This document shows positions 1 to 64,000 of a stretch of 64,000 nt of DNA, piece after piece; position 1 is the stretch's first letter; every line of letters starts with the position of its first letter. A program made the position numbers and the translations under genes. The notes beneath the pieces are model-generated. The model did no database searches. It saw only the letters and a program-made list of their open reading frames with translations, and had not been told where the DNA came from. The DNA comes from Neotamlana sedimentorum. Lineage in GTDB: Bacteria > Bacteroidota > Bacteroidia > Flavobacteriales > Flavobacteriaceae. The stretch covers positions 248,001-312,000 of the forward strand of contig NZ_JTDW01000001.1 in NCBI RefSeq assembly GCF_000943565.1, written 5' to 3'.

Positions 1-62
1 ATGAATTTGGGAGAAAACTCAAGGCCTAATTCTAAAATTTTTAATAGTGGTTCCGATACTAA
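1..62 (-). other. In-frame continuation of the cyclase beyond its TGA stop
   Basis: Reading on in the cyclase frame after the TGA gives L-V-S-E-P-L-L-K-I-L-E-L-G-L-E-F-S-P-K-F with no further stop before the window edge. Class III cyclases normally continue after the NTTARIQ helix with a D-L/I-L-I/V-S segment, which matches this text if TGA replaced a leucine codon such as TTA. This is either the remainder of a broken gene or a sequencing error. Confidence 0.55.
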
Positions 63-1028
63 TCAATCTTCAGAAAGTTCGTTGCATAAACTTTGAATTC
101 TAGCGGTTGTGTTTAACGTATCTCCAGTAAAAATAACGTCTTTTTTTATTCTGCCAATTGCGCCAGTTGTAACCTCGCCAACGTGAATACCTGCTTTAAA
201 GGTTGGAGCGTCATTAAATTCGTTAATAAATACATTTTTTTGTTTCAATAAGTCATCTTTCATTTTAAAAAAACATGTTATGCAATTGTTGTTTCTTTTG
301 TTATTGGAAACCTTCCAAGAAACAACCATCTCGTCGCCAACATATTGGTAAATCTCACCAGAATATTTTATAACACCTTCGGAAATTATATTGTAATACC
401 ATTTTAAAAGTTTAAAATATTGATGGTGGCCAATTTTTTCGGCAATTGCGGTAGAAGATTTCATGTCGAGAAACATAAAAATTCTAAGTTCGTTTTTGGG
501 TTTGTGATATTTACCAGTAATAAAATTCCAGAAGGCATTAGCTCCAACTTTTTCACTTATTTCGTAATAAAACAATGTGAAAATTAGTGATATAGCCATT
601 TGGAAACCGGTGCTAAAAAAAGTGATACTGCTTAAATAGTCCACGAATTTTGTCCAAACTTCTGCGCTTAAAACATCTGTTTTTAGTTCTATACTGGCTG
701 CAATTGGGTAGGTTATGCAAATTATTACGAAAAGAAAAAGGGAGTATATTATGAGTTTTCCAATAACTTTAAAAAAGAAGCTTTTTTTGGTAAACAAATT
801 ATTAATGAAAAGTAATTCTATTAATCCAATAATAAAACCAACCATGGTAACGGCGGTTAATGCAAACAGCACAATTTGGTAGTTTAGTTTTATGGCCCCA
901 TGTGCGCTATAATTAAAATCTTTAGTAGCGGCGTGCTCTATAACTAAAAAAATGATACCAAATAGGAGCCAGATAATACCAAAAGGCATGATTTGTTTAA
1001 TAATTCTATTAATTTTTTGGCTAATCAA
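63..1028 (-). CDS. Membrane-bound class III adenylate/guanylate cyclase, prematurely stopped
   Basis: Likely makes a cyclic nucleotide from a nucleoside triphosphate at the inner membrane. About four hydrophobic segments lie in residues 13-155, followed by a class III cyclase domain from about 180. Visible catalytic features are the metal aspartates D188 (FLDMKSS) and D232 (YVGDEM) and the NTTAR block at 306-310. The position that is Lys in adenylate cyclases and Glu in guanylate cyclases (three before the GD pair) is Gln228, so substrate preference is unclear. The frame ends in TGA right after the NTTAR-IQSLCNELSED region, but the same frame stays open beyond the stop to the window edge and reads like the usual family C-terminus. 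It may therefore be a nonsense allele. Stands alone, 56 nt from the hydroxylase gene. Confidence 0.8.
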   Translation of the reverse strand: MISQKINRIIKQIMPFGIIWLLFGIIFLVIEHAATKDFNYSAHGAIKLNYQIVLFALTAVTMVGFIIGLIELLFINNLFTKKSFFFKVIGKLIIYSLFLFVIICITYPIAASIELKTDVLSAEVWTKFVDYLSSITFFSTGFQMAISLIFTLFYYEISEKVGANAFWNFITGKYHKPKNELRIFMFLDMKSSTAIAEKIGHHQYFKLLKWYYNIISEGVIKYSGEIYQYVGDEMVVSWKVSNNKRNNNCITCFFKMKDDLLKQKNVFINEFNDAPTFKAGIHVGEVTTGAIGRIKKDVIFTGDTLNTTARIQSLCNELSED

Positions 1029-1084
1029 CTAAATGCTATTTTAATTTATTTTATGTGATTTAATTTTAATTGGAATATTAATTT

Positions 1085-1891
1085 TTAATGGTCATTTTTT
1101 TTAACATTTATAAAAGGACTTTTTATAAGATATAAAAAAGACTGTTTTTTTTCATCTTGAAATTCAATTAAACCATAATGCATTTTTGAGACAGGAATAA
1201 GTTTAAAGGTGCCAAAAAGACGATCCCAAATAATAAAAATATCTGCAAAATTAGAGTCGGTGTAAAATTGATTTTGGTGATGATGTACTCTATGATGATC
1301 GGGCATTACAAACAAAAGACCGATGGTTTTATTTAACCACTGCGGATAGTTGAGGTTTGAATGCTCGAAGAAAAAGAAAATATAAACAATAAAGTAATAA
1401 AGTGTTAGTGCGATTACATCTAGACCAAATAATGCAGCGGCAGCAATGTTTCCTGCTTGATAAACAACGGCAAGTTCTATTGGATGAAACCGAAACGTTG
1501 TAGACGAATCCATGGTGGTATCACTATGATGCACGCGGTGAAGTCGCCATAAAAGTGGTGATTTGTGCGAGGCTCTATGTAGCCAATACGTACAAAAATC
1601 GTATAAAATAACTCCCAAAATAAGTTTTAGCCAAAAAGGAAGCTCTATTATATAAAACAGCCCGATATTATTTGCGTTTAACCATTCTATTGCAGTGATT
1701 AAAACTGAAATAAAAAAAAGATTTATTACATAAAATAAAATTTGAAAAAGCAGATTTTGGAACAAATGCTTTCCTCTTTTTTTATATGTAAAAGGGTTGT
1801 TAAGTGCTTGTTCTAAAGTGAAGAATAGGGCTAATAAGGCAATTATTAAATAATTTAAATCTAAATTTAAAAGTGCATCTAAAATTTTCAT
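1085..1891 (-). CDS. Sterol desaturase / fatty acid hydroxylase family protein
   Basis: Integral membrane di-iron oxygenase-like enzyme, expected to hydroxylate or desaturate a lipid chain in the inner membrane. It has 268 residues, hydrophobic segments near 13-30, 50-68, 85-103 and 145-178, and the histidine clusters of the superfamily: HRASH (105-109), HRVHH (118-122), FHP (136), EHSN (177) and DHHRVHHH (198-205). The true substrate cannot be read from the sequence; sterols are unlikely in this kind of organism, so a fatty acid or carotenoid-like lipid is more probable. It is a single gene between the cyclase and the tolC-like gene, separated from the latter by a 108-nt gap with a small hairpin. 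Confidence 0.85.
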   Translation of the reverse strand: MKILDALLNLDLNYLIIALLALFFTLEQALNNPFTYKKRGKHLFQNLLFQILFYVINLFFISVLITAIEWLNANNIGLFYIIELPFWLKLILGVILYDFCTYWLHRASHKSPLLWRLHRVHHSDTTMDSSTTFRFHPIELAVVYQAGNIAAAALFGLDVIALTLYYFIVYIFFFFEHSNLNYPQWLNKTIGLLFVMPDHHRVHHHQNQFYTDSNFADIFIIWDRLFGTFKLIPVSKMHYGLIEFQDEKKQSFLYLIKSPFINVKKNDH

Positions 1892-1908
1892 ATCGAATTA
1901 TAACTTAG

Positions 1909-1932
1909 TTTTCCCTCCAAAGGAGGACTAAA
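1909..1932. repeat. Small hairpin downstream of the tolC-like gene
   Basis: The arms CCTCC and GGAGG around AAA, flanked by TAGT and ACTA, give a short imperfect hairpin in the gap between the tolC-like and hydroxylase genes. A poly-A run follows on the plus strand, so no clear T tract follows it in the direction of the two minus-strand genes. I recall similar CCTCC/GGAGG hairpins between flavobacterial genes, so this may be a dispersed repeat rather than a terminator. Confidence 0.35.
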
Positions 1933-1999
1933 AAAACGTTTGCTAAATTCTTAGGAATTATAAAGTTACTTAAAATTCTGCGAAAATGATGCTAATTAC

Positions 2000-3433
2000 T
2001 TAATTTTCAATGGTATTTAAAATTTGAGCAAAACTAGCTTTCGTGTTTAAAACCTTATTTATTACATCAATACGTTTAAGTTCGGTTTCAATAAGTTTGG
2101 CTTCTCGGTAGTTTATTAAAAATAATGAACCCTCGCCTAATTCAAACTTTCGTTCTTCGGCAATAACTAAACGCTTATAATCATTCACCAAATTTTCTAC
2201 AATGCCATTTTGGGTTTCGTACGAATTAATTTCTTGTTGCACAGCATTTATTTTGTTTAGTAAGCTTACTCGGGTTGCCGATAAATCGAAATTTATATCT
2301 TGTAATTTAATTTTAGCAAGTTTTAAATCGCCACGCTCTTTTCGTAAAAAAAGTGGAACACTTAAGTTTATTCCTGCTTTATAATTATGTGTGTTTAGGG
2401 AATTTATTTGTTCGTAATCGCTGGTTAAAAAGTTGTATTGTACATCAATTTTTGGGAGTAAATTACTTGTTTTTAAGCGTTTTTCGAGAACGAGTTGTTT
2501 TTGTTTGAATTCTAAGGCTTTTATTTTTGGGTGATTTTCCAAAATGCTGTCTGTAACTTCTAAAATACTTCTGTTTAAAACAGCATCAATTTTAATAGGT
2601 GAATTTGTGTCGGGTTTTAAACTATAATCTAGTTCTATAGGAACATTGTTTTCTAACCACAAATAATTCGAAAGTTCTAATTGCGATTTTAAGTATTTAA
2701 TACGTGATTTTTCTACATCAAGCGCTCTATTTTTGTAATTAATACTAGCTTCAAGAGTATCTACCGCTGGCTTATCTCCGGCTTCAAAACTAGAAATTAC
2801 ATTATTTAAACGTTCGTTAGCGTTTACTAAGTAATCGTTATAAACTTGGAATTCTTGATACGATTTTAACCAATTAAAGTACGTAGAAATGGCATTGTAA
2901 AGCACTTCGTTTACAACAGTACGCTGTTTATTTATAGCGATATTTCTGTAAAGTTTGGCTTGCTTTAAAGTTGTCATGCGCTTATTGGCAAGAAAACCTT
3001 TAGCCAGCGACATTGAAACACCAACGCTATACAGTCCGTCTTCTGGAACTGTGGCTTCAGGGTTTAAATAATAGCCTTCATTATCTTCGTAATTTGCTTT
3101 TAGCTCTATGCCGTACCAAGTTGGTATTTTAAAGGCGGCGTTTAATTTGTTGTAATATTCGGTGCCTTTAAATTCTTTGTTGTTAAAATCGACTTCTACT
3201 TTAGGATCGAAGGCACCTCGTGCTTTAAGTAATTTGGCTTCACCTTCGCTAGAAATTAAGCGAGCTTGTTTCGCTATGGGATGAAATTGCTTAACGATGC
3301 CTAAATATTCTTCTAAGGTAAAAATACTGTCGTTAGTTATTTGGGCGTCAACATTAAATGTAAAACCTAAAACAAATAAAAAACTCAGTTTTTTTACGAG
3401 ATTAATATGAGTGTTTTTAAAAATCATTTGCAT
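2000..3433 (-). CDS. TolC-family outer membrane efflux protein
   Basis: Outer membrane channel of a tripartite export system. It has 477 residues, an N-terminal signal peptide (about residues 1-30, hydrophobic core LSFLFVLGFTF) and long alternating amphipathic helices rich in Lys, Glu, Asn and Leu, as in the periplasmic barrel of TolC proteins. It is the last gene of the tetR-ABC-hlyD-tolC operon, 12 nt after the membrane fusion protein gene. The partner genes supply the inner membrane pump and adaptor, so this protein probably completes a dedicated exporter. Start could also be Met3. A channel role is well supported; the cargo is unknown. Confidence 0.85.
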   Translation of the reverse strand: MQMIFKNTHINLVKKLSFLFVLGFTFNVDAQITNDSIFTLEEYLGIVKQFHPIAKQARLISSEGEAKLLKARGAFDPKVEVDFNNKEFKGTEYYNKLNAAFKIPTWYGIELKANYEDNEGYYLNPEATVPEDGLYSVGVSMSLAKGFLANKRMTTLKQAKLYRNIAINKQRTVVNEVLYNAISTYFNWLKSYQEFQVYNDYLVNANERLNNVISSFEAGDKPAVDTLEASINYKNRALDVEKSRIKYLKSQLELSNYLWLENNVPIELDYSLKPDTNSPIKIDAVLNRSILEVTDSILENHPKIKALEFKQKQLVLEKRLKTSNLLPKIDVQYNFLTSDYEQINSLNTHNYKAGINLSVPLFLRKERGDLKLAKIKLQDINFDLSATRVSLLNKINAVQQEINSYETQNGIVENLVNDYKRLVIAEERKFELGEGSLFLINYREAKLIETELKRIDVINKVLNTKASFAQILNTIEN

Positions 3434-3445
3434 AATTTTAAATGA

Positions 3446-4813
3446 TTATTTAGACTTTTTAGCATCACTATTTTGGGATGCTTCGTGGCCAAAAGGTGTA
3501 TAGAAATTTGGAGGGAAACCATTTATTTGTCGCCAAATTTCGTACCAAATTGGTACATCTTCTAATAAGGCAATAGTTTGCGCGCCAGAGCCTACACGTA
3601 AAGCTTGTGGCCAAGGTTCGTAATCGGGATCGCGCGTTATTAAAACTCGGTATAACCCTTGCTCGTTTGCAAAATTTTCTATGGCAACAATTACAGCACC
3701 GTAAGTTCCGTAAGATACGTTTGGCCAACCACTAAAAACAATAGCAGGCCAACCATCGAATTGTACTTGCACGTGTTCGCCTAAATGCAATAGTGGTAAA
3801 TCCATTGGCTTTACATACATTTCTACAGCCAAATCGTAGTTGGCAGGCATAATACCAACAAGTGGTTCGCCTTCTTTAAAGGTTTCGCCAATACCAGATT
3901 TTATTGCTTTATTTATGTAGCCATCCTGCGGGGCAGTAATATATTGTAAACTGTTTCGTTTGGTGTAATTGGCTAAACTATTTTCTAGTTTCGATACTTG
4001 GGCTTCGGTATCTAGAGCGCTAGACTGTGCGGTATATAAATCGCTTTGTGCCTTGGCTAATTTGTCGTTGTATGTAGTAACAATTGTAGAGACGCTTAGT
4101 TCTGCGTTTATAACTTCGTTCTTCGAAGCTAGCCATTTATTTTTTTGTGAATTAAGTTTCGCATTGGCTTCTTGTAATTTATTCCTAAATTCTTCTACAT
4201 CTTTTACAGCTTTTAATCCTTCTTCTTGTAAATTAATAGTACGCTCAAACTGGGTTTGTGCAATGGTAGCTTTAATTTTTGCAGCTTCCAAATCCATACT
4301 ATCTGTTGTTACTTTTAACTTAGATTGTAGTAATTTGTTTTTAGCTTGCTCTAACTTTAATTTTTGCTCTTGTTTTAAGGCTGAATATTGATTTCGTAAG
4401 GCGCCAACTTTTGAATTATAAGAATCTACAGAAGCAGACTTTGCACGAATTTGGTCGCTAGTACGATCGGTTAATTGCTCATCGAAATAATCACTTTTTA
4501 TTTCAGATATTTTAATAATAGTATCGCCTTTTTTTACATAATCACCTTCTTGTACAAGCCATTCATCTATACGACCAGGAATTGGAGATTGTAAGGTTTG
4601 CGGACGCTGATTTGGTTTTAACGTAGTAACATAACCTTTGCTGGTTATATTCTGGGTCCATGGTAATAACAAAATAATTAGCACCAAAATAGAACTTACG
4701 ATAAGTAAACGTCTAAATAATTTATGCTGATTGGTATGTAATGTAGCTTTTCCAGATTTATAACTGTATAAATCGAGAAAATTAGAGACTTTATTTGTAG
4801 ATATATTAAGCAT
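3446..4813 (-). CDS. HlyD-family membrane fusion protein
   Basis: Periplasmic adaptor joining the ABC transporter to the TolC-like channel. One transmembrane segment at about residues 31-51 is followed by a lipoyl-like half-domain (around SPIPGRIDEWLVQEGDYV and KKGDTIIK), a long coiled coil of roughly residues 95-285 rich in Lys, Gln, Ala and Ser, then the second half-domain (APQDGYINKA) and a beta-barrel region. At 455 residues it fits the type I secretion adaptor class. It starts 5 nt downstream of the ABC gene, so translation is probably coupled. The residue pattern YVTTLKPNQRPQTLQSP resembles adaptors of Bacteroidetes exporters. Confidence 0.88.
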   Translation of the reverse strand: MLNISTNKVSNFLDLYSYKSGKATLHTNQHKLFRRLLIVSSILVLIILLLPWTQNITSKGYVTTLKPNQRPQTLQSPIPGRIDEWLVQEGDYVKKGDTIIKISEIKSDYFDEQLTDRTSDQIRAKSASVDSYNSKVGALRNQYSALKQEQKLKLEQAKNKLLQSKLKVTTDSMDLEAAKIKATIAQTQFERTINLQEEGLKAVKDVEEFRNKLQEANAKLNSQKNKWLASKNEVINAELSVSTIVTTYNDKLAKAQSDLYTAQSSALDTEAQVSKLENSLANYTKRNSLQYITAPQDGYINKAIKSGIGETFKEGEPLVGIMPANYDLAVEMYVKPMDLPLLHLGEHVQVQFDGWPAIVFSGWPNVSYGTYGAVIVAIENFANEQGLYRVLITRDPDYEPWPQALRVGSGAQTIALLEDVPIWYEIWRQINGFPPNFYTPFGHEASQNSDAKKSK

Positions 4814-4818
4814 AAGTT

Positions 4819-6483
4819 TTACGATTTAATAATGCGACCATCTTCTAAAGTTATATGCTTGTTACACATGCGTTTCCAGAAGTTAAGATTACTAACAACA
4901 ATAACACTCCACGGGTTTGATGGGGCACAAATAAAACTAAATATTTTTTCAGATTCCTCTATGTTAAACTGTTTTAATGGTTCTTCAAGAATTAAAACTT
5001 TAGGCTTTTTTAATATGGCTCGAGCTAAAAGTAGTTTAGCCGAAATAAAATATGGAATTTGCTTGCCTTCAGGTTTTAAAAGTGTATTTAAGCCTTTAGT
5101 TTGTTGTTTTAAAAATGAAGTTAAGCCAACACGGTCTAAAATTTCAAAAATATCTTCATCAGAAATATTCTTGTCTCCAAAGGTTAAATTTTCTCGTATT
5201 GTACCTTCAAAAGGAGTTTCTTCAGACATAACCATGCCTAAATGTGATCGGTATTTATTTATATGTAAACTTTCTAAGGATAAATTGTTAATAAAAATAT
5301 GCCCATCGGTTGGAGTTAAAACACCAGAAATTAACTGTAATAATGTAGATTTTCCTGAGCCACTTTCCCCTTGAATTAAAATACGGTCTTTAGGTTCTAT
5401 GGTAAACGAAATATCTTCTAAAATGGGTTTTTTTCTGTTTTCTACGCGATAATCGGCATTATTTAATTCTATGGTTATAGGTTTTGTTTCGGAGACTTCT
5501 TCTCCAGATTGTTTTTCTATGGATTTATCTACCACTTGTCCCAGCTTTTCGATGGCAGTTAATACATCATAAAACGACTCTAAACCTAGAATAAGTTTTT
5601 CAACTGAAGCAATAATTAATAAGATGATGATTTCGGCCGCAACAAACTGTCCAATATTCATTTGTTGGTGTAATACTAGATAACCGCCAACAAGCAATAA
5701 ACCAGCTGTAACAACAACTTTAAAGCCTATCATTTGCTTAAACTGAAGCACTAAAATTCTAAAGTGTTTTTCACGAGAATCTACATAATCATAAACCAAA
5801 TCGTCTGTTTTAGTTAAAGCTAATTTAGTTTTACCTGAAAGTTTAAAGCTAATTACGGTTCTTGCAATTTCTTCTAACCAGTGCGCCACTTTGTATTTGT
5901 ATTTAGATTCTTGTAAACTCGTATCTAAACCTTTTTGTGCGGTATATTTAAAAACAACAAAAATTAACCCGAGTAGCAGTAACCCAAAAAGAATAAAAAA
6001 TGGGTGATAAAAAGCTAATAGAATTAGTGCGAAAATAATTTGAATAAACGCTGAAGGAATATCAATTAAAATTTTTGATAATCCTTTTTGAATACTTAAG
6101 GTATCGAAAAATCTATTCGCCAGTTCTGGTAAATAGTAGTTTCGCATTTCATTCATTTTGATTTTAGGAAATCTGTAAGCTAATTCAAAAGATGCTCTGG
6201 TAAAAATACGTTGTTGTATATTCTCAATAATTCGTATTTGAATTAGTTTTAAAATGCCTGTAAAAGCTACTCCAGTAGTTACTAATACTACTAAAACGAT
6301 CCAAGAGGTAGATACTTGTCCGCCTTGTAAAAGTGTAATAATGGCTTGAATACCCAGTGGTAAGGTTAAGGCTAAAACACCTTCAAAAATAGCGAAATTG
6401 GCAACTTTAAAAATGTCTTTTTTTTCTAATTGTATTAGGCCTATAAAGCGTTTCCATGGTGATAGTACGCTGTTATTTTTCAT
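4819..6483 (-). CDS. ABC transporter, fused permease and degenerate ATPase
   Basis: Half-transporter with a type I exporter membrane domain (residues 20-310, about six hydrophobic stretches) and a C-terminal nucleotide-binding domain (from about 336). Walker A is intact (GESGSGKST, 372-380) and Walker B keeps the catalytic Glu as LILEEP (497-502). Other motifs are altered: the Q-loop glutamine is Ser420, the LSGGQ signature is replaced by IPYFI (476-480) before LLLARA, the D-loop is LKQFN, and the H-loop histidine is Asn532. No N-terminal peptidase C39 domain is present. The start overlaps the tetR stop by 11 nt. It may hydrolyse ATP poorly or use ATP mainly for structural switching. Confidence 0.85.
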   Translation of the reverse strand: MKNNSVLSPWKRFIGLIQLEKKDIFKVANFAIFEGVLALTLPLGIQAIITLLQGGQVSTSWIVLVVLVTTGVAFTGILKLIQIRIIENIQQRIFTRASFELAYRFPKIKMNEMRNYYLPELANRFFDTLSIQKGLSKILIDIPSAFIQIIFALILLAFYHPFFILFGLLLLGLIFVVFKYTAQKGLDTSLQESKYKYKVAHWLEEIARTVISFKLSGKTKLALTKTDDLVYDYVDSREKHFRILVLQFKQMIGFKVVVTAGLLLVGGYLVLHQQMNIGQFVAAEIIILLIIASVEKLILGLESFYDVLTAIEKLGQVVDKSIEKQSGEEVSETKPITIELNNADYRVENRKKPILEDISFTIEPKDRILIQGESGSGKSTLLQLISGVLTPTDGHIFINNLSLESLHINKYRSHLGMVMSEETPFEGTIRENLTFGDKNISDEDIFEILDRVGLTSFLKQQTKGLNTLLKPEGKQIPYFISAKLLLARAILKKPKVLILEEPLKQFNIEESEKIFSFICAPSNPWSVIVVSNLNFWKRMCNKHITLEDGRIIKS

Positions 6484-7156
6484 GCTTTAACGTATTAAAG
6501 ATTAAGTTTGTATAAAACTTAGTTACAGATGTCTTTTCGTTACAGTTGGTAATATTTTTAAAATGATTTTTAAAGAAGTGCTGTTGTAAAGCGCCTTCAA
6601 TGATTGTATTGGCTAAACTTAACGGGTACTTGTAAGTGGTGTTAAAATCTGAAATTATTGAAGCAAAGCGCTTAACTACACGTTTATAAGGCATGAAAAA
6701 ACCTTCTTCGTTTTCGGTGTCAACATCGTGTGTTAAATAAACTTTGGCATTTTCGTTAATTACAATTTTATTAAGTAAAACCTCGTTAATATGTTCAAAA
6801 TCACTGTCTTCTTTAGTTGTACGTGTTAAAACAGTAATACTCTTTTTTAATTTTTTTTCTGGATTTTTTAAGGCAAATGTTTCTAAAACCAATTGGTATT
6901 CAATCCATACCCAATACCATGAGGTTAAATACATTAGTAAATGGTGTTTACTCTCAAAGTATCTATAAATAGAACTTTCATTCGAATTAATAGCGAAACC
7001 TAGCTTTTTAAAGGTAAATTGCTCAAACCCTAGTTCGTTAATAAGCAAAATGCTATGCTTAACAATACGCTTTCCTAATTTAGAAGTTTCCGGGTCTTTA
7101 ATAAAGATGCCTTCTGGAACCTCTATTTTAAAGCTTTCTAGTAAATCTATCATCAA
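6473..7156 (-). CDS. TetR/AcrR-family transcriptional regulator
   Basis: Probable ligand-responsive repressor of the export operon that it heads. The helix-turn-helix lies at about residues 45-70 (FTFKKLGFAINSNESSIYRY, followed by FESKHHLL), typical of TetR proteins. The remaining 150 residues would form the ligand and dimer domain, rich in Phe, Tyr and Lys. It overlaps the ABC gene by 11 nt, so regulator and pump are made from one transcript, a common autoregulated layout. A TAAATTTG element on the minus strand sits just upstream (7175-7182). Start may be Met1 or Met2. The ligand is unknown. Confidence 0.85.
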   Translation of the reverse strand: MMIDLLESFKIEVPEGIFIKDPETSKLGKRIVKHSILLINELGFEQFTFKKLGFAINSNESSIYRYFESKHHLLMYLTSWYWVWIEYQLVLETFALKNPEKKLKKSITVLTRTTKEDSDFEHINEVLLNKIVINENAKVYLTHDVDTENEEGFFMPYKRVVKRFASIISDFNTTYKYPLSLANTIIEGALQQHFFKNHFKNITNCNEKTSVTKFYTNLIFNTLKHEK

Positions 7157-7174
7157 TATTAATCCTATACTTCA

Positions 7175-7182
7175 CAAATTTA
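7175..7182 (-). promoter_or_regulatory. Candidate -7 element for the tetR-ABC-hlyD-tolC operon
   Basis: On the minus strand this reads TAAATTTG, a full match to the Bacteroidetes -7 consensus TAnnTTTG, 18 nt before the tetR start. I could not find a good -33 TTTG at the usual spacing. If used, the leader would be very short. Confidence 0.4.
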
Positions 7183-7319
7183 ATAGTATTACTTTTAATA
7201 TTGCGTTTTATAATATTAAATTTTGTTAAAATTGTATTTAATAGTTTCTAAGTCTGTGTATAATTATTTTGGCTTTTTATCGGCCTTTGATATAGTTAGT
7301 ACTTTTAAAGATAGAAGCG

Positions 7320-7454
7320 ATGAATATTTATATTAAAATACCTAAAGCGGTAATATACAAATTGGTTAAATTTTGGAAACAGAATCTAGCCAACATAATT
7401 ATTGTTTTAGGTTTAATATTTAGTAGCAATATGCTAGGAGGAACTTATTTGTAG
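7320..7454 (+). CDS. Small hypothetical single-pass membrane peptide (44 aa)
   Basis: An ATG frame between tetR and the DUF1569 gene encodes 44 residues: a basic amphipathic start (MNIYIKIPKAVIYKLVKFW), then a hydrophobic stretch of about 15 residues (NIIIVLGLIFSSNMLGG). The stop TAG is 6 nt before the convergent DUF1569 stop. It would be a positive-inside single-pass membrane peptide. There is a weak purine run before the start. No family is recognised, and chance ORFs of this size are common in AT-rich DNA, so the call is tentative; the membrane-protein pattern and tight fit between neighbours are the only support. Confidence 0.35.
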   Translation: MNIYIKIPKAVIYKLVKFWKQNLANIIIVLGLIFSSNMLGGTYL

Positions 7455-7460
7455 ATTAGT

Positions 7461-7904
7461 TTAAACACCAAATTGTCTTAAATGATGATCTAGATGTTTA
7501 TATTGTAATTGCCCCCACTGTTCGTTTGTAAAATAACCAAATGCCGGATGAGGAGCCCATTCAGCTTTGTCGCGTTGGCTATGAACTTCACTAATTAAGT
7601 TTAATAATTTGGTTTTTTCTTCTGTTAAATTTTTAGTTTCGGTGGTTTTTAAAAATTTCGATGTAGGTAAACCTTTTCTCCAAGGTTTATCATTATATAA
7701 TGATTTTTTAAAAAATAATTTAGCAATCCAACTCGAAGACATTCCAAAAGTCTTGTTTTGCAGCATTATATCTAAAGGACCTTGACAATGCCAAACCATT
7801 TGGCTAACATTCATTTTCCCCCACAGCGCTCTCGATTTTTCAGATAAATTGTTCACCCTATTTTCTAGTTCTTGTTTTGCTTGAGTACTAAAAATGGATT
7901 TCAT
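7461..7904 (-). CDS. DUF1569 domain protein (DinB-like four-helix fold)
   Basis: Cytoplasmic protein of 147 residues, no signal peptide. It resembles the DUF1569 family, related to DinB/YfiT-type four-helix metal-binding proteins: MSQ-like and WHC motif near 34-40 (VSQMVWHCQGPL) and a C-terminal HLDHHLRQFG in which the spaced histidines could bind a metal. The function of this family is not known to me beyond a suspected metal-dependent transferase-like fold. It is a single gene, divergent from radC with 46 nt between starts, so the two may share a promoter region. Confidence 0.75.
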   Translation of the reverse strand: MKSIFSTQAKQELENRVNNLSEKSRALWGKMNVSQMVWHCQGPLDIMLQNKTFGMSSSWIAKLFFKKSLYNDKPWRKGLPTSKFLKTTETKNLTEEKTKLLNLISEVHSQRDKAEWAPHPAFGYFTNEQWGQLQYKHLDHHLRQFGV

Positions 7905-7950
7905 ACTACAGATTTTTTATTTCTAAAGTTACAATTTATATATTTATCAA

Positions 7951-8649
7951 ATGCAAGAAAAATCAACTTCCTTTTCCATAAAAAATTGGAGTCAAGACGA
8001 TCAACCACGCGAAAAATTGCTACATAAAGGTAAAGGCGCATTAAGCGATGCCGAATTGGTAGCCATTTTAATTGGTACAGGCAGTCGTGAAGAAAGTGCC
8101 GTAGCCTTATGCAAACGTATTTTGGCAAGTGTAGATAATAATTTAAGTGAATTAGGAAAACTATCTGTAAAACAGCTCATGGCTTTTAAAGGCATTGGGG
8201 AAGCAAAAGCTATAAGTATTTCTGCAGCTTTAGAGTTAGGACGTCGTCGTCGTGGGGAAGAAGCGCTTCAAAAAAAACAAATTACATCAAGTCATTCGGT
8301 TTTCGAAATGATGCAACCCGTAATTGGCGAATTACAACATGAAGAGTTTTGGATTATTTATTTAAATAATTCTAATAAAGTAATTCAAAAAAATCAACTT
8401 AGTAAAGGCGGTATTACAGGAACGCTTGTAGATGTTCGTTTGGTGTTAAAACAAGCGTTAGAGGTTGGAGCTACGAGTTTAATTTTATCGCATAACCATC
8501 CATCGGGAACTTTAAAACCAAGCGAAGCCGATAAACAAATTACTAACAAACTAAAAGTGGCAGCACAAAGTTTAGATATAAAAGTGCTAGATCATGTTAT
8601 TATAACCGAAAAAGCCTATTTTAGTTTCGCCGATGAAGCCATTTTATAA
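7951..8649 (+). CDS. radC: RadC family protein (JAMM/MPN domain)
   Basis: RadC proteins were named for DNA repair, but the molecular role remains uncertain. The 232 residues include a helix-hairpin-helix (FKGIGEAKA, 79-87) and a C-terminal MPN/JAMM zinc metalloprotease-like domain with the ligands H181, H183 and D194 in SHNHPSGTLKPSEAD and the upstream Glu in the E-EFW segment near 131. Full family length. The ATG chosen gives MQEKSTSFSIKNWSQDDQPR, matching the conserved start of the family. It lies between divergent DUF1569 and the deacetylase-like gene 82 nt downstream. Confidence 0.93.
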   Translation: MQEKSTSFSIKNWSQDDQPREKLLHKGKGALSDAELVAILIGTGSREESAVALCKRILASVDNNLSELGKLSVKQLMAFKGIGEAKAISISAALELGRRRRGEEALQKKQITSSHSVFEMMQPVIGELQHEEFWIIYLNNSNKVIQKNQLSKGGITGTLVDVRLVLKQALEVGATSLILSHNHPSGTLKPSEADKQITNKLKVAAQSLDIKVLDHVIITEKAYFSFADEAIL

Positions 8650-8731
8650 ACTACAATTAGCAAACTAACCTTAACCTTAAAAGCATATTAAAACGGTTTG
8701 ATTTGTTATTTTTAACCTAGAATTAATTTTA

Positions 8732-10033
8732 ATGCTTTTAGTTTACACTCATAAAATTACGCCACGATTAAAATATGTTTTTAAACATGTGTGTACGCGT
8801 ATTTTAAAGGTTCAAGTTGGTTTTACTACAAAAGTAGAAGATTTTATTGCGCACGACAGTTTAAAAATGTCGTACACTAAACAACCACTAAGTAATGAGT
8901 TTTTTATAAAAAATCATGATATTTTATTCGAGCAAGGTTTAGCCGATGTAGAAATTAATGTACAAACATGGGAAAATACAAAATGTTTCTTTGCTAATGG
9001 AGAAAAAAGTGCTTTACCCTTTGATATTTTTGCAGCTTCATTTTATTTATTGTCGCGCTATGAAGAATATTTACCGCATGTTAAAGACGACTATGGGCGT
9101 TTTCCAGCTTCTCAAAGTTTGGCATTTAATGAAGGTTTTTTAAATCAACCGGTTGTAGATATTTGGGCTTATAAATTTAAAGATGCTTTACAGCAACAGT
9201 TCCCTGAATATAAATTCCCAGATAAAACATACAGCTTCAAACCAATTATTGATGTTCCAAATGCATATAATTACATGGCAAAAGGAATTGTTCGAACTAT
9301 TGGTGGCGTAATTCGTGATTTGTTACATTTAAGGTTTAAAAGTTTATATGAAAGGTTCGCAGTTTTAATTGGTTTTAAGCACGACCCGTTCGATACTTTT
9401 AAGTATATAATTAACAGACAGCGTTATTCAAAATATAAATTTCAATTCTTTTTTCTGTTAGGAGATTATTCAACCTTCGACAAAAGTATAAGCGTAAACA
9501 ATAAAAAATTTGTATCACTAATAAAGCATGTAGCAGATTATTGTTTAGTGGGTATAAAAGTTTCGTATTTTGCTTTAAACGATTTACAGTTGTTAAAAAA
9601 GGAAAAGTTAAGGATGGAAGACATCTTAAACACGGCATTACGAGCGTCTCGTCAATCCTACTCCAAACTTAACTTACCAGAATCTTATCGCAATTTAATT
9701 GAATTAGAAATAAATGAAGATTATACTATGGGATACGTAAATACCATAGGGTTTAGGGCAGGAACCTGCACGCCGTTTTTGTTTTACGATTTAGATTACG
9801 AAATACAAACCCCTTTGTTAATAAACGCTTATCATCTTATGGATTATGCACTTTTAAAACATAAATCTTTACTAGATAAAAAGCAGGTGTTAAATCAAAT
9901 TATAAATGAAGTAAAGCAAGTAAATGGTGAGTTTGTTGCAGTTTTTCATAATTATACCTTTACAGACGAACCACGATGGAAAGGGTTTAAAGAATTGTTC
10001 AATTTAATATTAGATTCGGCAAATGAAGCTTAA
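8732..10033 (+). CDS. DUF7033 / polysaccharide deacetylase-like protein, likely inactive
   Basis: Protein of 433 residues of the Bacteroidetes family in which an N-terminal DUF7033-type region (VYTHKITPRLKYVF start) precedes a NodB-like deacetylase fold. Expected metal and catalytic residues appear changed. The usual DxD start of NodB is D-V-P (P176 in PIIDVPNAY). The family GLHPSY-type motif reads GIKVSY with Lys276. The SRQH motif reads SRQS with Ser309. DYTMGY, GFRAGTCTPF and FHN segments are kept. The comparison is from memory, so inactivity is an inference. No signal peptide. It overlaps the downstream HAD phosphatase gene by 11 nt. Confidence 0.75.
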   Translation: MLLVYTHKITPRLKYVFKHVCTRILKVQVGFTTKVEDFIAHDSLKMSYTKQPLSNEFFIKNHDILFEQGLADVEINVQTWENTKCFFANGEKSALPFDIFAASFYLLSRYEEYLPHVKDDYGRFPASQSLAFNEGFLNQPVVDIWAYKFKDALQQQFPEYKFPDKTYSFKPIIDVPNAYNYMAKGIVRTIGGVIRDLLHLRFKSLYERFAVLIGFKHDPFDTFKYIINRQRYSKYKFQFFFLLGDYSTFDKSISVNNKKFVSLIKHVADYCLVGIKVSYFALNDLQLLKKEKLRMEDILNTALRASRQSYSKLNLPESYRNLIELEINEDYTMGYVNTIGFRAGTCTPFLFYDLDYEIQTPLLINAYHLMDYALLKHKSLLDKKQVLNQIINEVKQVNGEFVAVFHNYTFTDEPRWKGFKELFNLILDSANEA

Positions 10034-10712
10034 GGGTATTACAGATGTGTTTTTCGATTTAGATCACACACTATGGGATTTCGATAAAAACTCGGCGCTC
10101 ACATTTCAAAAAATATTCAAAACAAATCAAATTATAGTAAGTTTTGATGCTTTTATAGCTGAATATATTCCGATAAATGAATATTACTGGAAGCTTTTTC
10201 GAGAAGGAAAAGTAGAAAAAGAAGCCTTGCGTTTTGGTAGATTAAATGATGCTTTTAAGGCTGTTAATCATGCGGTTGAAGCTGAAACAATTCATAAATT
10301 ATCAGAAGATTATATCACCTATCTTTCTAGTTTTAATTACCTTTTTGAGAATACATTCGAAATATTAAAATATCTGCAAACGAATTATAATTTGCACATT
10401 ATTACTAACGGATTCGATAAGGTTCAGCAAAAAAAACTAGTGAATTCTAACATTCATAATTTTTTTAAAACGGTAACAAATTCTGAGATGGTAGGAGTTA
10501 AAAAACCCGATCCTAAAATTTTTAATTATGCCATGCAAATAGCGAATTGTAACGAGCAACAAAGTGTTATGATTGGCGATAATTTTGAAGCAGATATTTT
10601 AGGAGCTCAAGCTGTTGGTATGGAAGCTATTTATTTTAATAAAGCAGATATAAATCAAAGAAATAACCTTAATAGAGTAAATAATTTAATTGAATTAAAG
10701 CTATTTTTATAA
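10023..10712 (+). CDS. YjjG-type noncanonical pyrimidine nucleotidase (HAD superfamily)
   Basis: Cytoplasmic phosphatase expected to dephosphorylate nucleoside monophosphates, including non-canonical pyrimidines. HAD motif I is FFDLDHTL with nucleophile D12 and acid D14; motif II is the ITNGF segment; motif III is the lysine in VGVKKPDP; motif IV is MIGDNFEADILGA. A helical cap fills residues 20-95 (subclass I). Length of 229 fits YjjG. Its ATG lies inside the end of the preceding deacetylase-like gene (11-nt overlap), so the two are co-translated. Substrate range is inferred from family likeness. Confidence 0.85.
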   Translation: MKLKGITDVFFDLDHTLWDFDKNSALTFQKIFKTNQIIVSFDAFIAEYIPINEYYWKLFREGKVEKEALRFGRLNDAFKAVNHAVEAETIHKLSEDYITYLSSFNYLFENTFEILKYLQTNYNLHIITNGFDKVQQKKLVNSNIHNFFKTVTNSEMVGVKKPDPKIFNYAMQIANCNEQQSVMIGDNFEADILGAQAVGMEAIYFNKADINQRNNLNRVNNLIELKLFL

Positions 10713-10764
10713 TTAACAATAAACCAAGTTTTAAGAAGTTAATATATTTAAAGTAACCTTATTT

Positions 10765-11289
10765 ATGTTTAAAATCATCCCTTTTTTTATTGGTATTATT
10801 TTGTTAACATCTTGTGCAGAAGAGGTAGATTTTAACCAAGCAAACCAAATTCAAATTTCACCAACCGTAGAGTTAAGCCTTGTTTACACCCAAGCCGAGG
10901 TAAACGATTTTTTAGTAAACGGACAGGAAGTGGTAACTACAGAAACCGATTTTATTGAAGTCGATATTTTTAACGATCAGTTTATTAATGATAATGTTAC
11001 AAAAGTTGATTTGCATTTTGAAACGGAAAACACTTTACCCAGAGAATTTCAATATGCAGTTAATTTTTATACCGAAACAGGAAATTATTTATATACCTAC
11101 AGCTTTTCAAGTTTAGAAACTTCACCACATATTGCTACTTTCGAAGATGATAATTTAAACATTATAAAAAACACGTCTATATTAGAGTTTGTTATTTCTA
11201 TGCTTCCCGGTGAGGCACTAAATAGTGAAACCCAAGGCGCTATTTCTCTTAAATCAAAAGGAATATTTTATTTTAATATAGAAAGTTAA
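10765..11289 (+). CDS. Hypothetical lipoprotein
   Basis: A 174-residue lipoprotein: hydrophobic signal with lipobox LLTSC (lipidated Cys17), followed by an acidic, beta-rich region with many Asn, Asp, Glu and Thr residues. It could be a small Ig-like or beta-sandwich domain. No enzymatic motif is seen and no family is recognised. It is the first of three consecutive envelope genes; the DUF5723 gene starts 1 nt after its stop, which points to one transcript and a shared role at the outer membrane. Confidence 0.75.
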   Translation: MFKIIPFFIGIILLTSCAEEVDFNQANQIQISPTVELSLVYTQAEVNDFLVNGQEVVTTETDFIEVDIFNDQFINDNVTKVDLHFETENTLPREFQYAVNFYTETGNYLYTYSFSSLETSPHIATFEDDNLNIIKNTSILEFVISMLPGEALNSETQGAISLKSKGIFYFNIES

Positions 11290-11290
11290 A

Positions 11291-12703
11291 ATGAAGCATA
11301 TTCTGTGGTTATTAAGTTTTATAAGTGTGTTTTGCTTTTCGCAAAACAAGCAATTATTATATGGTTTTTCAGATATTCCTCAAAATTTACTGCTTAATCC
11401 TGGAGCCAATGTAAATCAAAGTGGACATGTTGGTATACCGTTATTGTCTCATTTTCATTTAAACGTTGGTACATCAAAAGTAACAGTATACGATTTATTT
11501 GCCGATAACAATATAGATTTTAACACGAAACTAAAATCGGCTATTTATGGTGTAAAAAGTAAAGATTTTTTTACTGCAACCCAGCAATTAGAACTCTTCT
11601 CTGGTGGGTTTGCTTTTGGTCCGAGTTTTAAAAAAGACAAATACATAAGTTTTGGATGGTATCAAGAAACCGATTTTATAGCATATATACCAAGAGATTA
11701 TGCCATTTTAGCTTACGAAGGTAATGTTGGTAATACGAATAGAGTTTTTAATGTAGGTGATTTAAGTTTTAAATCAGAATTAATTTCTGTACTACATTTA
11801 GGTTTCAATAAAAAAGTAAACGATAAATTTACTTACGGTATTCGCGGTAAAATTTACTCTAGCGTAGCCAATGTTTCTTCTGCGGCGAACAAGGGTTCTA
11901 TTGTAACCAGAGTGGGTGATAATAATTTATTGTCGCATACTTTTAATTTAGATATGGCCGTACAAACGTCGGGGATTGCCAGTTTAATTAATGATGATAA
12001 CTCTAATTTTAGTGAAGATATTTCAACCTTACGAAAAAGGTTGCTATTTGGTGGAAATTTAGGTTTAGGTCTCGATTTGGGATTTACTTACCAAATTGAT
12101 AAACAATGGCATGTCGACGGTTCTTTAGTCGATATTGGTTTTATTTCACATAAAAAAGATGTAGAAAATTACGAGCTTAACGGTACTTATGTTTACGAAG
12201 GTATTGATCCGTTATTTCCAGAAACCGATGGAGAAACTGCAGATAGTTACTGGAGTGAAATTGAAGAAGAAATTGAAGAATTATTTAAAGTTGATACCAC
12301 CGCGACACGTTATACTACATTGAGACCTGTAAAATTAAATGCTTCTTTAAATTATTCGTTTGGGAAAAAACGCCTTAAAGATTGTGATTGCTTGCAAGAA
12401 AATGGAGGCTATATAAATCGTGTTGGGGCGCATCTATATGCAATAAAAAGACCAAAATCACCTCAGTTTGCATTATCTGCTTATTATTACCGACGTTTGT
12501 TTAATGGGCTTGATGCCAAAGCTACTTATACTGTAGATAGTTACACCTTTTACAATTTTGGTTTGGGGATTTCTACGCATATCTATGGATTAAATATTTA
12601 TGCAATGGCCGATAATTTGCTTAATTTTAAGAATATTTATGATGCACGTAGTGTATCTTTACAATTTGGAATTAATTATATATTTAATAAAAATGAAAAT
12701 TAA
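11291..12703 (+). CDS. DUF5723-like outer membrane protein
   Basis: A 470-residue secreted protein with a signal peptide (residues 1-17, cleaved around CFSQN). Many alternating beta strands with Gly, Asn, Tyr and Lys (for example FNKKVNDKFTYGIRGKIYSS) suggest a beta-barrel in the outer membrane. The LLNPGANVNQSG-type start resembles the DUF5723 and PorP/SprF-like group. The C-terminal residues FGINYIFNKNEN are barrel-like. An acidic loop (EIEEEIEELF) lies near 325. Function is unknown; it overlaps the next gene by 11 nt, forming an operon with the lipoprotein before it. Confidence 0.75.
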   Translation: MKHILWLLSFISVFCFSQNKQLLYGFSDIPQNLLLNPGANVNQSGHVGIPLLSHFHLNVGTSKVTVYDLFADNNIDFNTKLKSAIYGVKSKDFFTATQQLELFSGGFAFGPSFKKDKYISFGWYQETDFIAYIPRDYAILAYEGNVGNTNRVFNVGDLSFKSELISVLHLGFNKKVNDKFTYGIRGKIYSSVANVSSAANKGSIVTRVGDNNLLSHTFNLDMAVQTSGIASLINDDNSNFSEDISTLRKRLLFGGNLGLGLDLGFTYQIDKQWHVDGSLVDIGFISHKKDVENYELNGTYVYEGIDPLFPETDGETADSYWSEIEEEIEELFKVDTTATRYTTLRPVKLNASLNYSFGKKRLKDCDCLQENGGYINRVGAHLYAIKRPKSPQFALSAYYYRRLFNGLDAKATYTVDSYTFYNFGLGISTHIYGLNIYAMADNLLNFKNIYDARSVSLQFGINYIFNKNEN

Positions 12704-13544
12704 ATTATTTTTTTTAGGAGTAAGTTTACTACTATGTTCTGCTGGTTTTGCGCAAAAAAACTTAAATAACTACAAGTATGTTATTGTTCAAAATAAATAT
12801 GATTTTTTAAAAGAAGCAGATCAATACCAATTAAATTCGTTAACTAAATTTTTATTCGAAAAATATGGCTTCGAAGCTGTTTTAGAAGGTGAGAATTTCC
12901 CCGAAGAAATGGCTTTTAATCGTTGTTTAGCTTTAAGCTCCGATGTTATTAAAGATTCTGGCATGTTTAAAACCAAGTTGTCTGTGCAACTTAAAGATTG
13001 TAACGGAGCTTTAGTGTTTACTTCACAATTAGGAGAGAGCCGCGAAAAAGAATATAAAGTAGCTTATCATGAAGCCTTAAGAGATGCTTTTAAATCTATT
13101 GAATTATTAAACCATAAATACGAGCCTAAAAGCGAGGGTAGTTTGCCAGCGAAAAAAACAATATCAGAAAAAGTTGCAGCTGCGAACGTAGAAAAAGAAA
13201 AAGAGGTTGCGCGTTTAAAACAAGAATTAGAAGCACTTAAAAAAGAAAGAGAAACTTCAGCTAAGGCTGTAAAACCAATCGAGCCACAACCAAAAAAAGT
13301 AGTACCAGTAACTAAAAGCTTACCTGCTAAAGCTCAAATATTGTATGCTCAAGAAACACCAACAGGATTTCAATTAGTAGACAGTACACCAAAAGTAGTA
13401 TTCAAAATAAAAAAAACAGGTCGTAAAGATTTGTTTTTAGTAGAAGGCGAAGATTCTGTTATTTACAAACAAGATAACAAATGGATTTACGAGTACAATA
13501 CCGATGCTGGCGCACAGCAAAAAGAGCTAAATATTAATTTTTAG
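12693..13544 (+). CDS. Secreted or periplasmic coiled-coil protein of unknown function
   Basis: The chosen start gives MKIKLFFLGVSLLLCSAGFA with signal cleavage near AGFAQ (about residue 20), better than the longer frame beginning inside the DUF5723 gene. The 283-residue protein has an N-terminal globular part (20-150), a coiled-coil stretch around 165-190 with a KE-rich heptad pattern (EKEKEVARLKQELEALKK), a proline-rich linker and a C-terminal beta-rich region (LVDSTPKVVFKIKKTGRKDL). No enzyme motif. It overlaps the upstream DUF5723 gene by 11 nt, so the trio is probably co-translated. Confidence 0.75.
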   Translation: MKIKLFFLGVSLLLCSAGFAQKNLNNYKYVIVQNKYDFLKEADQYQLNSLTKFLFEKYGFEAVLEGENFPEEMAFNRCLALSSDVIKDSGMFKTKLSVQLKDCNGALVFTSQLGESREKEYKVAYHEALRDAFKSIELLNHKYEPKSEGSLPAKKTISEKVAAANVEKEKEVARLKQELEALKKERETSAKAVKPIEPQPKKVVPVTKSLPAKAQILYAQETPTGFQLVDSTPKVVFKIKKTGRKDLFLVEGEDSVIYKQDNKWIYEYNTDAGAQQKELNINF

Positions 13545-13561
13545 GTTTTTAGTGCATAGAG

Positions 13562-13586
13562 GGCAGTAGGCAGTAGGTAGTAGGCA
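13562..13586 (+). repeat. Heptamer tandem repeat GGCAGTA, about 3.5 copies
   Basis: Units GGCAGTA, GGCAGTA, GGTAGTA and a partial GGCA follow each other with period 7, between the coiled-coil gene and rarA (convergent). I recall comparable GGCAGTAGG blocks between flavobacterial genes. Confidence 0.8.
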
Positions 13587-13692
13587 TTTGTTGCGTCATG
13601 AATTTCTGTGTATTTATTGTTAGTTGATTTATTCTTTTGTTAATAAAATATTTCTCTAATTGCATTATAGTAACTCCATACGTTTTAGTTTT

Positions 13693-13748
13693 CAAGAAAC
13701 AAGAAACAAGAAACAAGAAACAAGAAACAAGAAACAAGAAACAAGAAA
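13693..13748 (+). repeat. Heptamer tandem repeat CAAGAAA, 8 perfect copies
   Basis: Eight uninterrupted CAAGAAA units (56 nt) end 2 nt before the rarA stop codon. This is a microsatellite-like array, prone to copy-number change. It lies in a convergent intergenic region, so changes would affect transcript ends rather than proteins. Confidence 0.95.
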
Positions 13749-13750
13749 AC

Positions 13751-15034
13751 CTAATATCCGTACTTGTCCTTCCATCGTTCCTTTAAAAAACTACGGTGTG
13801 CATTTTCACGAGCATTATTTCCGGGGTCGTAAAGTTTGGAGTTTTTAATTTCATCAGGCAAAAACTCTTGTTTTGCAAAATTGTTTTCATAGTTATGTGC
13901 GTATTTGTAATTATCGCCATAGCCCAAATCTTTCATAAGTTTAGTTGGGGCATTTCTTATTTCTAAAGGCACACTTAAATCACCAGTTTGTTTAACCAAT
14001 TGTTGGGCTTTACCAATAGCAGCATAAGCGGCATTACTTTTAGGCGAACAGGCTAAATAAGTAGCACACTGGCTTAAAATAATACGCGATTCTGGGTAGC
14101 CAATGGTGGTTACCGCTTGAAACGTGTTGTTTGCAATAACCAAAGCTGTAGGGTTGGCATTACCAATATCTTCACTAGCAGCTATAAGCATACGGCGAGC
14201 AATAAACTTTACATCTTCGCCACCTTCAATCATGCGAGCAAGCCAATACACCGCAGCATTTGGGTCGCTACCGCGAATCGATTTAATAAATGCCGAAATA
14301 ATATCGTAATGTTGTTCGCCAGTTTTATCATAGCGCACCGTATTGTTTTGTACTTTTTGCAGAACCACATCATCGGTAATAACCACATCGTCCGTATCAA
14401 ACGAATTCACAATAAGTTCGAAAATATTAAGTAGTTTTCTGGCATCGCCACCAGAAAGTCGCAATAATGCTTTAGTTTCTTTTAGCGTAATGTTTTTATT
14501 CGATATGTATTCATCTTCAGAAATAGCCCGCTTTAAAAGCGTTTCTAAATCATCTTTATCAAAAGCATTTAAAATATACACTTGGCAGCGCGAAAGTAAT
14601 GCCGAAATAACCTCAAAACTCGGGTTTTCGGTAGTGGCACCAATAAGTGTTACCCAGCCTTTTTCTACGGCTTGTAATAACGAATCCTGTTGCGATTTAC
14701 TAAACCTATGTATTTCATCAATAAATAAAATAGGGTTTTTGGTATTAAACAAGCCACCGCTGTTTTTGGCCTTATCAATAACCTCACGAACATCCTTAAC
14801 ACCAGAACTAATTGCGCTTAACGTATAAAATGGCCTGCCAGATTGGTTTGCAATAATATTAGCCAAAGTCGTCTTACCAATACCTGGAGGTCCCCAAAAA
14901 ATCATCGACGGAATTAAACCCTGTTTAATATGCTGTGTAAGCGTACCATTTTTACCCACCAAATGCTCTTGGCTCACATAATCTTCCAATGTTTTTGGTC
15001 GTAATCGTTCCGCTAAAGGCTCGTTTGCATTCAT
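13751..15034 (-). CDS. rarA: Replication-associated recombination protein A (RarA/MgsA), AAA+ ATPase
   Basis: Clamp-loader-like ATPase that acts at stalled replication forks. In 427 residues: N-terminal LAERLRPKTLEDYVSQEHLV; Walker A GPPGIGKTT near 48-56; Walker B FIDEIHRF near 103-110; sensor 1 GATTENPSF; and the C-terminal RarA-type tetramerisation region (RDNARE-like motif in YDPGNNARENAHRSFLKERW). Length is normal for the family. It runs on the minus strand, convergent with the coiled-coil gene, and its 3' end abuts the CAAGAAA repeat. Start is well set by the MNANEPLAERLRP family opening. Confidence 0.95.
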   Translation of the reverse strand: MNANEPLAERLRPKTLEDYVSQEHLVGKNGTLTQHIKQGLIPSMIFWGPPGIGKTTLANIIANQSGRPFYTLSAISSGVKDVREVIDKAKNSGGLFNTKNPILFIDEIHRFSKSQQDSLLQAVEKGWVTLIGATTENPSFEVISALLSRCQVYILNAFDKDDLETLLKRAISEDEYISNKNITLKETKALLRLSGGDARKLLNIFELIVNSFDTDDVVITDDVVLQKVQNNTVRYDKTGEQHYDIISAFIKSIRGSDPNAAVYWLARMIEGGEDVKFIARRMLIAASEDIGNANPTALVIANNTFQAVTTIGYPESRIILSQCATYLACSPKSNAAYAAIGKAQQLVKQTGDLSVPLEIRNAPTKLMKDLGYGDNYKYAHNYENNFAKQEFLPDEIKNSKLYDPGNNARENAHRSFLKERWKDKYGY

Positions 15035-15065
15035 AAATGTAAAATTACAGAAATTTTTAGGTTTT

Positions 15066-15156
15066 GGGCGTGCCCCTTCATATAATTACGGGTCGCGCTT
15101 TCCGTTGCAAGTCCTCGCTACGCTGTGGGCTTTTCACTGCAATCGCTCACGCGGGC
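15066..15156. repeat. GC-rich intergenic element, probable dispersed repeat
   Basis: About 90 nt clearly richer in G and C than its surroundings, beginning with the inverted repeat GGGC-GT-GCCC and containing segments such as CCGTTGCAAGTCCTCGC and CACTGCAATCGCTCACGCG. I recall similar GC-rich blocks scattered between genes in flavobacterial genomes. No ORF or tRNA structure is seen. It lies between divergent rarA and the rhomboid gene. Confidence 0.55.
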
Positions 15157-15215
15157 TTATCTGCCAATTTAGCACATAAACCAAACTTGGATGCTTTTTT
15201 GCTATTTTAACAGCA

Positions 15216-15953
15216 ATGAATAAATCGCAACAATTTAAATTCTCAACAGGCGTAATTGCTTACCCTGTGTTTTTTGTTCTCACCATCTGGATTGTTTTTT
15301 GGGCCGAGGTTAGATTTGGGTATAATTTTAGCAAATATGGCGTGTATCCACAAACATTAAAAGGATTGCGAGGCGTGTTGTTTAGTCCATTTATTCATGG
15401 TAGTATCGAGCATATTTATCACAACACTATACCGTTGTTTGTGTTGTCTACTGCGTTGTTTTATTTCTATAGGAAAATAGCTTGGAAAGTACTTTTTTAC
15501 GGCATTTTGTTATCAGGTTTCTTAACGTGGTGTATTGGCAGACCCTCTTATCATATTGGCGCAAGCGGATTAATTTATGTATTAGTTAGTTTTACTTTTT
15601 TTAAAGGTATTTTTGCTAAATATTATAGATTAATAGCTTTGTCGCTTTTAGTTGTTTTTCTATACGGAAGCATGATTTGGTATACTATGCCGGTTGATAA
15701 TAGTATTTCCTGGGAAGGCCATTTAGCCGGATTAATAACCGGATTACTTTTTGCTTTACTATTTAAGAAAGAAATAGCCAAACCTAAAAAGTTCGCTTGG
15801 GAGGAAGAACATTATAACGAAGATGATGACCCGTTTTTAAAACACTTCGACGAAAACGGAAATTTTATAGAAAGTTTACCTGAAGATGAGGTCGAGGAAG
15901 AAACAGAACAACTTCAAATTCGATATATTTTTAAGAAAAAAGACGAGGAGTAG
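15216..15953 (+). CDS. Rhomboid-family intramembrane serine protease
   Basis: Integral membrane protease that cuts transmembrane segments of other proteins. The 245 residues show about six hydrophobic segments, the nucleophile Ser117 in GASGL (115-119), the catalytic His169 in WEGHLAG, and the conserved H-xx-HN pair in SIEHIYHNTIP (66-70). The C-terminal 65 residues are acidic and probably cytoplasmic (EEEHYNEDDDPF). Substrates cannot be inferred; it stands alone between rarA and a convergent HEPN-like gene. The stop is 20 nt from that gene's end. Confidence 0.9.
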   Translation: MNKSQQFKFSTGVIAYPVFFVLTIWIVFWAEVRFGYNFSKYGVYPQTLKGLRGVLFSPFIHGSIEHIYHNTIPLFVLSTALFYFYRKIAWKVLFYGILLSGFLTWCIGRPSYHIGASGLIYVLVSFTFFKGIFAKYYRLIALSLLVVFLYGSMIWYTMPVDNSISWEGHLAGLITGLLFALLFKKEIAKPKKFAWEEEHYNEDDDPFLKHFDENGNFIESLPEDEVEEETEQLQIRYIFKKKDEE

Positions 15954-15973
15954 TGTTTTTAGCTAGATTTTAT

Positions 15974-16471
15974 CTATTTGTGGTTTGTGGTCAGTTTGTA
16001 TATACCAAATATGTATCCGTTGATGTATGATAGTAAAAACGAAAAGTTTCTAAAATACTCTGAGATATTCGATTCATCTAAAGTAATATTATCATGGTTA
16101 TTCTGATTATAAAATAATATTATTTTTTTTAACATTAGTGAAAGATTTAAATCATCTAATATTAATTTATGTGCGTAGTCATTTCTGATTGTATTTAATT
16201 TTTTTAAAATCTCAATAACTTCGAATGGCAAATTTCCAAATTGTTCTGCTAAAAATATTTTCTTTGAATATGTTATATTTTGTTTAAACATATTTAAGTT
16301 TCTTTGCTTTGATATTGATTGTATATAGCAATTTAACGTAAACTCACTAATTACATGAGCTTTTAAGACTAAATTTTCTTTAATATTTTGAGCTATGTTA
16401 ATATTTTGAGACATGAAATTCGAGGAGAAAGTGGAAAATTCTTTAGTCGAATAATGTCGTATTTCTTTCAT
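15974..16471 (-). CDS. HEPN-like protein (DUF4145/MltR-type helical domain)
   Basis: Starting from MKEIRHYSTK gives 165 residues; the longer frame would run into rlmB, and this start lies 19 nt after the rlmB stop. All-helical, very AT-rich gene. Residues 88-101 (EILKKLNTIRNDYAH) carry R96-N-D-Y-A-H101, an RX4H pattern seen in HEPN domains, some of which are RNases and others only structural. Family features resemble DUF4145 or MltR-like proteins. No partner nucleotidyltransferase or antitoxin is adjacent. It could be a lone HEPN protein of unknown function. Confidence 0.6.
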   Translation of the reverse strand: MKEIRHYSTKEFSTFSSNFMSQNINIAQNIKENLVLKAHVISEFTLNCYIQSISKQRNLNMFKQNITYSKKIFLAEQFGNLPFEVIEILKKLNTIRNDYAHKLILDDLNLSLMLKKIILFYNQNNHDNITLDESNISEYFRNFSFLLSYINGYIFGIYKLTTNHK

Positions 16472-16490
16472 GTTTATACTGTTTTGAAAA

Positions 16491-17225
16491 TTATCGTCTC
16501 TGTCTAACAGCTTCGTACAAAAATGCACCACAAGCCACAGAAACATTTAACGATTCAATGTCGCCCATTAAAGGTAATTTAGCTTTATCGTCGGCCACTT
16601 TTAATACCGATGGATTAATACCTCTGCCTTCCGATCCCATAATTATGGCGCAAGGTTCTGTAAACGAAACATCGTAAATCGTATTGTTAGTTTTTTCGGT
16701 AGCAGCAATTACTTTTATACCCGATGCTTGCATATAAAATACGGCATCTTTAATATGGTCTACTCTGCAAATTGGCACTTTAAAAACGGCACCTGCACTA
16801 GTTTTTATAGTATCACCATTAATAGGGGCAGCACCTTTTTTTTGTATAATTATACCGCTAACACCGGTACATTCTGCAGTTCTAATAATGGCTCCAAAAT
16901 TTCTAACATCACTAAGTTGATCGAGTAGGAGGAAAAGTGGCGTTTTACCAGACTCCATAACATTAACCACTAAATTTTCGATATCATAAAATTCAACAGG
17001 CGATATTTGTGCCACAGCACCCTGATGATTTTTTTTAGTTAATCGGTTTAGTTTTTCTACCGGAACATATGATTTTGCAATGCCTGTTTTATTAACCAAC
17101 GATTCTAATTCGTTAAATAAATCGCCGTGTAAACCTTTTTGTAAAAAAACTTTATCGATAGTTTTTTCAGAATTTATCGCTTCAATTATAGCGCGAATAC
17201 CAAAAATTTGTGTGCTATTTTCCAT
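16491..17225 (-). CDS. rlmB: 23S rRNA (guanosine-2'-O-)-methyltransferase RlmB, TrmH/SpoU family
   Basis: Uses S-adenosylmethionine to methylate the 2'-OH of a guanosine in the 23S rRNA peptidyl-transferase region. In 244 residues, an N-terminal substrate-binding domain (FGIRAIIEAI, HQGAVAQISP) is followed by the SPOUT knot domain with motif 1 RNFGAIIRTAECTG, motif 2 IMGSEGRGI and motif 3 LNVSVACGAFLYEA. Residues are intact. The gene begins just downstream of a strong terminator of the Sus-type operon and is followed 19 nt later by the HEPN-like gene. Family placement between RlmB and other TrmH-like enzymes is likely but not proven. Confidence 0.9.
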   Translation of the reverse strand: MENSTQIFGIRAIIEAINSEKTIDKVFLQKGLHGDLFNELESLVNKTGIAKSYVPVEKLNRLTKKNHQGAVAQISPVEFYDIENLVVNVMESGKTPLFLLLDQLSDVRNFGAIIRTAECTGVSGIIIQKKGAAPINGDTIKTSAGAVFKVPICRVDHIKDAVFYMQASGIKVIAATEKTNNTIYDVSFTEPCAIIMGSEGRGINPSVLKVADDKAKLPLMGDIESLNVSVACGAFLYEAVRQRR

Positions 17226-17241
17226 TGGTGTAAAGGTATAA

Positions 17242-17269
17242 AAAAACCACTCTTTTCAGAGTGGTTTTT
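17242..17269 (-). terminator. Intrinsic terminator of the Sus-type operon
   Basis: An 11-bp stem AAAAACCACTC / GAGTGGTTTTT with a 6-nt loop lies 30 nt after the last lipoprotein gene stop on the minus strand and is followed by Ts in that direction. It sits just before the rlmB start, isolating rlmB from the operon. Confidence 0.85.
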
Positions 17270-17298
17270 GTAATTAACTAATTTTCTGTTTTAGCTTT

Positions 17299-17808
17299 TT
17301 AATGTTCGTCTTCTGCTAAGCCAGTTCTTTTATAGCCTGTAATTTGGTAAACTGTAGTAGGATCATCAGAAAAAACAGCATCAAAATATATGCTATCAAC
17401 TGTATTACCTCCTGAACTAACAGTACCGTCTTCTACAATTGCTCCATTTGTAATTGTAACGTCAACTTCATAACCATCTACATTACTAGAAAGGCTTTCT
17501 CCAGAAAATGTTTTTGTTGTTAAATCTATTGGACATTTTACTTTGAAGGCCCAAGTATGTTCTCTATCATCAATTATAAATTCTGTCGATGTGTTACTTG
17601 AAGAATTAGTAGTTGTAATTAATTGGTATCCTAGGTTATATACGTCAACGCCGTCAACTAAGAATTGTATATACCAATCTCCACTCACTTCCGACACATT
17701 TGTTAATCCAACATCATAATCTTCAGTTTCATCACATGAAATGAAAATGGTGCTGAATAATGTAATCAGAACTACTGATAAAAATTTCATTTTTATTATA
17801 TTTTTCAT
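17299..17808 (-). CDS. Lipoprotein of the lipid-binding hydrolase-like type
   Basis: A 169-residue lipoprotein with signal and lipobox FISC (Cys25 if counted from the first Met; a start at Met7 is also possible). The rest is beta-rich (VSGDWYIQFLVDGVDV, HTWAFKVKCPIDL). It resembles the lipid-binding-protein family often placed at the end of SusCD operons in Bacteroidetes. It is the last gene of the operon, 3 nt after the preceding lipoprotein. It is probably on the outer membrane; ligand is unknown. Confidence 0.7.
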   Translation of the reverse strand: MKNIIKMKFLSVVLITLFSTIFISCDETEDYDVGLTNVSEVSGDWYIQFLVDGVDVYNLGYQLITTTNSSSNTSTEFIIDDREHTWAFKVKCPIDLTTKTFSGESLSSNVDGYEVDVTITNGAIVEDGTVSSGGNTVDSIYFDAVFSDDPTTVYQITGYKRTGLAEDEH

Positions 17809-17811
17809 TTT

Positions 17812-18486
17812 TTATTCTTTTATTAATTTAACATCAAAACCAAAAGTACCTTGTTGAACTGTGTGACTTAATGTAGTTCCATCTATTGCGCTATTTAAAA
17901 TTTCCCATGGTCCCCAAGGAGAAGTCGTTGATAACCAAGTGTATGTTGTGTTATCGTCGCTTACATAAAAATAGGTTAATAGTCTGTAAGCTAAGCCGTA
18001 ATTACGTGCTCCACAACAATAAACTCCACCAAAAAAATCATCGGCTACATACGTGCTAGGAGCTATTTTAGTAATATTACAACCAGCGATCATTGTTTCT
18101 CCTCTAGCTTCACCTGTGTATACTCCAGAGTAATCAACTCCAGAATCGTTTTCTGGATGAACGATTACAGTCCTTGTTGCCACTTTTTCAAATCCGTCTG
18201 CATTTGTTATACTATAATTTATATAATATATTCCAATGGTACTATCATCAACAGGGTTGTCTGTTATGATTCGATCTGTTACAATTTCGTCACCTTCGTA
18301 AGCAATCACTCCTGGATCTGTATATGTGGTTCCTACTGGGTGTGTTGTAACCTCATCACCTAGTAATTCAATAATATTGAAATACGTTATCTGCGAAACA
18401 TCGGCTGTATCTGTATCAGAAGAGCATGATGTAAGAATCAATCCTGATAATATAAATACTGCGATATAATTTTTTAAATTTTTCAT
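17812..18486 (-). CDS. DUF5012/DUF5011-like Ig-fold lipoprotein
   Basis: Signal with lipobox LTSC (Cys21) and then an immunoglobulin-like domain at about 40-115 (VGTTYTDPGVIAYEGDEI and IGIYYINYSITNADGFEK, typical of DUF5011-type sugar-associated Ig domains), followed by a C-terminal beta-rich part with a cysteine pair (GVYCCGARNYG). 224 residues. It lies between the SusD-like gene (12 nt) and the small lipoprotein (3 nt), so it is probably an accessory surface binding protein of this Sus-type system. The ligand cannot be told from the sequence. Confidence 0.75.
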   Translation of the reverse strand: MKNLKNYIAVFILSGLILTSCSSDTDTADVSQITYFNIIELLGDEVTTHPVGTTYTDPGVIAYEGDEIVTDRIITDNPVDDSTIGIYYINYSITNADGFEKVATRTVIVHPENDSGVDYSGVYTGEARGETMIAGCNITKIAPSTYVADDFFGGVYCCGARNYGLAYRLLTYFYVSDDNTTYTWLSTTSPWGPWEILNSAIDGTTLSHTVQQGTFGFDVKLIKE

Positions 18487-18498
18487 AAATATTTTTTT

Positions 18499-19950
18499 TT
18501 AATTTGCGTACCAAGTTTTTTCAGTAATATCTAAAATTTCAGTAGGAGCATTTACATTAGTTTGTAATTCATCATTTGGATATTCAAATCTTTTAGGGAA
18601 TGCACCTAATGTAGTTCCTTCTACAGAGTATGTTAATTGCCCTGGTACGTAAGATAGATCTGTAGTTGGTACACTACTAATACTAGGATAGCCTGTTCTG
18701 TTTTGTTCGATGAAGCTTTCGAAACCACTTCCAGGGAACAAATCAACCCATTTTTGTAGAATTATAGCTTCTATATTTTCTTCATTGCTTCCATTAGGGT
18801 AAGCATAATTTCCAGAAATAAATGTTGAAGCATCTAATCCCCATCTTTCAAATGCTGCAGTAACACCTTCTTCATATAAAGCTTGTGCACCTGTGCCGCT
18901 CATATAACGTACTCGAGCTTCAGCCTGAATAAACTTGCTTTCTGCTTTAGTCATAAAGTAAAATGCATCTGTTGCATTAAGAATTGGTAATGAGGCATCT
19001 GCAGTTCCATCTTCAAAGTTACCTTGTTCTTGAAAATTTACACCATCATAATATTCATCAAGTCTTGTGTCTCCATTACGTTGTAAGTAAGTGCCTAATG
19101 TACTACTGGCTCTTAAATTTGTTCCAACATTTAATTGTCTTCTTTCATTTTCATATAATGGGTTACTTCTACTGTCCTCGTCAATATATTGAGTTATAGC
19201 AGCTGCATCGTCTAGAAATGAAACGCCAGAATTAATTAATGATGTTATACCGCTTTGAGCAACCGAAGGTCTTGCATTAGATTGTCTTAGGTATATTTTT
19301 AGTAATAATGTATTTGCGAACTGAGTCCATTTGTCCATATCACCTTCAAAAATGTAATCATCAGTACCAGGAGTGTTGTCTACTGGAGATTCTGATAAAT
19401 CTTTGGCAAGGGCATTTTTAAGTTCGGCCGTAATGGCATCATAAATCTCTTCACTTGTGTTAAATGAAGGACTTAATATTGTAGGATCGTTCGCTTCAGT
19501 ATAAGGCACGTTTTCATAGAAATCTGCTAATAACTGGAAAGAATAAGCTTCTAAAGTTGTAGCGATTAAATAATAGTTCCAATTTTCATCTTCTAAGGAG
19601 ATTGATTGTATGTTTCTAATATCTGTTAAGGCGTCATACATTTGAGCCCAACCACCTGTAATTAATCCACTACTGTTGGTCATAGAATAATCATCAATTA
19701 CTCTATACTGGTTCGCTACAGCACTTTGTGTATAAAATTGGCTCCATAAGCCACCAGGAATTGCAAAGTATGTACCAGCGGCGGTAGCTACTCCTGTTAT
19801 TGATGTTGGTAATTCTGCAGAAATAGGAATATCAGTTGGAGATAAAAGATCTGGATCTGTATTGATATCTAAATCCATATCACACGCTTGAAAGCATATT
19901 AGTGAAATAAATACAACTTTTATTTTTATATAAATATTTTTCATTTTCAT
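18499..19950 (-). CDS. SusD/RagB-family outer membrane lipoprotein (SusD-like type 2)
   Basis: Surface substrate-binding lipoprotein that works as a lid on the SusC channel. Signal and lipobox CFQAC (Cys23) are followed by the SusD tetratricopeptide-like helical fold: motifs FAIPGGLWSQFYTQ, LEAYSFQLLADFYENVPYTEA and the AEARVRYMSG-type helix near residues 340-350. The absence of the classical N-terminal SusD layout and the NTDPDL start suggest the SusD-like 2 subtype. 483 residues. It is 6 nt downstream of the SusC gene, as expected for a SusCD pair. Confidence 0.9.
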   Translation of the reverse strand: MKMKNIYIKIKVVFISLICFQACDMDLDINTDPDLLSPTDIPISAELPTSITGVATAAGTYFAIPGGLWSQFYTQSAVANQYRVIDDYSMTNSSGLITGGWAQMYDALTDIRNIQSISLEDENWNYYLIATTLEAYSFQLLADFYENVPYTEANDPTILSPSFNTSEEIYDAITAELKNALAKDLSESPVDNTPGTDDYIFEGDMDKWTQFANTLLLKIYLRQSNARPSVAQSGITSLINSGVSFLDDAAAITQYIDEDSRSNPLYENERRQLNVGTNLRASSTLGTYLQRNGDTRLDEYYDGVNFQEQGNFEDGTADASLPILNATDAFYFMTKAESKFIQAEARVRYMSGTGAQALYEEGVTAAFERWGLDASTFISGNYAYPNGSNEENIEAIILQKWVDLFPGSGFESFIEQNRTGYPSISSVPTTDLSYVPGQLTYSVEGTTLGAFPKRFEYPNDELQTNVNAPTEILDITEKTWYAN

Positions 19951-19956
19951 TTATTT

Positions 19957-22900
19957 TTAGAATGATAATTTAACAGTTGCACCATAAGTACGTTGAGAAG
20001 GGTTTGTTCCAAACTCACCAAATTCACTTCTAATTCCGAATCCGTATGTAGAAGTTTCTGGGTCAACATAAGTATTGTCACTAGGAGTCCATAAGAATAG
20101 GTTCTTACCGTAAACAGAGAATGATAATCCCGTTAATCCTAATGGTTCAAGAAAATCTCTATTAACGTTATAGGCTAAAGATAGAGATCTAAGTCTAACA
20201 AAGCTTTTGTCAATTATATGTTCGTTTTCAATAGCTTGGTTTGAACTTGCACTATAAAAGCCAGTAATATCTTCGTAATCAACATAAGTAGTATTCTCGC
20301 TATATGTGCCATCTCCATTATCTACTACTGAATTAGGCACTATAAAAGATTGTCTGTTATTATAGGTTGTTTCAATGCCATTTCCTACAAAATAACTTAA
20401 TCGTTTAGTGTAAGAGTACATCACACCTCCTTGTTTCCAATCCCAATTAACTCCTAATCTAAAGTTTTTATAAGTGAATACATTTTGTAATCCCATTATA
20501 AAATCTCTTTGTGAAGTTCCTTGGTAATCTTCCGTACCATCATAAGAATAATATCCAGTAGCAGGATCTACAATAATTTGACCGTCTTCAGTTGTGTCTG
20601 GAGAAGGCGCGTAGAATACACCTAGAGGTTTGCCAACTTCTGCTCTGAAGTATGTTTCATAAGCAGAGTATATGTCTATTTGATCTTGATCGCCTGCGAC
20701 ATCTGTTACTTCACTGTCATTTTTAGAAAATGTATAAGTTACATCCCAAGTAAAGTCTTTACTTACAATTGGTTTACCTGTTAAGGTTAATTCAATACCT
20801 TTGTTTGTTAAATCTACAAAGTTACCTGTAACACTCGAATAACCAGTTGACCTTGGTACATCTAAACTTACAATTAAATCTTTTGTGTCTCTGTTGTAAA
20901 GAGCTAAATCTACACCTAATCTATTATTAAAAAAGCTAGCATCTAAACCTAGTTCAATTTCATCAGTAATTTCCGGTTTAAGATTAGGGTTTGCAATTTG
21001 GCCATAAATTTCATAACTATTTACTCCTCCGAAAGGGTAAGATAGAGATCCAAAATATCCGGCATTAGAAGCTTGACCTGCAACAGATTCTGTTAAATAT
21101 GTTCCAGTGTCATTACCTACACGAGCGATACTTCCTCTAAGTTTTACAAAAGAGCTATTGTTATCTAATACAACTGCCGCTAATGCAAGAGAAGGGTATA
21201 TGTATGAGTTGTTTCCAACAGGAAGTGTTGAAGTATTATCATTACGAGCGGTTAGCGTTAAGAAATATCTGTTTACATATCCAAACTCTAGACTAGTATA
21301 AGCTGCATATCCTCTTCTTAAATAATCATTTTGCGAAATAGTAGGAGTACCTGCAGAGTTGCTAATTTCATAGTATCCAGGTAAATCTAAATCTGTTACA
21401 ACAGTGCTTAAAGATTCGCCTTCTCTCTGGTTGTAGTTAAAACCTAAAAGAGCATTGAATGTTAAGTTATCACTAAGATTTTTGTTGTAGTTTAAATTAA
21501 AATATGTATCAAACTCTTTGTTTGTATACTTATATTCTCCAACAGCACCAACTACGGCATTTGCACCAGCAAGGTCTTGTGGCGAACCTTCAATATAATT
21601 TAATACTGCACCAGTTCTTTTTACATACTCGTTTTCAATATCTCCACCAATTTGAAAAGATGCACTAATATTATCGGTAATGGCGTAACTTAAATTTAAA
21701 TTTCCAAAAAACCTGTTTTTATTAATCCCAATTTTATTGTTACTAAGTGTAGTATATGGGTTTGTTGCATATGGCGTATAAAAATAACTAGGAGTATTAA
21801 AAATGTTACTTTGATCTTCTAAGTCAATTATACTAATATCATTAGGGATTTGTATTAATTCTTGCATTAATGATTTACCAAAACCGGCATCATCACCTTG
21901 ACCTGTTGGTACAGCGTTTTGAGTTTTAGTCACGTAATTAGCACTTGCTCTAATTTTTAACTTATCATAAGTTAAACCAGCATTTAGGCCAAAGTTATTT
22001 TTTAAGTATATATCCGCTTCTGTTGGGAATACACCATCAGAATCTACCCTTGAATAAGTAAAAGAAGCATTTGCTTTATCGCTAGCTCCACTAACTGTTA
22101 CTGAGTTTGTGTAGGTGTTTCCAATATCAAAAAACTCTCTTAAGTTGTCTTCAAGAGGCACATAAGGTTTTAACAATTGCGAATCATTTACAATTCTACT
22201 CCATGTTCTTAATTGACCATCGAATTCTGCTCCCCAAGAACCATTTTCGTTACTGGCAGCTGTACTACCTTCTCCTGAAACAAATGAATAAGATAAACCG
22301 CTCCATCCTGTTCCAAATTGTTGTTGAGCATCAACTAGTTTAGCTACTTCGGAAAAATCGATAGAGCTAGAAATTTCAACTTTTAATTTACCTTTTCCTT
22401 TTTTAGTGGTAATTATTATGGCACCGTTAGCTGCTCTAGAACCATAAAGCGCTGTTGCTGCCGCACCTTTTAAGAAGTTAATGGTTTCAACGTTGTTAGG
22501 GTCGATATCTGTAGCTCCAGACCCAGCATCAAAAGAACTAGTCGATGTCGTCCCACTTGAAGATCTGTTTAAGATTGGAGTTCCATCTACGATATACAAC
22601 GGATTGTTTGATCCTGTAATAGAACCTAGCCCACGAGAAATTACCTTTGTTGATGCACCAGGTTGAGCTGGAGCGGAAATATCTACACCAGCGATTTTAC
22701 CAGATAAAGATTCAAATGGGTTAGCATTTACAACCTCGGTAAGTTCATCACTATCAACTTTAGTCGATGCAAAACCTACAGACCTGGCTTGTCTAGTTTG
22801 GCCAAATGCGGTAATTACAACTTCTTCTAATGCCGCAGCATCTTCCGATAAGGTAACATTAATTGTGCTTGAAGCACCTACTGTGATTTCTTTAGACGTA

Positions 22901-23133
22901 TACCCAACAAAACTGAATACAAGAATATCTCCTGTGTTCGCTTTAATTGCATATTTACCATCGAAATCTGAAGATGTACCTGAAGAGGTACCTTTTACTA
23001 AGACAGTTGCTCCAGGCAGAGGTAGTCCAGTACCATCTGAAACTATACCTGAAATTGTCTTTTCTTGTGCAAAAGTTAATTGCACAACAAACGCTAGTAA
23101 TAGCGTTAAAATTCCACTAAACTTTGTTTTCAT
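19957..23133 (-). CDS. SusC/RagA-family TonB-linked outer membrane protein
   Basis: TonB-dependent channel for import through the outer membrane. The start at MKTKFSGILTLLLAF (second Met of the frame) gives a signal peptide ending near TFAQE and 1058 residues; the longer N-terminus would spoil the signal. Order: carboxypeptidase-regulatory-like domain (about 25-105, ISGIVSDGTGLPLPGATV), TonB-box-like linker, plug with NPLYIVDGTPI and ALYGSRAANGAIIITTKKG, then a large barrel ending in LSF. It heads the operon SusC-SusD-two lipoproteins. No glycoside hydrolase or peptidase lies beside it, so substrate class is open. Confidence 0.93.
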   Translation of the reverse strand: MKTKFSGILTLLLAFVVQLTFAQEKTISGIVSDGTGLPLPGATVLVKGTSSGTSSDFDGKYAIKANTGDILVFSFVGYTSKEITVGASSTINVTLSEDAAALEEVVITAFGQTRQARSVGFASTKVDSDELTEVVNANPFESLSGKIAGVDISAPAQPGASTKVISRGLGSITGSNNPLYIVDGTPILNRSSSGTTSTSSFDAGSGATDIDPNNVETINFLKGAAATALYGSRAANGAIIITTKKGKGKLKVEISSSIDFSEVAKLVDAQQQFGTGWSGLSYSFVSGEGSTAASNENGSWGAEFDGQLRTWSRIVNDSQLLKPYVPLEDNLREFFDIGNTYTNSVTVSGASDKANASFTYSRVDSDGVFPTEADIYLKNNFGLNAGLTYDKLKIRASANYVTKTQNAVPTGQGDDAGFGKSLMQELIQIPNDISIIDLEDQSNIFNTPSYFYTPYATNPYTTLSNNKIGINKNRFFGNLNLSYAITDNISASFQIGGDIENEYVKRTGAVLNYIEGSPQDLAGANAVVGAVGEYKYTNKEFDTYFNLNYNKNLSDNLTFNALLGFNYNQREGESLSTVVTDLDLPGYYEISNSAGTPTISQNDYLRRGYAAYTSLEFGYVNRYFLTLTARNDNTSTLPVGNNSYIYPSLALAAVVLDNNSSFVKLRGSIARVGNDTGTYLTESVAGQASNAGYFGSLSYPFGGVNSYEIYGQIANPNLKPEITDEIELGLDASFFNNRLGVDLALYNRDTKDLIVSLDVPRSTGYSSVTGNFVDLTNKGIELTLTGKPIVSKDFTWDVTYTFSKNDSEVTDVAGDQDQIDIYSAYETYFRAEVGKPLGVFYAPSPDTTEDGQIIVDPATGYYSYDGTEDYQGTSQRDFIMGLQNVFTYKNFRLGVNWDWKQGGVMYSYTKRLSYFVGNGIETTYNNRQSFIVPNSVVDNGDGTYSENTTYVDYEDITGFYSASSNQAIENEHIIDKSFVRLRSLSLAYNVNRDFLEPLGLTGLSFSVYGKNLFLWTPSDNTYVDPETSTYGFGIRSEFGEFGTNPSQRTYGATVKLSF

Positions 23134-23373
23134 TTTAAAATTATTTGAATTAGTCAATGCCAAAAATCTTAATTATTAGTTAATAAAACAACAAAAACAA
23201 GTTAAAATTTAGAAAAAAGGGAAAAACGTTAACATAATTGCAACGATTTTTTAAGTTTATAGCATAATCTTTAGTGGGTTATGTTTTGGGTTTTGGTTAT
23301 AGTTTTAAAGGTATAAGTAGGGAATAATGAAGAAGTTATGTTAAAAACAGCCTTTTTGTATTTAATTTTTTAG

Positions 23374-25056
23374 TTAAAAATTAGTTTTTAAACTAATATG
23401 TATCTTCGAATTTGAAAATTTAAAATTCGAATCTTCAAATTTGCCATTTGCGTAATTTAATTTGAAAAGCCCTGATTTTGTTAGGATTCCTAGCCCTATG
23501 CCGTAACCAAATAATTTCTCCTTGGCTAATGTTATGTCGTTTTCAAAATAAGCTGCATCAAAAATAGTATTGATGTAAATGTTACTAGATAACTGATAAC
23601 GATACTCCGTGTTTATTACGCTAAATAAATTGGCGTAAATACTGTTTTCTTCAAAACCTCGTATAGAATTTATTCCGCCAAACCTGTAGAGTTCGTTTTC
23701 GAAATATGCGTTGGATGATAATAAGGCGTTGTTTGTTCTTAAAAAAAAACTATTCCTATTATTTAAATAAAATATTTTGAAAGCTTCAAGTGTAAATTGT
23801 GATTGTTGTTGCTCGTTAATATTGGTTTTTCTTTTTCCTAAGCCGCCTTCAATATAAAACTTGGATTTAATAGGGAAAAGCAGGTTGTTTGAGTTTAAAC
23901 TTAAGTATTCGTAATTTAATGTATAGAATGTTGATTCGTAATCGTTAATATTTAAATTTTGTGTTATGTTAAGTAAATTGCTTGATGTAGTGCTGTTAAT
24001 TCCAGTAGATATTTTGTGTTTAGCATTTATTTGATAGTTAAGTTTAGCGCTTTGATTAGCTGTTGTAAACGAAGAGTCTTTTTTAAATATGTGTAAGGCT
24101 AAATCTATTCCTATTGCAGTGTTAAATAAATAGGGGGTTTTAGTGGTTATTTCGAAGGTTTGTTGGTCGTTTTCATCGCTTTTATAAAATATACTTAACG
24201 ATTCACCGTAATTAAGGTTGTTCGTTAAATTTAAATTTAGGTAACCATCAAATTGAATTTTATTGGTTTCTTCGTTTGTGCCAAAACCTAAAAATCCATC
24301 AAAAGTGTTCCTTGGTCTTTTTTCAATATATAAATATAATGATGTAGAATCTTTAGTAAAAAGGACTTCTGGAGATTTTAACTCGCTTGCGAAGTTTAAA
24401 TTATTTAATTGATTGGTTTTGGTTTGTATGTCGTCTAAATTGAATACTTGATTTTGTTTAATCTTTAAATAATGTTTTAAATACGATTTTGGGAATTTCT
24501 CATATCCTTTAATAATTATGCTATTGATTATTCTTTTTTTGTTTGAATCTGACGTTGTTAATCTAGCTTCAACCAAATCGTTGTTAATAATTATATTAGA
24601 TAACATAAGTTTAGCAAAAGGTAATCCTGTTTTCGAGATTTCATTGTTTATATAGTTTAAACCGTCTTCAATTTCTGTAAATGGTAAATCAAAGTAAGTT
24701 TTGTTGTAATTGCTCGATATCTGCTTTATTATGTTTAAGTCTAAATCTGTTTCATTATAAAAAATGCGTAATTGTTTGTAGCGTTTATTTAAGGTTAATT
24801 GAATATGGAATGAAGAATCGTTTACCTTATTAATTGGGTTAGGTTTTAATTCAATATGTCCTTTTGTTTCTAATGCAAGCTTAATAGCTTCAACTTCTTG
24901 TTTTATTGATAAGGAGTTTGGGTGGGTTTTAGTGTAGTTTAATGAATCTATAATTTGGGTTTCAAATTCGGTTTTACCAATTATTTTTAAATTGAGATTT
25001 TGTGAATACACAGATCCAAAAAAAAGACTAGTAATAATAAGGAGTAAAAAACGCAA
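23374..25056 (-). CDS. BamA/TamA-like outer membrane protein (POTRA plus beta-barrel)
   Basis: Secreted protein of 560 residues with signal cleavage near VYSQN (about residue 19). Residues 20-240 are likely POTRA repeats, and 245-560 form a 16-strand-type barrel ending in the aromatic ISLKTNF signature needed for barrel assembly. The barrel segment RFGGINSIRGFEENSIYAN is typical of the Omp85 superfamily (RGF motif). It could insert or export proteins, or belong to the two-partner secretion ShlB side; no partner exoprotein gene is adjacent. It is a single gene, divergent from the rpsL operon. Confidence 0.8.
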   Translation of the reverse strand: MRFLLLIITSLFFGSVYSQNLNLKIIGKTEFETQIIDSLNYTKTHPNSLSIKQEVEAIKLALETKGHIELKPNPINKVNDSSFHIQLTLNKRYKQLRIFYNETDLDLNIIKQISSNYNKTYFDLPFTEIEDGLNYINNEISKTGLPFAKLMLSNIIINNDLVEARLTTSDSNKKRIINSIIIKGYEKFPKSYLKHYLKIKQNQVFNLDDIQTKTNQLNNLNFASELKSPEVLFTKDSTSLYLYIEKRPRNTFDGFLGFGTNEETNKIQFDGYLNLNLTNNLNYGESLSIFYKSDENDQQTFEITTKTPYLFNTAIGIDLALHIFKKDSSFTTANQSAKLNYQINAKHKISTGINSTTSSNLLNITQNLNINDYESTFYTLNYEYLSLNSNNLLFPIKSKFYIEGGLGKRKTNINEQQQSQFTLEAFKIFYLNNRNSFFLRTNNALLSSNAYFENELYRFGGINSIRGFEENSIYANLFSVINTEYRYQLSSNIYINTIFDAAYFENDITLAKEKLFGYGIGLGILTKSGLFKLNYANGKFEDSNFKFSNSKIHISLKTNF

Positions 25057-25271
25057 ATCTGTGAATTAAATTTTCAGCTTTAATATTGTAAAACTAACGT
25101 AAAACGAATAGATATAATATGGAGAAATTATAAAATTTAATTTTTTAAAAATTATTGTATCAATTATATGTTTTAACGGTCATTTTATCTAAAAACATAT
25201 ATTTAAAACACTTCGATAAAAATCCTATAGACGAAAAAAACGCCTATGATATGAAAATTAATGAATTAGGA

Positions 25272-25302
25272 TTTGAATTATTAAATAAAATTTCTACCTT
25301 TG
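25272..25302 (+). promoter_or_regulatory. Bacteroidetes-type promoter of the rpsL ribosomal protein cluster
   Basis: A -33 TTTG (25272-25275), exactly 19 nt, and a -7 TACCTTTG (25295-25302) match the TTTG-N19-TAnnTTTG consensus perfectly. Transcription would start near 25309 with a leader of about 37 nt to rpsL. The rest of the 289-nt region before it (25057-25271) holds no other feature I can support. Confidence 0.8.
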
Positions 25303-25345
25303 CAGCCCTTTTAACGAGGGATTATAAAAAATTAGTATAAAATAT

Positions 25346-25720
25346 ATGCCAACAATTTCACAATTAGTACGAAAAGGAAGAGCCAAAATAACCAAGAAGA
25401 GTAAATCGGCTGCTTTAAATTCGTGTCCACAAAGACGTGGTGTATGTACTCGTGTTTACACAACAACTCCTAAAAAACCTAACTCAGCAATGCGTAAGGT
25501 AGCAAGGGTTCGTTTAACAAACGGTAACGAGGTTAATGCATACATTGGCGGTGAAGGTCACAATTTACAAGAGCACTCGATAGTATTGGTTAGAGGTGGA
25601 AGGGTAAAAGATTTACCAGGAGTTAGATACCACATTGTTCGTGGTGCATTGGATACCGCAGGTGTTCAAGGTAGAACGCAACGTAGATCTAAGTATGGTG
25701 CAAAACGCCCTAAAAAGTAA
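25346..25720 (+). CDS. rpsL: 30S ribosomal protein S12
   Basis: Decoding-centre protein of the small subunit and site of streptomycin-resistance mutations. 124 residues. Conserved segments are visible: [12 protein letters not shown] start, [17 protein letters not shown] (with the key lysine), the PNSA loop and [12 protein letters not shown], where the aspartate at the tip is methylthiolated in some bacteria. The C-terminus KYGAKRPKK is complete. First gene of the cluster, about 37 nt after the predicted transcription start; rpsG follows after 22 nt. Confidence 0.98.
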
Positions 25721-25742
25721 TTTAAAACTTTAAGAAGAAGAC

Positions 25743-26219
25743 ATGAGAAAAAGAGCAGCGAAAAAAAGACCGCTTTTACCAGATCCACGTTTTAACGATC
25801 AGTTAGTAACTCGTTTTGTTAACATGATGATGTGGGATGGAAAAAAGTCTGTCGCTTTTAAAGTATTTTACGATGCAATTGATATCGTAGATCAAAAGAA
25901 AACAGATGAAGAAAAAACAGCTTTAGAGTTGTGGAAAGATGCTTTATCAAATGTGATGCCTCACGTAGAAGTACGTAGTCGTCGTGTTGGTGGTGCTACT
26001 TTTCAAATTCCAATGCAAATTCGTCCAGATAGAAAAGTTTCAACAGCAATGAAATGGTTAATTGGTTATGCTAGAAAGCGTAACGAAAAATCTATGGCCT
26101 TGCGTTTAGCTTCAGAAATTTTAGCAGCAGCTAAAGAAGAAGGAGCAGCGGTAAAGAAAAGAGTTGATACTCATAAAATGGCAGAAGCTAACAAAGCATT
26201 CTCACACTTTAGATTCTAA
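25743..26219 (+). CDS. rpsG: 30S ribosomal protein S7
   Basis: Primary 16S rRNA binder that nucleates the 30S head and lies near the E site. 158 residues; MRKRAAKKR start with the basic arm, [31 protein letters not shown] beta-hairpin and the C-terminal helix ending [15 protein letters not shown] are as in bacterial S7. In Escherichia coli S7 autoregulates the str operon; here the 22-nt gap to rpsL has no visible complex structure. A purine-rich AAGAAGAAG lies before the ATG. fusA follows 5 nt later. Confidence 0.98.
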
Positions 26220-26224
26220 ATAAA

Positions 26225-28351
26225 ATGGCAAGAGATTTAAAATTTACAAGAAACATTGGTATTGCAGCACACATTGATGCTGGTAAAACTACAACTACAG
26301 AGCGTATCCTTTATTATACTGGGGTTTCTCATAAAATAGGGGAAGTTCATGATGGTGCCGCTACAATGGACTGGATGGAGCAAGAGCAAGAACGAGGTAT
26401 TACAATTACTTCGGCGGCTACTACTTGTACCTGGAAATTCCCTTTAGAAAACGCACAACCTGTACCTGAAACTAAAGATTATCACTTCAATATTATTGAT
26501 ACTCCGGGTCACGTTGATTTTACCGTAGAGGTAAACCGTTCGTTACGTGTTTTAGATGGTTTAGTATTCTTATTTAGTGCAGTTGATGGTGTTGAGCCAC
26601 AATCTGAAACTAACTGGAGACTTGCAGATAACTATAAAGTGCCTCGTATTGGTTTTGTTAATAAAATGGACCGTCAAGGATCTAATTTCTTAGCAGTTTG
26701 CCAACAGGTAAAAGATATGTTAAAATCGAACGCAGTGCCAATTGTATTAAACATTGGTGATGAAGCAGATTTTAAAGGTATTATAGATTTAGTAAAAAAC
26801 CGTGCTATTGTTTGGCACGATGAAACTCAGGGAGCTACTTTCGACGTGATTGAGATTCCTGAAGATATGAAAGAAGAAGCTCGTAAGTACCGTGCACTTT
26901 TAATTGAAGAAGTTGCAACTTACGATGAGAACCTTTTAGAAAAATTCATGGAAGATGAAGATTCTATTACAGAAGAAGAAGTGCACGCTGCACTTAGAGC
27001 TGCTGTAATGGATATGGCTATCATTCCAATGATTTGTGGTTCTGCTTTCAAAAATAAAGGTGTTCAGTTCTTATTAGATGCTGTATGTCGTTATTTACCT
27101 TCTCCAACAGATAGAGATAATATTGTAGGAACTAATCCTAATACAGGAGAAGATGCCGTGCGTAAGCCAGATGCAAAAGATCCTTTCTCAGCATTAGCAT
27201 TTAAAATTGCTACCGATCCTTTCGTAGGTCGTTTAGCTTTCTTCCGTGCTTATTCTGGTCGTTTAGATGCAGGTTCTTACATCTTAAATAACCGTTCAGG
27301 TAAAAAAGAACGTATTTCTCGTATCTACCAAATGCACTCTAACAAACAAAATGCTATCGATTTTATTGAGGCAGGAGATATAGGTGCTGCAGTAGGTTTT
27401 AAAGATATTAAAACAGGTGATACATTATCAGATGAAAAGAACCCAATCGTTCTTGAATCTATGGATTTTCCAGATCCAGTAATTGGTATCGCTGTAGAGC
27501 CTAAAACAAAGGCTGATGTAGATAAGTTAGGTATGGCTTTAGCTAAATTAGCAGAAGAAGATCCAACATTTACAGCAAGAACCGATGAGGCTTCAGGTCA
27601 AACAATTATATCTGGTATGGGTGAGCTTCACTTAGATATTATTGTAGATCGTCTTAAACGTGAGTTTAAGGTTGAAGTAAATCAAGGTCAGCCACAAGTA
27701 GAGTACAAAGAAGCTATTACACAACGTGCAGAACACAGAGAGGTTTACAAAAAGCAATCTGGTGGACGTGGTAAATTCGCAGATATTGTATTTACATTAG
27801 AGCCTGCCGAAGAAGGAACCGAAGGATTAGTATTCGAATCTCAAATTAAAGGTGGTAACGTTCCTAAGGAATTTGTTCCATCAATCGAGAAAGGTTTCCA
27901 AATGGCAATGGTAAATGGTCCATTAGCTGGTTATGAAGTAGATGCTATGAAAGTAACATTAACAGATGGTTCTTACCACGACGTGGATTCAGATCAATTA
28001 TCATTCGAATTGGCTGCCAAGTTAGGATTTAAAGCTGCTGCAAAAGCTGCAAAAGCCGTAATTATGGAGCCTATGATGAAATTAGAAGTTATTACTCCAG
28101 AAGAAAATATGGGTGATATCGTTGGAGATTTAAACCGTCGTAGAGGTCAAGTAAGTGACATGGGAGATCGTAACGGTGCAAAAACAGTTAAAGCTATTGT
28201 GCCTTTATCAGAAATGTTTGGTTATGTAACAACATTAAGAACATTATCTTCTGGTCGTGCTACTTCTACAATGGAATTTTCACACTATGCTGAAACTCCA
28301 TCAAACATTTCAGAAGAGGTAATTAAAGCAGCTAAAGGGATTGAAGCCTAA
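26225..28351 (+). CDS. fusA: Translation elongation factor G
   Basis: GTPase that moves tRNA and mRNA through the ribosome after peptide transfer. 708 residues: G1 [15 protein letters not shown] (about 16-30), G2 region RGITITSA, G3 DTPGHVDF, G4 NKMDRQGSN, followed by domains II-V with [19 protein letters not shown] in domain V. Length is typical. It sits 5 nt after rpsG and 11 nt before rpsJ with no tuf between, which is the usual order in Bacteroidota as I remember it. No internal oddity seen. Confidence 0.98.
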
Positions 28352-28362
28352 AATCTAAGAAA

Positions 28363-28668
28363 ATGAGTCAAAAAATCAGAATAAAATTAAAATCTTACGA
28401 TCATAATTTAGTAGATAAATCTGCTGATAAAATCGTAAAAACAGTAAAAAGTACTGGTGCTGTTGTAACTGGACCAATTCCATTACCAACTCACAAAAAA
28501 TTATTTACAGTACTTCGTTCTCCACACGTTAACAAAAAGTCGAGAGAGCAGTTTCAATTATCTTCTTATAAAAGATTATTAGATATCTACTCGTCGTCGT
28601 CAAAAACAATTGATGCGTTAATGAAACTTGAGTTACCTAGTGGTGTAGAAGTAGAAATTAAGGTTTAA
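28363..28668 (+). CDS. rpsJ: 30S ribosomal protein S10
   Basis: Binds the 30S head; also the transcription elongation factor NusE in Escherichia coli. 101 residues with [17 protein letters not shown], the conserved [10 protein letters not shown] loop and [18 protein letters not shown]. It is the first member of the S10 block, 11 nt after fusA. The 171-nt gap that follows it is the largest in the first half of the cluster and holds a structured leader with an intrinsic terminator, so expression of rplC onward may be adjusted independently of rpsJ. Confidence 0.98.
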
Positions 28669-28691
28669 GTATAAACTTTAATTTTTAACTC

Positions 28692-28807
28692 GAACTAGAT
28701 TCAAGTTCTCGTTAAGAGAAAGTAAAATGTCCCACCGATGCGGTCGCGGGAAAAACGGCAAAAATACAATTCAAGGACGAAGCGTATTTTGTCCTTGAAT
28801 TTTTTTT
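28692..28807 (+). ncRNA. Candidate structured leader / attenuator between rpsJ and rplC
   Basis: The 5' part can form GAACT/AGTTC (28692-28696 with 28704-28708), TTCTC/GAGAA and a CCG-ATG-CGG hairpin within CCC...GGG (around 28730-28750). The 3' part forms an 11-bp terminator hairpin (28768-28778 with 28791-28801) followed by Ts. AAAATAC (28761-28767) is fully complementary to GTATTTT (28784-28790) in the terminator loop, and this helix cannot coexist with the terminator stem in simple geometry. It is therefore a plausible attenuation switch for rplC-rplD and beyond. The biological effector (for example L4, as in Escherichia coli) is only a guess. Confidence 0.55.
28768..28807 (+). terminator. 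Intrinsic terminator (attenuator) upstream of rplC
   Basis: AATTCAAGGAC pairs with GTCCTTGAATT across a 12-nt loop, then a T run at 28801-28807. It lies within an essential ribosomal gene series with no obvious promoter behind it, so it probably attenuates rather than ends transcription. Confidence 0.75.
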
Positions 28808-28839
28808 AAATAAGTAATAAATAAATTAATAATTAAATT

Positions 28840-29457
28840 ATGTCTGGGTTAATTGGAAAAAAAATCGGTATGACCAGCATTTTCGACGAAAACGGGAAAA
28901 ACATTCCTTGTACGGTAATCGAAGCTGGACCATGTATCGTTACCCAAGTCAGAACTGAAGAGGTTGATGGCTATGAAGCTGTTCAATTAGGTTTCGATGA
29001 CGCGACAGAAAAAAGCGCTACAAAAGCAGACTTAGGTCATGCTAAAAAAGCGGGTACTTCTGTAAAACGCAAAGTTGTTGAATTTAAAGGTTTTGATGCG
29101 GAGTACAAATTAGGTGATGCTATAACAGTAGATCATTTTGCTGAAGGTGAATTTGTTGATATTTCAGGTACATCAAAAGGTAAAGGATTTCAAGGTGTTG
29201 TAAAACGTCATGGTTTTGGTGGTGTAGGTCAAGCTACTCACGGTCAGCATAACCGTTTAAGAGCGCCAGGTTCTATTGGTGCTGCTTCTTACCCTGCTAG
29301 AGTATTCAAAGGAATGCGTATGGCCGGAAGAATGGGTGGAGAAAAAGTGAAAGTTCAAAATTTAAGAGTTTTAAAAGTAGTTCCTGAAAAGAATTTACTT
29401 GTTGTTAAAGGTTGTGTACCTGGACACAAAAACGCTTATGTAATTGTTAGAAAATAA
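28840..29457 (+). CDS. rplC: 50S ribosomal protein L3
   Basis: Early-assembly 50S protein near the peptidyl-transferase centre. 205 residues with [15 protein letters not shown] start, the central [15 protein letters not shown] loop and [19 protein letters not shown], including the glutamine context methylated in some bacteria. The stop and the rplD start overlap by one base (TAATG), so the two are translationally coupled. It lies downstream of the candidate attenuator, so it would be the first gene controlled by it. Confidence 0.98.
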
Positions 29458-30086
29458 TGAAAGTAGCAGTTTTAGATATAAACGGAAAAGACACAGGTAG
29501 AAAAGCAGAGCTTTCTAACGATGTGTTTGCTATTGAGCCTAATAATCATGCGGTTTACTTAGATGTTAAACAATATTTAGCTAACCAACGCCAAGGAACT
29601 CACAAATCTAAAGAAAGAGGTGAGATTGCTGGTAGTACTCGTAAGATTAAAAAGCAAAAAGGAACAGGTACTGCAAGAGCTGGTTCTATTAAGTCTGGTG
29701 TGTTTAAAGGTGGTGGTCGTATGTTCGGTCCAAGACCTAGAAATTATAACTTCAAACTTAATAAAAACCTTAAGCGTTTAGCACGTAAATCGGCTTTAAG
29801 TATTAAGGCAGGTGAGCAGTCAATTACAGTTCTAGAAGACTTTAACTTCGAAACAGTAAAAACTAAAAACTTTACTGCAGTGTTAAAAGCCTTAGAACTA
29901 GAGAATAAAAAATCTTTATTTGTGTTGGGCGCGTCGAATAATAATGTATATTTGTCATCGCGTAATTTAAAAGGCTCTGAAGTTGTAACTTCTTCAGAAT
30001 TAAGCACTTATAAAATTTTAAATGCAAGTCAAGTAGTCCTTTTAGAAGGCGCTTTAGAAGGAATTGAAACAAACTTAAGTAAATAA
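29457..30086 (+). CDS. rplD: 50S ribosomal protein L4
   Basis: Binds 23S rRNA domain I and reaches into the exit tunnel with an extended loop (RQGTHKSKERGEIAGSTRK to GGGRMFGPRPRNY, about 44-100). 209 residues. In Escherichia coli L4 represses its own operon by attenuation and translation; the structured gap upstream of rplC makes a comparable feedback loop conceivable here, but that is an inference. It overlaps rplC by 1 nt; rplW follows 7 nt downstream. Confidence 0.98.
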   Translation: MKVAVLDINGKDTGRKAELSNDVFAIEPNNHAVYLDVKQYLANQRQGTHKSKERGEIAGSTRKIKKQKGTGTARAGSIKSGVFKGGGRMFGPRPRNYNFKLNKNLKRLARKSALSIKAGEQSITVLEDFNFETVKTKNFTAVLKALELENKKSLFVLGASNNNVYLSSRNLKGSEVVTSSELSTYKILNASQVVLLEGALEGIETNLSK

Positions 30087-30093
30087 GAAACAG

Positions 30094-30384
30094 ATGAGTA
30101 TCTTAATTAAACCTATAATCACAGAAAAAGCGACTGCTGATAGCGAGTTAAGAAACTGCTACACATTCGAAGTGAATACAAAGGCGAACAAGATAGAAAT
30201 TAAAAATGCAGTAGAAGCTGCATATGGTGTTTCTGTTGAAAAAGTTCGTACTATTAATATCCGTCCAGATAGAAATACTAAGTATACAAAAACTGGTATT
30301 CAACATGGTAAAACTAATGCTAAGAAAAAAGCTTTAGTACAACTGGCGGAAGGTGAAATGATTGATTTATACAGTAACATGTAA
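30094..30384 (+). CDS. rplW: 50S ribosomal protein L23
   Basis: Docking site for signal recognition particle and trigger factor at the exit tunnel. 96 residues: [18 protein letters not shown] start, [19 protein letters not shown] and the loop [17 protein letters not shown], followed by the short acidic end. All features are normal. It is 11 nt before rplB and appears part of one long transcript. Confidence 0.97.
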
Positions 30385-30395
30385 TTAGACAAAAA

Positions 30396-31223
30396 ATGTC
30401 AGTAAGAAAATTAAAACCAATCACACCAGGACAGCGTTTTAGAGTAGTAAATGGGTATGACGCCATAACTACTGATAAGCCGGAAAAAAGTTTACTTGTT
30501 CCGAATAAAAGGTCTGGTGGTAGAAACAGTCAAGGAAAAATGACCATGCGCTATATTGGTGGTGGTCATAAAAGAAAGTATCGTATTATCGATTTTAAAC
30601 GCAACAAAACTGGAATTCCAGCAGAAGTTAAGTCTATCGAATACGATCCAAACAGAACCGCTTTTATCGCGTTATTGAATTATCAAGATGGCGAAAAAAG
30701 ATACATGATCGCTCAAAATGGATTACAAGTTGGGCAAAATGTGGTATCTGGTACAGAAGGTATCGCTCCTGAAATAGGAAATGCAATGCCATTAAGTGAA
30801 ATTCCATTAGGTACAATTATCTCTTGTTTAGAGTTACGTCCAGGTCAAGGTGCTGTTATGGCGCGTAGTGCTGGTGCATTTGCTCAATTAATGGCGAGAG
30901 ATGGTAAGTTTGCTACAGTAAAATTACCTTCTGGTGAAACACGCTTAATTCTTGTAACGTGTATGGCTACAATAGGTGTAGTATCAAATTCAGATCACCA
31001 ATTACTTGTTGGTGGTAAAGCAGGTAGAACGCGCTGGTTAGGACGTCGTCCAAGAACTAGACCAGTAGTAATGAACCCAATCGATCACCCAATGGGTGGT
31101 GGTGAAGGACGTGCTTCAGGTGGTCACCCACGTTCTAGAAATGGTATACCGGCAAAAGGATTTAGAACACGTTCTAAAACTAAAGCAAGTAATAAATATA
31201 TTGTAGAACGTAGAAAGAAATAA
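30396..31223 (+). CDS. rplB: 50S ribosomal protein L2
   Basis: Largest 50S primary binder, close to the peptidyl-transferase centre and needed for subunit joining. 275 residues: [13 protein letters not shown] start, [21 protein letters not shown], and the conserved C-terminal [21 protein letters not shown] with the functionally important histidine. Complete. rpsS starts 3 nt after the stop. Confidence 0.98.
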
Positions 31224-31226
31224 GAC

Positions 31227-31505
31227 ATGGCAAGATCATTAAAAAAAGGACCTTACGTTCATTATAAATTAGAAAGAAAAGTAGCTGCAAATGTTGAGGC
31301 TAACAAAAAAACAGTTATCAAAACTTGGTCTAGAGCTAGTATGATAACTCCAGATTTTGTAGGACAAACTATAGCAGTACACAATGGCCGTCAATTTGTT
31401 CCTGTTTATGTAACAGAAAACATGGTAGGTCATAAATTAGGAGAATTTTCACCAACACGTTCATTCCGTGGACATGCAGGTGCTAAAAACAAAGGTAAAA
31501 AGTAG
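31227..31505 (+). CDS. rpsS: 30S ribosomal protein S19
   Basis: 30S head protein next to S13 that contacts tRNA and the 50S. 92 residues: [19 protein letters not shown] start, [20 protein letters not shown], then the conserved [17 protein letters not shown] end. No deviation. The gene is only 3 nt from rplB and 6 nt from rplV. Confidence 0.98.
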
Positions 31506-31511
31506 TAAGCT

Positions 31512-31919
31512 ATGGGAAGTCGTAAAAAACAAATGGCAGACGCTATTAAGGAAGCAAAAAAGCAAGTTGCTTTTGCAAAACTTAATAACTGTCCTACATC
31601 ACCAAGAAAAATGCGTTTAGTAGCCGATTTAGTAAGAGGTGAAAAGGTAGAAAATGCACTAAATATCTTAAAATTCAATCAGAAAGAAGCTTCAGGTCGT
31701 TTAGAAAAGTTATTACTTTCGGCTATTGCTAACTGGCAAGCTAAAAACGAAGATGCTGATGTTGAATCTGCAGAATTATTTGTAAAAGAGATTAGAGTAG
31801 ATGGCGGATCTATGTTAAAAAGATTACGTCCAGCGCCTCAAGGTCGTGCACACAGAATTAGAAAACGTTCTAACCACGTAACATTAGTGGTTGGTGCTAA
31901 CAATAACACACAAAGCTAA
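31512..31919 (+). CDS. rplV: 50S ribosomal protein L22
   Basis: 50S protein whose beta-hairpin lines the exit tunnel and is altered in some macrolide-resistant mutants. 135 residues, with the N-terminal region longer than in Escherichia coli: [20 protein letters not shown] precedes the usual [14 protein letters not shown]. The hairpin [20 protein letters not shown] is intact. Part of the same tight series. Confidence 0.97.
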
Positions 31920-31928
31920 GATAGAAGT

Positions 31929-32648
31929 ATGGGACAAAAAACAAATCCAATCGGAAATCGCTTAGGTATTATCAGAGGATGGGAATCTAACTGGTACGGA
32001 GGTAATGATTATGGAGATAAGCTTGCCGAAGACGATAAAATTAGAAAATACGTTCATGTACGTCTTTCTAAGGCTAGTGTAAGTAGAGTAATTATCGAGC
32101 GTACTCTTAAACTTGTAACCGTTACTATCACTACAGCTCGCCCAGGTATCATTATTGGTAAAGGCGGACAAGAGGTAGACAAGTTAAAAGAAGAGCTTAA
32201 GAAGATTACTGGTAAAGAAGTTCAGATTAATATTTTTGAAATTAAAAGACCTGAACTAGATGCATTTTTAGTAGCATCAAGTATTGCTAGACAGATAGAA
32301 AATCGTATTTCTTACCGTCGTGCAATCAAAATGGCTATTGCTGCTACAATGCGCATGAACGCTGAAGGAATTAAAATCCAAATTAGTGGTCGTTTAAACG
32401 GTGCTGAAATGGCACGTTCTGAACACTACAAAGAAGGACGTATTCCTTTATCAACCTTTAGAGCCGATATTGACTATGCTTTAGTTGAAGCACATACTAC
32501 TTATGGTAGATTAGGTGTTAAAGTATGGATCATGAAAGGCGAAGTATATGGTAAAAGAGAGCTTTCTCCGCTTGTAGGATTATCTAAGAAGCAAGGAAAA
32601 GGTGGCGCTGGACGTGGAAACAAAGGACCTCGTCGCAGTAGAAAGTAA
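31929..32648 (+). CDS. rpsC: 30S ribosomal protein S3
   Basis: 30S head protein at the mRNA entry channel. 239 residues with [20 protein letters not shown] start, a KH-type RNA-binding domain ([15 protein letters not shown], near 75-90) and the C-terminal domain with REHYKEG-like [18 protein letters not shown]. The basic tail [17 protein letters not shown] extends beyond the core. rplP follows 21 nt later. Confidence 0.98.
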
Positions 32649-32669
32649 TTTTTTATAAAGTAAAGAAAC

Positions 32670-33089
32670 ATGTTACAGCCTAAAAGAACAAAATTTCGTA
32701 AGCAGCAAAAAGGACGTATGAAAGGAAATGCCGGAAGAGGGCACCAACTTTCAAACGGAACCTTTGGAATAAAAGCATTAGACTCAGTATTTATAACATC
32801 GCGTCAAATTGAAGCAGCACGTATTGCCGCTACACGTTACATGAAAAGAGAAGGGCAACTTTGGATTAAAATTTTTCCAGACAAGCCAATTACAAAAAAG
32901 CCTCTTGAAGTACGTATGGGTAAAGGTAAAGGTGCCGTAGAATTATGGGTAGCTGTTGTAAAGCCAGGACGAGTACTTTTTGAAATCGGTGGTGTGCCAT
33001 TAGACGTGGCTAAAGAAGCGTTACGTCTTGCAGCACAAAAACTACCAGTAAAAACTAAGTTTTTAATCGCTAGAGATTACGAAGCATAA
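32670..33089 (+). CDS. rplP: 50S ribosomal protein L16
   Basis: 50S protein near the A site and peptidyl-transferase centre. 139 residues: [19 protein letters not shown] start, [20 protein letters not shown] and the conserved [19 protein letters not shown] segment around the arginine hydroxylated in some bacteria. All normal; rpmC follows 13 nt later. Confidence 0.98.
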
Positions 33090-33102
33090 TTTATTTGATA
33101 TT

Positions 33103-33294
33103 ATGAAACAATCAGAAATTAAAGAATTATCTGTTGCTGAGTTACAAGAAAAACTTAGTGAAGTAAAAAAGAGTTATTCAGACCTAAAATTGGCTCATGC
33201 AATTTCTCCTTTAGAAAATCCAATCCAGTTACGTTCAGTAAGACGTTCGGTAGCTAGAATTGCGACAGAACTAACTAAAAGAGATTCACAATAA
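33103..33294 (+). CDS. rpmC: 50S ribosomal protein L29
   Basis: Small two-helix 50S protein beside the exit tunnel and L23. 63 residues: MKQSEIKELSVAELQEKLSE and IARIATELTKRDSQ at the end, as expected. It lies 12 nt before rpsQ. Confidence 0.96.
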   Translation: MKQSEIKELSVAELQEKLSEVKKSYSDLKLAHAISPLENPIQLRSVRRSVARIATELTKRDSQ

Positions 33295-33306
33295 TTCTGC
33301 TTAAAT

Positions 33307-33564
33307 ATGGAAACAAGAAATTTAAGAAAAGAACGTATAGGAGTTGTTACAAGTAACAAAATGCAGAAATCAATTGTGGTTTCTGAGGTGAAAAAAGTAA
33401 AACACCCTATGTACGGAAAGTTCGTGTTAAAAACAAAGAAATATGTTGCGCACGACGAGAAAAATGACTGCAACGAAGGAGATACAGTAAGAATCATGGA
33501 AACACGACCTTTAAGTAAATCTAAATGTTGGAGATTAGTTGAAATAATTGAAAGAGCGAAATAA
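33307..33564 (+). CDS. rpsQ: 30S ribosomal protein S17
   Basis: OB-fold 16S rRNA binder of the 30S body. 85 residues with [20 protein letters not shown], the HPMYGKFV loop and [16 protein letters not shown]; all as expected. Located 2 nt before rplN. Confidence 0.97.
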
Positions 33565-33566
33565 TT

Positions 33567-33935
33567 ATGGTACAACAAGAATCAAGATTAAAAGTAGCAG
33601 ATAACACTGGAGCAAAGGAAGTTTTAACTATCCGTGTTCTAGGTGGTACTAAAAGAAGATACGCTTCTGTAGGTGATAAAATTGTAGTGTCTGTTAAAGA
33701 TGCTACTCCAAACGGTAACATTAAAAAAGGAGCCGTGTCAACTGCAGTTGTAGTACGTACTGTAAAGGAAGTAAGAAGACCAGATGGATCTTATATTAGA
33801 TTCGATGACAATGCTTGTGTTTTATTGAACCCAGCGGGTGAGATGAGAGGAACACGTGTTTTTGGTCCTGTTGCTAGAGAACTTCGTGATAAACAATTCA
33901 TGAAAATTGTATCATTAGCACCAGAAGTGCTTTAA
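33567..33935 (+). CDS. rplN: 50S ribosomal protein L14
   Basis: 50S interface protein contacting 16S rRNA and the silencing factor RsfS. 122 residues: [20 protein letters not shown], a central strand-rich region, and [24 protein letters not shown] at the end. Full length; rplX is 12 nt downstream. Confidence 0.98.
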
Positions 33936-33947
33936 TACATTATTAAG

Positions 33948-34259
33948 ATGACAAAGCTTAAAATTAAAACTGGAGATACTGTAAAAGTAATTGCTGGAGA
34001 CCATAAAGGTAGCGAAGGTAAAGTACAAAAGGTATTAATAGAAAAAAACAAAGCCATTGTTGAGGGTGTTAATTTGGTAAAGAAACATACTAAACCAAGT
34101 GCACAAAATCCTCAAGGAGGCATTGTAGAGAAGGAAGCACCAATTCACATCTCAAACTTATCATTGTTAACCGCTAAAGGTGAAACAACTCGTATAGGTT
34201 ATAGAACAGAAGGTGACCAAAAAGTAAGATTCTCAGTAAAATCTAATGAAGTAATATAG
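33948..34259 (+). CDS. rplX: 50S ribosomal protein L24
   Basis: Assembly-initiating 50S protein near the exit tunnel. 103 residues with an N-terminal KOW motif ([20 protein letters not shown]) and [15 protein letters not shown]. rplE starts 2 nt after the stop. Confidence 0.97.
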
Positions 34260-34261
34260 TT

Positions 34262-34813
34262 ATGGCATATTCACCAAGACTTAAAGAGGAGTATAAAAGC
34301 AAAGTAATTGCAGCTCTTACAGACGAATTTGGATATCAAAATGTAATGCAAGTTCCTAAACTACAAAAGATAGTAATATCTAAAGGTGTTGGAGCTGCAG
34401 TTGCAGATAAAAAATTAATCGACTACGCTGTAGAAGAATTAACTACGATATCTGGACAAAAAGCCGTAGCAACATTATCTAAAAAAGATGTTGCATCTTT
34501 TAAATTACGTAAAGGTATGCCAATTGGCGTAAAAGTAACTTTGCGTGGAGAAAGAATGTATGAATTTTTAGATAGATTGGTAACTTCTGCCTTACCTCGT
34601 GTAAGAGATTTTAATGGTATCAAGGCAACAGGTTTTGATGGTCGTGGTAACTACAACTTAGGAATCACAGAACAAATCATTTTCCCAGAAATAAATATCG
34701 ATAAGGTAAATAAAATTTCTGGTATGGATATTACATTTGTAACTTCTGCAGAAACAGATAAAGAAGCAAAATCGTTATTAACTGAATTAGGGTTACCTTT
34801 TAAAAAGAACTAA
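34262..34813 (+). CDS. rplE: 50S ribosomal protein L5
   Basis: Binds 5S rRNA and bridges to the 30S head. 183 residues: [57 protein letters not shown] and a normal C-terminus. In Escherichia coli S8 represses this operon at L5; no hairpin is seen directly before this gene. rpsN lies 3 nt downstream. Confidence 0.98.
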
Positions 34814-34816
34814 GAT

Positions 34817-35086
34817 ATGGCTAAAGAATCAATGAAAGCCCGTGAGGTAAAAAGAGCTAAAACAGTAGCTAAATATGCTGAAAAAAGAAAGGCTTTAAAA
34901 GAAGCTGGAGATTACGAAGCATTACAAAAGTTACCAAAAAACGCTTCACCTGTTCGCATGCATAACAGATGTAAGCTTACAGGAAGGCCTAAAGGTTACA
35001 TGAGAAACTTTGGTATATCTCGTGTAATGTTTAGAGAAATGGCTAACCAAGGATTAATCCCAGGGGTTAAAAAAGCAAGTTGGTAA
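34817..35086 (+). CDS. rpsN: 30S ribosomal protein S14 (zinc-free type)
   Basis: 30S head protein. 89 residues, the longer form lacking the CxxC pairs of zinc-binding S14, which is usual for this group. Segments: [40 protein letters not shown] and [19 protein letters not shown] 73-nt gap with a hairpin separates it from rpsH, longer than its neighbours' gaps. Confidence 0.97.
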
Positions 35087-35103
35087 AAAAAGAATTATAA
35101 ATT

Positions 35104-35139
35104 GGTTTTAGGTTCAAGAGAAAAGGTTTCTTGAAAACC
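35104..35139 (+). promoter_or_regulatory. Candidate 5' hairpin in the rpsN-rpsH gap
   Basis: TTCAAGA (35113-35119) pairs perfectly with TCTTGAA (35129-35135) and an outer GGTT/AACC pair (35104-35107, 35136-35139) closes it with a bulge. It begins 18 nt after rpsN and ends 20 nt before the rpsH start. A possible regulatory element of rpsH. Confidence 0.4.
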
Positions 35140-35159
35140 ACTACCGCAAATTAATAAAT

Positions 35160-35558
35160 ATGTATACAGATCCAATTGCGGATTATCTTACAAGAATTAG
35201 AAACGCAGTGCGTGCTAACCATAGAGTGGTTGAGATTCCTGCTTCTAATTTAAAGAAAAACATGACTAAAATATTATTCGAACAAGGATATATTTTAAGT
35301 TATAAGTTTGATGATTCGACCGTACAAGGAACAATTAAAATTGCTCTTAAGTACAACAAAGAAACAAAAGAACCAGTAATTAAAAAGCTTCAACGCATTA
35401 GTACACCAGGTTTACGTAAGTATGCTGGTGCCGATGAGTTACCAAGAATTCTTAATGGTTTAGGTATTGCTATCATTTCTACATCTCATGGTGTAATGAC
35501 AGGTAAACAAGCCAAAAAAGAAAATGTTGGTGGAGAAGTTTTATGTTATGTTTACTAA
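35160..35558 (+). CDS. rpsH: 30S ribosomal protein S8
   Basis: 30S platform protein, primary 16S binder and translational repressor of the spc operon in Escherichia coli. 132 residues: [20 protein letters not shown] start, [19 protein letters not shown] and the conserved [20 protein letters not shown] end. A hairpin precedes it in the 73-nt gap. rplF follows 17 nt later. Confidence 0.98.
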
Positions 35559-35575
35559 TTTAAAACCTAAAAGAA

Positions 35576-36118
35576 ATGTCAAGAATAGGAAATAATCCAG
35601 TAGCCATTCCAGAGGGTGTAACAGTCGATGTTAAAGATAATGTTGTAACTGTAAAAGGAAAATTAGGAGAACTAACTCAAAATTTTGATACAGTAGATAT
35701 CAAAGTAGAAGATGCTAACGTAATTGTTACTCGTTCTGCAGAGACTAAAGATCAAAAAGCTAAGCACGGTTTATACAGATCGCTTATGGCTAATATGATT
35801 GATGGTGTGTCAAAAGGATGGACTAAAGAATTAGAGTTGGTAGGTGTAGGTTATAGAGCATCTAACCAAGGACAAAAATTAGACCTTGCAATTGGTTTTT
35901 CTCATAATATCGTTTTGGATATTGCTCCAGAAGTAAAAGTGGAAACAGTTTCAGAAAAAGGTAAGAACCCAATTGTAAAACTAACTTCTTTTGACAAACA
36001 ACTTGTTGGTCAAGTAGCTGCTAAAATTCGTGGCTTTAGAAAACCTGAACCTTACAAAGGAAAAGGTATTAAGTTTGTTGGTGAGGAAATTAGAAGAAAA
36101 GCAGGTAAATCAGCTTAA
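35576..36118 (+). CDS. rplF: 50S ribosomal protein L6
   Basis: 50S protein near the sarcin-ricin loop and factor-binding site. 180 residues of two similar domains: [19 protein letters not shown] start and the conserved C-terminal [20 protein letters not shown]. All normal. rplR follows after 11 nt. Confidence 0.98.
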
Positions 36119-36129
36119 TAAATTTAGTT

Positions 36130-36486
36130 ATGGCATTAACAAAGAACGAAAGAAGATTAAGAATAAAAAACAGAATTCGTAAGGTTGTTTCTGGTACAGA
36201 AGCAAGACCTAGATTAGCTGTTTACAGAAGTAATAAAGAAATTTATGCTCAAATAGTTGATGATGTAACTGGTGTAACCATTGGTTCGGCATCATCAAGA
36301 GATAAAAGTATAGATACTGCTAAAGTTAATAAAGTTGAAGCTGCTAAATTAGTAGGTAAGGCTATAGCTGAGAAAGCACTTAAGGCAGGTATAGAAACTA
36401 TCGCTTTCGATAGAGGTGGTTATTTATACCATGGTAGAGTAAAATCATTAGCTGAAGGAGCTAGAGAGGCAGGACTTAAATTCTAA
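36130..36486 (+). CDS. rplR: 50S ribosomal protein L18
   Basis: 5S rRNA binder. 118 residues: [40 protein letters not shown] and [20 protein letters not shown]. Complete. rpsE is 6 nt downstream. Confidence 0.98.
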
Positions 36487-36492
36487 GATATT

Positions 36493-37017
36493 ATGTTTCA
36501 AAAATATAAAAGCGCAGAGCTAGTAAAACCAAGTGGATTAGATCTTAAAGATCGTTTAGTTGGTGTACAAAGAGTTACAAAGGTAACAAAAGGTGGTAGA
36601 GCATTTGGTTTCTCGGCAATCGTAGTGGTTGGTGATGAAGCTGGTGTTGTAGGACAAGGTTTAGGAAAATCTAAAGACGTAGCTAGTGCAATTGCAAAAG
36701 CTGTAGAAGATGCTAAAAAGAACCTAGTTCGTATTCCTATTATAAAAGGAACTTTACCTCATGAGCAAAAAGGTAAATACGGAGGTGCAAGAGTAAATAT
36801 TATTCCTGCTGCCCCTGGTACAGGTGTAATCGCGGGTGGTGCTGTAAGAACAGTATTAGAAGCCGTTGGTGTACACGATGTATTATCTAAATCTCAAGGG
36901 TCTTCAAATCCACATAACGTAGTTAAAGCAACTTTTGATGCTTTATTACAATTAAGAGATGCGAAAACCATTGCAAAGGATAGAGGTATTTCACTTGAAC
37001 AAGTTTTTAACGCTTAA
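36493..37017 (+). CDS. rpsE: 30S ribosomal protein S5
   Basis: 30S body protein at the mRNA entry and decoding fidelity region. 174 residues: [59 protein letters not shown] and [19 protein letters not shown]. Normal. rpmD begins 12 nt after it. Confidence 0.98.
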
Positions 37018-37029
37018 TAAAAGACAGAA

Positions 37030-37209
37030 ATGGCAAAGATTAAAGTAACAAAAGTTAAAAGCGCAATCAATCGTACTTTAAGACAAAAAAGAACTTTAGA
37101 AGCTCTTGGTCTTAAAAAAATTGGTCAAGTAAAAGAATTTGAAGCTACACCAAATATTCTTGGTATGGTTGCAAAAGTGTCACATTTAGTTTCTGTTGAA
37201 GAAGCTTAA
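37030..37209 (+). CDS. rpmD: 50S ribosomal protein L30
   Basis: Small 50S protein, 59 residues beginning MAKIKVTKVKSAINRTLRQK and ending LGMVAKVSHLVSVEEA, as in bacterial L30. It is easily overlooked because of its size, but it fits exactly between rpsE (12 nt) and rplO (16 nt), the usual order. Confidence 0.97.
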   Translation: MAKIKVTKVKSAINRTLRQKRTLEALGLKKIGQVKEFEATPNILGMVAKVSHLVSVEEA

Positions 37210-37225
37210 AAAATAAAACTGAAAA

Positions 37226-37678
37226 ATGGATTTAAGTAATTTAAAACCTGCACAAGGTTCAGTAAAAAGCCAAGGAAAACGCATCGGTCGTGGTCAAGGT
37301 TCTGGTAAAGGTGGTACCGCTACTCGTGGTCACAAAGGAGCTAAGTCACGTTCTGGTTATTCTAAGAAATTAGGATTTGAAGGTGGGCAAATGCCGCTTC
37401 AACGTCGTGTACCTAAATTTGGTTTTACAAACATTAACCGTGTAGAATATCAAGGTATAAACCTAGATACTTTACAACAATTGGTTGATGATAAGAAGAT
37501 TAATGATACTGTAGATTTTGATGCATTATTTGCAAACCGCTTAGTTGGTAAAAACGATTTAGTAAAAATATTAGGTCGTGGCGAATTAAAAGCAAAATTA
37601 AAAGTATCTGCTCATAAGTTTACTGCTACTGCAAAAGCTGCTATCGAAGCTGCTGGAGGTGAAGCTGTAACAATTTAA
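37226..37678 (+). CDS. rplO: 50S ribosomal protein L15
   Basis: Late-assembly 50S protein with a long basic N-terminus (KSQGKRIGRGQGSGKGGTAT, HKGAKSRSGYSKKLGFEGG) threading through rRNA and a globular C-terminal domain. 150 residues. secY follows 14 nt later, the standard order. Confidence 0.98.
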   Translation: MDLSNLKPAQGSVKSQGKRIGRGQGSGKGGTATRGHKGAKSRSGYSKKLGFEGGQMPLQRRVPKFGFTNINRVEYQGINLDTLQQLVDDKKINDTVDFDALFANRLVGKNDLVKILGRGELKAKLKVSAHKFTATAKAAIEAAGGEAVTI

Positions 37679-37692
37679 GACATTTTATAAGT

Positions 37693-39039
37693 ATGAAGTT
37701 TATAGAATCAATAAAAAATGTTTGGAAAATTGAAGAACTAAGAAACCGTATAGTTGTTACTTTAACGTTATTATTAGTTTATCGATTTGGTGCTCAAGTA
37801 GTTTTACCTGGTATTGATGCTGCTCAATTAGGCGGATTATCTGATAGTACGGATAGCGGCTTATTAGGCTTACTTAATGCATTTACAGGTGGAGCGTTTG
37901 CAAATGCATCGGTATTTGCACTTGGTATTATGCCTTACATTTCTGCTTCTATTGTTGTTCAATTAATGGGAATTGCAATTCCTTATTTACAAAAATTACA
38001 AAAAGAAGGAGCTAGTGGTCAGAAAAAAATAACACAAATAACACGTTGGTTAACCATCGCTATTTGTTTATTACAAGCACCAGGTTATTTAGCTAGTTTA
38101 CCTGCATTAGGTATTCCTCAGAGCGCCTTTTTATTAGGAACTGGGTTTACATTTTATTTCTCTTCAGTATCTATATTAGTAACAGGATGTATTTTTGCGA
38201 TGTGGTTAGGTGAAAAAATTACCGATAAAGGAATTGGTAATGGTATTTCATTATTAATTATGGTTGGTATTATTGCTACTTTACCACAGGCCTTTTTACA
38301 AAACGCAGCTACTAGATTAGAAGGTAATAACGTTATGTTAATTCTTTTCGAACTTGTAATTTGGTTTGTAATAATATTAGCATCTATTATGTTAGTAATG
38401 GGTGTTCGTAAAATTGCCGTTCAATATGCAAGAAGAACAGCTACTGGAGGTTACGAAAAGGCAGCCGTTGCTGGTTCTAGACAGTACATACCATTAAAAT
38501 TAAATGCTTCTGGTGTAATGCCAATTATATTTGCCCAAGCTATTATGTTTGTGCCTGGATTAATTGGAGGATCGTCTTTCTTAAAAGATACCAGTTTTGG
38601 AGCATGGTTAACAACAAATTATTCTGATTTATTCGGATTTACATACAACCTAACATTTGCTTTATTAATTATTGTGTTTACATATTTTTATACTGCAATT
38701 ACGGTTCCAACTAATAAAATGGCCGACGATTTAAAACGTAGCGGTGGTTTTATTCCTGGTATCCGTCCAGGTTCTGAAACTTCGGAGTATTTAGATAAAA
38801 TCATGTCTCAAATTACCTTACCAGGTTCTATATTTTTAGCTTTAATTGCAATATTCCCTGCATTTATAGTTAAACTTATGGGAGTTCAACAAACATGGGC
38901 TATGTTTTTTGGTGGCACATCCTTGTTAATTATGGTTGGGGTTGCTATAGATACTATGCAACAAATAAATTCTTATTTGTTAAATAGACACTATGATGGT
39001 TTGATGAAAACAGGTAAAAATAGAAAAGCAGTAGCTTAA
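37693..39039 (+). CDS. secY: Preprotein translocase subunit SecY
   Basis: Channel subunit of the Sec translocon in the inner membrane. 448 residues with ten hydrophobic segments, plug region after [26 protein letters not shown] (family signature 1), the [11 protein letters not shown] signature 2, and cytoplasmic loops with [18 protein letters not shown]. Located after rplO as in most bacteria. No adenylate kinase or methionine aminopeptidase gene lies between secY and infA. Confidence 0.98.
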
Positions 39040-39049
39040 TTATTATACT

Positions 39050-39265
39050 ATGGCAAAGCAAGCAGCAATAGAGCAAGACGGAACAATTATAGAAGCATTA
39101 TCTAATGCGATGTTTCGTGTAGAATTAGAAAATGGTCACATTGTGACTGCACATATATCTGGTAAAATGCGTATGCATTACATTAAGCTATTACCAGGTG
39201 ATAAAGTAAAATTAGAAATGAGTCCTTACGATTTAACTAAGGCTCGTATAACCTATAGATACTAA
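39050..39265 (+). CDS. infA: Translation initiation factor IF-1
   Basis: Binds the 30S A site during initiation. 71 residues of an OB fold: [40 protein letters not shown] and [19 protein letters not shown]. Normal; rpmJ follows after 5 nt. Confidence 0.98.
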
Positions 39266-39270
39266 GACTC

Positions 39271-39387
39271 ATGAAAGTAAGAGCATCAGTAAAGAAAAGA
39301 AGCGCAGATTGTAAAATAGTGCGTAGAAAAGGTAGACTTTACGTAATTAACAAAAAGAATCCTAGATTTAAGCAAAGACAAGGATAA
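39271..39387 (+). CDS. rpmJ: 50S ribosomal protein L36 (zinc-free type)
   Basis: 38 residues, [20 protein letters not shown] to [12 protein letters not shown]. Only one of the zinc-binding cysteines of the Escherichia coli form remains, so this is the zinc-independent version. Position after infA and the sequence make the call firm in spite of its size. A repeat element follows before rpsM. Confidence 0.96.
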
Positions 39388-39402
39388 AATAGAATTAAGG
39401 TC

Positions 39403-39488
39403 ATTAGTAATTAGACGTTAGATGAATCTGTTTGAAATAGAAATGTTTAGGATTCTAACAACTAAAAGCTAACAACTAAAAACTAAAA
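39403..39488 (+). repeat. 75-nt repeated element, copy 1, upstream of rpsM
   Basis: The core at 39414-39488 begins GACGTTAGA, contains GAATC ... GATTC arms that can pair, and ends with period-7 units: TCTAACA, ACTAAAA, GCTAACA, ACTAAAA, ACTAAAA (39454-39488), 5 nt before the rpsM start. The preceding text also runs in sevens (ATTAGTA, ATTAGAC, GTTAGAT). Copy 2 lies upstream of rpsK. Confidence 0.9.
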
Positions 39489-39493
39489 TCAAT

Positions 39494-39862
39494 ATGGCAA
39501 GAATTGCAGGTGTAGACATACCAAAAAACAAAAGAGGAGTTATCTCTTTAACTTATATCTACGGTGTAGGTAGAAGTAGAGCAAAAGAAATTTTAGCTAC
39601 AGCTAAAGTTGATGAAAGTACCAAAGTTCAAGATTGGACAGACGATGATATTAGCGGTATTCGTGAAGCTATCGCTGCCTTTACTATTGAAGGTGAGTTA
39701 CGTTCTGAAACTCAATTAAACATTAAGCGTTTAATGGATATCGGTTGTAATAGAGGTATTCGTCACAGAGCGGGTCTTCCTTTAAGAGGACAACGTACTA
39801 AGAATAACTCTAGAACAAGAAAAGGTAAAAGAAAAACTGTTGCTAACAAGAAAAAAGCATAA
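39494..39862 (+). CDS. rpsM: 30S ribosomal protein S13
   Basis: 30S head protein contacting tRNA and the 50S. 122 residues: [34 protein letters not shown] helix-hairpin-helix, [20 protein letters not shown] tail. Normal. It is bracketed by the two near-identical 75-nt elements, one before it and one before rpsK, with gaps of 106 and 117 nt. These are unusually long for this cluster. Confidence 0.98.
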
Positions 39863-39881
39863 GTAAAATAATTTAACAGTC

Positions 39882-39975
39882 ATTAGTTCATTAGTATTTG
39901 GACGTTAGAAGAATCTGTTTGAAATGTAAAAGTTTAGGATTCCAATAACTAAAAGCTAGCAACTAAAAACTAAAA
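39882..39975 (+). repeat. 75-nt repeated element, copy 2, upstream of rpsK
   Basis: Core 39901-39975 matches copy 1 over the same 75-nt length with about a dozen differences; the GAATC/GATTC arms and period-7 end (TCCAATA, ACTAAAA, GCTAGCA, ACTAAAA, ACTAAAA) are kept. It ends 4 nt before the rpsK start. Confidence 0.9.
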
Positions 39976-39979
39976 GAAT

Positions 39980-40363
39980 ATGGCAAAAACAAGCACAAAA
40001 AAACGTAAAGTTATTGTTGAGTCTGTAGGTGAAGCTCACGTTACAGCATCTTTTAACAATATCATAATTTCACTTACCAATAAAAATGGAGACGTTATTT
40101 CATGGTCTTCAGCTGGTAAAATGGGATTTAGAGGTTCAAAGAAAAATACACCTTATGCAGCGCAATTAGCAGCAGAAGATGCGGCTGGAGTAGCTTCAGA
40201 AGCAGGTTTAAAAAAGGTAAAAGTATACGTTAAAGGACCTGGAAATGGTAGAGAATCTGCTATTCGTTCAATCCACAATGCAGGGATCGAAGTTACAGAA
40301 ATTATCGATGTAACTCCATTACCACATAACGGTTGTCGTCCTCCAAAACGTCGTAGAGTATAA
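39980..40363 (+). CDS. rpsK: 30S ribosomal protein S11
   Basis: 30S platform protein near the E site and Shine-Dalgarno helix. 127 residues: [40 protein letters not shown] and the conserved end [20 protein letters not shown]-like ([19 protein letters not shown]). A strong terminator starts 24 nt after its stop, so it may be the last gene of the long rpsL-onward transcript. Confidence 0.98.
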
Positions 40364-40386
40364 TTGCATATATATGTAAGTTAAAT

Positions 40387-40422
40387 AAATATCAGCTATA
40401 TATAGCTGATATTTGTTTTTTT
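40387..40422 (+). terminator. Intrinsic terminator after rpsK
   Basis: A perfect 28-nt inverted repeat (AAATATCAGCTATA facing TATAGCTGATATTT, 40387-40414) followed by G and seven Ts. It sits before a new promoter-like element, so the rpsD-rpoA-rplQ genes may form their own transcription unit. Confidence 0.85.
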
Positions 40423-40425
40423 ATG

Positions 40426-40433
40426 TACATTTG
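40426..40433 (+). promoter_or_regulatory. Candidate -7 element for rpsD-rpoA-rplQ
   Basis: TACATTTG matches the Bacteroidetes -7 consensus TAnnTTTG directly after the terminator. A good -33 TTTG at 19 nt is not visible; upstream text is T-rich. A start near 40440 would give a leader of about 100 nt before rpsD. Confidence 0.55.
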
Positions 40434-40467
40434 CAAACCAAAAAAAATAATATAAACAAGTATCAAC

Positions 40468-40523
40468 GAGAGAAATACGTTTGTCGAAGGATAAGATTAA
40501 GACCTTAATTCACAAATTCTCTC
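40468..40523 (+). ncRNA. Candidate rpsD 5' leader RNA structure
   Basis: GAGAGAA (40468-40474) pairs perfectly with TTCTCTC (40517-40523); inside, TTTGT (40480-40484) pairs with ACAAA (40512-40516) and AAGG (40487-40490) with CCTT (40503-40506), leaving a bulge ATACG and small internal loops. The three helices are colinear and end 16 nt before the rpsD ATG. It is a good candidate regulatory leader, possibly recognised by S4, but that link is an inference. Confidence 0.55.
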
Positions 40524-40539
40524 ATAATTTAATTTTAAA

Positions 40540-41145
40540 ATGGCAAGATATACTGGTCCTAAAACTAAAATAGCTCGTAAGTTTGGCGAAGCTATCTTTG
40601 GAGACGATAAGTCTTTCGAAAAAAGAAATTACCCTCCTGGGCAACACGGTAACAACAGACGTCGCGGTAAAAAATCTGAATACGCTATCCAATTAATGGA
40701 AAAGCAAAAAGCTAAATATACTTACGGTATTTTAGAAAGACAATTTAGAGGTTTATTTAAAAAAGCTAGAGCTGCACAAGGAATTACTGGTGAAGTTTTA
40801 TTACAACTTTGTGAATCTAGATTAGACAACGTTGTTTTCCGTATGGGAATTGCTCCAACAAGAAGTGGTGCAAGACAATTAGTTTCTCACAGACACATTA
40901 CAGTTAATGGTGAGTTGGTAAATATTCCTTCTTATCAATTAAAAGCTGGTGATGTTGTTGCTGTAAGAGAAAAATCGAAGTCTTTAGAAGCTATCGAGCG
41001 TTCGCTTTCAAATTCAAGCAATGTATACGAATGGATTACTTGGAATAACGATACTAAGCAAGGTACTTATGTAGCCGTTCCTGCAAGAATTCAAATTCCA
41101 GAAAACATAAACGAGCAATTCATCGTCGAATTATACTCTAAATAA
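40540..41145 (+). CDS. rpsD: 30S ribosomal protein S4
   Basis: Primary 16S rRNA binder that starts 30S assembly. 201 residues: [20 protein letters not shown] start, [20 protein letters not shown] and an S4 RNA-binding domain ([20 protein letters not shown] to SHRHITVNG). In Escherichia coli S4 represses the alpha operon through a leader RNA; here rpsD has its own structured leader. rpoA follows after 98 nt. Confidence 0.98.
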
Positions 41146-41175
41146 TAATTAACAATCATTGGTATTTAGCCAAAG

Positions 41176-41207
41176 GGTTTATTCGTACTTCTTCAAACTT
41201 ATAAACC
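41176..41207 (+). promoter_or_regulatory. Hairpin in the rpsD-rpoA gap
   Basis: GGTTTAT (41176-41182) pairs with ATAAACC (41201-41207) around an 18-nt loop. No T tract follows, so it is not a terminator. It lies 36 nt before the rpoA start and may tune translation. Confidence 0.35.
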
Positions 41208-41243
41208 GCGCAACTAAATAACAATTAAAACGAAGAAAAAACT

Positions 41244-42236
41244 ATGGCAGTATTTAATTTTCAAAAGCCGGACAAAGTAATCATGATCGATTCTACTGAT
41301 TTCGAAGGAAAGTTCGAATTCAGACCGCTAGAACCAGGTTACGGTTTAACAGTAGGTAATGCGTTAAGACGTGTGTTACTTTCATCGTTAGAAGGTTTTG
41401 CAATAACATCTATACGCATCGAGAGTGTAGATCATGAATTCTCTACCATTGCAGGTGTTGTAGAAGATGTTACCGAAATTATTTTAAATTTAAAGCAAGT
41501 ACGTTTTAAAAGACAAATTGACGATATCGATAACGAATCGGTGTCAATCTCAATTTCTGGTCAAGACCGTATTACAGCTGGCGATTTTCAAAAATTTATT
41601 TCAGGTTTCCAAGTATTAAACACAGAATTGGTAATTTGTAACCTAGATCCTAAAGTAAATTTAAATTTAGAAATTACAATAGAAAAAGGTAGAGGTTATG
41701 TGCCTGCTGAAGAAAACAAAAAACCTTCGGCTCCAATTGGAACTATTTTTACCGATTCTATTTACACGCCAATAAAAAACGTTAAGTATAGTATTGAAAA
41801 CTATCGTGTAGAGCAAAAAACTGATTACGAAAAATTAGTTTTTGAAATTTTTACAGATGGATCAATTACACCACAAGACGCTTTAACTGAAGCAGCAAAA
41901 ACATTAATTCACCACTTCATGTTATTCTCTGATGAGCGTATCACTTTAGAAGCTGATGAAATTGCACAAACTGAAACTTATGATGAAGAATCACTTCACA
42001 TGAGACAGCTACTAAAAACAAAATTAGTAGATATGGATTTATCTGTACGTGCACTTAACTGTTTAAAAGCTGCTGAAGTAGATACTTTAGGCGACTTAGT
42101 ATCATTTAACAAGAATGATTTAATGAAATTCCGTAACTTTGGTAAGAAATCATTAACCGAGCTAGAAGAACTAGTAAATGTTAAAGGTTTAAATTTCGGA
42201 ATGGACTTAAGCAAATATAAATTAGATAAAGATTAA
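41244..42236 (+). CDS. rpoA: DNA-directed RNA polymerase alpha subunit
   Basis: Assembles RNA polymerase core and contacts activators through its C-terminal domain. 330 residues: N-terminal domain with the dimer region [20 protein letters not shown], and a C-terminal domain of two helix-hairpin-helix motifs ([36 protein letters not shown]). All expected parts are present. It lies between rpsD and rplQ, with a 72-nt gap to the latter. Confidence 0.98.
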
Positions 42237-42257
42237 TTTTATTAACTCCTTTATAGT

Positions 42258-42285
42258 TTGCTCTCCTAATAGGATATAGTAGCAA
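42258..42285 (+). promoter_or_regulatory. Hairpin upstream of rplQ
   Basis: TTGCT (42258-42262) pairs with AGCAA (42281-42285) and TCCT (42264-42267) with AGGA (42271-42274) around AAT. It sits in the 72-nt rpoA-rplQ gap, 23 nt before the start codon. A leader or stability element is possible. Confidence 0.35.
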
Positions 42286-42308
42286 GATAGAGGTTTAAAA
42301 CAAAAGTC

Positions 42309-42782
42309 ATGAGACACGGAAAAAAAGTAAATCATTTAGGTAGAAAAACAGCTCACAGAAAAGCAATGTTAGCAAATATGGCATGTTCTTTAATAGAGCA
42401 CAAGCGTATTAACACAACCGTTGCAAAAGCAAAAGCTTTAAAACAATTTGTTGAGCCTTTAGTAACAAAATCTAAAGAAGACACTACACATAACAGACGT
42501 ATTGTAATGTCACGCTTAAGACAAAAAGATGCCGTTACTGAATTGTTTAGAGAAGTAGCTACAAAAGTAGCCGACAGACCAGGTGGTTATACACGTATAA
42601 TTAAATTAGGAAATCGTTTAGGTGATAATGCCGATATGGCGATGATAGAGCTTGTAGATTACAACGATATATACAACGCCGACAAACCTAAAAAGAAAAC
42701 AACAAGAAGAAGTAGACGAGGTGGTTCGAAACCAGCTGAAGCTGCTCCAGTTGAAACACAAGCTTCAAACGAAGAAGAATAA
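42309..42782 (+). CDS. rplQ: 50S ribosomal protein L17
   Basis: 50S protein at the exit tunnel. The core ([59 protein letters not shown]) is followed by a tail of about 35 residues rich in Lys, Arg, Ala and Glu, ending in ETQASNEEE. The longer tail is common in this group. The gene ends the cluster and is followed by a clear terminator. Confidence 0.98.
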
Positions 42783-42791
42783 AATGTATTT

Positions 42792-42824
42792 AAAAAAGAT
42801 AAGCCAAAAGCTTATCTTTTTTTT
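42792..42824 (+). terminator. Intrinsic terminator after rplQ
   Basis: AAAGATAAGC / GCTTATCTTT stem (10 bp) with a short CAAAA loop and a run of Ts. It closes the ribosomal cluster. Confidence 0.9.
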
Positions 42825-42845
42825 GTTAATTAAAAACTGTAATAT

Positions 42846-43578
42846 ATGTTAAAAAAAATCACATGCTATTTAGTACTTTTTGCAACTTTAAATTGTTTAG
42901 CTCAAACTAATTTAGGTACAAGTGGATTAAGGAGGTAATTCAAAGGAATCTTCAAGCTTGTTCTCTGGAATGAAAGCAACGACTTATCATACTAATTTTA
43001 ACGATAGAGATGATAATATTGAAGGAAGCCCATATTTGTTTAGCCAGTGGAATAAAAAGGCTAAAATATGGTTTGGTGAAAAAACTTTTGTTATAGATGC
43101 TGTAAATTATAATATTAAAGATGAAAGGTTTGAAGTTAAATTTGATGACGATTCTATTTTTGTTTTAAGCCCAGAAAGTAACAAGTTAAAACAAATAGCT
43201 ATTGACTTATTGGTTTTTAAGCCTTTTCATAGTAACGAATTAGATACAGACGATTTTTATCAAGTATTACTAGAAGATGAAAATAAATTTGCCCTTTTAT
43301 CAAAATATAAGCTCAAAATAACTTCTGGTAGTATGGATCCGTTAACAAAACAATATTTAACTCCAAAACAATATTCATCTGAAAAAGAGTTTTACTTACG
43401 AACCGTTGCAGATGAAAAAATGGAACCTATTAAATTAAAAAAATCGGGGGTTTTAAAATTGATTCAAAGTAGTTATACGAGTCAGGTTAAAACTTTTGCG
43501 AAAAAGGAAAAACTAAAGTATAACGAAATTTCCGATGTCAAAAAAATATTAAGTTATTACTTTTCTATTAAAAGTTAA
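42846..43578 (+). pseudogene. Frameshifted gene for a secreted protein of unknown function
   Basis: An ATG at 42846 starts a signal-peptide-like sequence (MLKKITCYLVLFATLNCLAQ), which continues TNLGTSGLRR and stops at TAA. The +1 frame then reads GGNSKESSSLFSGMKATTYH straight through a 200-residue lysine-rich protein ending at 43578. Removing one A from the AA at 42929-42930 (TTAAGG to TTAGG) joins them as SGL-GGNSKESS. So this is a single-base frameshift in a secreted protein of about 240 residues, or a sequencing error. The family is not recognised. A terminator follows, and rplQ's terminator precedes it. Confidence 0.7.
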
Positions 43579-43583
43579 AAAAG

Positions 43584-43619
43584 AAAGGATAAACTATTTT
43601 AGTTTGTCCTTTTTTTTTA
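43584..43619 (+). terminator. Intrinsic terminator after the frameshifted gene
   Basis: AAAGGATAAACT pairs with AGTTTGTCCTTT (one G-U pair) around a 5-nt loop, then a run of Ts. Confidence 0.85.
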
Positions 43620-43644
43620 TCAATTTTGTGAAACTTTTTTTTAA

Positions 43645-44748
43645 ATGAGATATCAAAAACGACAAAAGGCCATTGTTCTTCTAGCAGATGGCACAATTTT
43701 TCATGGTAAGGCAGTAGCAAACAAGCAAGGTACCGCATTTGGCGAAGTTTGTTTTAACACAGGAATGACAGGATACCAAGAGATTTTTACAGATCCTTCG
43801 TATTTCGGTCAAATTATGGTTACTACAAATGCCCATATTGGAAATTATGGAACAAATACAGATGAAGTCGAATCGAACGCTGTTAAAATAGCAGGTTTAA
43901 TTGTAAAAAACTTTAGTTACGATTATTCAAGAGATGCAGCCGATGCTTCATTAGAAGAATTTTTAGATAAAAATAATCTTTTAGCAATTTCAGATGTCGA
44001 TACACGTGCACTTGTAAGTTATATTCGAGAACACGGCGCAATGAATGCTATAATTTCAACAGAAGTTGATAATATCGCGGGCCTTAAAAAACAACTTGCC
44101 GAAGTACCAAATATGGAAGGACTGGAGTTAGCTTCAAAAGTTTCAACCAAAGAACCATATTATTACGGCGACGAAAATGCTACTTATAAAGTGGCAGCCC
44201 TGGATATTGGAATTAAAACTAACATATTACGTAACATTGCAAAACGTGATGTTTACGTTAAAGTATTTCCTTATAACTCTAAATTCGAAGATTTAGAAGC
44301 TTTTAAACCAGATGGCTATTTCTTGTCTAATGGTCCTGGAGATCCAGAACCTCTAGTTGAAGCTCAAGCATTAGCTAAAGAGATTATTAAAAGAAATTTA
44401 CCACTTTTTGGTATTTGTTTAGGGCATCAAGTTATAGCCTTGGCAAATGGTGTATCAACTTACAAAATGTATAATGGGCATCGAGGTATAAACCATCCGG
44501 TTAAAAATTTAGTAACCGGAAAAGGCGAAATTACATCTCAAAATCATGGTTTTGCTATTAATAGAGAAGAAACCGAAGCAAATACAGCGTTAGAAATTAC
44601 ACATGTTCATTTAAATGATAATACCATTGCAGGTATTGCCATGAAAGATAAAAACTGTTTTTCGGTACAATATCACCCAGAAGCAAGTCCTGGTCCTCAC
44701 GATTCGTCGTATTTGTTCAATCAATTCATAGAAAATATTAAAAAATAG
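43645..44748 (+). CDS. carA: Carbamoyl-phosphate synthase small subunit
   Basis: Glutamine amidotransferase subunit that supplies ammonia to CarB for carbamoyl phosphate, used for pyrimidine and arginine synthesis. 367 residues: N-terminal CPSase small-chain domain with GEVCFNTGMTGYQEIFTDPS, then a class I glutaminase domain with LSNGPGDPEP and the catalytic cysteine in FGICLGHQV; the His-Glu partner is in VQYHPEASPGPHDS. The large subunit gene is not next to it. Terminator follows. No unusual features. Confidence 0.97.
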   Translation: MRYQKRQKAIVLLADGTIFHGKAVANKQGTAFGEVCFNTGMTGYQEIFTDPSYFGQIMVTTNAHIGNYGTNTDEVESNAVKIAGLIVKNFSYDYSRDAADASLEEFLDKNNLLAISDVDTRALVSYIREHGAMNAIISTEVDNIAGLKKQLAEVPNMEGLELASKVSTKEPYYYGDENATYKVAALDIGIKTNILRNIAKRDVYVKVFPYNSKFEDLEAFKPDGYFLSNGPGDPEPLVEAQALAKEIIKRNLPLFGICLGHQVIALANGVSTYKMYNGHRGINHPVKNLVTGKGEITSQNHGFAINREETEANTALEITHVHLNDNTIAGIAMKDKNCFSVQYHPEASPGPHDSSYLFNQFIENIKK

Positions 44749-44756
44749 TTTAAATA

Positions 44757-44793
44757 AACCTCAAATCAGTTCGCTGTTTTTGAGGTTTTTTTT
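44757..44793 (+). terminator. Intrinsic terminator after carA
   Basis: AACCTCAAA / TTTGAGGTT stem (9 bp) with a 13-nt loop, then Ts. Confidence 0.85.
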
Positions 44794-44866
44794 ATTACTA
44801 AAACGTTATCGATATGTTTTTACGAAATTCTTTTATAAAGGATGAAATAATAACAAGATTAAACCG

Positions 44867-44874
44867 TAAATTTG
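44867..44874 (+). promoter_or_regulatory. Candidate -7 element upstream of eno
   Basis: TAAATTTG matches TAnnTTTG, 29 nt before the eno start. No clear -33 TTTG at 19 nt; the upstream text is AT-rich. Confidence 0.4.
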
Positions 44875-44891
44875 AATTAAATAAAGATTAA

Positions 44892-46193
<1,302 letters not shown>

Positions 46194-46214
46194 AATTAAC
46201 TTACATTTTAAACT

Positions 46215-46248
46215 AAAAAGCGATTATTATTGTAATAATCGCTTTTTT
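46215..46248 (+). terminator. Intrinsic terminator after eno
   Basis: AAAAAGCGATTATTA / TAATAATCGCTTTTTT stem with a 3-nt loop (TTG), followed by Ts. Very strong hairpin. Confidence 0.9.
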
Positions 46249-46317
46249 ATTTGCCCTTTTTTGTAGCAACACTAAAAATTGGTAAACCAATATTAATATA
46301 TCTTTAAAAATCAAACC

Positions 46318-46325
46318 TAATTTTG
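46318..46325 (+). promoter_or_regulatory. Candidate -7 element upstream of gltA
   Basis: TAATTTTG matches TAnnTTTG about 48 nt before the gltA start; -33 region is not convincing. Confidence 0.4.
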
Positions 46326-46373
46326 TACTTTAGCATTCGGCAAAATAAAACTTAAAATAATACTAAATTAAAC

Positions 46374-47660
46374 ATGGCAAATACTGCTACAATTGAAATT
46401 AACGGGCAAAAAAATGAGTTTCCTTTAATCAAGGGAACAGAAGATGAAGTTGCAATAGACATATCTAAATTAAGAGCGTCAACAGGCGGGGTTATAACCG
46501 TTGACCCAGGATATAAAAATACAGGTTCTTGTGAGAGTGCTATTACGTTTCTAGATGGAGAAAAAGGTGTTTTAAGATATCGTGGGTATTCTATAGAAGA
46601 ATTAGCTGAAAAAGCAGATTTTTTAGAAGTAGTGTATTTGCTAATTTTTGGAGAACTTCCAACAGTAAGTCAGTTAGAAAAATTTGAAAATGATATTAAG
46701 GAAAATTCATTAGTCGATGATGATGTAAGAAAGATTCTTGAAGCGTTTCCAAAAAATGCCCATCCTATGGGTGTATTATCTTCTTTAACAAGTGCCTTAA
46801 CGGCATTTAATCCAATTTCGGTTAACATCGAGTCACAAGAAGATATGTATAATGCCATTGTTACAATTTTAGGAAAATTTCCATTGTTAGTTGGGTGGAC
46901 TATGCGTAAGAAAAAAGGTTTACATTTAAACTATGGAAAAAAATCTTTAGGTTATGTTGAAAACATTATGTACTTAATGTTTAAACAGCCTAATGAAGAG
47001 TTTGAAGTTAACCCAATTATAAAAGATGCTCTAGATAAATTATTAATTCTTCATGCGGACCATGAACAAAACTGTTCTACTTCAACAGTAAGAATTGTTG
47101 GTTCATCACATGCTGGATTATTTGCATCTTTATCTGCAGGTATTTCTGCGCTTTGGGGACCACTTCATGGTGGGGCTAACCAAGCCGTTTTAGAAATGCT
47201 TGAAGCTATAAAAGCAGATGGTGGAGACACTAAAAAATATATGGCAAAAGCAAAAGATAAAAGTGATCCTTTCCGTTTAATGGGGTTTGGTCACCGTGTC
47301 TATAAAAATTTCGATCCTAGAGCGAGAATAATAAAAAAGGCGGCTGATGAAGTTTTAGGGGACTTAGGAATTAGTGATCCTATTTTAGATATTGCAAGGG
47401 GTCTTGAAAAAGAAGCTTTAGAAGATCCATACTTCGTAGACCGAAAATTATATCCTAATGTAGATTTTTATTCCGGTATTATTTATCGCGCAATGGATAT
47501 TCCTGTAGAAATGTTTACGGTAATGTTCGCTTTAGGTCGTTTACCAGGATGGATCGCACAATGGAGAGAAATGCGCTTACGTAAAGAACCAATTGGTCGC
47601 CCAAGACAGGTTTATATAGGTGAAAATCAAAGAGCATTTAAAACCATAAATGAGAGATAA
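46374..47660 (+). CDS. gltA: Citrate synthase
   Basis: Condenses acetyl-CoA with oxaloacetate to begin the citric acid cycle. 428 residues: N-terminal region DPGYKNTGSCESAITFLDG and RYRGYSIEELAEKADF, the helical core with HADHEQNCSTSTVR, LWGPLHGGANQAVLEM (catalytic His), GFGHRVYKNFDPRA (catalytic His) and the Asp-containing PNVDFYSGIIYRAM. Type II-like length. Followed by a terminator, and preceded by its own promoter-like element, so it is a single-gene unit. Confidence 0.97.
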   Translation: MANTATIEINGQKNEFPLIKGTEDEVAIDISKLRASTGGVITVDPGYKNTGSCESAITFLDGEKGVLRYRGYSIEELAEKADFLEVVYLLIFGELPTVSQLEKFENDIKENSLVDDDVRKILEAFPKNAHPMGVLSSLTSALTAFNPISVNIESQEDMYNAIVTILGKFPLLVGWTMRKKKGLHLNYGKKSLGYVENIMYLMFKQPNEEFEVNPIIKDALDKLLILHADHEQNCSTSTVRIVGSSHAGLFASLSAGISALWGPLHGGANQAVLEMLEAIKADGGDTKKYMAKAKDKSDPFRLMGFGHRVYKNFDPRARIIKKAADEVLGDLGISDPILDIARGLEKEALEDPYFVDRKLYPNVDFYSGIIYRAMDIPVEMFTVMFALGRLPGWIAQWREMRLRKEPIGRPRQVYIGENQRAFKTINER

Positions 47661-47691
47661 AAAAGTAGGTTTAAAATAATACTGTAAAATA

Positions 47692-47727
47692 TAAAGCTTC
47701 ATAAGTTAGTTCTTGTGAAGCTTTTTT
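47692..47727 (+). terminator. Intrinsic terminator after gltA
   Basis: AAAGCTTC / GAAGCTTT stem (8 bp) with a loop of about 16 nt, then a run of Ts. Confidence 0.85.
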
Positions 47728-47738
47728 ATATTTACAAT

Positions 47739-48653
47739 ATGTTAAAACTAAATGTTAAAAACGAAACTTCAAGACTCCGTGCTGTAATTTTAGGAACAGC
47801 CGAAAGTAATGGTCCAGTACCAAAACTTGAAGATTGCTATGACCCGAAAAGTATAGAGCATGTAAAAGCAGGTACTTATCCGAAAGAATCTGATATGGTT
47901 TTAGAAATGGAAGCCGTAGCTCAAGTTTTTAAAAAATATAACGTTCAAGTTTTTAGGCCTGAAGTTATTATAGATTGTAATCAAATATTTTCCCGTGATA
48001 TAGCCTTTGTAATTGAAGATAAAATAATTCGGGCCAATATTTTACCAAATCGAGAGGCGGAAGTACGGGCCATTAAATATGTATGGGATCAAGTTAAACA
48101 CGAAAATAGAATTATTCTTCCAGAAGATTGTCATGTAGAAGGTGGCGATGTTATGCCATGGAATGATTACATTTTTATTGGTACATATTCCGGAGTTGAT
48201 TACCCAAACTATATAACGGCTAGAACCAACAAAGCGGCTGTATTAGCCATTCAGAGATTGTTCCCAAATAAAATTGTCAAATCGTTCGAGCTTCGAAAAT
48301 CTAACACTAATGCAAAAGAAAATGCACTACATCTCGATTGTTGTTTTCAACCTTTAGGAAGAGGTAAAGCTATTATTCATAAAAACGGATTTTTAATAGA
48401 AGAAGAGTATGAATGGTTGATAAATTTCTTCAAAAAACAAAATATTTTCGAAATCACTAAAGAGGAAATGTATAATATGAATAGTAACGTATTTTCAATT
48501 TCTGAAGATATTGTTATTTCAGAAAAAAACTTCACCCGACTTAACAATTGGTTACGTTCAGAAGGTTTTATTGTTGAAGAAGTTCCTTATACCGAAATAG
48601 CCAAACAAGAAGGGTTACTCCGTTGTTCTACCTTGCCCTTAATTCGTGATTAA
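47739..48653 (+). CDS. Amidinotransferase-family guanidino-group enzyme (arginine deiminase / DDAH superfamily)
   Basis: Cysteine enzyme of the pentein fold acting on arginine-like guanidino groups. The start MLKLNVKNETSRLRAVILG is chosen over the earlier ATG, which lies inside the gltA terminator hairpin. 304 residues: FSRDIAFVI, CHVEGGDVM (acidic active-site segment), the catalytic histidine in ALHLDCCFQ (about 207-215), and the catalytic cysteine in LLRCSTLPL near the end. Whether it is a citrulline-forming hydrolase or an amidinotransferase cannot be read out. No arginine operon genes are near. Confidence 0.8.
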   Translation: MLKLNVKNETSRLRAVILGTAESNGPVPKLEDCYDPKSIEHVKAGTYPKESDMVLEMEAVAQVFKKYNVQVFRPEVIIDCNQIFSRDIAFVIEDKIIRANILPNREAEVRAIKYVWDQVKHENRIILPEDCHVEGGDVMPWNDYIFIGTYSGVDYPNYITARTNKAAVLAIQRLFPNKIVKSFELRKSNTNAKENALHLDCCFQPLGRGKAIIHKNGFLIEEEYEWLINFFKKQNIFEITKEEMYNMNSNVFSISEDIVISEKNFTRLNNWLRSEGFIVEEVPYTEIAKQEGLLRCSTLPLIRD

Positions 48654-48690
48654 ATTGTTTAAATTAATATAATTGAAAATAATATTGACC

Positions 48691-48776
48691 AATCTGTGTT
48701 AATTTTAAACCCGGATAATCGTTTAAAGTGAACGTTGATATCACTCACTTGTAGGTTAATTTGTGTTAAATTTAAA
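48691..48776. repeat. Imperfect direct repeat in the amidinotransferase-STAS gap
   Basis: AATCTGTGTTAATTTTAAA (48691-48709) and AATTTGTGTTAAATTTAAA (48758-48776) are near-identical, 67 nt apart. Between them GTGAAC... and ...ATCAC give a weak inverted repeat. The remaining part of this 247-nt gap has no feature I can support. Possibly an operator or a remnant repeat. Confidence 0.4.
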
Positions 48777-48900
48777 TATTAACGAAAAAATATGACTTTG
48801 GACAAAAAATAACTAAATGCGAAAATTTACCACGCGTTTTATTTAACTTAGTTGAAAACAAGTTAATTTAACTTAAATATTCTCTGAACTAAAATTTTTA

Positions 48901-49275
48901 ATGAAAAAAAGTTACAAGCTTTCTTTTGGAACTATAAAATTATTAGCGACTAATTTAGCTGAAATTATAGTAAATGAAGGTATAATTTTAAATGAAATTA
49001 TGGTGGATGAATGTCATGATTTCCTGCTATCTTTTTTAGAAGCTCCATTTAATCTTTTAATAAATAAAACAAATTCTTATTCCTATACTTATGGTGCTCA
49101 ACAAATAATTGCTGATTTAAAAGAAATTAACGCTACTGCTGTAATTGTTTGGACTTCGGCGAGTTTATTAGCTACAGATACGTTACTAAGCGTAAATAAT
49201 CATAAAAATTTAAATATTAAGGTGTTTAGGATACGTGATGAGGCAATTTCATGGTTAAAAAACACACCTCTTTAA
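48901..49275 (+). CDS. STAS/SpoIIAA-like small protein
   Basis: Cytoplasmic 124-residue protein with alternating beta strands and helices (FLLSFLEAPFNLLINKTNS, ATAVIVWTSASLLATDTLLS, NIKVFRIRDEAISWLKN) resembling the SpoIIAA/STAS fold. No signal peptide, no catalytic motif. It precedes the SulP transporter by 99 nt; SulP carriers also end in a STAS domain, so a regulatory link is possible. It might instead be a free-standing single-gene sensor. Function is not established. Confidence 0.6.
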   Translation: MKKSYKLSFGTIKLLATNLAEIIVNEGIILNEIMVDECHDFLLSFLEAPFNLLINKTNSYSYTYGAQQIIADLKEINATAVIVWTSASLLATDTLLSVNNHKNLNIKVFRIRDEAISWLKNTPL

Positions 49276-49320
49276 TTTTCTCAATCGTTATAGTATAAAT
49301 TCTGGCGTAATTAATTTTTA

Positions 49321-49328
49321 TAGATTTG
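49321..49328 (+). promoter_or_regulatory. Candidate -7 element upstream of the SulP gene
   Basis: TAGATTTG matches TAnnTTTG, 46 nt before the start codon; a second TAAATTTG lies about 25 nt further down. Either could be the SulP promoter, so SulP may be transcribed separately from the STAS-like gene. Confidence 0.45.
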
Positions 49329-49374
49329 CGGGCCTGTATATTAAGCTTAAATTTGCAGCAATAAATACCGGGTC

Positions 49375-51036
49375 ATGACAAATTTTTTCAGAAAGCAGCG
49401 TCCAAACGTTAAAAACGACATTTTAAGTGGGGTTACCGTATCCTTAGCTATGATTCCAGAGGTTGTAGCCTTTGCTTTTGTGGCACAAATAGATCCGTTA
49501 ATGGCATTATCTGGTGCTTTTATAATTGGTTTAATTACTGCTGTTTTTGGAGGTCGCCCAGGTTTAATTTCTGGAGCAGCCGGTGCAGTAGCTGTTATTT
49601 TTGTTCATATGATTGCCGAAGGACACACCAAAGGCATGCTAATGGACACACCAATAGAAAACATGGGCTTCTTTTATCTTATGGCTTGTGTAATTCTTAT
49701 GGGAATTATTCAAATTTTAGCTGGTGTTTTAAAACTAGGTCGATTTGTTCGTTTAATTCCGCATCCTGTAATGATGGGTTTTGTTAACGGGCTATCCATA
49801 GTTATTTTTATGGCTCAAGTTAAAATGTTTTCTCATAAAACATTACAAGTTTCCGATGCTGGAGTAAAAGAATATATTAGTCATTACATGCAAGGCACAG
49901 AGCTTTACACCATGATTGGTTTAGTCCTTTTAACCATGGGAATTATTTGGGGTTTACCTAAATTAACTAAGAAATTGCCAGCAGCTTTAACCGCTATAAT
50001 AGTTACTTCGCTAATTGTTATTGGTTTTAATTTAGATGTTACTACAGTTGGTTCGTATATTATTGAAGGAGGCGGAACTGGTTTAAAAGGTGAATTTCCT
50101 ACACCAAATATCGAGCTTTGGCAAAACTTGCCTATAAATTTAGATACTTTAAAGTTTATTGCATTACCTGCGTTTTTAGCAGCGTCGGTTGGTTTAATTG
50201 AAACTTTAATGACCATGAATTTAGTTGATGAAATAACTGAAACTAGAGGAAATGGTAACCGCGAATGTGTCGCCCAAGGTGCTGGAAATATTGTTTCAGG
50301 GTTGTTCGGTGGAACCGGAGGTTGCGGTATGATTGGGCAAACTGTAATTAATATTAATGCTGGTGGCCGCGGAAGATTATCTGGAATTATGATGGCTGTT
50401 ACATTATTATCCTTTATTCTTTTTGCAGATAAACTTATCGAAATGGTGCCAATTGCAGCTTTAGTAGGCGTTATGTTTATGATGGTTATTGAAACCTTCG
50501 CATGGTCTAGTTTCCGTATTTTAAAGAAAATACCTTTATCTGATGCCGTTGTGTTAATTACTGTGTCTTTAGTTACTGTTTTTGTAGATTTAGCCGTTGC
50601 TGTTTTTGTTGGGGTTATTATTTCTGCACTGGCATTTGCTTGGGAAAATGCTAAACGTATTCGAGCTAGAAAACGCATGCGTGAAGACGGTACAAAAGTA
50701 TACGAAATTTGGGGGCCATTATTTTTTGGGTCGATTCAAGCATTTAATGAAAAGTTTGATGTGAAAACAGATCCGGAAATGGTTGAAATTGATTTTGTAG
50801 AATCAAGAGTAAGCGATCATTCTGCTATTGAAGCTATTTTTAATTTAGTTGAAAAATATGAAGCTGCCGGAAAAAAAATAAAGTTAAAGCATTTAAGTGA
50901 AGATTGTAAAGTACTTCTTTATAAATCGAGCCCTAAATTTAAAGAGGTTATTGTTGAAGATGTTGAAGATCCGCGTTATCATTTAGCTGCAAATCCAGAA
51001 CAATTCCCTAAACCATTATCACATTATAAATTATAA
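49375..51036 (+). CDS. SulP-family anion transporter with C-terminal STAS domain
   Basis: Inner membrane transporter for sulfate, bicarbonate or similar anions. 553 residues: about 12 hydrophobic segments (residues 12-430) with the SulP hallmarks GVTVSLAMIPEVVAFAFVA and LISGAAGAVAVIF, and NGLSIVIFMAQVKMFS. A cytoplasmic STAS domain covers about 440-553 (VYEIWGPLFFGSIQAFNEKF). The transported ion is not settled. It ends in a bidirectional terminator. The SpoIIAA-like gene upstream may be related in regulation. Confidence 0.9.
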   Translation: MTNFFRKQRPNVKNDILSGVTVSLAMIPEVVAFAFVAQIDPLMALSGAFIIGLITAVFGGRPGLISGAAGAVAVIFVHMIAEGHTKGMLMDTPIENMGFFYLMACVILMGIIQILAGVLKLGRFVRLIPHPVMMGFVNGLSIVIFMAQVKMFSHKTLQVSDAGVKEYISHYMQGTELYTMIGLVLLTMGIIWGLPKLTKKLPAALTAIIVTSLIVIGFNLDVTTVGSYIIEGGGTGLKGEFPTPNIELWQNLPINLDTLKFIALPAFLAASVGLIETLMTMNLVDEITETRGNGNRECVAQGAGNIVSGLFGGTGGCGMIGQTVININAGGRGRLSGIMMAVTLLSFILFADKLIEMVPIAALVGVMFMMVIETFAWSSFRILKKIPLSDAVVLITVSLVTVFVDLAVAVFVGVIISALAFAWENAKRIRARKRMREDGTKVYEIWGPLFFGSIQAFNEKFDVKTDPEMVEIDFVESRVSDHSAIEAIFNLVEKYEAAGKKIKLKHLSEDCKVLLYKSSPKFKEVIVEDVEDPRYHLAANPEQFPKPLSHYKL

Positions 51037-51040
51037 TATA

Positions 51041-51070
51041 AAAAAAGCATCTTTTAAAGATGCTTTTTTT
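51041..51070. terminator. Bidirectional intrinsic terminator between SulP and peroxiredoxin genes
   Basis: A near-perfect palindrome AAAAAGCATCTTT | AAAGATGCTTTTT with Ts on both sides serves the convergent SulP (+) and peroxiredoxin (-) genes. Confidence 0.85.
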
Positions 51071-51092
51071 ATTTCTATTAGGAATTGATTTA

Positions 51093-51743
51093 TTATTTCA
51101 AAGCCTTTAAAGCTTCAATAATTTCATCAGGCTCAGATCTGGTTCTATAGTCAACATTAACATAGTTCCATGTAACAATACCATCTTTATTAATAATAAA
51201 GGTTCCTGGTATAGGCAACACATTTGCATTACCGTTATTTATTTTTTTTAAATCAAGATTTCTATCTACGCGCATATGTTCCATTAAAAACTCCGGAACT
51301 TCCCACGCTACACCATAGTTTTTAGCTGTTTTAGCATCTTGATCAGACAAAACAGTAAATTCCATATTGTTAATTTCATTTTCTGTAAGCGACCCGTCAG
51401 GAACTTCTGGGCTAACAGCAATCAATGTGGCTCCTAAATCTTCAATTTCGTTTAATTTCGCTTGTAAAGCTCGAAGTTGTAAGTTACAATAAGGGCACCA
51501 GCTACCGCGGTAAAACGTTAACACAACAGGCCCGTTGTTTAATAAATTATATAAGGAAATAGTATCGCCTTTTGCATTTGGTAAACTAAAATCGGGAGCT
51601 TTTTCTCCAACTTTTAATGCATCAGCACCTTCTTCAAAAGCTTTTGCTTTACTAATTACTTCATCAACGCCAGCCATAAAACTTGGTTTAGCTTTACGTC
51701 CTGCAGCTATTTTAGCATCGGTTTGCTCTCTTAATGTTTTCAT
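51093..51743 (-). CDS. Peroxiredoxin-like protein (AhpC/TSA family)
   Basis: Thioredoxin-fold peroxidase that reduces peroxides. 216 residues with an N-terminal helix (LREQTDAKIAAGRKAKPSF), then GEKAPDFSLPNAKGDTISL and the active-site WCPYC pair in TFYRGSWCPYCNLQLRAL. The CPYC arrangement is unlike typical two-Cys peroxiredoxins (T-x-x-C) and fits the thiol-reductase-like AhpC/TSA subgroup. No signal peptide, so probably cytoplasmic. Same strand as coaD and ddl, 66 nt after coaD. Confidence 0.85.
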   Translation of the reverse strand: MKTLREQTDAKIAAGRKAKPSFMAGVDEVISKAKAFEEGADALKVGEKAPDFSLPNAKGDTISLYNLLNNGPVVLTFYRGSWCPYCNLQLRALQAKLNEIEDLGATLIAVSPEVPDGSLTENEINNMEFTVLSDQDAKTAKNYGVAWEVPEFLMEHMRVDRNLDLKKINNGNANVLPIPGTFIINKDGIVTWNYVNVDYRTRSEPDEIIEALKALK

Positions 51744-51809
51744 GCGTTTTTTGTGGCAAGATAATTATAAATTAAGGCTAGCGTAAGATTTTAGCATTTA
51801 ATTCACATA

Positions 51810-52265
51810 TTACTTGACCCGAACACTATCTGGAACAAGTAAGGTATAATCACCGTTATTTCTAATAACATCACGTACAATAGACGATGAAATATACGAG
51901 GTTCGAGATGCTGTTAATAAAAATACAGTTTCAATTTCCGAGAGGCTTCGGTTGGTGTGTGCAATGGCTTTTTCAAACTCAAAATCTGCAGGATTTCTTA
52001 ATCCACGTAAAATAAATTCAGCGTCCATAGCTTTACAATAATCCACTGTTAAACCTTTATAGGTAGTTACTTTTATTTTAGGTTCGTCTTTAAAAGCCTC
52101 TTCAATGAATTTTTTGCGTTCTTCTAACGAAAACATGTATTTTTTATCGGCGTTAATACCAATAGCAACTATAATTTCATCAAAAAGTGGAATACCACGT
52201 GTAATAATATCGTGATGACCTAAGGTTAATGGATCGAAAGATCCTGGGAAAATTGCTCGTTTCAT
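51810..52265 (-). CDS. coaD: Phosphopantetheine adenylyltransferase
   Basis: Penultimate coenzyme A step, adenylating 4'-phosphopantetheine. 151 residues: MKRAIFPGSFDPLTLGHHDI (the T/HxGH nucleotidyltransferase motif), the FILRGLRNPADFEFE segment and ISSSIVRDVIRNNGDY (ISSTxVR motif). Full length. It follows ddl after a 69-nt gap with an 8-bp hairpin; co-transcription with ddl is likely. Confidence 0.97.
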   Translation of the reverse strand: MKRAIFPGSFDPLTLGHHDIITRGIPLFDEIIVAIGINADKKYMFSLEERKKFIEEAFKDEPKIKVTTYKGLTVDYCKAMDAEFILRGLRNPADFEFEKAIAHTNRSLSEIETVFLLTASRTSYISSSIVRDVIRNNGDYTLLVPDSVRVK

Positions 52266-52275
52266 ATTTATGTAA

Positions 52276-52295
52276 ATTTCTAACTAATTAGAAAT
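52276..52295 (-). promoter_or_regulatory. Hairpin in the ddl-coaD gap
   Basis: ATTTCTAA / TTAGAAAT arms (8 bp) with a 4-nt loop. No T run follows in the minus-strand direction, so it is not a terminator; it may be a processing or mRNA-stability site. Confidence 0.3.
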
Positions 52296-52334
52296 GTTAG
52301 TTTTCAATGTTTTATTTTACTAAACTCATGGTTT

Positions 52335-53309
52335 TTATTTAAGAGCTTCTTCAATAGCGTTATCAAATAAATCACTCATGCTAATTCCAGCCGCGGCGGC
52401 TTGTTGTGGTAAAATACTAGCTTTTGTTAAACCGGGAATAGTGTTCATTTCTAGTAAATAGGGCTCGTCGTTTTTAAAAATATATTCGCTTCTGCTAAAG
52501 CCTTTCATTTTTAAAACTTCGTATACTTTTTTAGCGACAGCTATAACATTTTCTTCTTGTGTTTTGTTTAATCTGGCTGGAGTTATTTCTTGAGATTTAC
52601 CTAAATATTTAGCTTCGTAATCGAAAAAATCGTTTTCACTAACAATTTCCGTAATTGGTAATACTTTGGTTTCGCCTTTATAAGTTATAACACCTATAGA
52701 AACTTCGGTGCCATCTAAGAAGGATTCGATTATAATTTCGTCATCTTCTTTAAAAGCGACATTAATAGCATTTTGTAAATCTTCTTGTTTATGTACTTTG
52801 GTAACTCCAAAACTACTTCCTGCTTTATTAGCTTTAACAAAGCATGGTAAGCCTACTTTTTTAATAATAGTATCTTCGTTTATGGTGTCGCCTAAGTTTA
52901 AATAAAATGATTCGGCTGTTTTTATACCATAAGGTTTTAAAATACTTAAAAAATCACGTTTATTAAATGTAATTCCGGCTTGGTACATGTTACAACTGGT
53001 GTGAGGAATGCCCAACAACTCCAAATAACCTTGCATATAACCATCTTCTCCTGGAGCACCATGAATAGCGTTAAATACACAATCGAAGGTTATTTTTTTT
53101 GTATTAACGGAAACTGAAAAATCGTGTTTATTTACAGGGAATTCGTTTTCATTGTCATCAACATAAACCCATTTTTCTTTAAAAATATGAATGCGGTAAG
53201 CATGGTATTTTTCGGAATCTAAAACTTCGTAAACTACATTTCCACTTTTTAAAGAAATTTGATATTCGCTAGAATATCCGCCCATAATTATGGCTATATT
53301 TTTTTTCAT
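52335..53309 (-). CDS. ddl: D-alanine-D-alanine ligase
   Basis: Makes D-Ala-D-Ala for peptidoglycan. 324 residues of the ATP-grasp fold: IAIIMGGYSSEYQISLKSG, HGAPGEDGYMQGYLELLGIP, LPCFVKANKAGSSFGVTKVH (ATP lid), EVSIGVITYKG and LLEMNTIPGLTKAS (Mg-binding). Complete. It is divergent from the PASTA gene, sharing a 139-nt region with promoter-like elements and a palindrome. Confidence 0.97.
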   Translation of the reverse strand: MKKNIAIIMGGYSSEYQISLKSGNVVYEVLDSEKYHAYRIHIFKEKWVYVDDNENEFPVNKHDFSVSVNTKKITFDCVFNAIHGAPGEDGYMQGYLELLGIPHTSCNMYQAGITFNKRDFLSILKPYGIKTAESFYLNLGDTINEDTIIKKVGLPCFVKANKAGSSFGVTKVHKQEDLQNAINVAFKEDDEIIIESFLDGTEVSIGVITYKGETKVLPITEIVSENDFFDYEAKYLGKSQEITPARLNKTQEENVIAVAKKVYEVLKMKGFSRSEYIFKNDEPYLLEMNTIPGLTKASILPQQAAAAGISMSDLFDNAIEEALK

Positions 53310-53400
53310 TTATACAATAAAAATTAAGTATTCATCTAAAACCTATAATAAAACGTATGTAATATTAGTTATAGCTAAAATAACCTATATAATGCAAAAG

Positions 53401-53420
53401 AAAAAACAGTTCTGTTTTTA
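53401..53420. promoter_or_regulatory. Palindrome between ddl and the PASTA gene
   Basis: AAAAAACAG-TT-CTGTTTTT is an inverted repeat in the divergent promoter region, directly upstream of the TATATTTG element at 53421. It could be an operator or simply a local hairpin. Confidence 0.4.
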
Positions 53421-53428
53421 TATATTTG
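53421..53428 (+). promoter_or_regulatory. Candidate -7 element of the PASTA-rluD unit
   Basis: TATATTTG matches TAnnTTTG, 20 nt before the PASTA ATG. The upstream palindrome overlaps the expected -33 region. Confidence 0.55.
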
Positions 53429-53448
53429 CCTAACAGAAATTTCTATAA

Positions 53449-54009
53449 ATGAGTCTCGTAAAATTCCTTTTCAGTAAATCTTTTTTAAAACAAATAGTAT
53501 TGGCAGTAGTTGCTGTTGTACTATTATGTTTCATACTTTTAAAATGGTTAAATGTGTCTACAAACCATGGTAATTTCGAGATGGTGCCCGATTTAAAAGG
53601 CAAATCAATAAGTGTAGCTCAGGTGGAATTGGAAGATAATAACTTGGTTATGCAAATTCAAGATTCAGCAAACTATAATCCCGATTATCCTAAGTTTTCG
53701 GTTATAGAACAAGATCCAATTGCTGGCGCTAAAGTTAAAGAAAACCGTAAAATTTACATTACCTTAAATCCGTCGGGATACCGTAAAATAAGAGTTCCAG
53801 ATGGTTTAATCGATAAAACATTCCGCCAAGTAAAACCAACGTTAGAAGCTTTAGGTTTTAAAATTGGTAACATTAGTTATGTGGATAATTTAGGTAAGGA
53901 TATGGTTTTAAAATTATCGCATAAAGGAAAGCCTTTGGAAGCTGGTGAAAAGCTAGCTAAAACGTCTGTGATAGATTTAGTGCTTGGTAACGGTAACAGA
54001 CCAGAATAA
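53449..54009 (+). CDS. PASTA-domain membrane protein
   Basis: 186-residue inner membrane protein: one transmembrane segment (about 13-32) then two PASTA domains in the periplasm (FEMVPDLKGKSISVAQVELE and IRVPDGLIDKTFRQVKPTL). PASTA domains bind peptidoglycan precursors or related fragments in other proteins. There is no kinase or transpeptidase domain here, so it is a free-standing sensor or scaffold. It overlaps rluD by 1 nt (TAATG). Next to ddl, a peptidoglycan link is plausible. Confidence 0.85.
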   Translation: MSLVKFLFSKSFLKQIVLAVVAVVLLCFILLKWLNVSTNHGNFEMVPDLKGKSISVAQVELEDNNLVMQIQDSANYNPDYPKFSVIEQDPIAGAKVKENRKIYITLNPSGYRKIRVPDGLIDKTFRQVKPTLEALGFKIGNISYVDNLGKDMVLKLSHKGKPLEAGEKLAKTSVIDLVLGNGNRPE

Positions 54010-55058
54010 TGGAGCATACAGTCGAAAATTTTTCAGAAGAAGACGATAACGATTTATACGAACACCATGCTTTTGTTGTTGAAAAAGGACAAAAGCCACT
54101 TCGAATAGATAAATATTTAATGAATTTTGTTGAAAATGCGACACGTAACAAAATTCAAAATGCTGCCAAAAACGGAAGCATTTATGTTAACGGCACGCCG
54201 GTTAAGCAAAACTATAAAGTAAAACCCTTAGATAATATTCGGGTGTTATTCACGCATCCGCCACACGAAAACTTATTAGTTGGCGAGGCTATTGATATTG
54301 ATGTTGTTTACGAAGATGACAGCCTACTTGTGGTAAATAAACCAGCTGGTATGGTTGTGCATCCTGGTCATGGAAATTATTCGGGAACGTTAATAAATGC
54401 TTTAATTTATAGATTCGATAATTTGCCTAATAATTCGAGCGATCGTCCAGGTTTGGTACATCGTATAGATAAAGACACAAGTGGATTACTTGTTGTTGCC
54501 AAAACAGAAGAAGCTATGGCGCATTTATCACTTCAATTTGCCGAAAAAACGAGTGAGCGTGAATACGTAGCTTTAGTTTGGGGAAATATTGAAGAAGATG
54601 AAGGAACTGTTGAAGGTAATATTGGAAGGCACCCGAAAAACCGATTACAAAATACCGTTTTTATTGGTGATGAAGCCAAAAAAGGACGGCCAGCTGTAAC
54701 GCATTATAAAGTAATAGAACGTTTAGGTTATGTTACTTTGGTAGCATGCAAACTAGAAACAGGAAGAACCCACCAAATTCGTGTACACATGAAGCATATT
54801 GGGCATACTTTGTTTAACGACGAGCGTTACGGTGGTGAAAAAATACTAAAAGGAACTACGTTTACAAAATACAAACAGTTTGTAGATAATTGTTTTAAAG
54901 TATTGCCACGACAAGCACTGCACGCAAAAACCTTAGGATTTAAACACCCAAAAACCGGAGAATTTTTACGATTTAATTCTGAAATTCCAGAAGATATCGC
55001 TAATTGTATCGAGAAATGGCGTGGTTATGCCAAACATCAAGAGTTGAGTGACGATTAA
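54009..55058 (+). CDS. rluD: RluA-family 23S rRNA pseudouridine synthase (RluD-like)
   Basis: Isomerises uridines in rRNA. 349 residues: an S4-like RNA-binding domain (LRIDKYLMNFVENATRNKIQ) then the catalytic domain with the essential aspartate in HRIDKDTSGLLVVAK, and KLETGRTHQIRVHMKHIGH. The exact target uridines are inferred from family likeness only. Co-translated with the PASTA gene; convergent with the deformylase gene. Confidence 0.85.
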   Translation: MEHTVENFSEEDDNDLYEHHAFVVEKGQKPLRIDKYLMNFVENATRNKIQNAAKNGSIYVNGTPVKQNYKVKPLDNIRVLFTHPPHENLLVGEAIDIDVVYEDDSLLVVNKPAGMVVHPGHGNYSGTLINALIYRFDNLPNNSSDRPGLVHRIDKDTSGLLVVAKTEEAMAHLSLQFAEKTSEREYVALVWGNIEEDEGTVEGNIGRHPKNRLQNTVFIGDEAKKGRPAVTHYKVIERLGYVTLVACKLETGRTHQIRVHMKHIGHTLFNDERYGGEKILKGTTFTKYKQFVDNCFKVLPRQALHAKTLGFKHPKTGEFLRFNSEIPEDIANCIEKWRGYAKHQELSDD

Positions 55059-55070
55059 GTTTTTGTTGTC

Positions 55071-55703
55071 TTATGGTTTTAATTTAGAGTCTTCTATTTC
55101 TTCAGTTAAATGATCTAAATACAGAATACCATTTAAATGATCGATTTCATGCTGAAAAATTACGGCAGTAAAACCTTTAATAGTTTCTGCTTTATGCTCG
55201 CCTTCCAAAGTGTCGTATTCAATATCTATAATTTGCGAACGACTATTTAAAGTTTCGCGGCGGTCTGGAATAGATAAGCAACCTTCTGTAACGGTTTGTT
55301 TTTCTTTAGAATATCCAACAATTTTAGGGTTTAAATACACTTCAAAAGGTAAGTTTTGTTTATCTAATCGTTGTACCCAAATAATGTTTTTTAAAATACC
55401 AACTTGGGGTGCTGCAATACCAACACCCAACGAAGCGCTATCGGTAACAGTAGCATAAAGGCGTTGAGCAAAAAGTTGAAGCGCTGCATTTTTAGGTTCG
55501 GGGTTTATATAGCTGCTTTTTTTACGTAGTAATAGCGAATCGGTTTTATTTGTGATTTTATAAACTCGCATGGGAGCGTTGCCATCTGCTGCTTTAATGA
55601 GTTTTAGTTCTTTGTTTGAAAAGGCATTTTTAACCGAGCTTTTTGCAATAGAGCAGGATGCTAAAATTAATACTAAACATATAGTGGCATAAGTAGTTTT
55701 CAT
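55071..55703 (-). CDS. def: Peptide deformylase with lipoprotein signal
   Basis: Removes N-formyl groups from peptides with a metal ion. Start chosen at MKTTYATICLVLILASCSIA, which gives 210 residues with a bacterial lipoprotein signal ending in the lipobox LASC; the earlier Met would hide it. All three PDF motifs are intact: GVGIAAPQVG, EGCLSIP and QHEIDHLNG (metal-binding His pair and catalytic Glu). A deformylase exported as a lipoprotein is unusual since formyl-methionine removal normally occurs in the cytosol. It could serve on exported peptides or have another substrate. It is 103 nt after rodA. Confidence 0.85.
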   Translation of the reverse strand: MKTTYATICLVLILASCSIAKSSVKNAFSNKELKLIKAADGNAPMRVYKITNKTDSLLLRKKSSYINPEPKNAALQLFAQRLYATVTDSASLGVGIAAPQVGILKNIIWVQRLDKQNLPFEVYLNPKIVGYSKEKQTVTEGCLSIPDRRETLNSRSQIIDIEYDTLEGEHKAETIKGFTAVIFQHEIDHLNGILYLDHLTEEIEDSKLKP

Positions 55704-55805
55704 AAATAGGGAATTATAGAAATTAGTCTCAAGGTAAGCCATGAGAAACTATAAGGTACAAAAGTTATTATTAATCTCGATTATAGCGTAAATGAAATGG
55801 CGAGG

Positions 55806-57083
55806 TTACCATTCGTTTATTCTATTAGAATCTAATTTAATAAAAATAAACAACAAAATAGTAAAAGCCCAAAGTCCAGATCCGCCATAACTAAACATAG
55901 GTAGCGGGATTCCAATGGTAGGAATTAAACCCATAACCATGCCAATATTTACAAAAAAGTGAATAAAAATTATACCTGCAACGCTGTAACCATAAACACG
56001 GCTAAATTGCGATTTTTGTAATTCGGCAAGGTGTAATATTCTAAGAAGTAGTAATACAAAAGTAACCACTACAAAAGTACTACCTAGGAAACCCCATTCT
56101 TCGCCAACGGTGCTAAAAATATAATCGGTGTGTTGTTCGGGTACAAACTTACCTGTAGTTCTAGTTCCTTCTAAAAAACCTCTACCTGTAAGACCTCCAG
56201 AGCTTATAGCTTTTTCCGATTCGTTTAGATTATAGGCAAAAGTTTTTTTCATGGCTTCAAGTTTTGCAGGGTCTTTTTCTAAACGCAGCCATAAACTTAT
56301 GCGGTCTTGTTGGTGTGGTTTTAAAATACTTTGATAGAAGAATTTAACGCCAAAAGAAATGGCAATTGCAGCAATGGCAATGAAAATTGATTGATAAATT
56401 CTGAAAGGTTTTTTGCTGAAATAATGCATAGCAACAACCACAACAATTGCGATAATTGAAGCTATAATAAATCCGAATTTTAAAGATAAAATAGCTAAAA
56501 TTATTGCAGAAAAAGCCGTTATTAAATAGGCTTTTGGCAGACCTTCGCGAAATAAAACATAAATAAAAGCACCATAAACAATAGTACTACCTGTGTCGTT
56601 TTGTAGTAATACTAAAATGGCAGGAATACCAATAATTGCAAATGTGCGAAGTTGGTCTGTAAAGGTTTTTATATTGGTGTTTAAATCGCTTAAATGTTTA
56701 GCTACAGCTAGTGCTGTGGCACTTTTAGCAAACTCACTAGGTTGAATAGTGAAACTACCAATGCCATACCAAGACGTAGCGCCATTTACATTTTTACCAA
56801 AAATGAAAAGACCAACCAAGCTTAACATAGAAATGATGTAAATAATACTAGCAAAACGCTCGTAAAATTTAGCATCAATTGCTAAAACCAAAACAATTAA
56901 TATTAGGTTTAAACAAATAAAAATGAGTTGTTTACCGTAAGGTTGACTTAAATCGAAATAATTTATATCTGTACCAACATGAGAGGCCGATAAAATATTT
57001 AGCCAACCAAAACCAACCAAAAGAAAGAAAAGTAAAATGGTAATCCAATCGAATTTAAAATGTCTGTTAGTATCTCTAACCAT
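55806..57083 (-). CDS. rodA: Rod shape-determining protein RodA (SEDS glycosyltransferase)
   Basis: Polymerises lipid II during lateral wall synthesis. 425 residues, about ten hydrophobic segments, SEDS features such as YGIGSFTIQPSEFAKSATAL, EEWGFLGSTFVVVTFVLLL and FVNIGMVMGLIPTIGIPLPM near the end. It partners with the transpeptidase PBP2, whose gene overlaps it by 1 nt. Last gene of the mreB-mreC-mreD-mrdA-rodA group. Confidence 0.95.
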   Translation of the reverse strand: MVRDTNRHFKFDWITILLFFLLVGFGWLNILSASHVGTDINYFDLSQPYGKQLIFICLNLILIVLVLAIDAKFYERFASIIYIISMLSLVGLFIFGKNVNGATSWYGIGSFTIQPSEFAKSATALAVAKHLSDLNTNIKTFTDQLRTFAIIGIPAILVLLQNDTGSTIVYGAFIYVLFREGLPKAYLITAFSAIILAILSLKFGFIIASIIAIVVVVAMHYFSKKPFRIYQSIFIAIAAIAISFGVKFFYQSILKPHQQDRISLWLRLEKDPAKLEAMKKTFAYNLNESEKAISSGGLTGRGFLEGTRTTGKFVPEQHTDYIFSTVGEEWGFLGSTFVVVTFVLLLLRILHLAELQKSQFSRVYGYSVAGIIFIHFFVNIGMVMGLIPTIGIPLPMFSYGGSGLWAFTILLFIFIKLDSNRINEW

Positions 57084-59020
57084 TAATTTTCGGTGTTATT
57101 TAATTGGTTTAATTGTTGTTTTAATTTCCAATAGGTTTTTTCGTCTACGCTTTGTAGTGTGGTGTAACCGTTAATTTTAAAAGGTTCTCCCGAATATGGT
57201 TTTGCATATTCATCTTCAAGAGAGTGGCGTAGTAACCAATCTTCTAAATCGGTTCTGGTGATTTCGCCTTTAATATGTTTTTCAATCATTAAACTGGCCA
57301 CTTTTCCTGCAAATCGACTTCCCCAATAACCGTTTTCAACAAAAACGGCAATAGCTATTTTTGGATTTTCTTTAGGAGCGAATGCAACAAATATAGAATG
57401 ATCGGTAAGTTGTGTTTTTACACTATCTATTTTTACAAAATTTTCAACGGTACCTGTTTTACCACAAATATCAATGTCTTTTACCTTTAAAGATGATGCG
57501 GTACCTTTTTCGTATACAGCAAGCATCCCTTCAATTACAGGCTCAAAGTGTTCTCGGTTAATAGAGGTGAATTTTGGTTTTGTAAAATTTTCAGGAAGCG
57601 TTTCACCTTCAATATGTTTTATAATATGCGGCGTGTAAAAGTAACCCCGATTTGCAATAGCTGCAGCCATATTTGCGAGCTGAATAGGAGTAGTAGCAAC
57701 TTCACCCTGGCCAATGGCATTAGATATGGTGTAAGTGGAGTAGAAGGTTTTCGGGTAAATGTGTTTGTAAAAGTCTCGATCTGGAATACGACCTTTTTGA
57801 CCAACAAATAAATCGTTGTTTAAAAAGTTGCCAAGTCCAAAACTTTTAGCATGTTTACTCCAAGTATCAATACCTTCGGATGCATTACCAGTTTTATCTA
57901 ATATTTTTCTATAGGCCGTAGCAAAATAGGCGTTGCACGATCTTTGAATGCCCGTAATCATGTTGTTTCTTGTGCCGTAATTACAATGGCATTTCATAAA
58001 ACGATTGCCGTATTTATAACCTCGGTAACAAGTTACGTGTTCGTTTTCGTCCATGACACCTTCTTGAAGTGCAATAAGAGCATTCATTAATTTAAATGGA
58101 GACCCAGGTTCGTATACACCTTGTAAGCTACGGTTAAACAGTGGTTTTGCAATGGAATCGTTATATAGCTTTGTGAAATTTTTAGAACGATTTCGGCCAA
58201 CCAAAATATTAGGGTCGTAGGTTGGAGCTGCTACCATAGCTAGAATTTCACCTGTTTTAGGTTCTAGAGCAATAACACCACCACGTTTATTTTTCATTAA
58301 TAATTCGCCGTATGCTTGAAGTTGCGCATCAATGGTAATGGTAATGTCTTTTCCTTGTTGTGGTATAGTGTCGAATTTTCCGTCTTTATAAGGACCAATG
58401 TTACGGTTAAATCTATCTTTTTGGATGAATTTAATACCTTTTGTACCTCTTAAAATTTCTTCATACGAAGCTTCAACGCCTTGTTTACCAATTAAATCGC
58501 CCATTCGGTAATATGGGTTTTTGTTTATGGTGGCGTAGTTTACTTCGCCAATATCGCCTAAAACGTTGGCGCCAATTGTGGTTTGATAATCGCGAAGTGA
58601 GCGTTTTTGAATATAAAACCCTTCAAATTTTCGCATTTTTTCCTGTAAAACAGCATAATCTTCTTTTGAAAGTTGAGGTACAAAAGGTGATGGTAATCGC
58701 GGTGAATAGTGATAGGCTTTATCGTATTTTTTTATGAAATCTTCTTTCGTGATTTTTAAGAGCGTACAAAACTCTAATGTATCCAATGGTTTTACTTCAC
58801 GCGGAATAACCATAACATCGTATGTTGGTTGGTTGGCTACTAAAAGTTGGCCATTTCGATCATAAACAAAACCGCGTTTTGGGTAATCGTAAACTTTTCT
58901 AATGGCATTGTCTTCAAATAAATTATTTGTGTCGGTTTTATAAATTTGAAGATAAAAAAGCCTAGAAATGAATAAGATGCCAACGCCAATTACAGAAATA
59001 AAAAGTAATAGTTGTCTCAT
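57083..59020 (-). CDS. mrdA: Penicillin-binding protein 2 (transpeptidase of cell elongation)
   Basis: Cross-links peptidoglycan during elongation. 645 residues: N-terminal transmembrane helix (3-24), dimerisation domain (RGFVYDRNGQLLVANQPTYD), and a transpeptidase domain with the serine nucleophile in PGSPFK (Ser307), SCNAYFA (SxN) and CGKTGT (KTG). Linker insertion around 90-200 is as usual for this group. It overlaps mreD by 4 nt and rodA by 1 nt. Confidence 0.96.
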   Translation of the reverse strand: MRQLLLFISVIGVGILFISRLFYLQIYKTDTNNLFEDNAIRKVYDYPKRGFVYDRNGQLLVANQPTYDVMVIPREVKPLDTLEFCTLLKITKEDFIKKYDKAYHYSPRLPSPFVPQLSKEDYAVLQEKMRKFEGFYIQKRSLRDYQTTIGANVLGDIGEVNYATINKNPYYRMGDLIGKQGVEASYEEILRGTKGIKFIQKDRFNRNIGPYKDGKFDTIPQQGKDITITIDAQLQAYGELLMKNKRGGVIALEPKTGEILAMVAAPTYDPNILVGRNRSKNFTKLYNDSIAKPLFNRSLQGVYEPGSPFKLMNALIALQEGVMDENEHVTCYRGYKYGNRFMKCHCNYGTRNNMITGIQRSCNAYFATAYRKILDKTGNASEGIDTWSKHAKSFGLGNFLNNDLFVGQKGRIPDRDFYKHIYPKTFYSTYTISNAIGQGEVATTPIQLANMAAAIANRGYFYTPHIIKHIEGETLPENFTKPKFTSINREHFEPVIEGMLAVYEKGTASSLKVKDIDICGKTGTVENFVKIDSVKTQLTDHSIFVAFAPKENPKIAIAVFVENGYWGSRFAGKVASLMIEKHIKGEITRTDLEDWLLRHSLEDEYAKPYSGEPFKINGYTTLQSVDEKTYWKLKQQLNQLNNTEN

Positions 59021-59523
59021 CGTGTTTTCCTACTAAAAACTATTGTTATTGATATGCTAATTAAAATAGTAAATATACTAGAGAATAACGTTTTTTGAAG
59101 TACTAAAATTATTTTACTCATGTTAAAAACTTCAAAACTAAACAGAATAAAATGATGTATGGCTGTTAATATGGTAAGGTACATTAGTTTCGATCCAAAA
59201 TCGACAGCGTTAAACTTTACAGTTTGGTGTTCGTAACTGGTTCCGAAGGCGAATTTTAAAACTACAGGGCGAACGTAGGCAATAAAAACCGATGCGCTTG
59301 CGTGAATACCACCAGTATCTAAAAATAAATCGATGCTTAAACCAAGTAAAAAACTAATTAATATTAATACTAAACGGTTGTTTTTAACAGGAAAAAGAGC
59401 AATAAATAAAATATAAGGGTAGGGGTTAATGTATCCTAAAAAATTAATATGATTAAATATTAGCACTTGCACAAGAACCAACGCGAAAAAATGAACGGTA
59501 TATATGGAGAATAAGTTATTCAT
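59017..59523 (-). CDS. mreD: Rod shape-determining protein MreD
   Basis: Inner membrane protein of the elongasome. 168 residues, five to six hydrophobic segments (YTVHFFALVLVQVLIFNH; YILFIALFPV; LVLILISFLLGLSIDLF), which fits MreD in size and topology although sequence conservation is low. Overlaps mreC by 8 nt and mrdA by 4 nt. The gene context makes the call firm. Confidence 0.88.
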   Translation of the reverse strand: MNNLFSIYTVHFFALVLVQVLIFNHINFLGYINPYPYILFIALFPVKNNRLVLILISFLLGLSIDLFLDTGGIHASASVFIAYVRPVVLKFAFGTSYEHQTVKFNAVDFGSKLMYLTILTAIHHFILFSFEVFNMSKIILVLQKTLFSSIFTILISISITIVFSRKTR

Positions 59524-60328
59524 TTTCTAGGTTAATAATTTCTTGTTTATCTACGTTTTCTATAATGTAAACATGCTCTAAATTAGTCATGTCGTTAAAT
59601 AATTGCACATCAATTTCATAATAATTTTCGGCGGCATCAAGTTGAAATGTTTTAATAACGCCAATACCAATGTTTTTTGGGAAAATAGACGATCGTCCAG
59701 AAGTAATAATAGTATCGCCAACGTTTACTTTAGCCACTTTTGGAATGTCGGTTAGCTGAACAAGTTGATACGAATCACCATTCCAAGTTAATGAGCCGTA
59801 ATGATTCGATTTTTTTAATTTTGCACTAATTCTACTCGTCGTGTTTAAAACCGATAACACAGTGGCATAATTATTACTAGTTTTATCGATAATTCCGATA
59901 ATGCCTTTTGATGAAATAACACCAAAATCCTGTTTTATACTATCATTTTCACCTTTATTTATGGTTAAAATGTTATTGGTTAAAGAATAATTATTTTTAA
60001 TAATATTAGCATTGTAAAATTTATACAATGCGTTAAATGATGTAGAATCGGTATAAGTAGAATCTGTAGAAATTTGAGCATTGTTAATTAAGGAACGTAA
60101 TTTACGGTTTTCTTCAGCAAGCAATTCATTTTGAGATTTTAAATTAAAATATCTGCTGATGTTATTTATAGAATTGTAAACGCCACCAGTTAAAAAGTTA
60201 GCCGAATTTATAAACTTGCTTTTATGGTAAGAATGCGATTGAATCGTAAAAATAAGCGAGATACAAAACAACAAAAAGAACAACAAAAAGTTTTTGTTCC
60301 TTATTATGAAATTAATAATTTGTTGCAT
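59516..60328 (-). CDS. mreC: Rod shape-determining protein MreC
   Basis: Periplasmic scaffold of the elongasome. 270 residues: N-terminal transmembrane helix (11-30), a coiled coil (ISRYFNLKSQNELLAEENRK), and a beta-sandwich core (NNILTINKGENDSIKQDFGV; KIIGIIDKTSNNYATVLSVL-like). Complete. It follows mreB by 26 nt. Confidence 0.93.
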   Translation of the reverse strand: MQQIINFIIRNKNFLLFFLLFCISLIFTIQSHSYHKSKFINSANFLTGGVYNSINNISRYFNLKSQNELLAEENRKLRSLINNAQISTDSTYTDSTSFNALYKFYNANIIKNNYSLTNNILTINKGENDSIKQDFGVISSKGIIGIIDKTSNNYATVLSVLNTTSRISAKLKKSNHYGSLTWNGDSYQLVQLTDIPKVAKVNVGDTIITSGRSSIFPKNIGIGVIKTFQLDAAENYYEIDVQLFNDMTNLEHVYIIENVDKQEIINLENE

Positions 60329-60354
60329 GAACTACTTGCGTATTAAATCTTGTT

Positions 60355-61383
60355 TTACTTAATCAATACACTTTTGTATTTGGCTAAATTTTTAAGTGTT
60401 ATACCAGTACCACGCACTACAGCTCTTAAAGGGTCTTCGGCAATATAAACTGGTAAATCTGTTTTTTGCGATAAACGCTTATCTAATCCACGAAGCATAG
60501 AACCACCACCTGCAAGATAAATACCTGTATTATAAATATCGGCAGCCAATTCTGGTGGTGTTTGCCCAAGGGTTTCCATTACGGCATCTTCTATTCTAAG
60601 AATAGATTTATCGAGTGCTTTTGCTATTTCTCGGTAAGAAATAGAAACCTGTTTAGGCTTTCCAGTTAATAAATCACGTCCTTGAACGCTCATATCTTCT
60701 GGCGGAACTTCTAAATCTTCGGTAGCTGCACCAATTTGAATTTTTATTTTTTCGGCAGTACGTTCACCAACGTAAAGGTTGTGTTGTGTACGCATGTAAT
60801 ACACAATATCGTTTGTAAATACATCACCTGCAATTTTAACCGATTTATCACAAACAATACCACCAAGCGCAATAACTGCAATTTCGGTAGTACCACCACC
60901 TATATCTACAACCATATTTCCTTTTGGTTGCATAATATCGACGCCAATACCAATAGCTGCTGCCATAGGTTCGTGAATTAAGTAAACTTCTTTACCATTT
61001 ACACGTTCGGCACTTTCTTTTACCGCTCGCATTTCAACCTCGGTAATTCCAGAAGGAATACAAATTACCATTCGTAATGCTGGCGTAAAAAATTTCTTTT
61101 TTAAAGCTGGTATGTTTTTAATAAACATACTTATCATTTGCTCTGAAGCATCAAAATCGGCAATTACACCGTCTTTTAATGGGCGAATGGTTTTTATGTT
61201 TTCATGGGTTTTTCCTTGCATTAAACTGGCTTCGTGACCAACTGCAATAATTTTGTTGTTTACTCGGTCTCGAGCTACAATGGAAGGCGAATCGACCACA
61301 ACTTTGTCGTTATGAATAATTAAAGTGTTAGCCGTACCTAAGTCTATTGCAATTTCTTCAGTTAGGAAGTCAAAAAATCCCAT
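60355..61383 (-). CDS. mreB: Rod shape-determining protein MreB (bacterial actin)
   Basis: Forms filaments under the inner membrane that guide wall synthesis. 342 residues of the actin fold: phosphate 1 IDLGTANTLI, connect and phosphate 2 (VVDIGGGTTEIAVIALGGI), adenosine motif LAGGGSMLRGLDKRL, and an amphipathic start MGFFDFLTEEIAIDLG that can bind the membrane. It heads the shape operon. A 21-bp inverted repeat lies between its start and the purH stop. Confidence 0.97.
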   Translation of the reverse strand: MGFFDFLTEEIAIDLGTANTLIIHNDKVVVDSPSIVARDRVNNKIIAVGHEASLMQGKTHENIKTIRPLKDGVIADFDASEQMISMFIKNIPALKKKFFTPALRMVICIPSGITEVEMRAVKESAERVNGKEVYLIHEPMAAAIGIGVDIMQPKGNMVVDIGGGTTEIAVIALGGIVCDKSVKIAGDVFTNDIVYYMRTQHNLYVGERTAEKIKIQIGAATEDLEVPPEDMSVQGRDLLTGKPKQVSISYREIAKALDKSILRIEDAVMETLGQTPPELAADIYNTGIYLAGGGSMLRGLDKRLSQKTDLPVYIAEDPLRAVVRGTGITLKNLAKYKSVLIK

Positions 61384-61433
61384 GCGTGTTTAAAAAGTAT
61401 TAAGGGTTTAAAAATCGAATTTCGTAAAAGTAA

Positions 61434-61500
61434 TAAAAGTTAATAAATTAATTTGTTATAAACCTATTCAAAATTTATTAAATTAATTTATTAACTTTTA
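61434..61500. repeat. 21-bp perfect inverted repeat between purH and mreB
   Basis: TAAAAGTTAATAAATTAATTT (61434-61454, given here as a 20-base arm AAAAGTTAATAAATTAATTT plus T) and its exact reverse complement (61480-61500) enclose a 25-nt spacer. Each arm also carries an inner near-palindrome TTAATnnATTAA. The arms contain no G-C pair except one, so it is a poor terminator; it may be a protein-binding site upstream of mreB. Confidence 0.7.
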
Positions 61501-61544
61501 TACGTTTTTTATCAATTTTTAGATGCTTAAATAAAAACTTCTTT

Positions 61545-63077
61545 TTAGTGCTTAAAATGACGTGTTCCCGTCATTACCATAGCTAAGTCGTTATCGTTAC
61601 AATAATCGATGCTTAATTGGTCTTTAATAGAACCACCTGGTTGAATAACCGAAGCAATTCCTGCGTTTTTAGCAATTTCTACACAATCTGGAAACGGGAA
61701 AAAGGCATCGCTTGCCATAGCTGCACCGTTTAAATCGAATTTAAAAGTACCTGCTTTATGTATGGCTTGCTCTAAAGCATCAACACGACTGGTTTGCCCA
61801 GTTCCGCTTGCGCAAAGTTGTTTGTTTTTAGCTAAAACAATAGTGTTCGATTTGGTGTGCTTACATATTTTTGAAGCGAATAGTAAATCTTCAATCTGCG
61901 CATCTGTTGGCGCTAAGGTTGTAACCGTTTTTAAATCTTCAGCTTTATCTGTAATTTCATTTCTGTCTTGAACTAAAATACCATTTAAACAACTTCTTAC
62001 GTTAGTTTTTGGCATTTCTACATCATGAATTTCTAATAAAATTCTGTTCTTTTTACCTTTTAATATTTCTAACGCTTCCGCGGAAAAAGACGGAGAAATA
62101 ACCACTTCGCAAAATAGTTTGTGAATTTCTTCAGCTGTAGCTACATCAATTTCAGTATTACTAATTAATACACCACCAAAGGCAGAAACTGGATCGCCAG
62201 CTAAAGCATCTACATAAGCTTGGTGTAGGGTGTCGCGTTGTGCTAAACCACAAGCGTTGTTATGTTTTAAAATAGCAAAAGTTGGAGCTTCATTTTTAAA
62301 TTCAAGCATTAAATTTACTGCTGCATCAACGTCTAATAAATTGTTGTAGCTTAATTCTTTACCGTGAAGTTTTGTGAATAATTCATCGAAATTTCCAAAG
62401 AAAAATCCTTTTTGGTGTGGGTTTTCTCCGTATCGTAATGTTTTACCATTAGTTTCGCTAATTTTTAAAACGGTTTCTTCGTTATTCTGATTAAAATAAT
62501 TAAAGATTGCCGAGTCGTAATGCGACGATACATTAAATGCCTTTGCAGCGAAATGTTTTCTATCTTCTTCGCTAATAGAACCGTTATTGGCAGAAATTAA
62601 TTCTAAAAATTCAGCATAATCATCAACCGAAGATACACAAATTACATCGGCATAATTTTTTGCAGCAGCGCGAATTAAAGAAATACCGCCTATATCTATT
62701 TTTTCAATAATATCTTGGTTACTTGCTCCAGAAGCAACTGTTTTTTCAAACGGATATAAATCTACAATAACCACATCAATTTGCGGAATTTCGTATTCTG
62801 CTAATTCGGCAACATCACCATCGTGGTTTTGTCGGTTTAAAATTCCACCAAAAACTTTTGGATGTAATGTTTTAACACGCCCGCCAAGAATTGAAGGATA
62901 CGAAGTAACATCTTCAACAGGAACAACGTTTATACCTAAATCGTTAATAAATTTTTCTGTACCACCTGTAGAATAAATGGTTACACCTTGTTTGTCTAGT
63001 TCTTTAACAATTGGCTCTAATCCGTCTTTACTAAATACCGAAATTAGGGCTGATTTGATAGTTTTTTCGTTGCTCAT
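61545..63077 (-). CDS. purH: Bifunctional AICAR transformylase / IMP cyclohydrolase
   Basis: Last two steps of de novo IMP synthesis. 510 residues: N-terminal IMP cyclohydrolase domain (VSVFSKDGLEPIVKELDKQG, TYSTGGTEKF-like YSTGGTEKFI; KTLHPKVFGGIL), and the C-terminal AICAR transformylase domain (RYGENPHQKGFFF, KHNNACGLAQ, SDAFFPFPDCVEIAKNAGIA). Complete. It starts downstream of a TACTTTTG element and is followed by the 161-nt gap with the inverted repeat. Confidence 0.97.
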   Translation of the reverse strand: MSNEKTIKSALISVFSKDGLEPIVKELDKQGVTIYSTGGTEKFINDLGINVVPVEDVTSYPSILGGRVKTLHPKVFGGILNRQNHDGDVAELAEYEIPQIDVVIVDLYPFEKTVASGASNQDIIEKIDIGGISLIRAAAKNYADVICVSSVDDYAEFLELISANNGSISEEDRKHFAAKAFNVSSHYDSAIFNYFNQNNEETVLKISETNGKTLRYGENPHQKGFFFGNFDELFTKLHGKELSYNNLLDVDAAVNLMLEFKNEAPTFAILKHNNACGLAQRDTLHQAYVDALAGDPVSAFGGVLISNTEIDVATAEEIHKLFCEVVISPSFSAEALEILKGKKNRILLEIHDVEMPKTNVRSCLNGILVQDRNEITDKAEDLKTVTTLAPTDAQIEDLLFASKICKHTKSNTIVLAKNKQLCASGTGQTSRVDALEQAIHKAGTFKFDLNGAAMASDAFFPFPDCVEIAKNAGIASVIQPGGSIKDQLSIDYCNDNDLAMVMTGTRHFKH

Positions 63078-63135
63078 TAGTGTTGTGTTGTTTAATGAAA
63101 TTGAGTGTTATTTTGTTGTTTTTTGTAATAAAACG

Positions 63136-63143
63136 CAAAAGTA
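63136..63143 (-). promoter_or_regulatory. Candidate -7 element of purH
   Basis: On the minus strand, TACTTTTG matches TAnnTTTG, about 59 nt before the purH start. A weak TTTG or TTGG-like element lies further upstream, not at exact spacing. Confidence 0.55.
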
Positions 63144-63270
63144 CTCAAAATCATCAAATAAAAAACCAACGATTTACTTAAAATGAAGCGATTTCTTAAC
63201 TAAAAATAGAAGTTATTAACAGAACAATTTAAAGGTTTATTTAAAATAAGTGGCTTCTTAGCTTTTTCGC

Positions 63271-63726
63271 CTAAAGTATTTCAGATACTTTCTCGCAAAC
63301 AAACTCCAGAAAACGTTCGTCTGCTTCCGTGAAAGGGTCTGGTGTGTTCGAGTCTATATCTATTTGTCCAATATTTTCACCATTAACAAAAATAGGAATC
63401 ACTATTTCTGCTTTTACGGTTATGCTGCAGGCAATATAATTGTCTTGAGCAGTAACATCTGGCACTACAAAATTTTCGTTGCTAACAGCAACTTGCCCAC
63501 AAATACCTTTACCAAAAGGAATTATAGTATGGTCGGTAGGTGCACCAACATAAGGGCCTAGTTTAAGTTCTTCTTTATTGCCATTTTTAAAATAAAAACC
63601 AACCCAGTTATAATATTCAATATGATTTTCTAGAAGCTCACAAATTTTTAGTAAACGCTCATCTATTGTTAAATTGGAATTAGAAACAATAGTAACTACT
63701 TGTGGTTTAAGGTTGTCAAAAATCAT
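63271..63726 (-). CDS. GAF-domain protein, free methionine sulfoxide reductase type
   Basis: 151-residue single GAF domain resembling fRMsr, which reduces free methionine-R-sulfoxide. It keeps WVGFYF, GPYVGAP, PFGKGICGQVA with Cys near 80, VVPDV and IACSITVKAEIVIPIF with the second Cys near 105. The first of the three cysteines of the Escherichia coli enzyme (in the GPxxxxxxCT segment) is absent, replaced by TDHT. Activity is therefore uncertain; it may use only two cysteines. It is divergent from the xrtF-like gene. Confidence 0.75.
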   Translation of the reverse strand: MIFDNLKPQVVTIVSNSNLTIDERLLKICELLENHIEYYNWVGFYFKNGNKEELKLGPYVGAPTDHTIIPFGKGICGQVAVSNENFVVPDVTAQDNYIACSITVKAEIVIPIFVNGENIGQIDIDSNTPDPFTEADERFLEFVCEKVSEIL

Positions 63727-63788
63727 AATAAATGGTTTAGGTTTATTTTAGTATTTAATTACGAAATAATAAAATATTAATTATCGAG

Positions 63789-63796
63789 CAAAAATA
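63789..63796 (-). promoter_or_regulatory. Candidate -7 element of the GAF gene
   Basis: On the minus strand TATTTTTG matches TAnnTTTG, 62 nt before the GAF start. It lies in the divergent region shared with the xrtF-like gene. Confidence 0.45.
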
Positions 63797-63839
63797 TTTA
63801 AAAAGCTGTAATTTCGGTATTGGTTTTAGAAAAATTTAA

Positions 63840-64000
63840 GTGAAAGCATTGTTTGTAAAATATAAAGGCGTTATAAAATTTATCCTTACTTTTTTGGTGG
63901 TATACGCTGTATTAACCTTTGCATATAAATTTTATTTGCAATTTTCTAGTGGTAATACCTATTATCCAGATTACATAACCCATACCTTGGCAAAACAAAC
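63840..64000 (+). CDS. xrtF: Probable exosortase XrtF, N-terminus only (cut by window end)
   Basis: A GTG start at 63840 gives VKALFVKYKGVIKFILTFLV then VYAVLTFAYKFYLQF and YYPDYITHTLAKQ. The basic amphipathic start, first transmembrane segment and YPDYIT-TLAKQ pattern resemble my memory of flavobacterial XrtF, a membrane cysteine protease that sorts proteins with a C-terminal anchor. The catalytic residues lie beyond the window, so the call rests on the N-terminus alone. ATG is absent; a GTG start is plausible. Confidence 0.55.
   Translation, partial: MKALFVKYKGVIKFILTFLVVYAVLTFAYKFYLQFSSGNTYYPDYITHTLAKQ

Follow-up and report, generated by a model that had tools for sequence, protein, structure and literature searches.

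A peptide deformylase predicted to be an exported lipoprotein in Neotamlana sedimentorum and its relatives

We found that the window, a stretch of 64,000 nucleotides from the genome of Neotamlana sedimentorum, encodes a peptide deformylase (PDF) of 210 residues plus stop (55071..55703, minus strand) that belongs to a known family but has a predicted location that is new for it. Its signal sequence predicts a location in the cell envelope, and we infer that the protein is lipidated, faces the periplasm and is active as a deformylase. We consider it rather probable that it works as a periplasm-facing, membrane-anchored accessory deformylase, acting off the ribosome on formyl-methionine chains or peptides that have escaped the enzyme of the cytosol.

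The gene and its deformylase core

The gene was assigned by reading of the open frame, by Pfam and NCBIfam profiles and by its orthologues, and runs on the minus strand in a single frame from an ATG at 55703 to a TAA stop at 55073-55071. The coordinates, the three intact motifs and the LASC signal given by an earlier, sequence-only reading of this DNA all proved correct when the frame was read again. An alternative start at 55742, 13 codons upstream, is possible for this gene; since two loci of the same genus (L005 and L006) have no in-frame upstream ATG, 55703 is the better start. By profile, motifs and fold the product is a peptide deformylase: Pfam Pep_deformylase PF01327 matches it with E 8.8e-36 and 123.3 bits (cut-off 22.8), and TIGR00079 with 117.6 bits, above its cut-off of 103.95, while five further PDF models all score it below their own cut-offs. 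By sequence it is also PDF-like when set against solved enzymes, with 24-35% identity to the 50 best PDB chains listed. An AlphaFold model (pLDDT 88.9) predicts a PDF fold; all 50 best PDB matches listed for it are PDFs, the top one being 6jf7, of class I type b, with a TM of 0.89 by target length.

The sections consulted of PMC12690207 define the PDF motifs as GxGxAAxQ (I), EGCxS (II) and QHExDHLxG (III). Reading of the frame and alignment place motif I, GVGIAAPQ, at residues 93-100 (55404..55427), motif II, EGCLS, at residues 140-144 (55272..55286), and motif III, QHEIDHLNG, at residues 184-192 (55128..55154), all on the minus strand. Cys142 of motif II is presumably the metal ligand, by homology to Cys90 of E. 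coli. Counterparts of E. coli Gly45, Gln50, Cys90, Leu91, His132, Glu133 and His136, which we take to be the catalytic and metal-ligand residues, are present in 32/32 lipoprotein rows.

The gene is under purifying selection. Against three same-genus copies (Nei-Gojobori count, gaps excluded), the whole gene has a dN/dS of 0.11-0.14 and its mature part one of 0.09-0.12; with synonymous distances as high as 0.67-1.0, these ratios are rough. Taken by themselves, the 17 signal codons yield values of 0.38, 2.15 and 0.70, from a number of sites that is too small to carry weight. The signal sequence is nevertheless plainly less constrained than that of the enzyme part, and signal peptides usually vary more freely than the enzyme they carry. 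Pseudogene status was rejected for the window gene, given its intact frame and a dN/dS of 0.11-0.14. One exported-PDF copy in another genome (G366:C27:1424966-1425436) has two stops in the matched stretch and an open frame of 149 aa, and is probably a broken or truncated gene; an internal-stop flag in genome G318 is the end of the gene itself, and the same flag was raised in G355 and G828.

Signal sequences and the exported clade

Residues 1-17, MKTTYATICLVLILASC, are arranged like a lipoprotein signal, with a basic start, a hydrophobic core and an LASC box. The signal peptide, MKTTYATICLVLILAS, covers residues 1-16 (55656..55703, minus strand) by sequence reading and is of the same type in relatives; the lipobox LASC, at residues 14-17 (55653..55664, minus strand), fits both a permissive and a stricter E. 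coli-like pattern. The basic n-region, hydrophobic h-region and lipobox Cys together predict lipidation at Cys17, the first mature residue, on the strength of this reading and of a Cys in 85/85 aligned rows. Surface-export signals of Bacteroidota are acidic right after the lipidated Cys, as in K-(D/E)2, SDDDD and SDDFE, according to the parts consulted of PMC5080379. In the lipoprotein rows an acidic residue at +2 to +7 is absent from 81/85 and two or more occur in none, and 77/85 have a basic residue there. Because the acidic surface-export signal is missing, the window protein does not resemble a surface-exposed Bacteroidota lipoprotein, and the periplasmic side rather than the surface would be expected.

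A scan of named genomes, from which the best 80 loci were taken (50-86% identity over the best segment), returned records titled as Bacteroidota, three from Ignavibacteria and one from Neomarinimicrobiota; cultured carriers of the gene among them include Algibacter lectus DSM 15365 (L043) and Leeuwenhoekiella marinoflava DSM 3653 (L093). A hydrophobic N-terminal stretch followed by a Cys was present in all 80 (79 by script and L100 by eye), so that the lipoprotein signal with LASC proposed in the earlier reading is of a type kept across the orthologues fetched. Among 87 open frames counted (L003-L009 and L033-L112), 84 have the permissive lipobox and 44 the stricter one; the permissive pattern is missed by three, namely L009, which has a type I signal and no Cys, L077 (VWSC) and L100 (LTSC), the last of which, despite its LTSC, was left out of the alignment for having EAC in place of EGC. 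Cys17 is conserved in 85/85 aligned relatives (82 distinct sequences, since L004/L033, L005/L034 and L007/L037 are identical pairs), a count that is partly built in, because the choice of start demanded a Cys at 14-33; only L009 of the 87 frames has none in that range. In a control set of 24 PDFs, all from the same order and of ordinary cytosolic types, none has a hydrophobic N-terminal stretch and 7/24 have a chance Cys near position 17, and the peak 10-residue hydropathy is 0.24-2.08 versus 2.27-3.78 in the 85 lipoprotein rows. At the level of sequence, conservation of Cys17 and of the predicted signal is confirmed to exceed chance.

In a neighbouring family, for which 35 of 84 loci were read, the copies carry type I signals (mostly ending in ...AQ, ...SQ or ...GQ, e.g. 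LNAQ, LFAQ, GFSQ) without a lipobox. The signal starts from the ATG in 33/35 loci, and in L158 and L166 it lies upstream of the script-chosen ATG, from another start codon. Hydropathy in this group overlaps that of the control, with three signals at 1.82-2.07, and two further signals score lower only because the start was set too far downstream. Motif II reads EGCLS in 17/35 loci and EGDLS in 18/35 (L115-L119, L166-L169, L171-L179), the latter having Asp for the metal-ligand Cys with HExxH and the Gln of motif I retained. Motif I is altered in two of the 35 (GVGIAGPQ, GVGIASPQ), and HExDH is found in 35/35. If metal is still bound by the EGD forms, the site would consist of two His and one Asp. 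A DoxX-like open frame (so named by sequence reading) and an exported protein recur at 17/35 type I loci, which are exactly the EGC ones.

In a tree of 73 rows, built without signal residues, rooted at the midpoint and with a bootstrap not fully settled, all 48 exported rows fall on one side of a branch supported at 98/99. The type I group (100/99) is nested among lipoprotein forms, and the Asp branch (99/87) lies inside the type I group. The lipid anchor likely came first and the type I signal later, a direction that is likely, not shown, because the bootstrap is unsettled and the root is a midpoint. The simplest history would be that the enzyme was exported once, lost its lipid anchor once and exchanged Cys for Asp once. 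The presence of two kinds of signal in one clade implies that different signals serve the same end, export. Predicted export is a conserved trait of the clade, because signals are kept in 80/80 relatives, the type I sister group appears exported too and the exported forms make up one clade.

The position of E. coli Leu125 is Phe in 48/48 exported rows and also in three cytosolic accessory PDFs; that of Ile86 is variable in lipoprotein forms and Gly in 16/16 type I rows, and that of Arg97 is Arg in 12/32 lipoprotein rows, the window's included. The tail after HExxH spans 11-29 residues in the 32 lipoprotein rows versus 27-46 in 22 cytosolic PDFs, E. coli included (21 in the window protein versus 45 in the canonical def of its own genome), and has a median net charge of -1 versus +9. 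Tails of the type I group are 28-44 residues long, with median charges of -2 in EGC and +1 in EGD forms, and the three cytosolic accessory PDFs have a median of -4. A short or uncharged tail is therefore neither specific to export nor universal, given these accessory enzymes at -4 and the type I lengths. The C-terminal region of E. coli PDF aids ribosome contact, according to the sections consulted of PMC12690207, and the low tail charge would fit, short of proof, a protein away from the ribosome. The window protein has neither the signal-less N terminus nor the basic C-terminal extension of a ribosome-linked housekeeping enzyme.

Distribution and gene neighbourhood

With a profile built from 38 rows (A1), positives at E<=1e-40 were found in at least 59/397 genomes of the same family and at least 7/296 genomes of the phylum (2 with lipoprotein forms and 5 from the neighbouring family), and at E<=1e-35 in at least 84/148 genomes of that neighbouring family; these counts may be lower bounds, because scoring was limited to the top 7 to 20 candidates in each genome. 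PF01327 finds two loci in the genome of the window (3.96 Mb, 51 contigs, 99.94% complete). The separate def that the earlier reading had expected elsewhere was located at G000:C3:44913-45404, scoring 175.8 bits versus 123.6 bits for the window locus; its sequence opens with MILPIVAYGDPVLRKKA, a signal is absent and the C-terminal tail is basic. The earlier interpretation, of an additional deformylase predicted to lie in the envelope, is thereby supported. At least two PDFs were present in 60/60 positive genomes searched again with PF01327 (the 59 and G318), the other copy scoring higher, and in 28/28 genomes picked from the 84 positives of the neighbouring family, the N terminus of the second PDF being read for the window genome's copy only. 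No relative at 60% identity or more was found on plasmids or phages, where 826 plasmid and 165 phage records match below 60%, the best 20 rows listed having 31-39% identity. A mobile accessory PDF was rejected as a class for this gene, which is without a close plasmid or phage relative. A further, signal-less accessory PDF type was seen at L010-L012, with the start MAVxEVIKMGNP and a short acidic tail, sharing 38-41% identity with the window protein in the matched segment.

The gene closes a run on the minus strand formed by mreB (60355..61383), mreC (59516..60328), an mreD-like gene (59017..59523; named by position only, with no Pfam match, and syntenic in relatives), mrdA, for a PBP2-type transpeptidase (57083..59020), and rodA (FTSW_RODA_SPOVE, 55806..57083), which lies directly upstream across a gap of 102 bp. 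The mreB, mreC and mrdA genes were named by Pfam, and rodA by Pfam and position. On its other side the lipoprotein gene ends 12 bp from a convergent pseudouridine synthase gene. Directly upstream rodA recurs at 32/80 named loci (L033-L065 without L056; the same-lineage L003-L008 as well), at 63/116 with overlapping locus sets pooled, and at 0/47 of the distant loci L066-L112, a few of which are short of upstream sequence. A role in the cell wall drawn from adjacency to these rod (elongasome) genes was rejected, the absence of rodA from the 47 distant loci pointing to a lineage-specific landing site. No recurring neighbour family was found in more than 5/47 of the loci L066-L112, counting open frames of at least 90 aa with overlapping frames set aside and several loci short. 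Nearby, 53449-54009 (plus strand) encodes a small membrane protein with a PASTA domain (PF03793) and no kinase part; it adjoins the pseudouridine synthase gene and stands opposite a D-Ala-D-Ala ligase-like gene at 52335-53309, the latter named from its sequence letters.

Proposed role and relation to known systems

In the role that we propose, the deformylase would be made as a prolipoprotein, exported via Sec, lipidated at Cys17 and tethered through a short linker to the outer (or inner) membrane on its periplasmic face, where it would deformylate by hydrolysis those N-formyl-methionyl chains or peptides that the cytosolic enzyme missed. The canonical def would carry out the cytosolic, ribosome-linked housekeeping deformylation. 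Candidate substrates could be membrane proteins of N-out topology, and formyl peptides that are set free in the periplasm or imported into it; alternatively, the benefit could come from unblocking formyl peptides for periplasmic peptidases. The parts consulted of two sources state that SRP keeps nascent signal sequences from being deformylated (PMC5454389) and, in general terms, that membrane or exported proteins escape the reaction (PMC12690207), so that formylated substrates may exist outside. The identity of the formylated substrate is the least certain part of the explanation, periplasmic formyl peptides being plausible. When a signal peptide is cleaved off, its fMet end stays on the cytosolic side, and the obvious source of fMet may therefore be out of reach. 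Both M24 proteins of the window genome are without a signal, and as no exported methionine aminopeptidase was found in that genome, ordinary Met excision could not follow outside. Because the gene is sparse (at least 59/397 and 7/296 genomes), most relatives with the same formylated N termini do without an exported PDF, and the patchy spread suggests that the enzyme brings an accessory gain, in using peptides or maintaining the envelope in certain conditions, and is not essential. The fit of just 44/87 frames to the stricter lipobox and the replacement of the metal-ligand Cys in one sister branch also count against the proposed role.

The patchy, accessory distribution and the predicted periplasm-facing position are also compatible with nutrient scavenging, in which formyl peptides of other cells or organelles would be unblocked for periplasmic aminopeptidases, and many of the named hosts belong to genera that, going by the record titles, we take to be known from marine or algal settings. 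However, no peptide-uptake or peptidase gene recurs alongside, consistent with the lack of any neighbour family in more than 5/47 distant loci, and we regard scavenging as unlikely, if far from negligible. The fold could instead have been repurposed in the envelope, either to act on a different N-acyl or formyl substrate or to serve in binding, with ordinary deformylation lost. The EGD branch of the sister group (18/35) shows that the metal site can change after export, and the lipoprotein branch has invariant residues beyond the motifs, such as Arg112, Asp114, Pro119, Phe120 and Glu121 (Pro119 being found outside this branch as well), but the window's own branch keeps the catalytic residues in 32/32 rows and its protein passes TIGR00079, which leaves such repurposing decidedly unlikely.

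Protection against natural PDF inhibitors, by binding the drug in the periplasm and not by replacing the target, has a precedent of sorts in an accessory V. cholerae PDF that lowers actinonin susceptibility, and Phe125 (48/48 exported rows) and Gly86 (16/16 type I rows) are two differences reported for V. cholerae Def2 in the sections consulted of PMC12690207. According to those same sections, however, these differences accompany weaker inhibitor binding and hence speak against a sponge (PMC12690207); three cytosolic accessory PDFs share Phe125, Arg97 is retained in the window protein, an exported enzyme cannot replace the cytosolic target, and plasmids and phages hold no match of 60% or more, unlike the case of mobile resistance PDFs. 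Protection by this route is very improbable. Cytosolic action through translation from an internal Met45, where the canonical PDF begins, would draw on the presence of this Met in 84/85 lipoprotein rows, one column off the canonical start Met. The same position is Phe (5/7) or Leu (8/9) in the sister group and hence looks like a structural hydrophobic residue; in addition, the upstream residues Phe28 and Ile36 are each conserved in 83/85 rows, the signal is kept throughout and another PDF is present anyway, and we give an internal start hardly any credence.

Beyond the proposed accessory role of the window protein, we tentatively hypothesise, as a possibility somewhat short of probable, that Bacteroidota and neighbouring phyla have a second, extracytoplasmic deformylation step, performed by a single old clade of exported PDFs that was at first lipid-anchored and, in one family, subsequently released from its anchor into the periplasm; there a branch would have exchanged Cys for Asp and so acquired a two-His, one-carboxylate site suited to the oxidising envelope. 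If this were true, bacterial N-terminal formyl processing would not be confined to the cytosol. Deformylation is treated as cytosolic and co-translational in the sections consulted of PMC12690207 and PMC5454389, with membrane and exported proteins named as escaping it, and if a deformylase is indeed both exported and conserved, some bacteria would handle leftover formyl groups outside, with a bearing on the fate of N-formyl peptides and on the purpose of many accessory PDFs. The natural Cys to Asp branch would also provide a ready test of the need for the metal-ligand Cys.

More than one PDF occurs in 48% of the species surveyed in PMC12690207, the most extensive accessory-PDF survey we found, going by its sections consulted; the terms lipoprotein, secreted, Bacteroid and Flavobacter are absent from its main text, and exported PDFs are unmentioned in those sections. 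We found no description of a PDF that is exported, secreted, periplasmic or a lipoprotein in the open-access literature searched, mostly at the level of titles and abstracts, and no published C90D variant among the literature matches listed. In the parts consulted of the remaining sources, the def protein of the planctomycete Tuwongella immobilis is in fraction S3 and that of E. coli in S1, and it is not called exported (PMC8567305), a PDF in the outer-membrane fraction of Ehrlichia is classed as cytoplasmic (PMC4339577), and PDF is named only as a zincin (PMC11674741).

Compared with known systems, the window protein shares its fold, motifs I-III and the size of its catalytic core with the class I type b PDF of Acinetobacter baumannii (6jf7), but differs from it in having a signal and a lipobox and in being predicted to be extracytoplasmic. 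The canonical def of its own genome likewise belongs to PF01327 and has the same motifs, whereas it lacks a signal, has 45 residues after HExxH with a basic tail and falls on the other side of the 98/99 branch. Accessory PDFs of V. cholerae and integrons (Def2) are similar in being a second PDF beside the housekeeping one and in having Phe125, and unlike the window protein they replace the canonical copy for growth and hence are cytosolic, according to the sections consulted of PMC12690207. A parallel in export is the type I-signal clade, which is nested in the exported clade and is itself exported by sequence, but which has a signal peptidase I-type site in place of a lipobox, a motif II divided between 17 EGC and 18 EGD loci, and longer tails.
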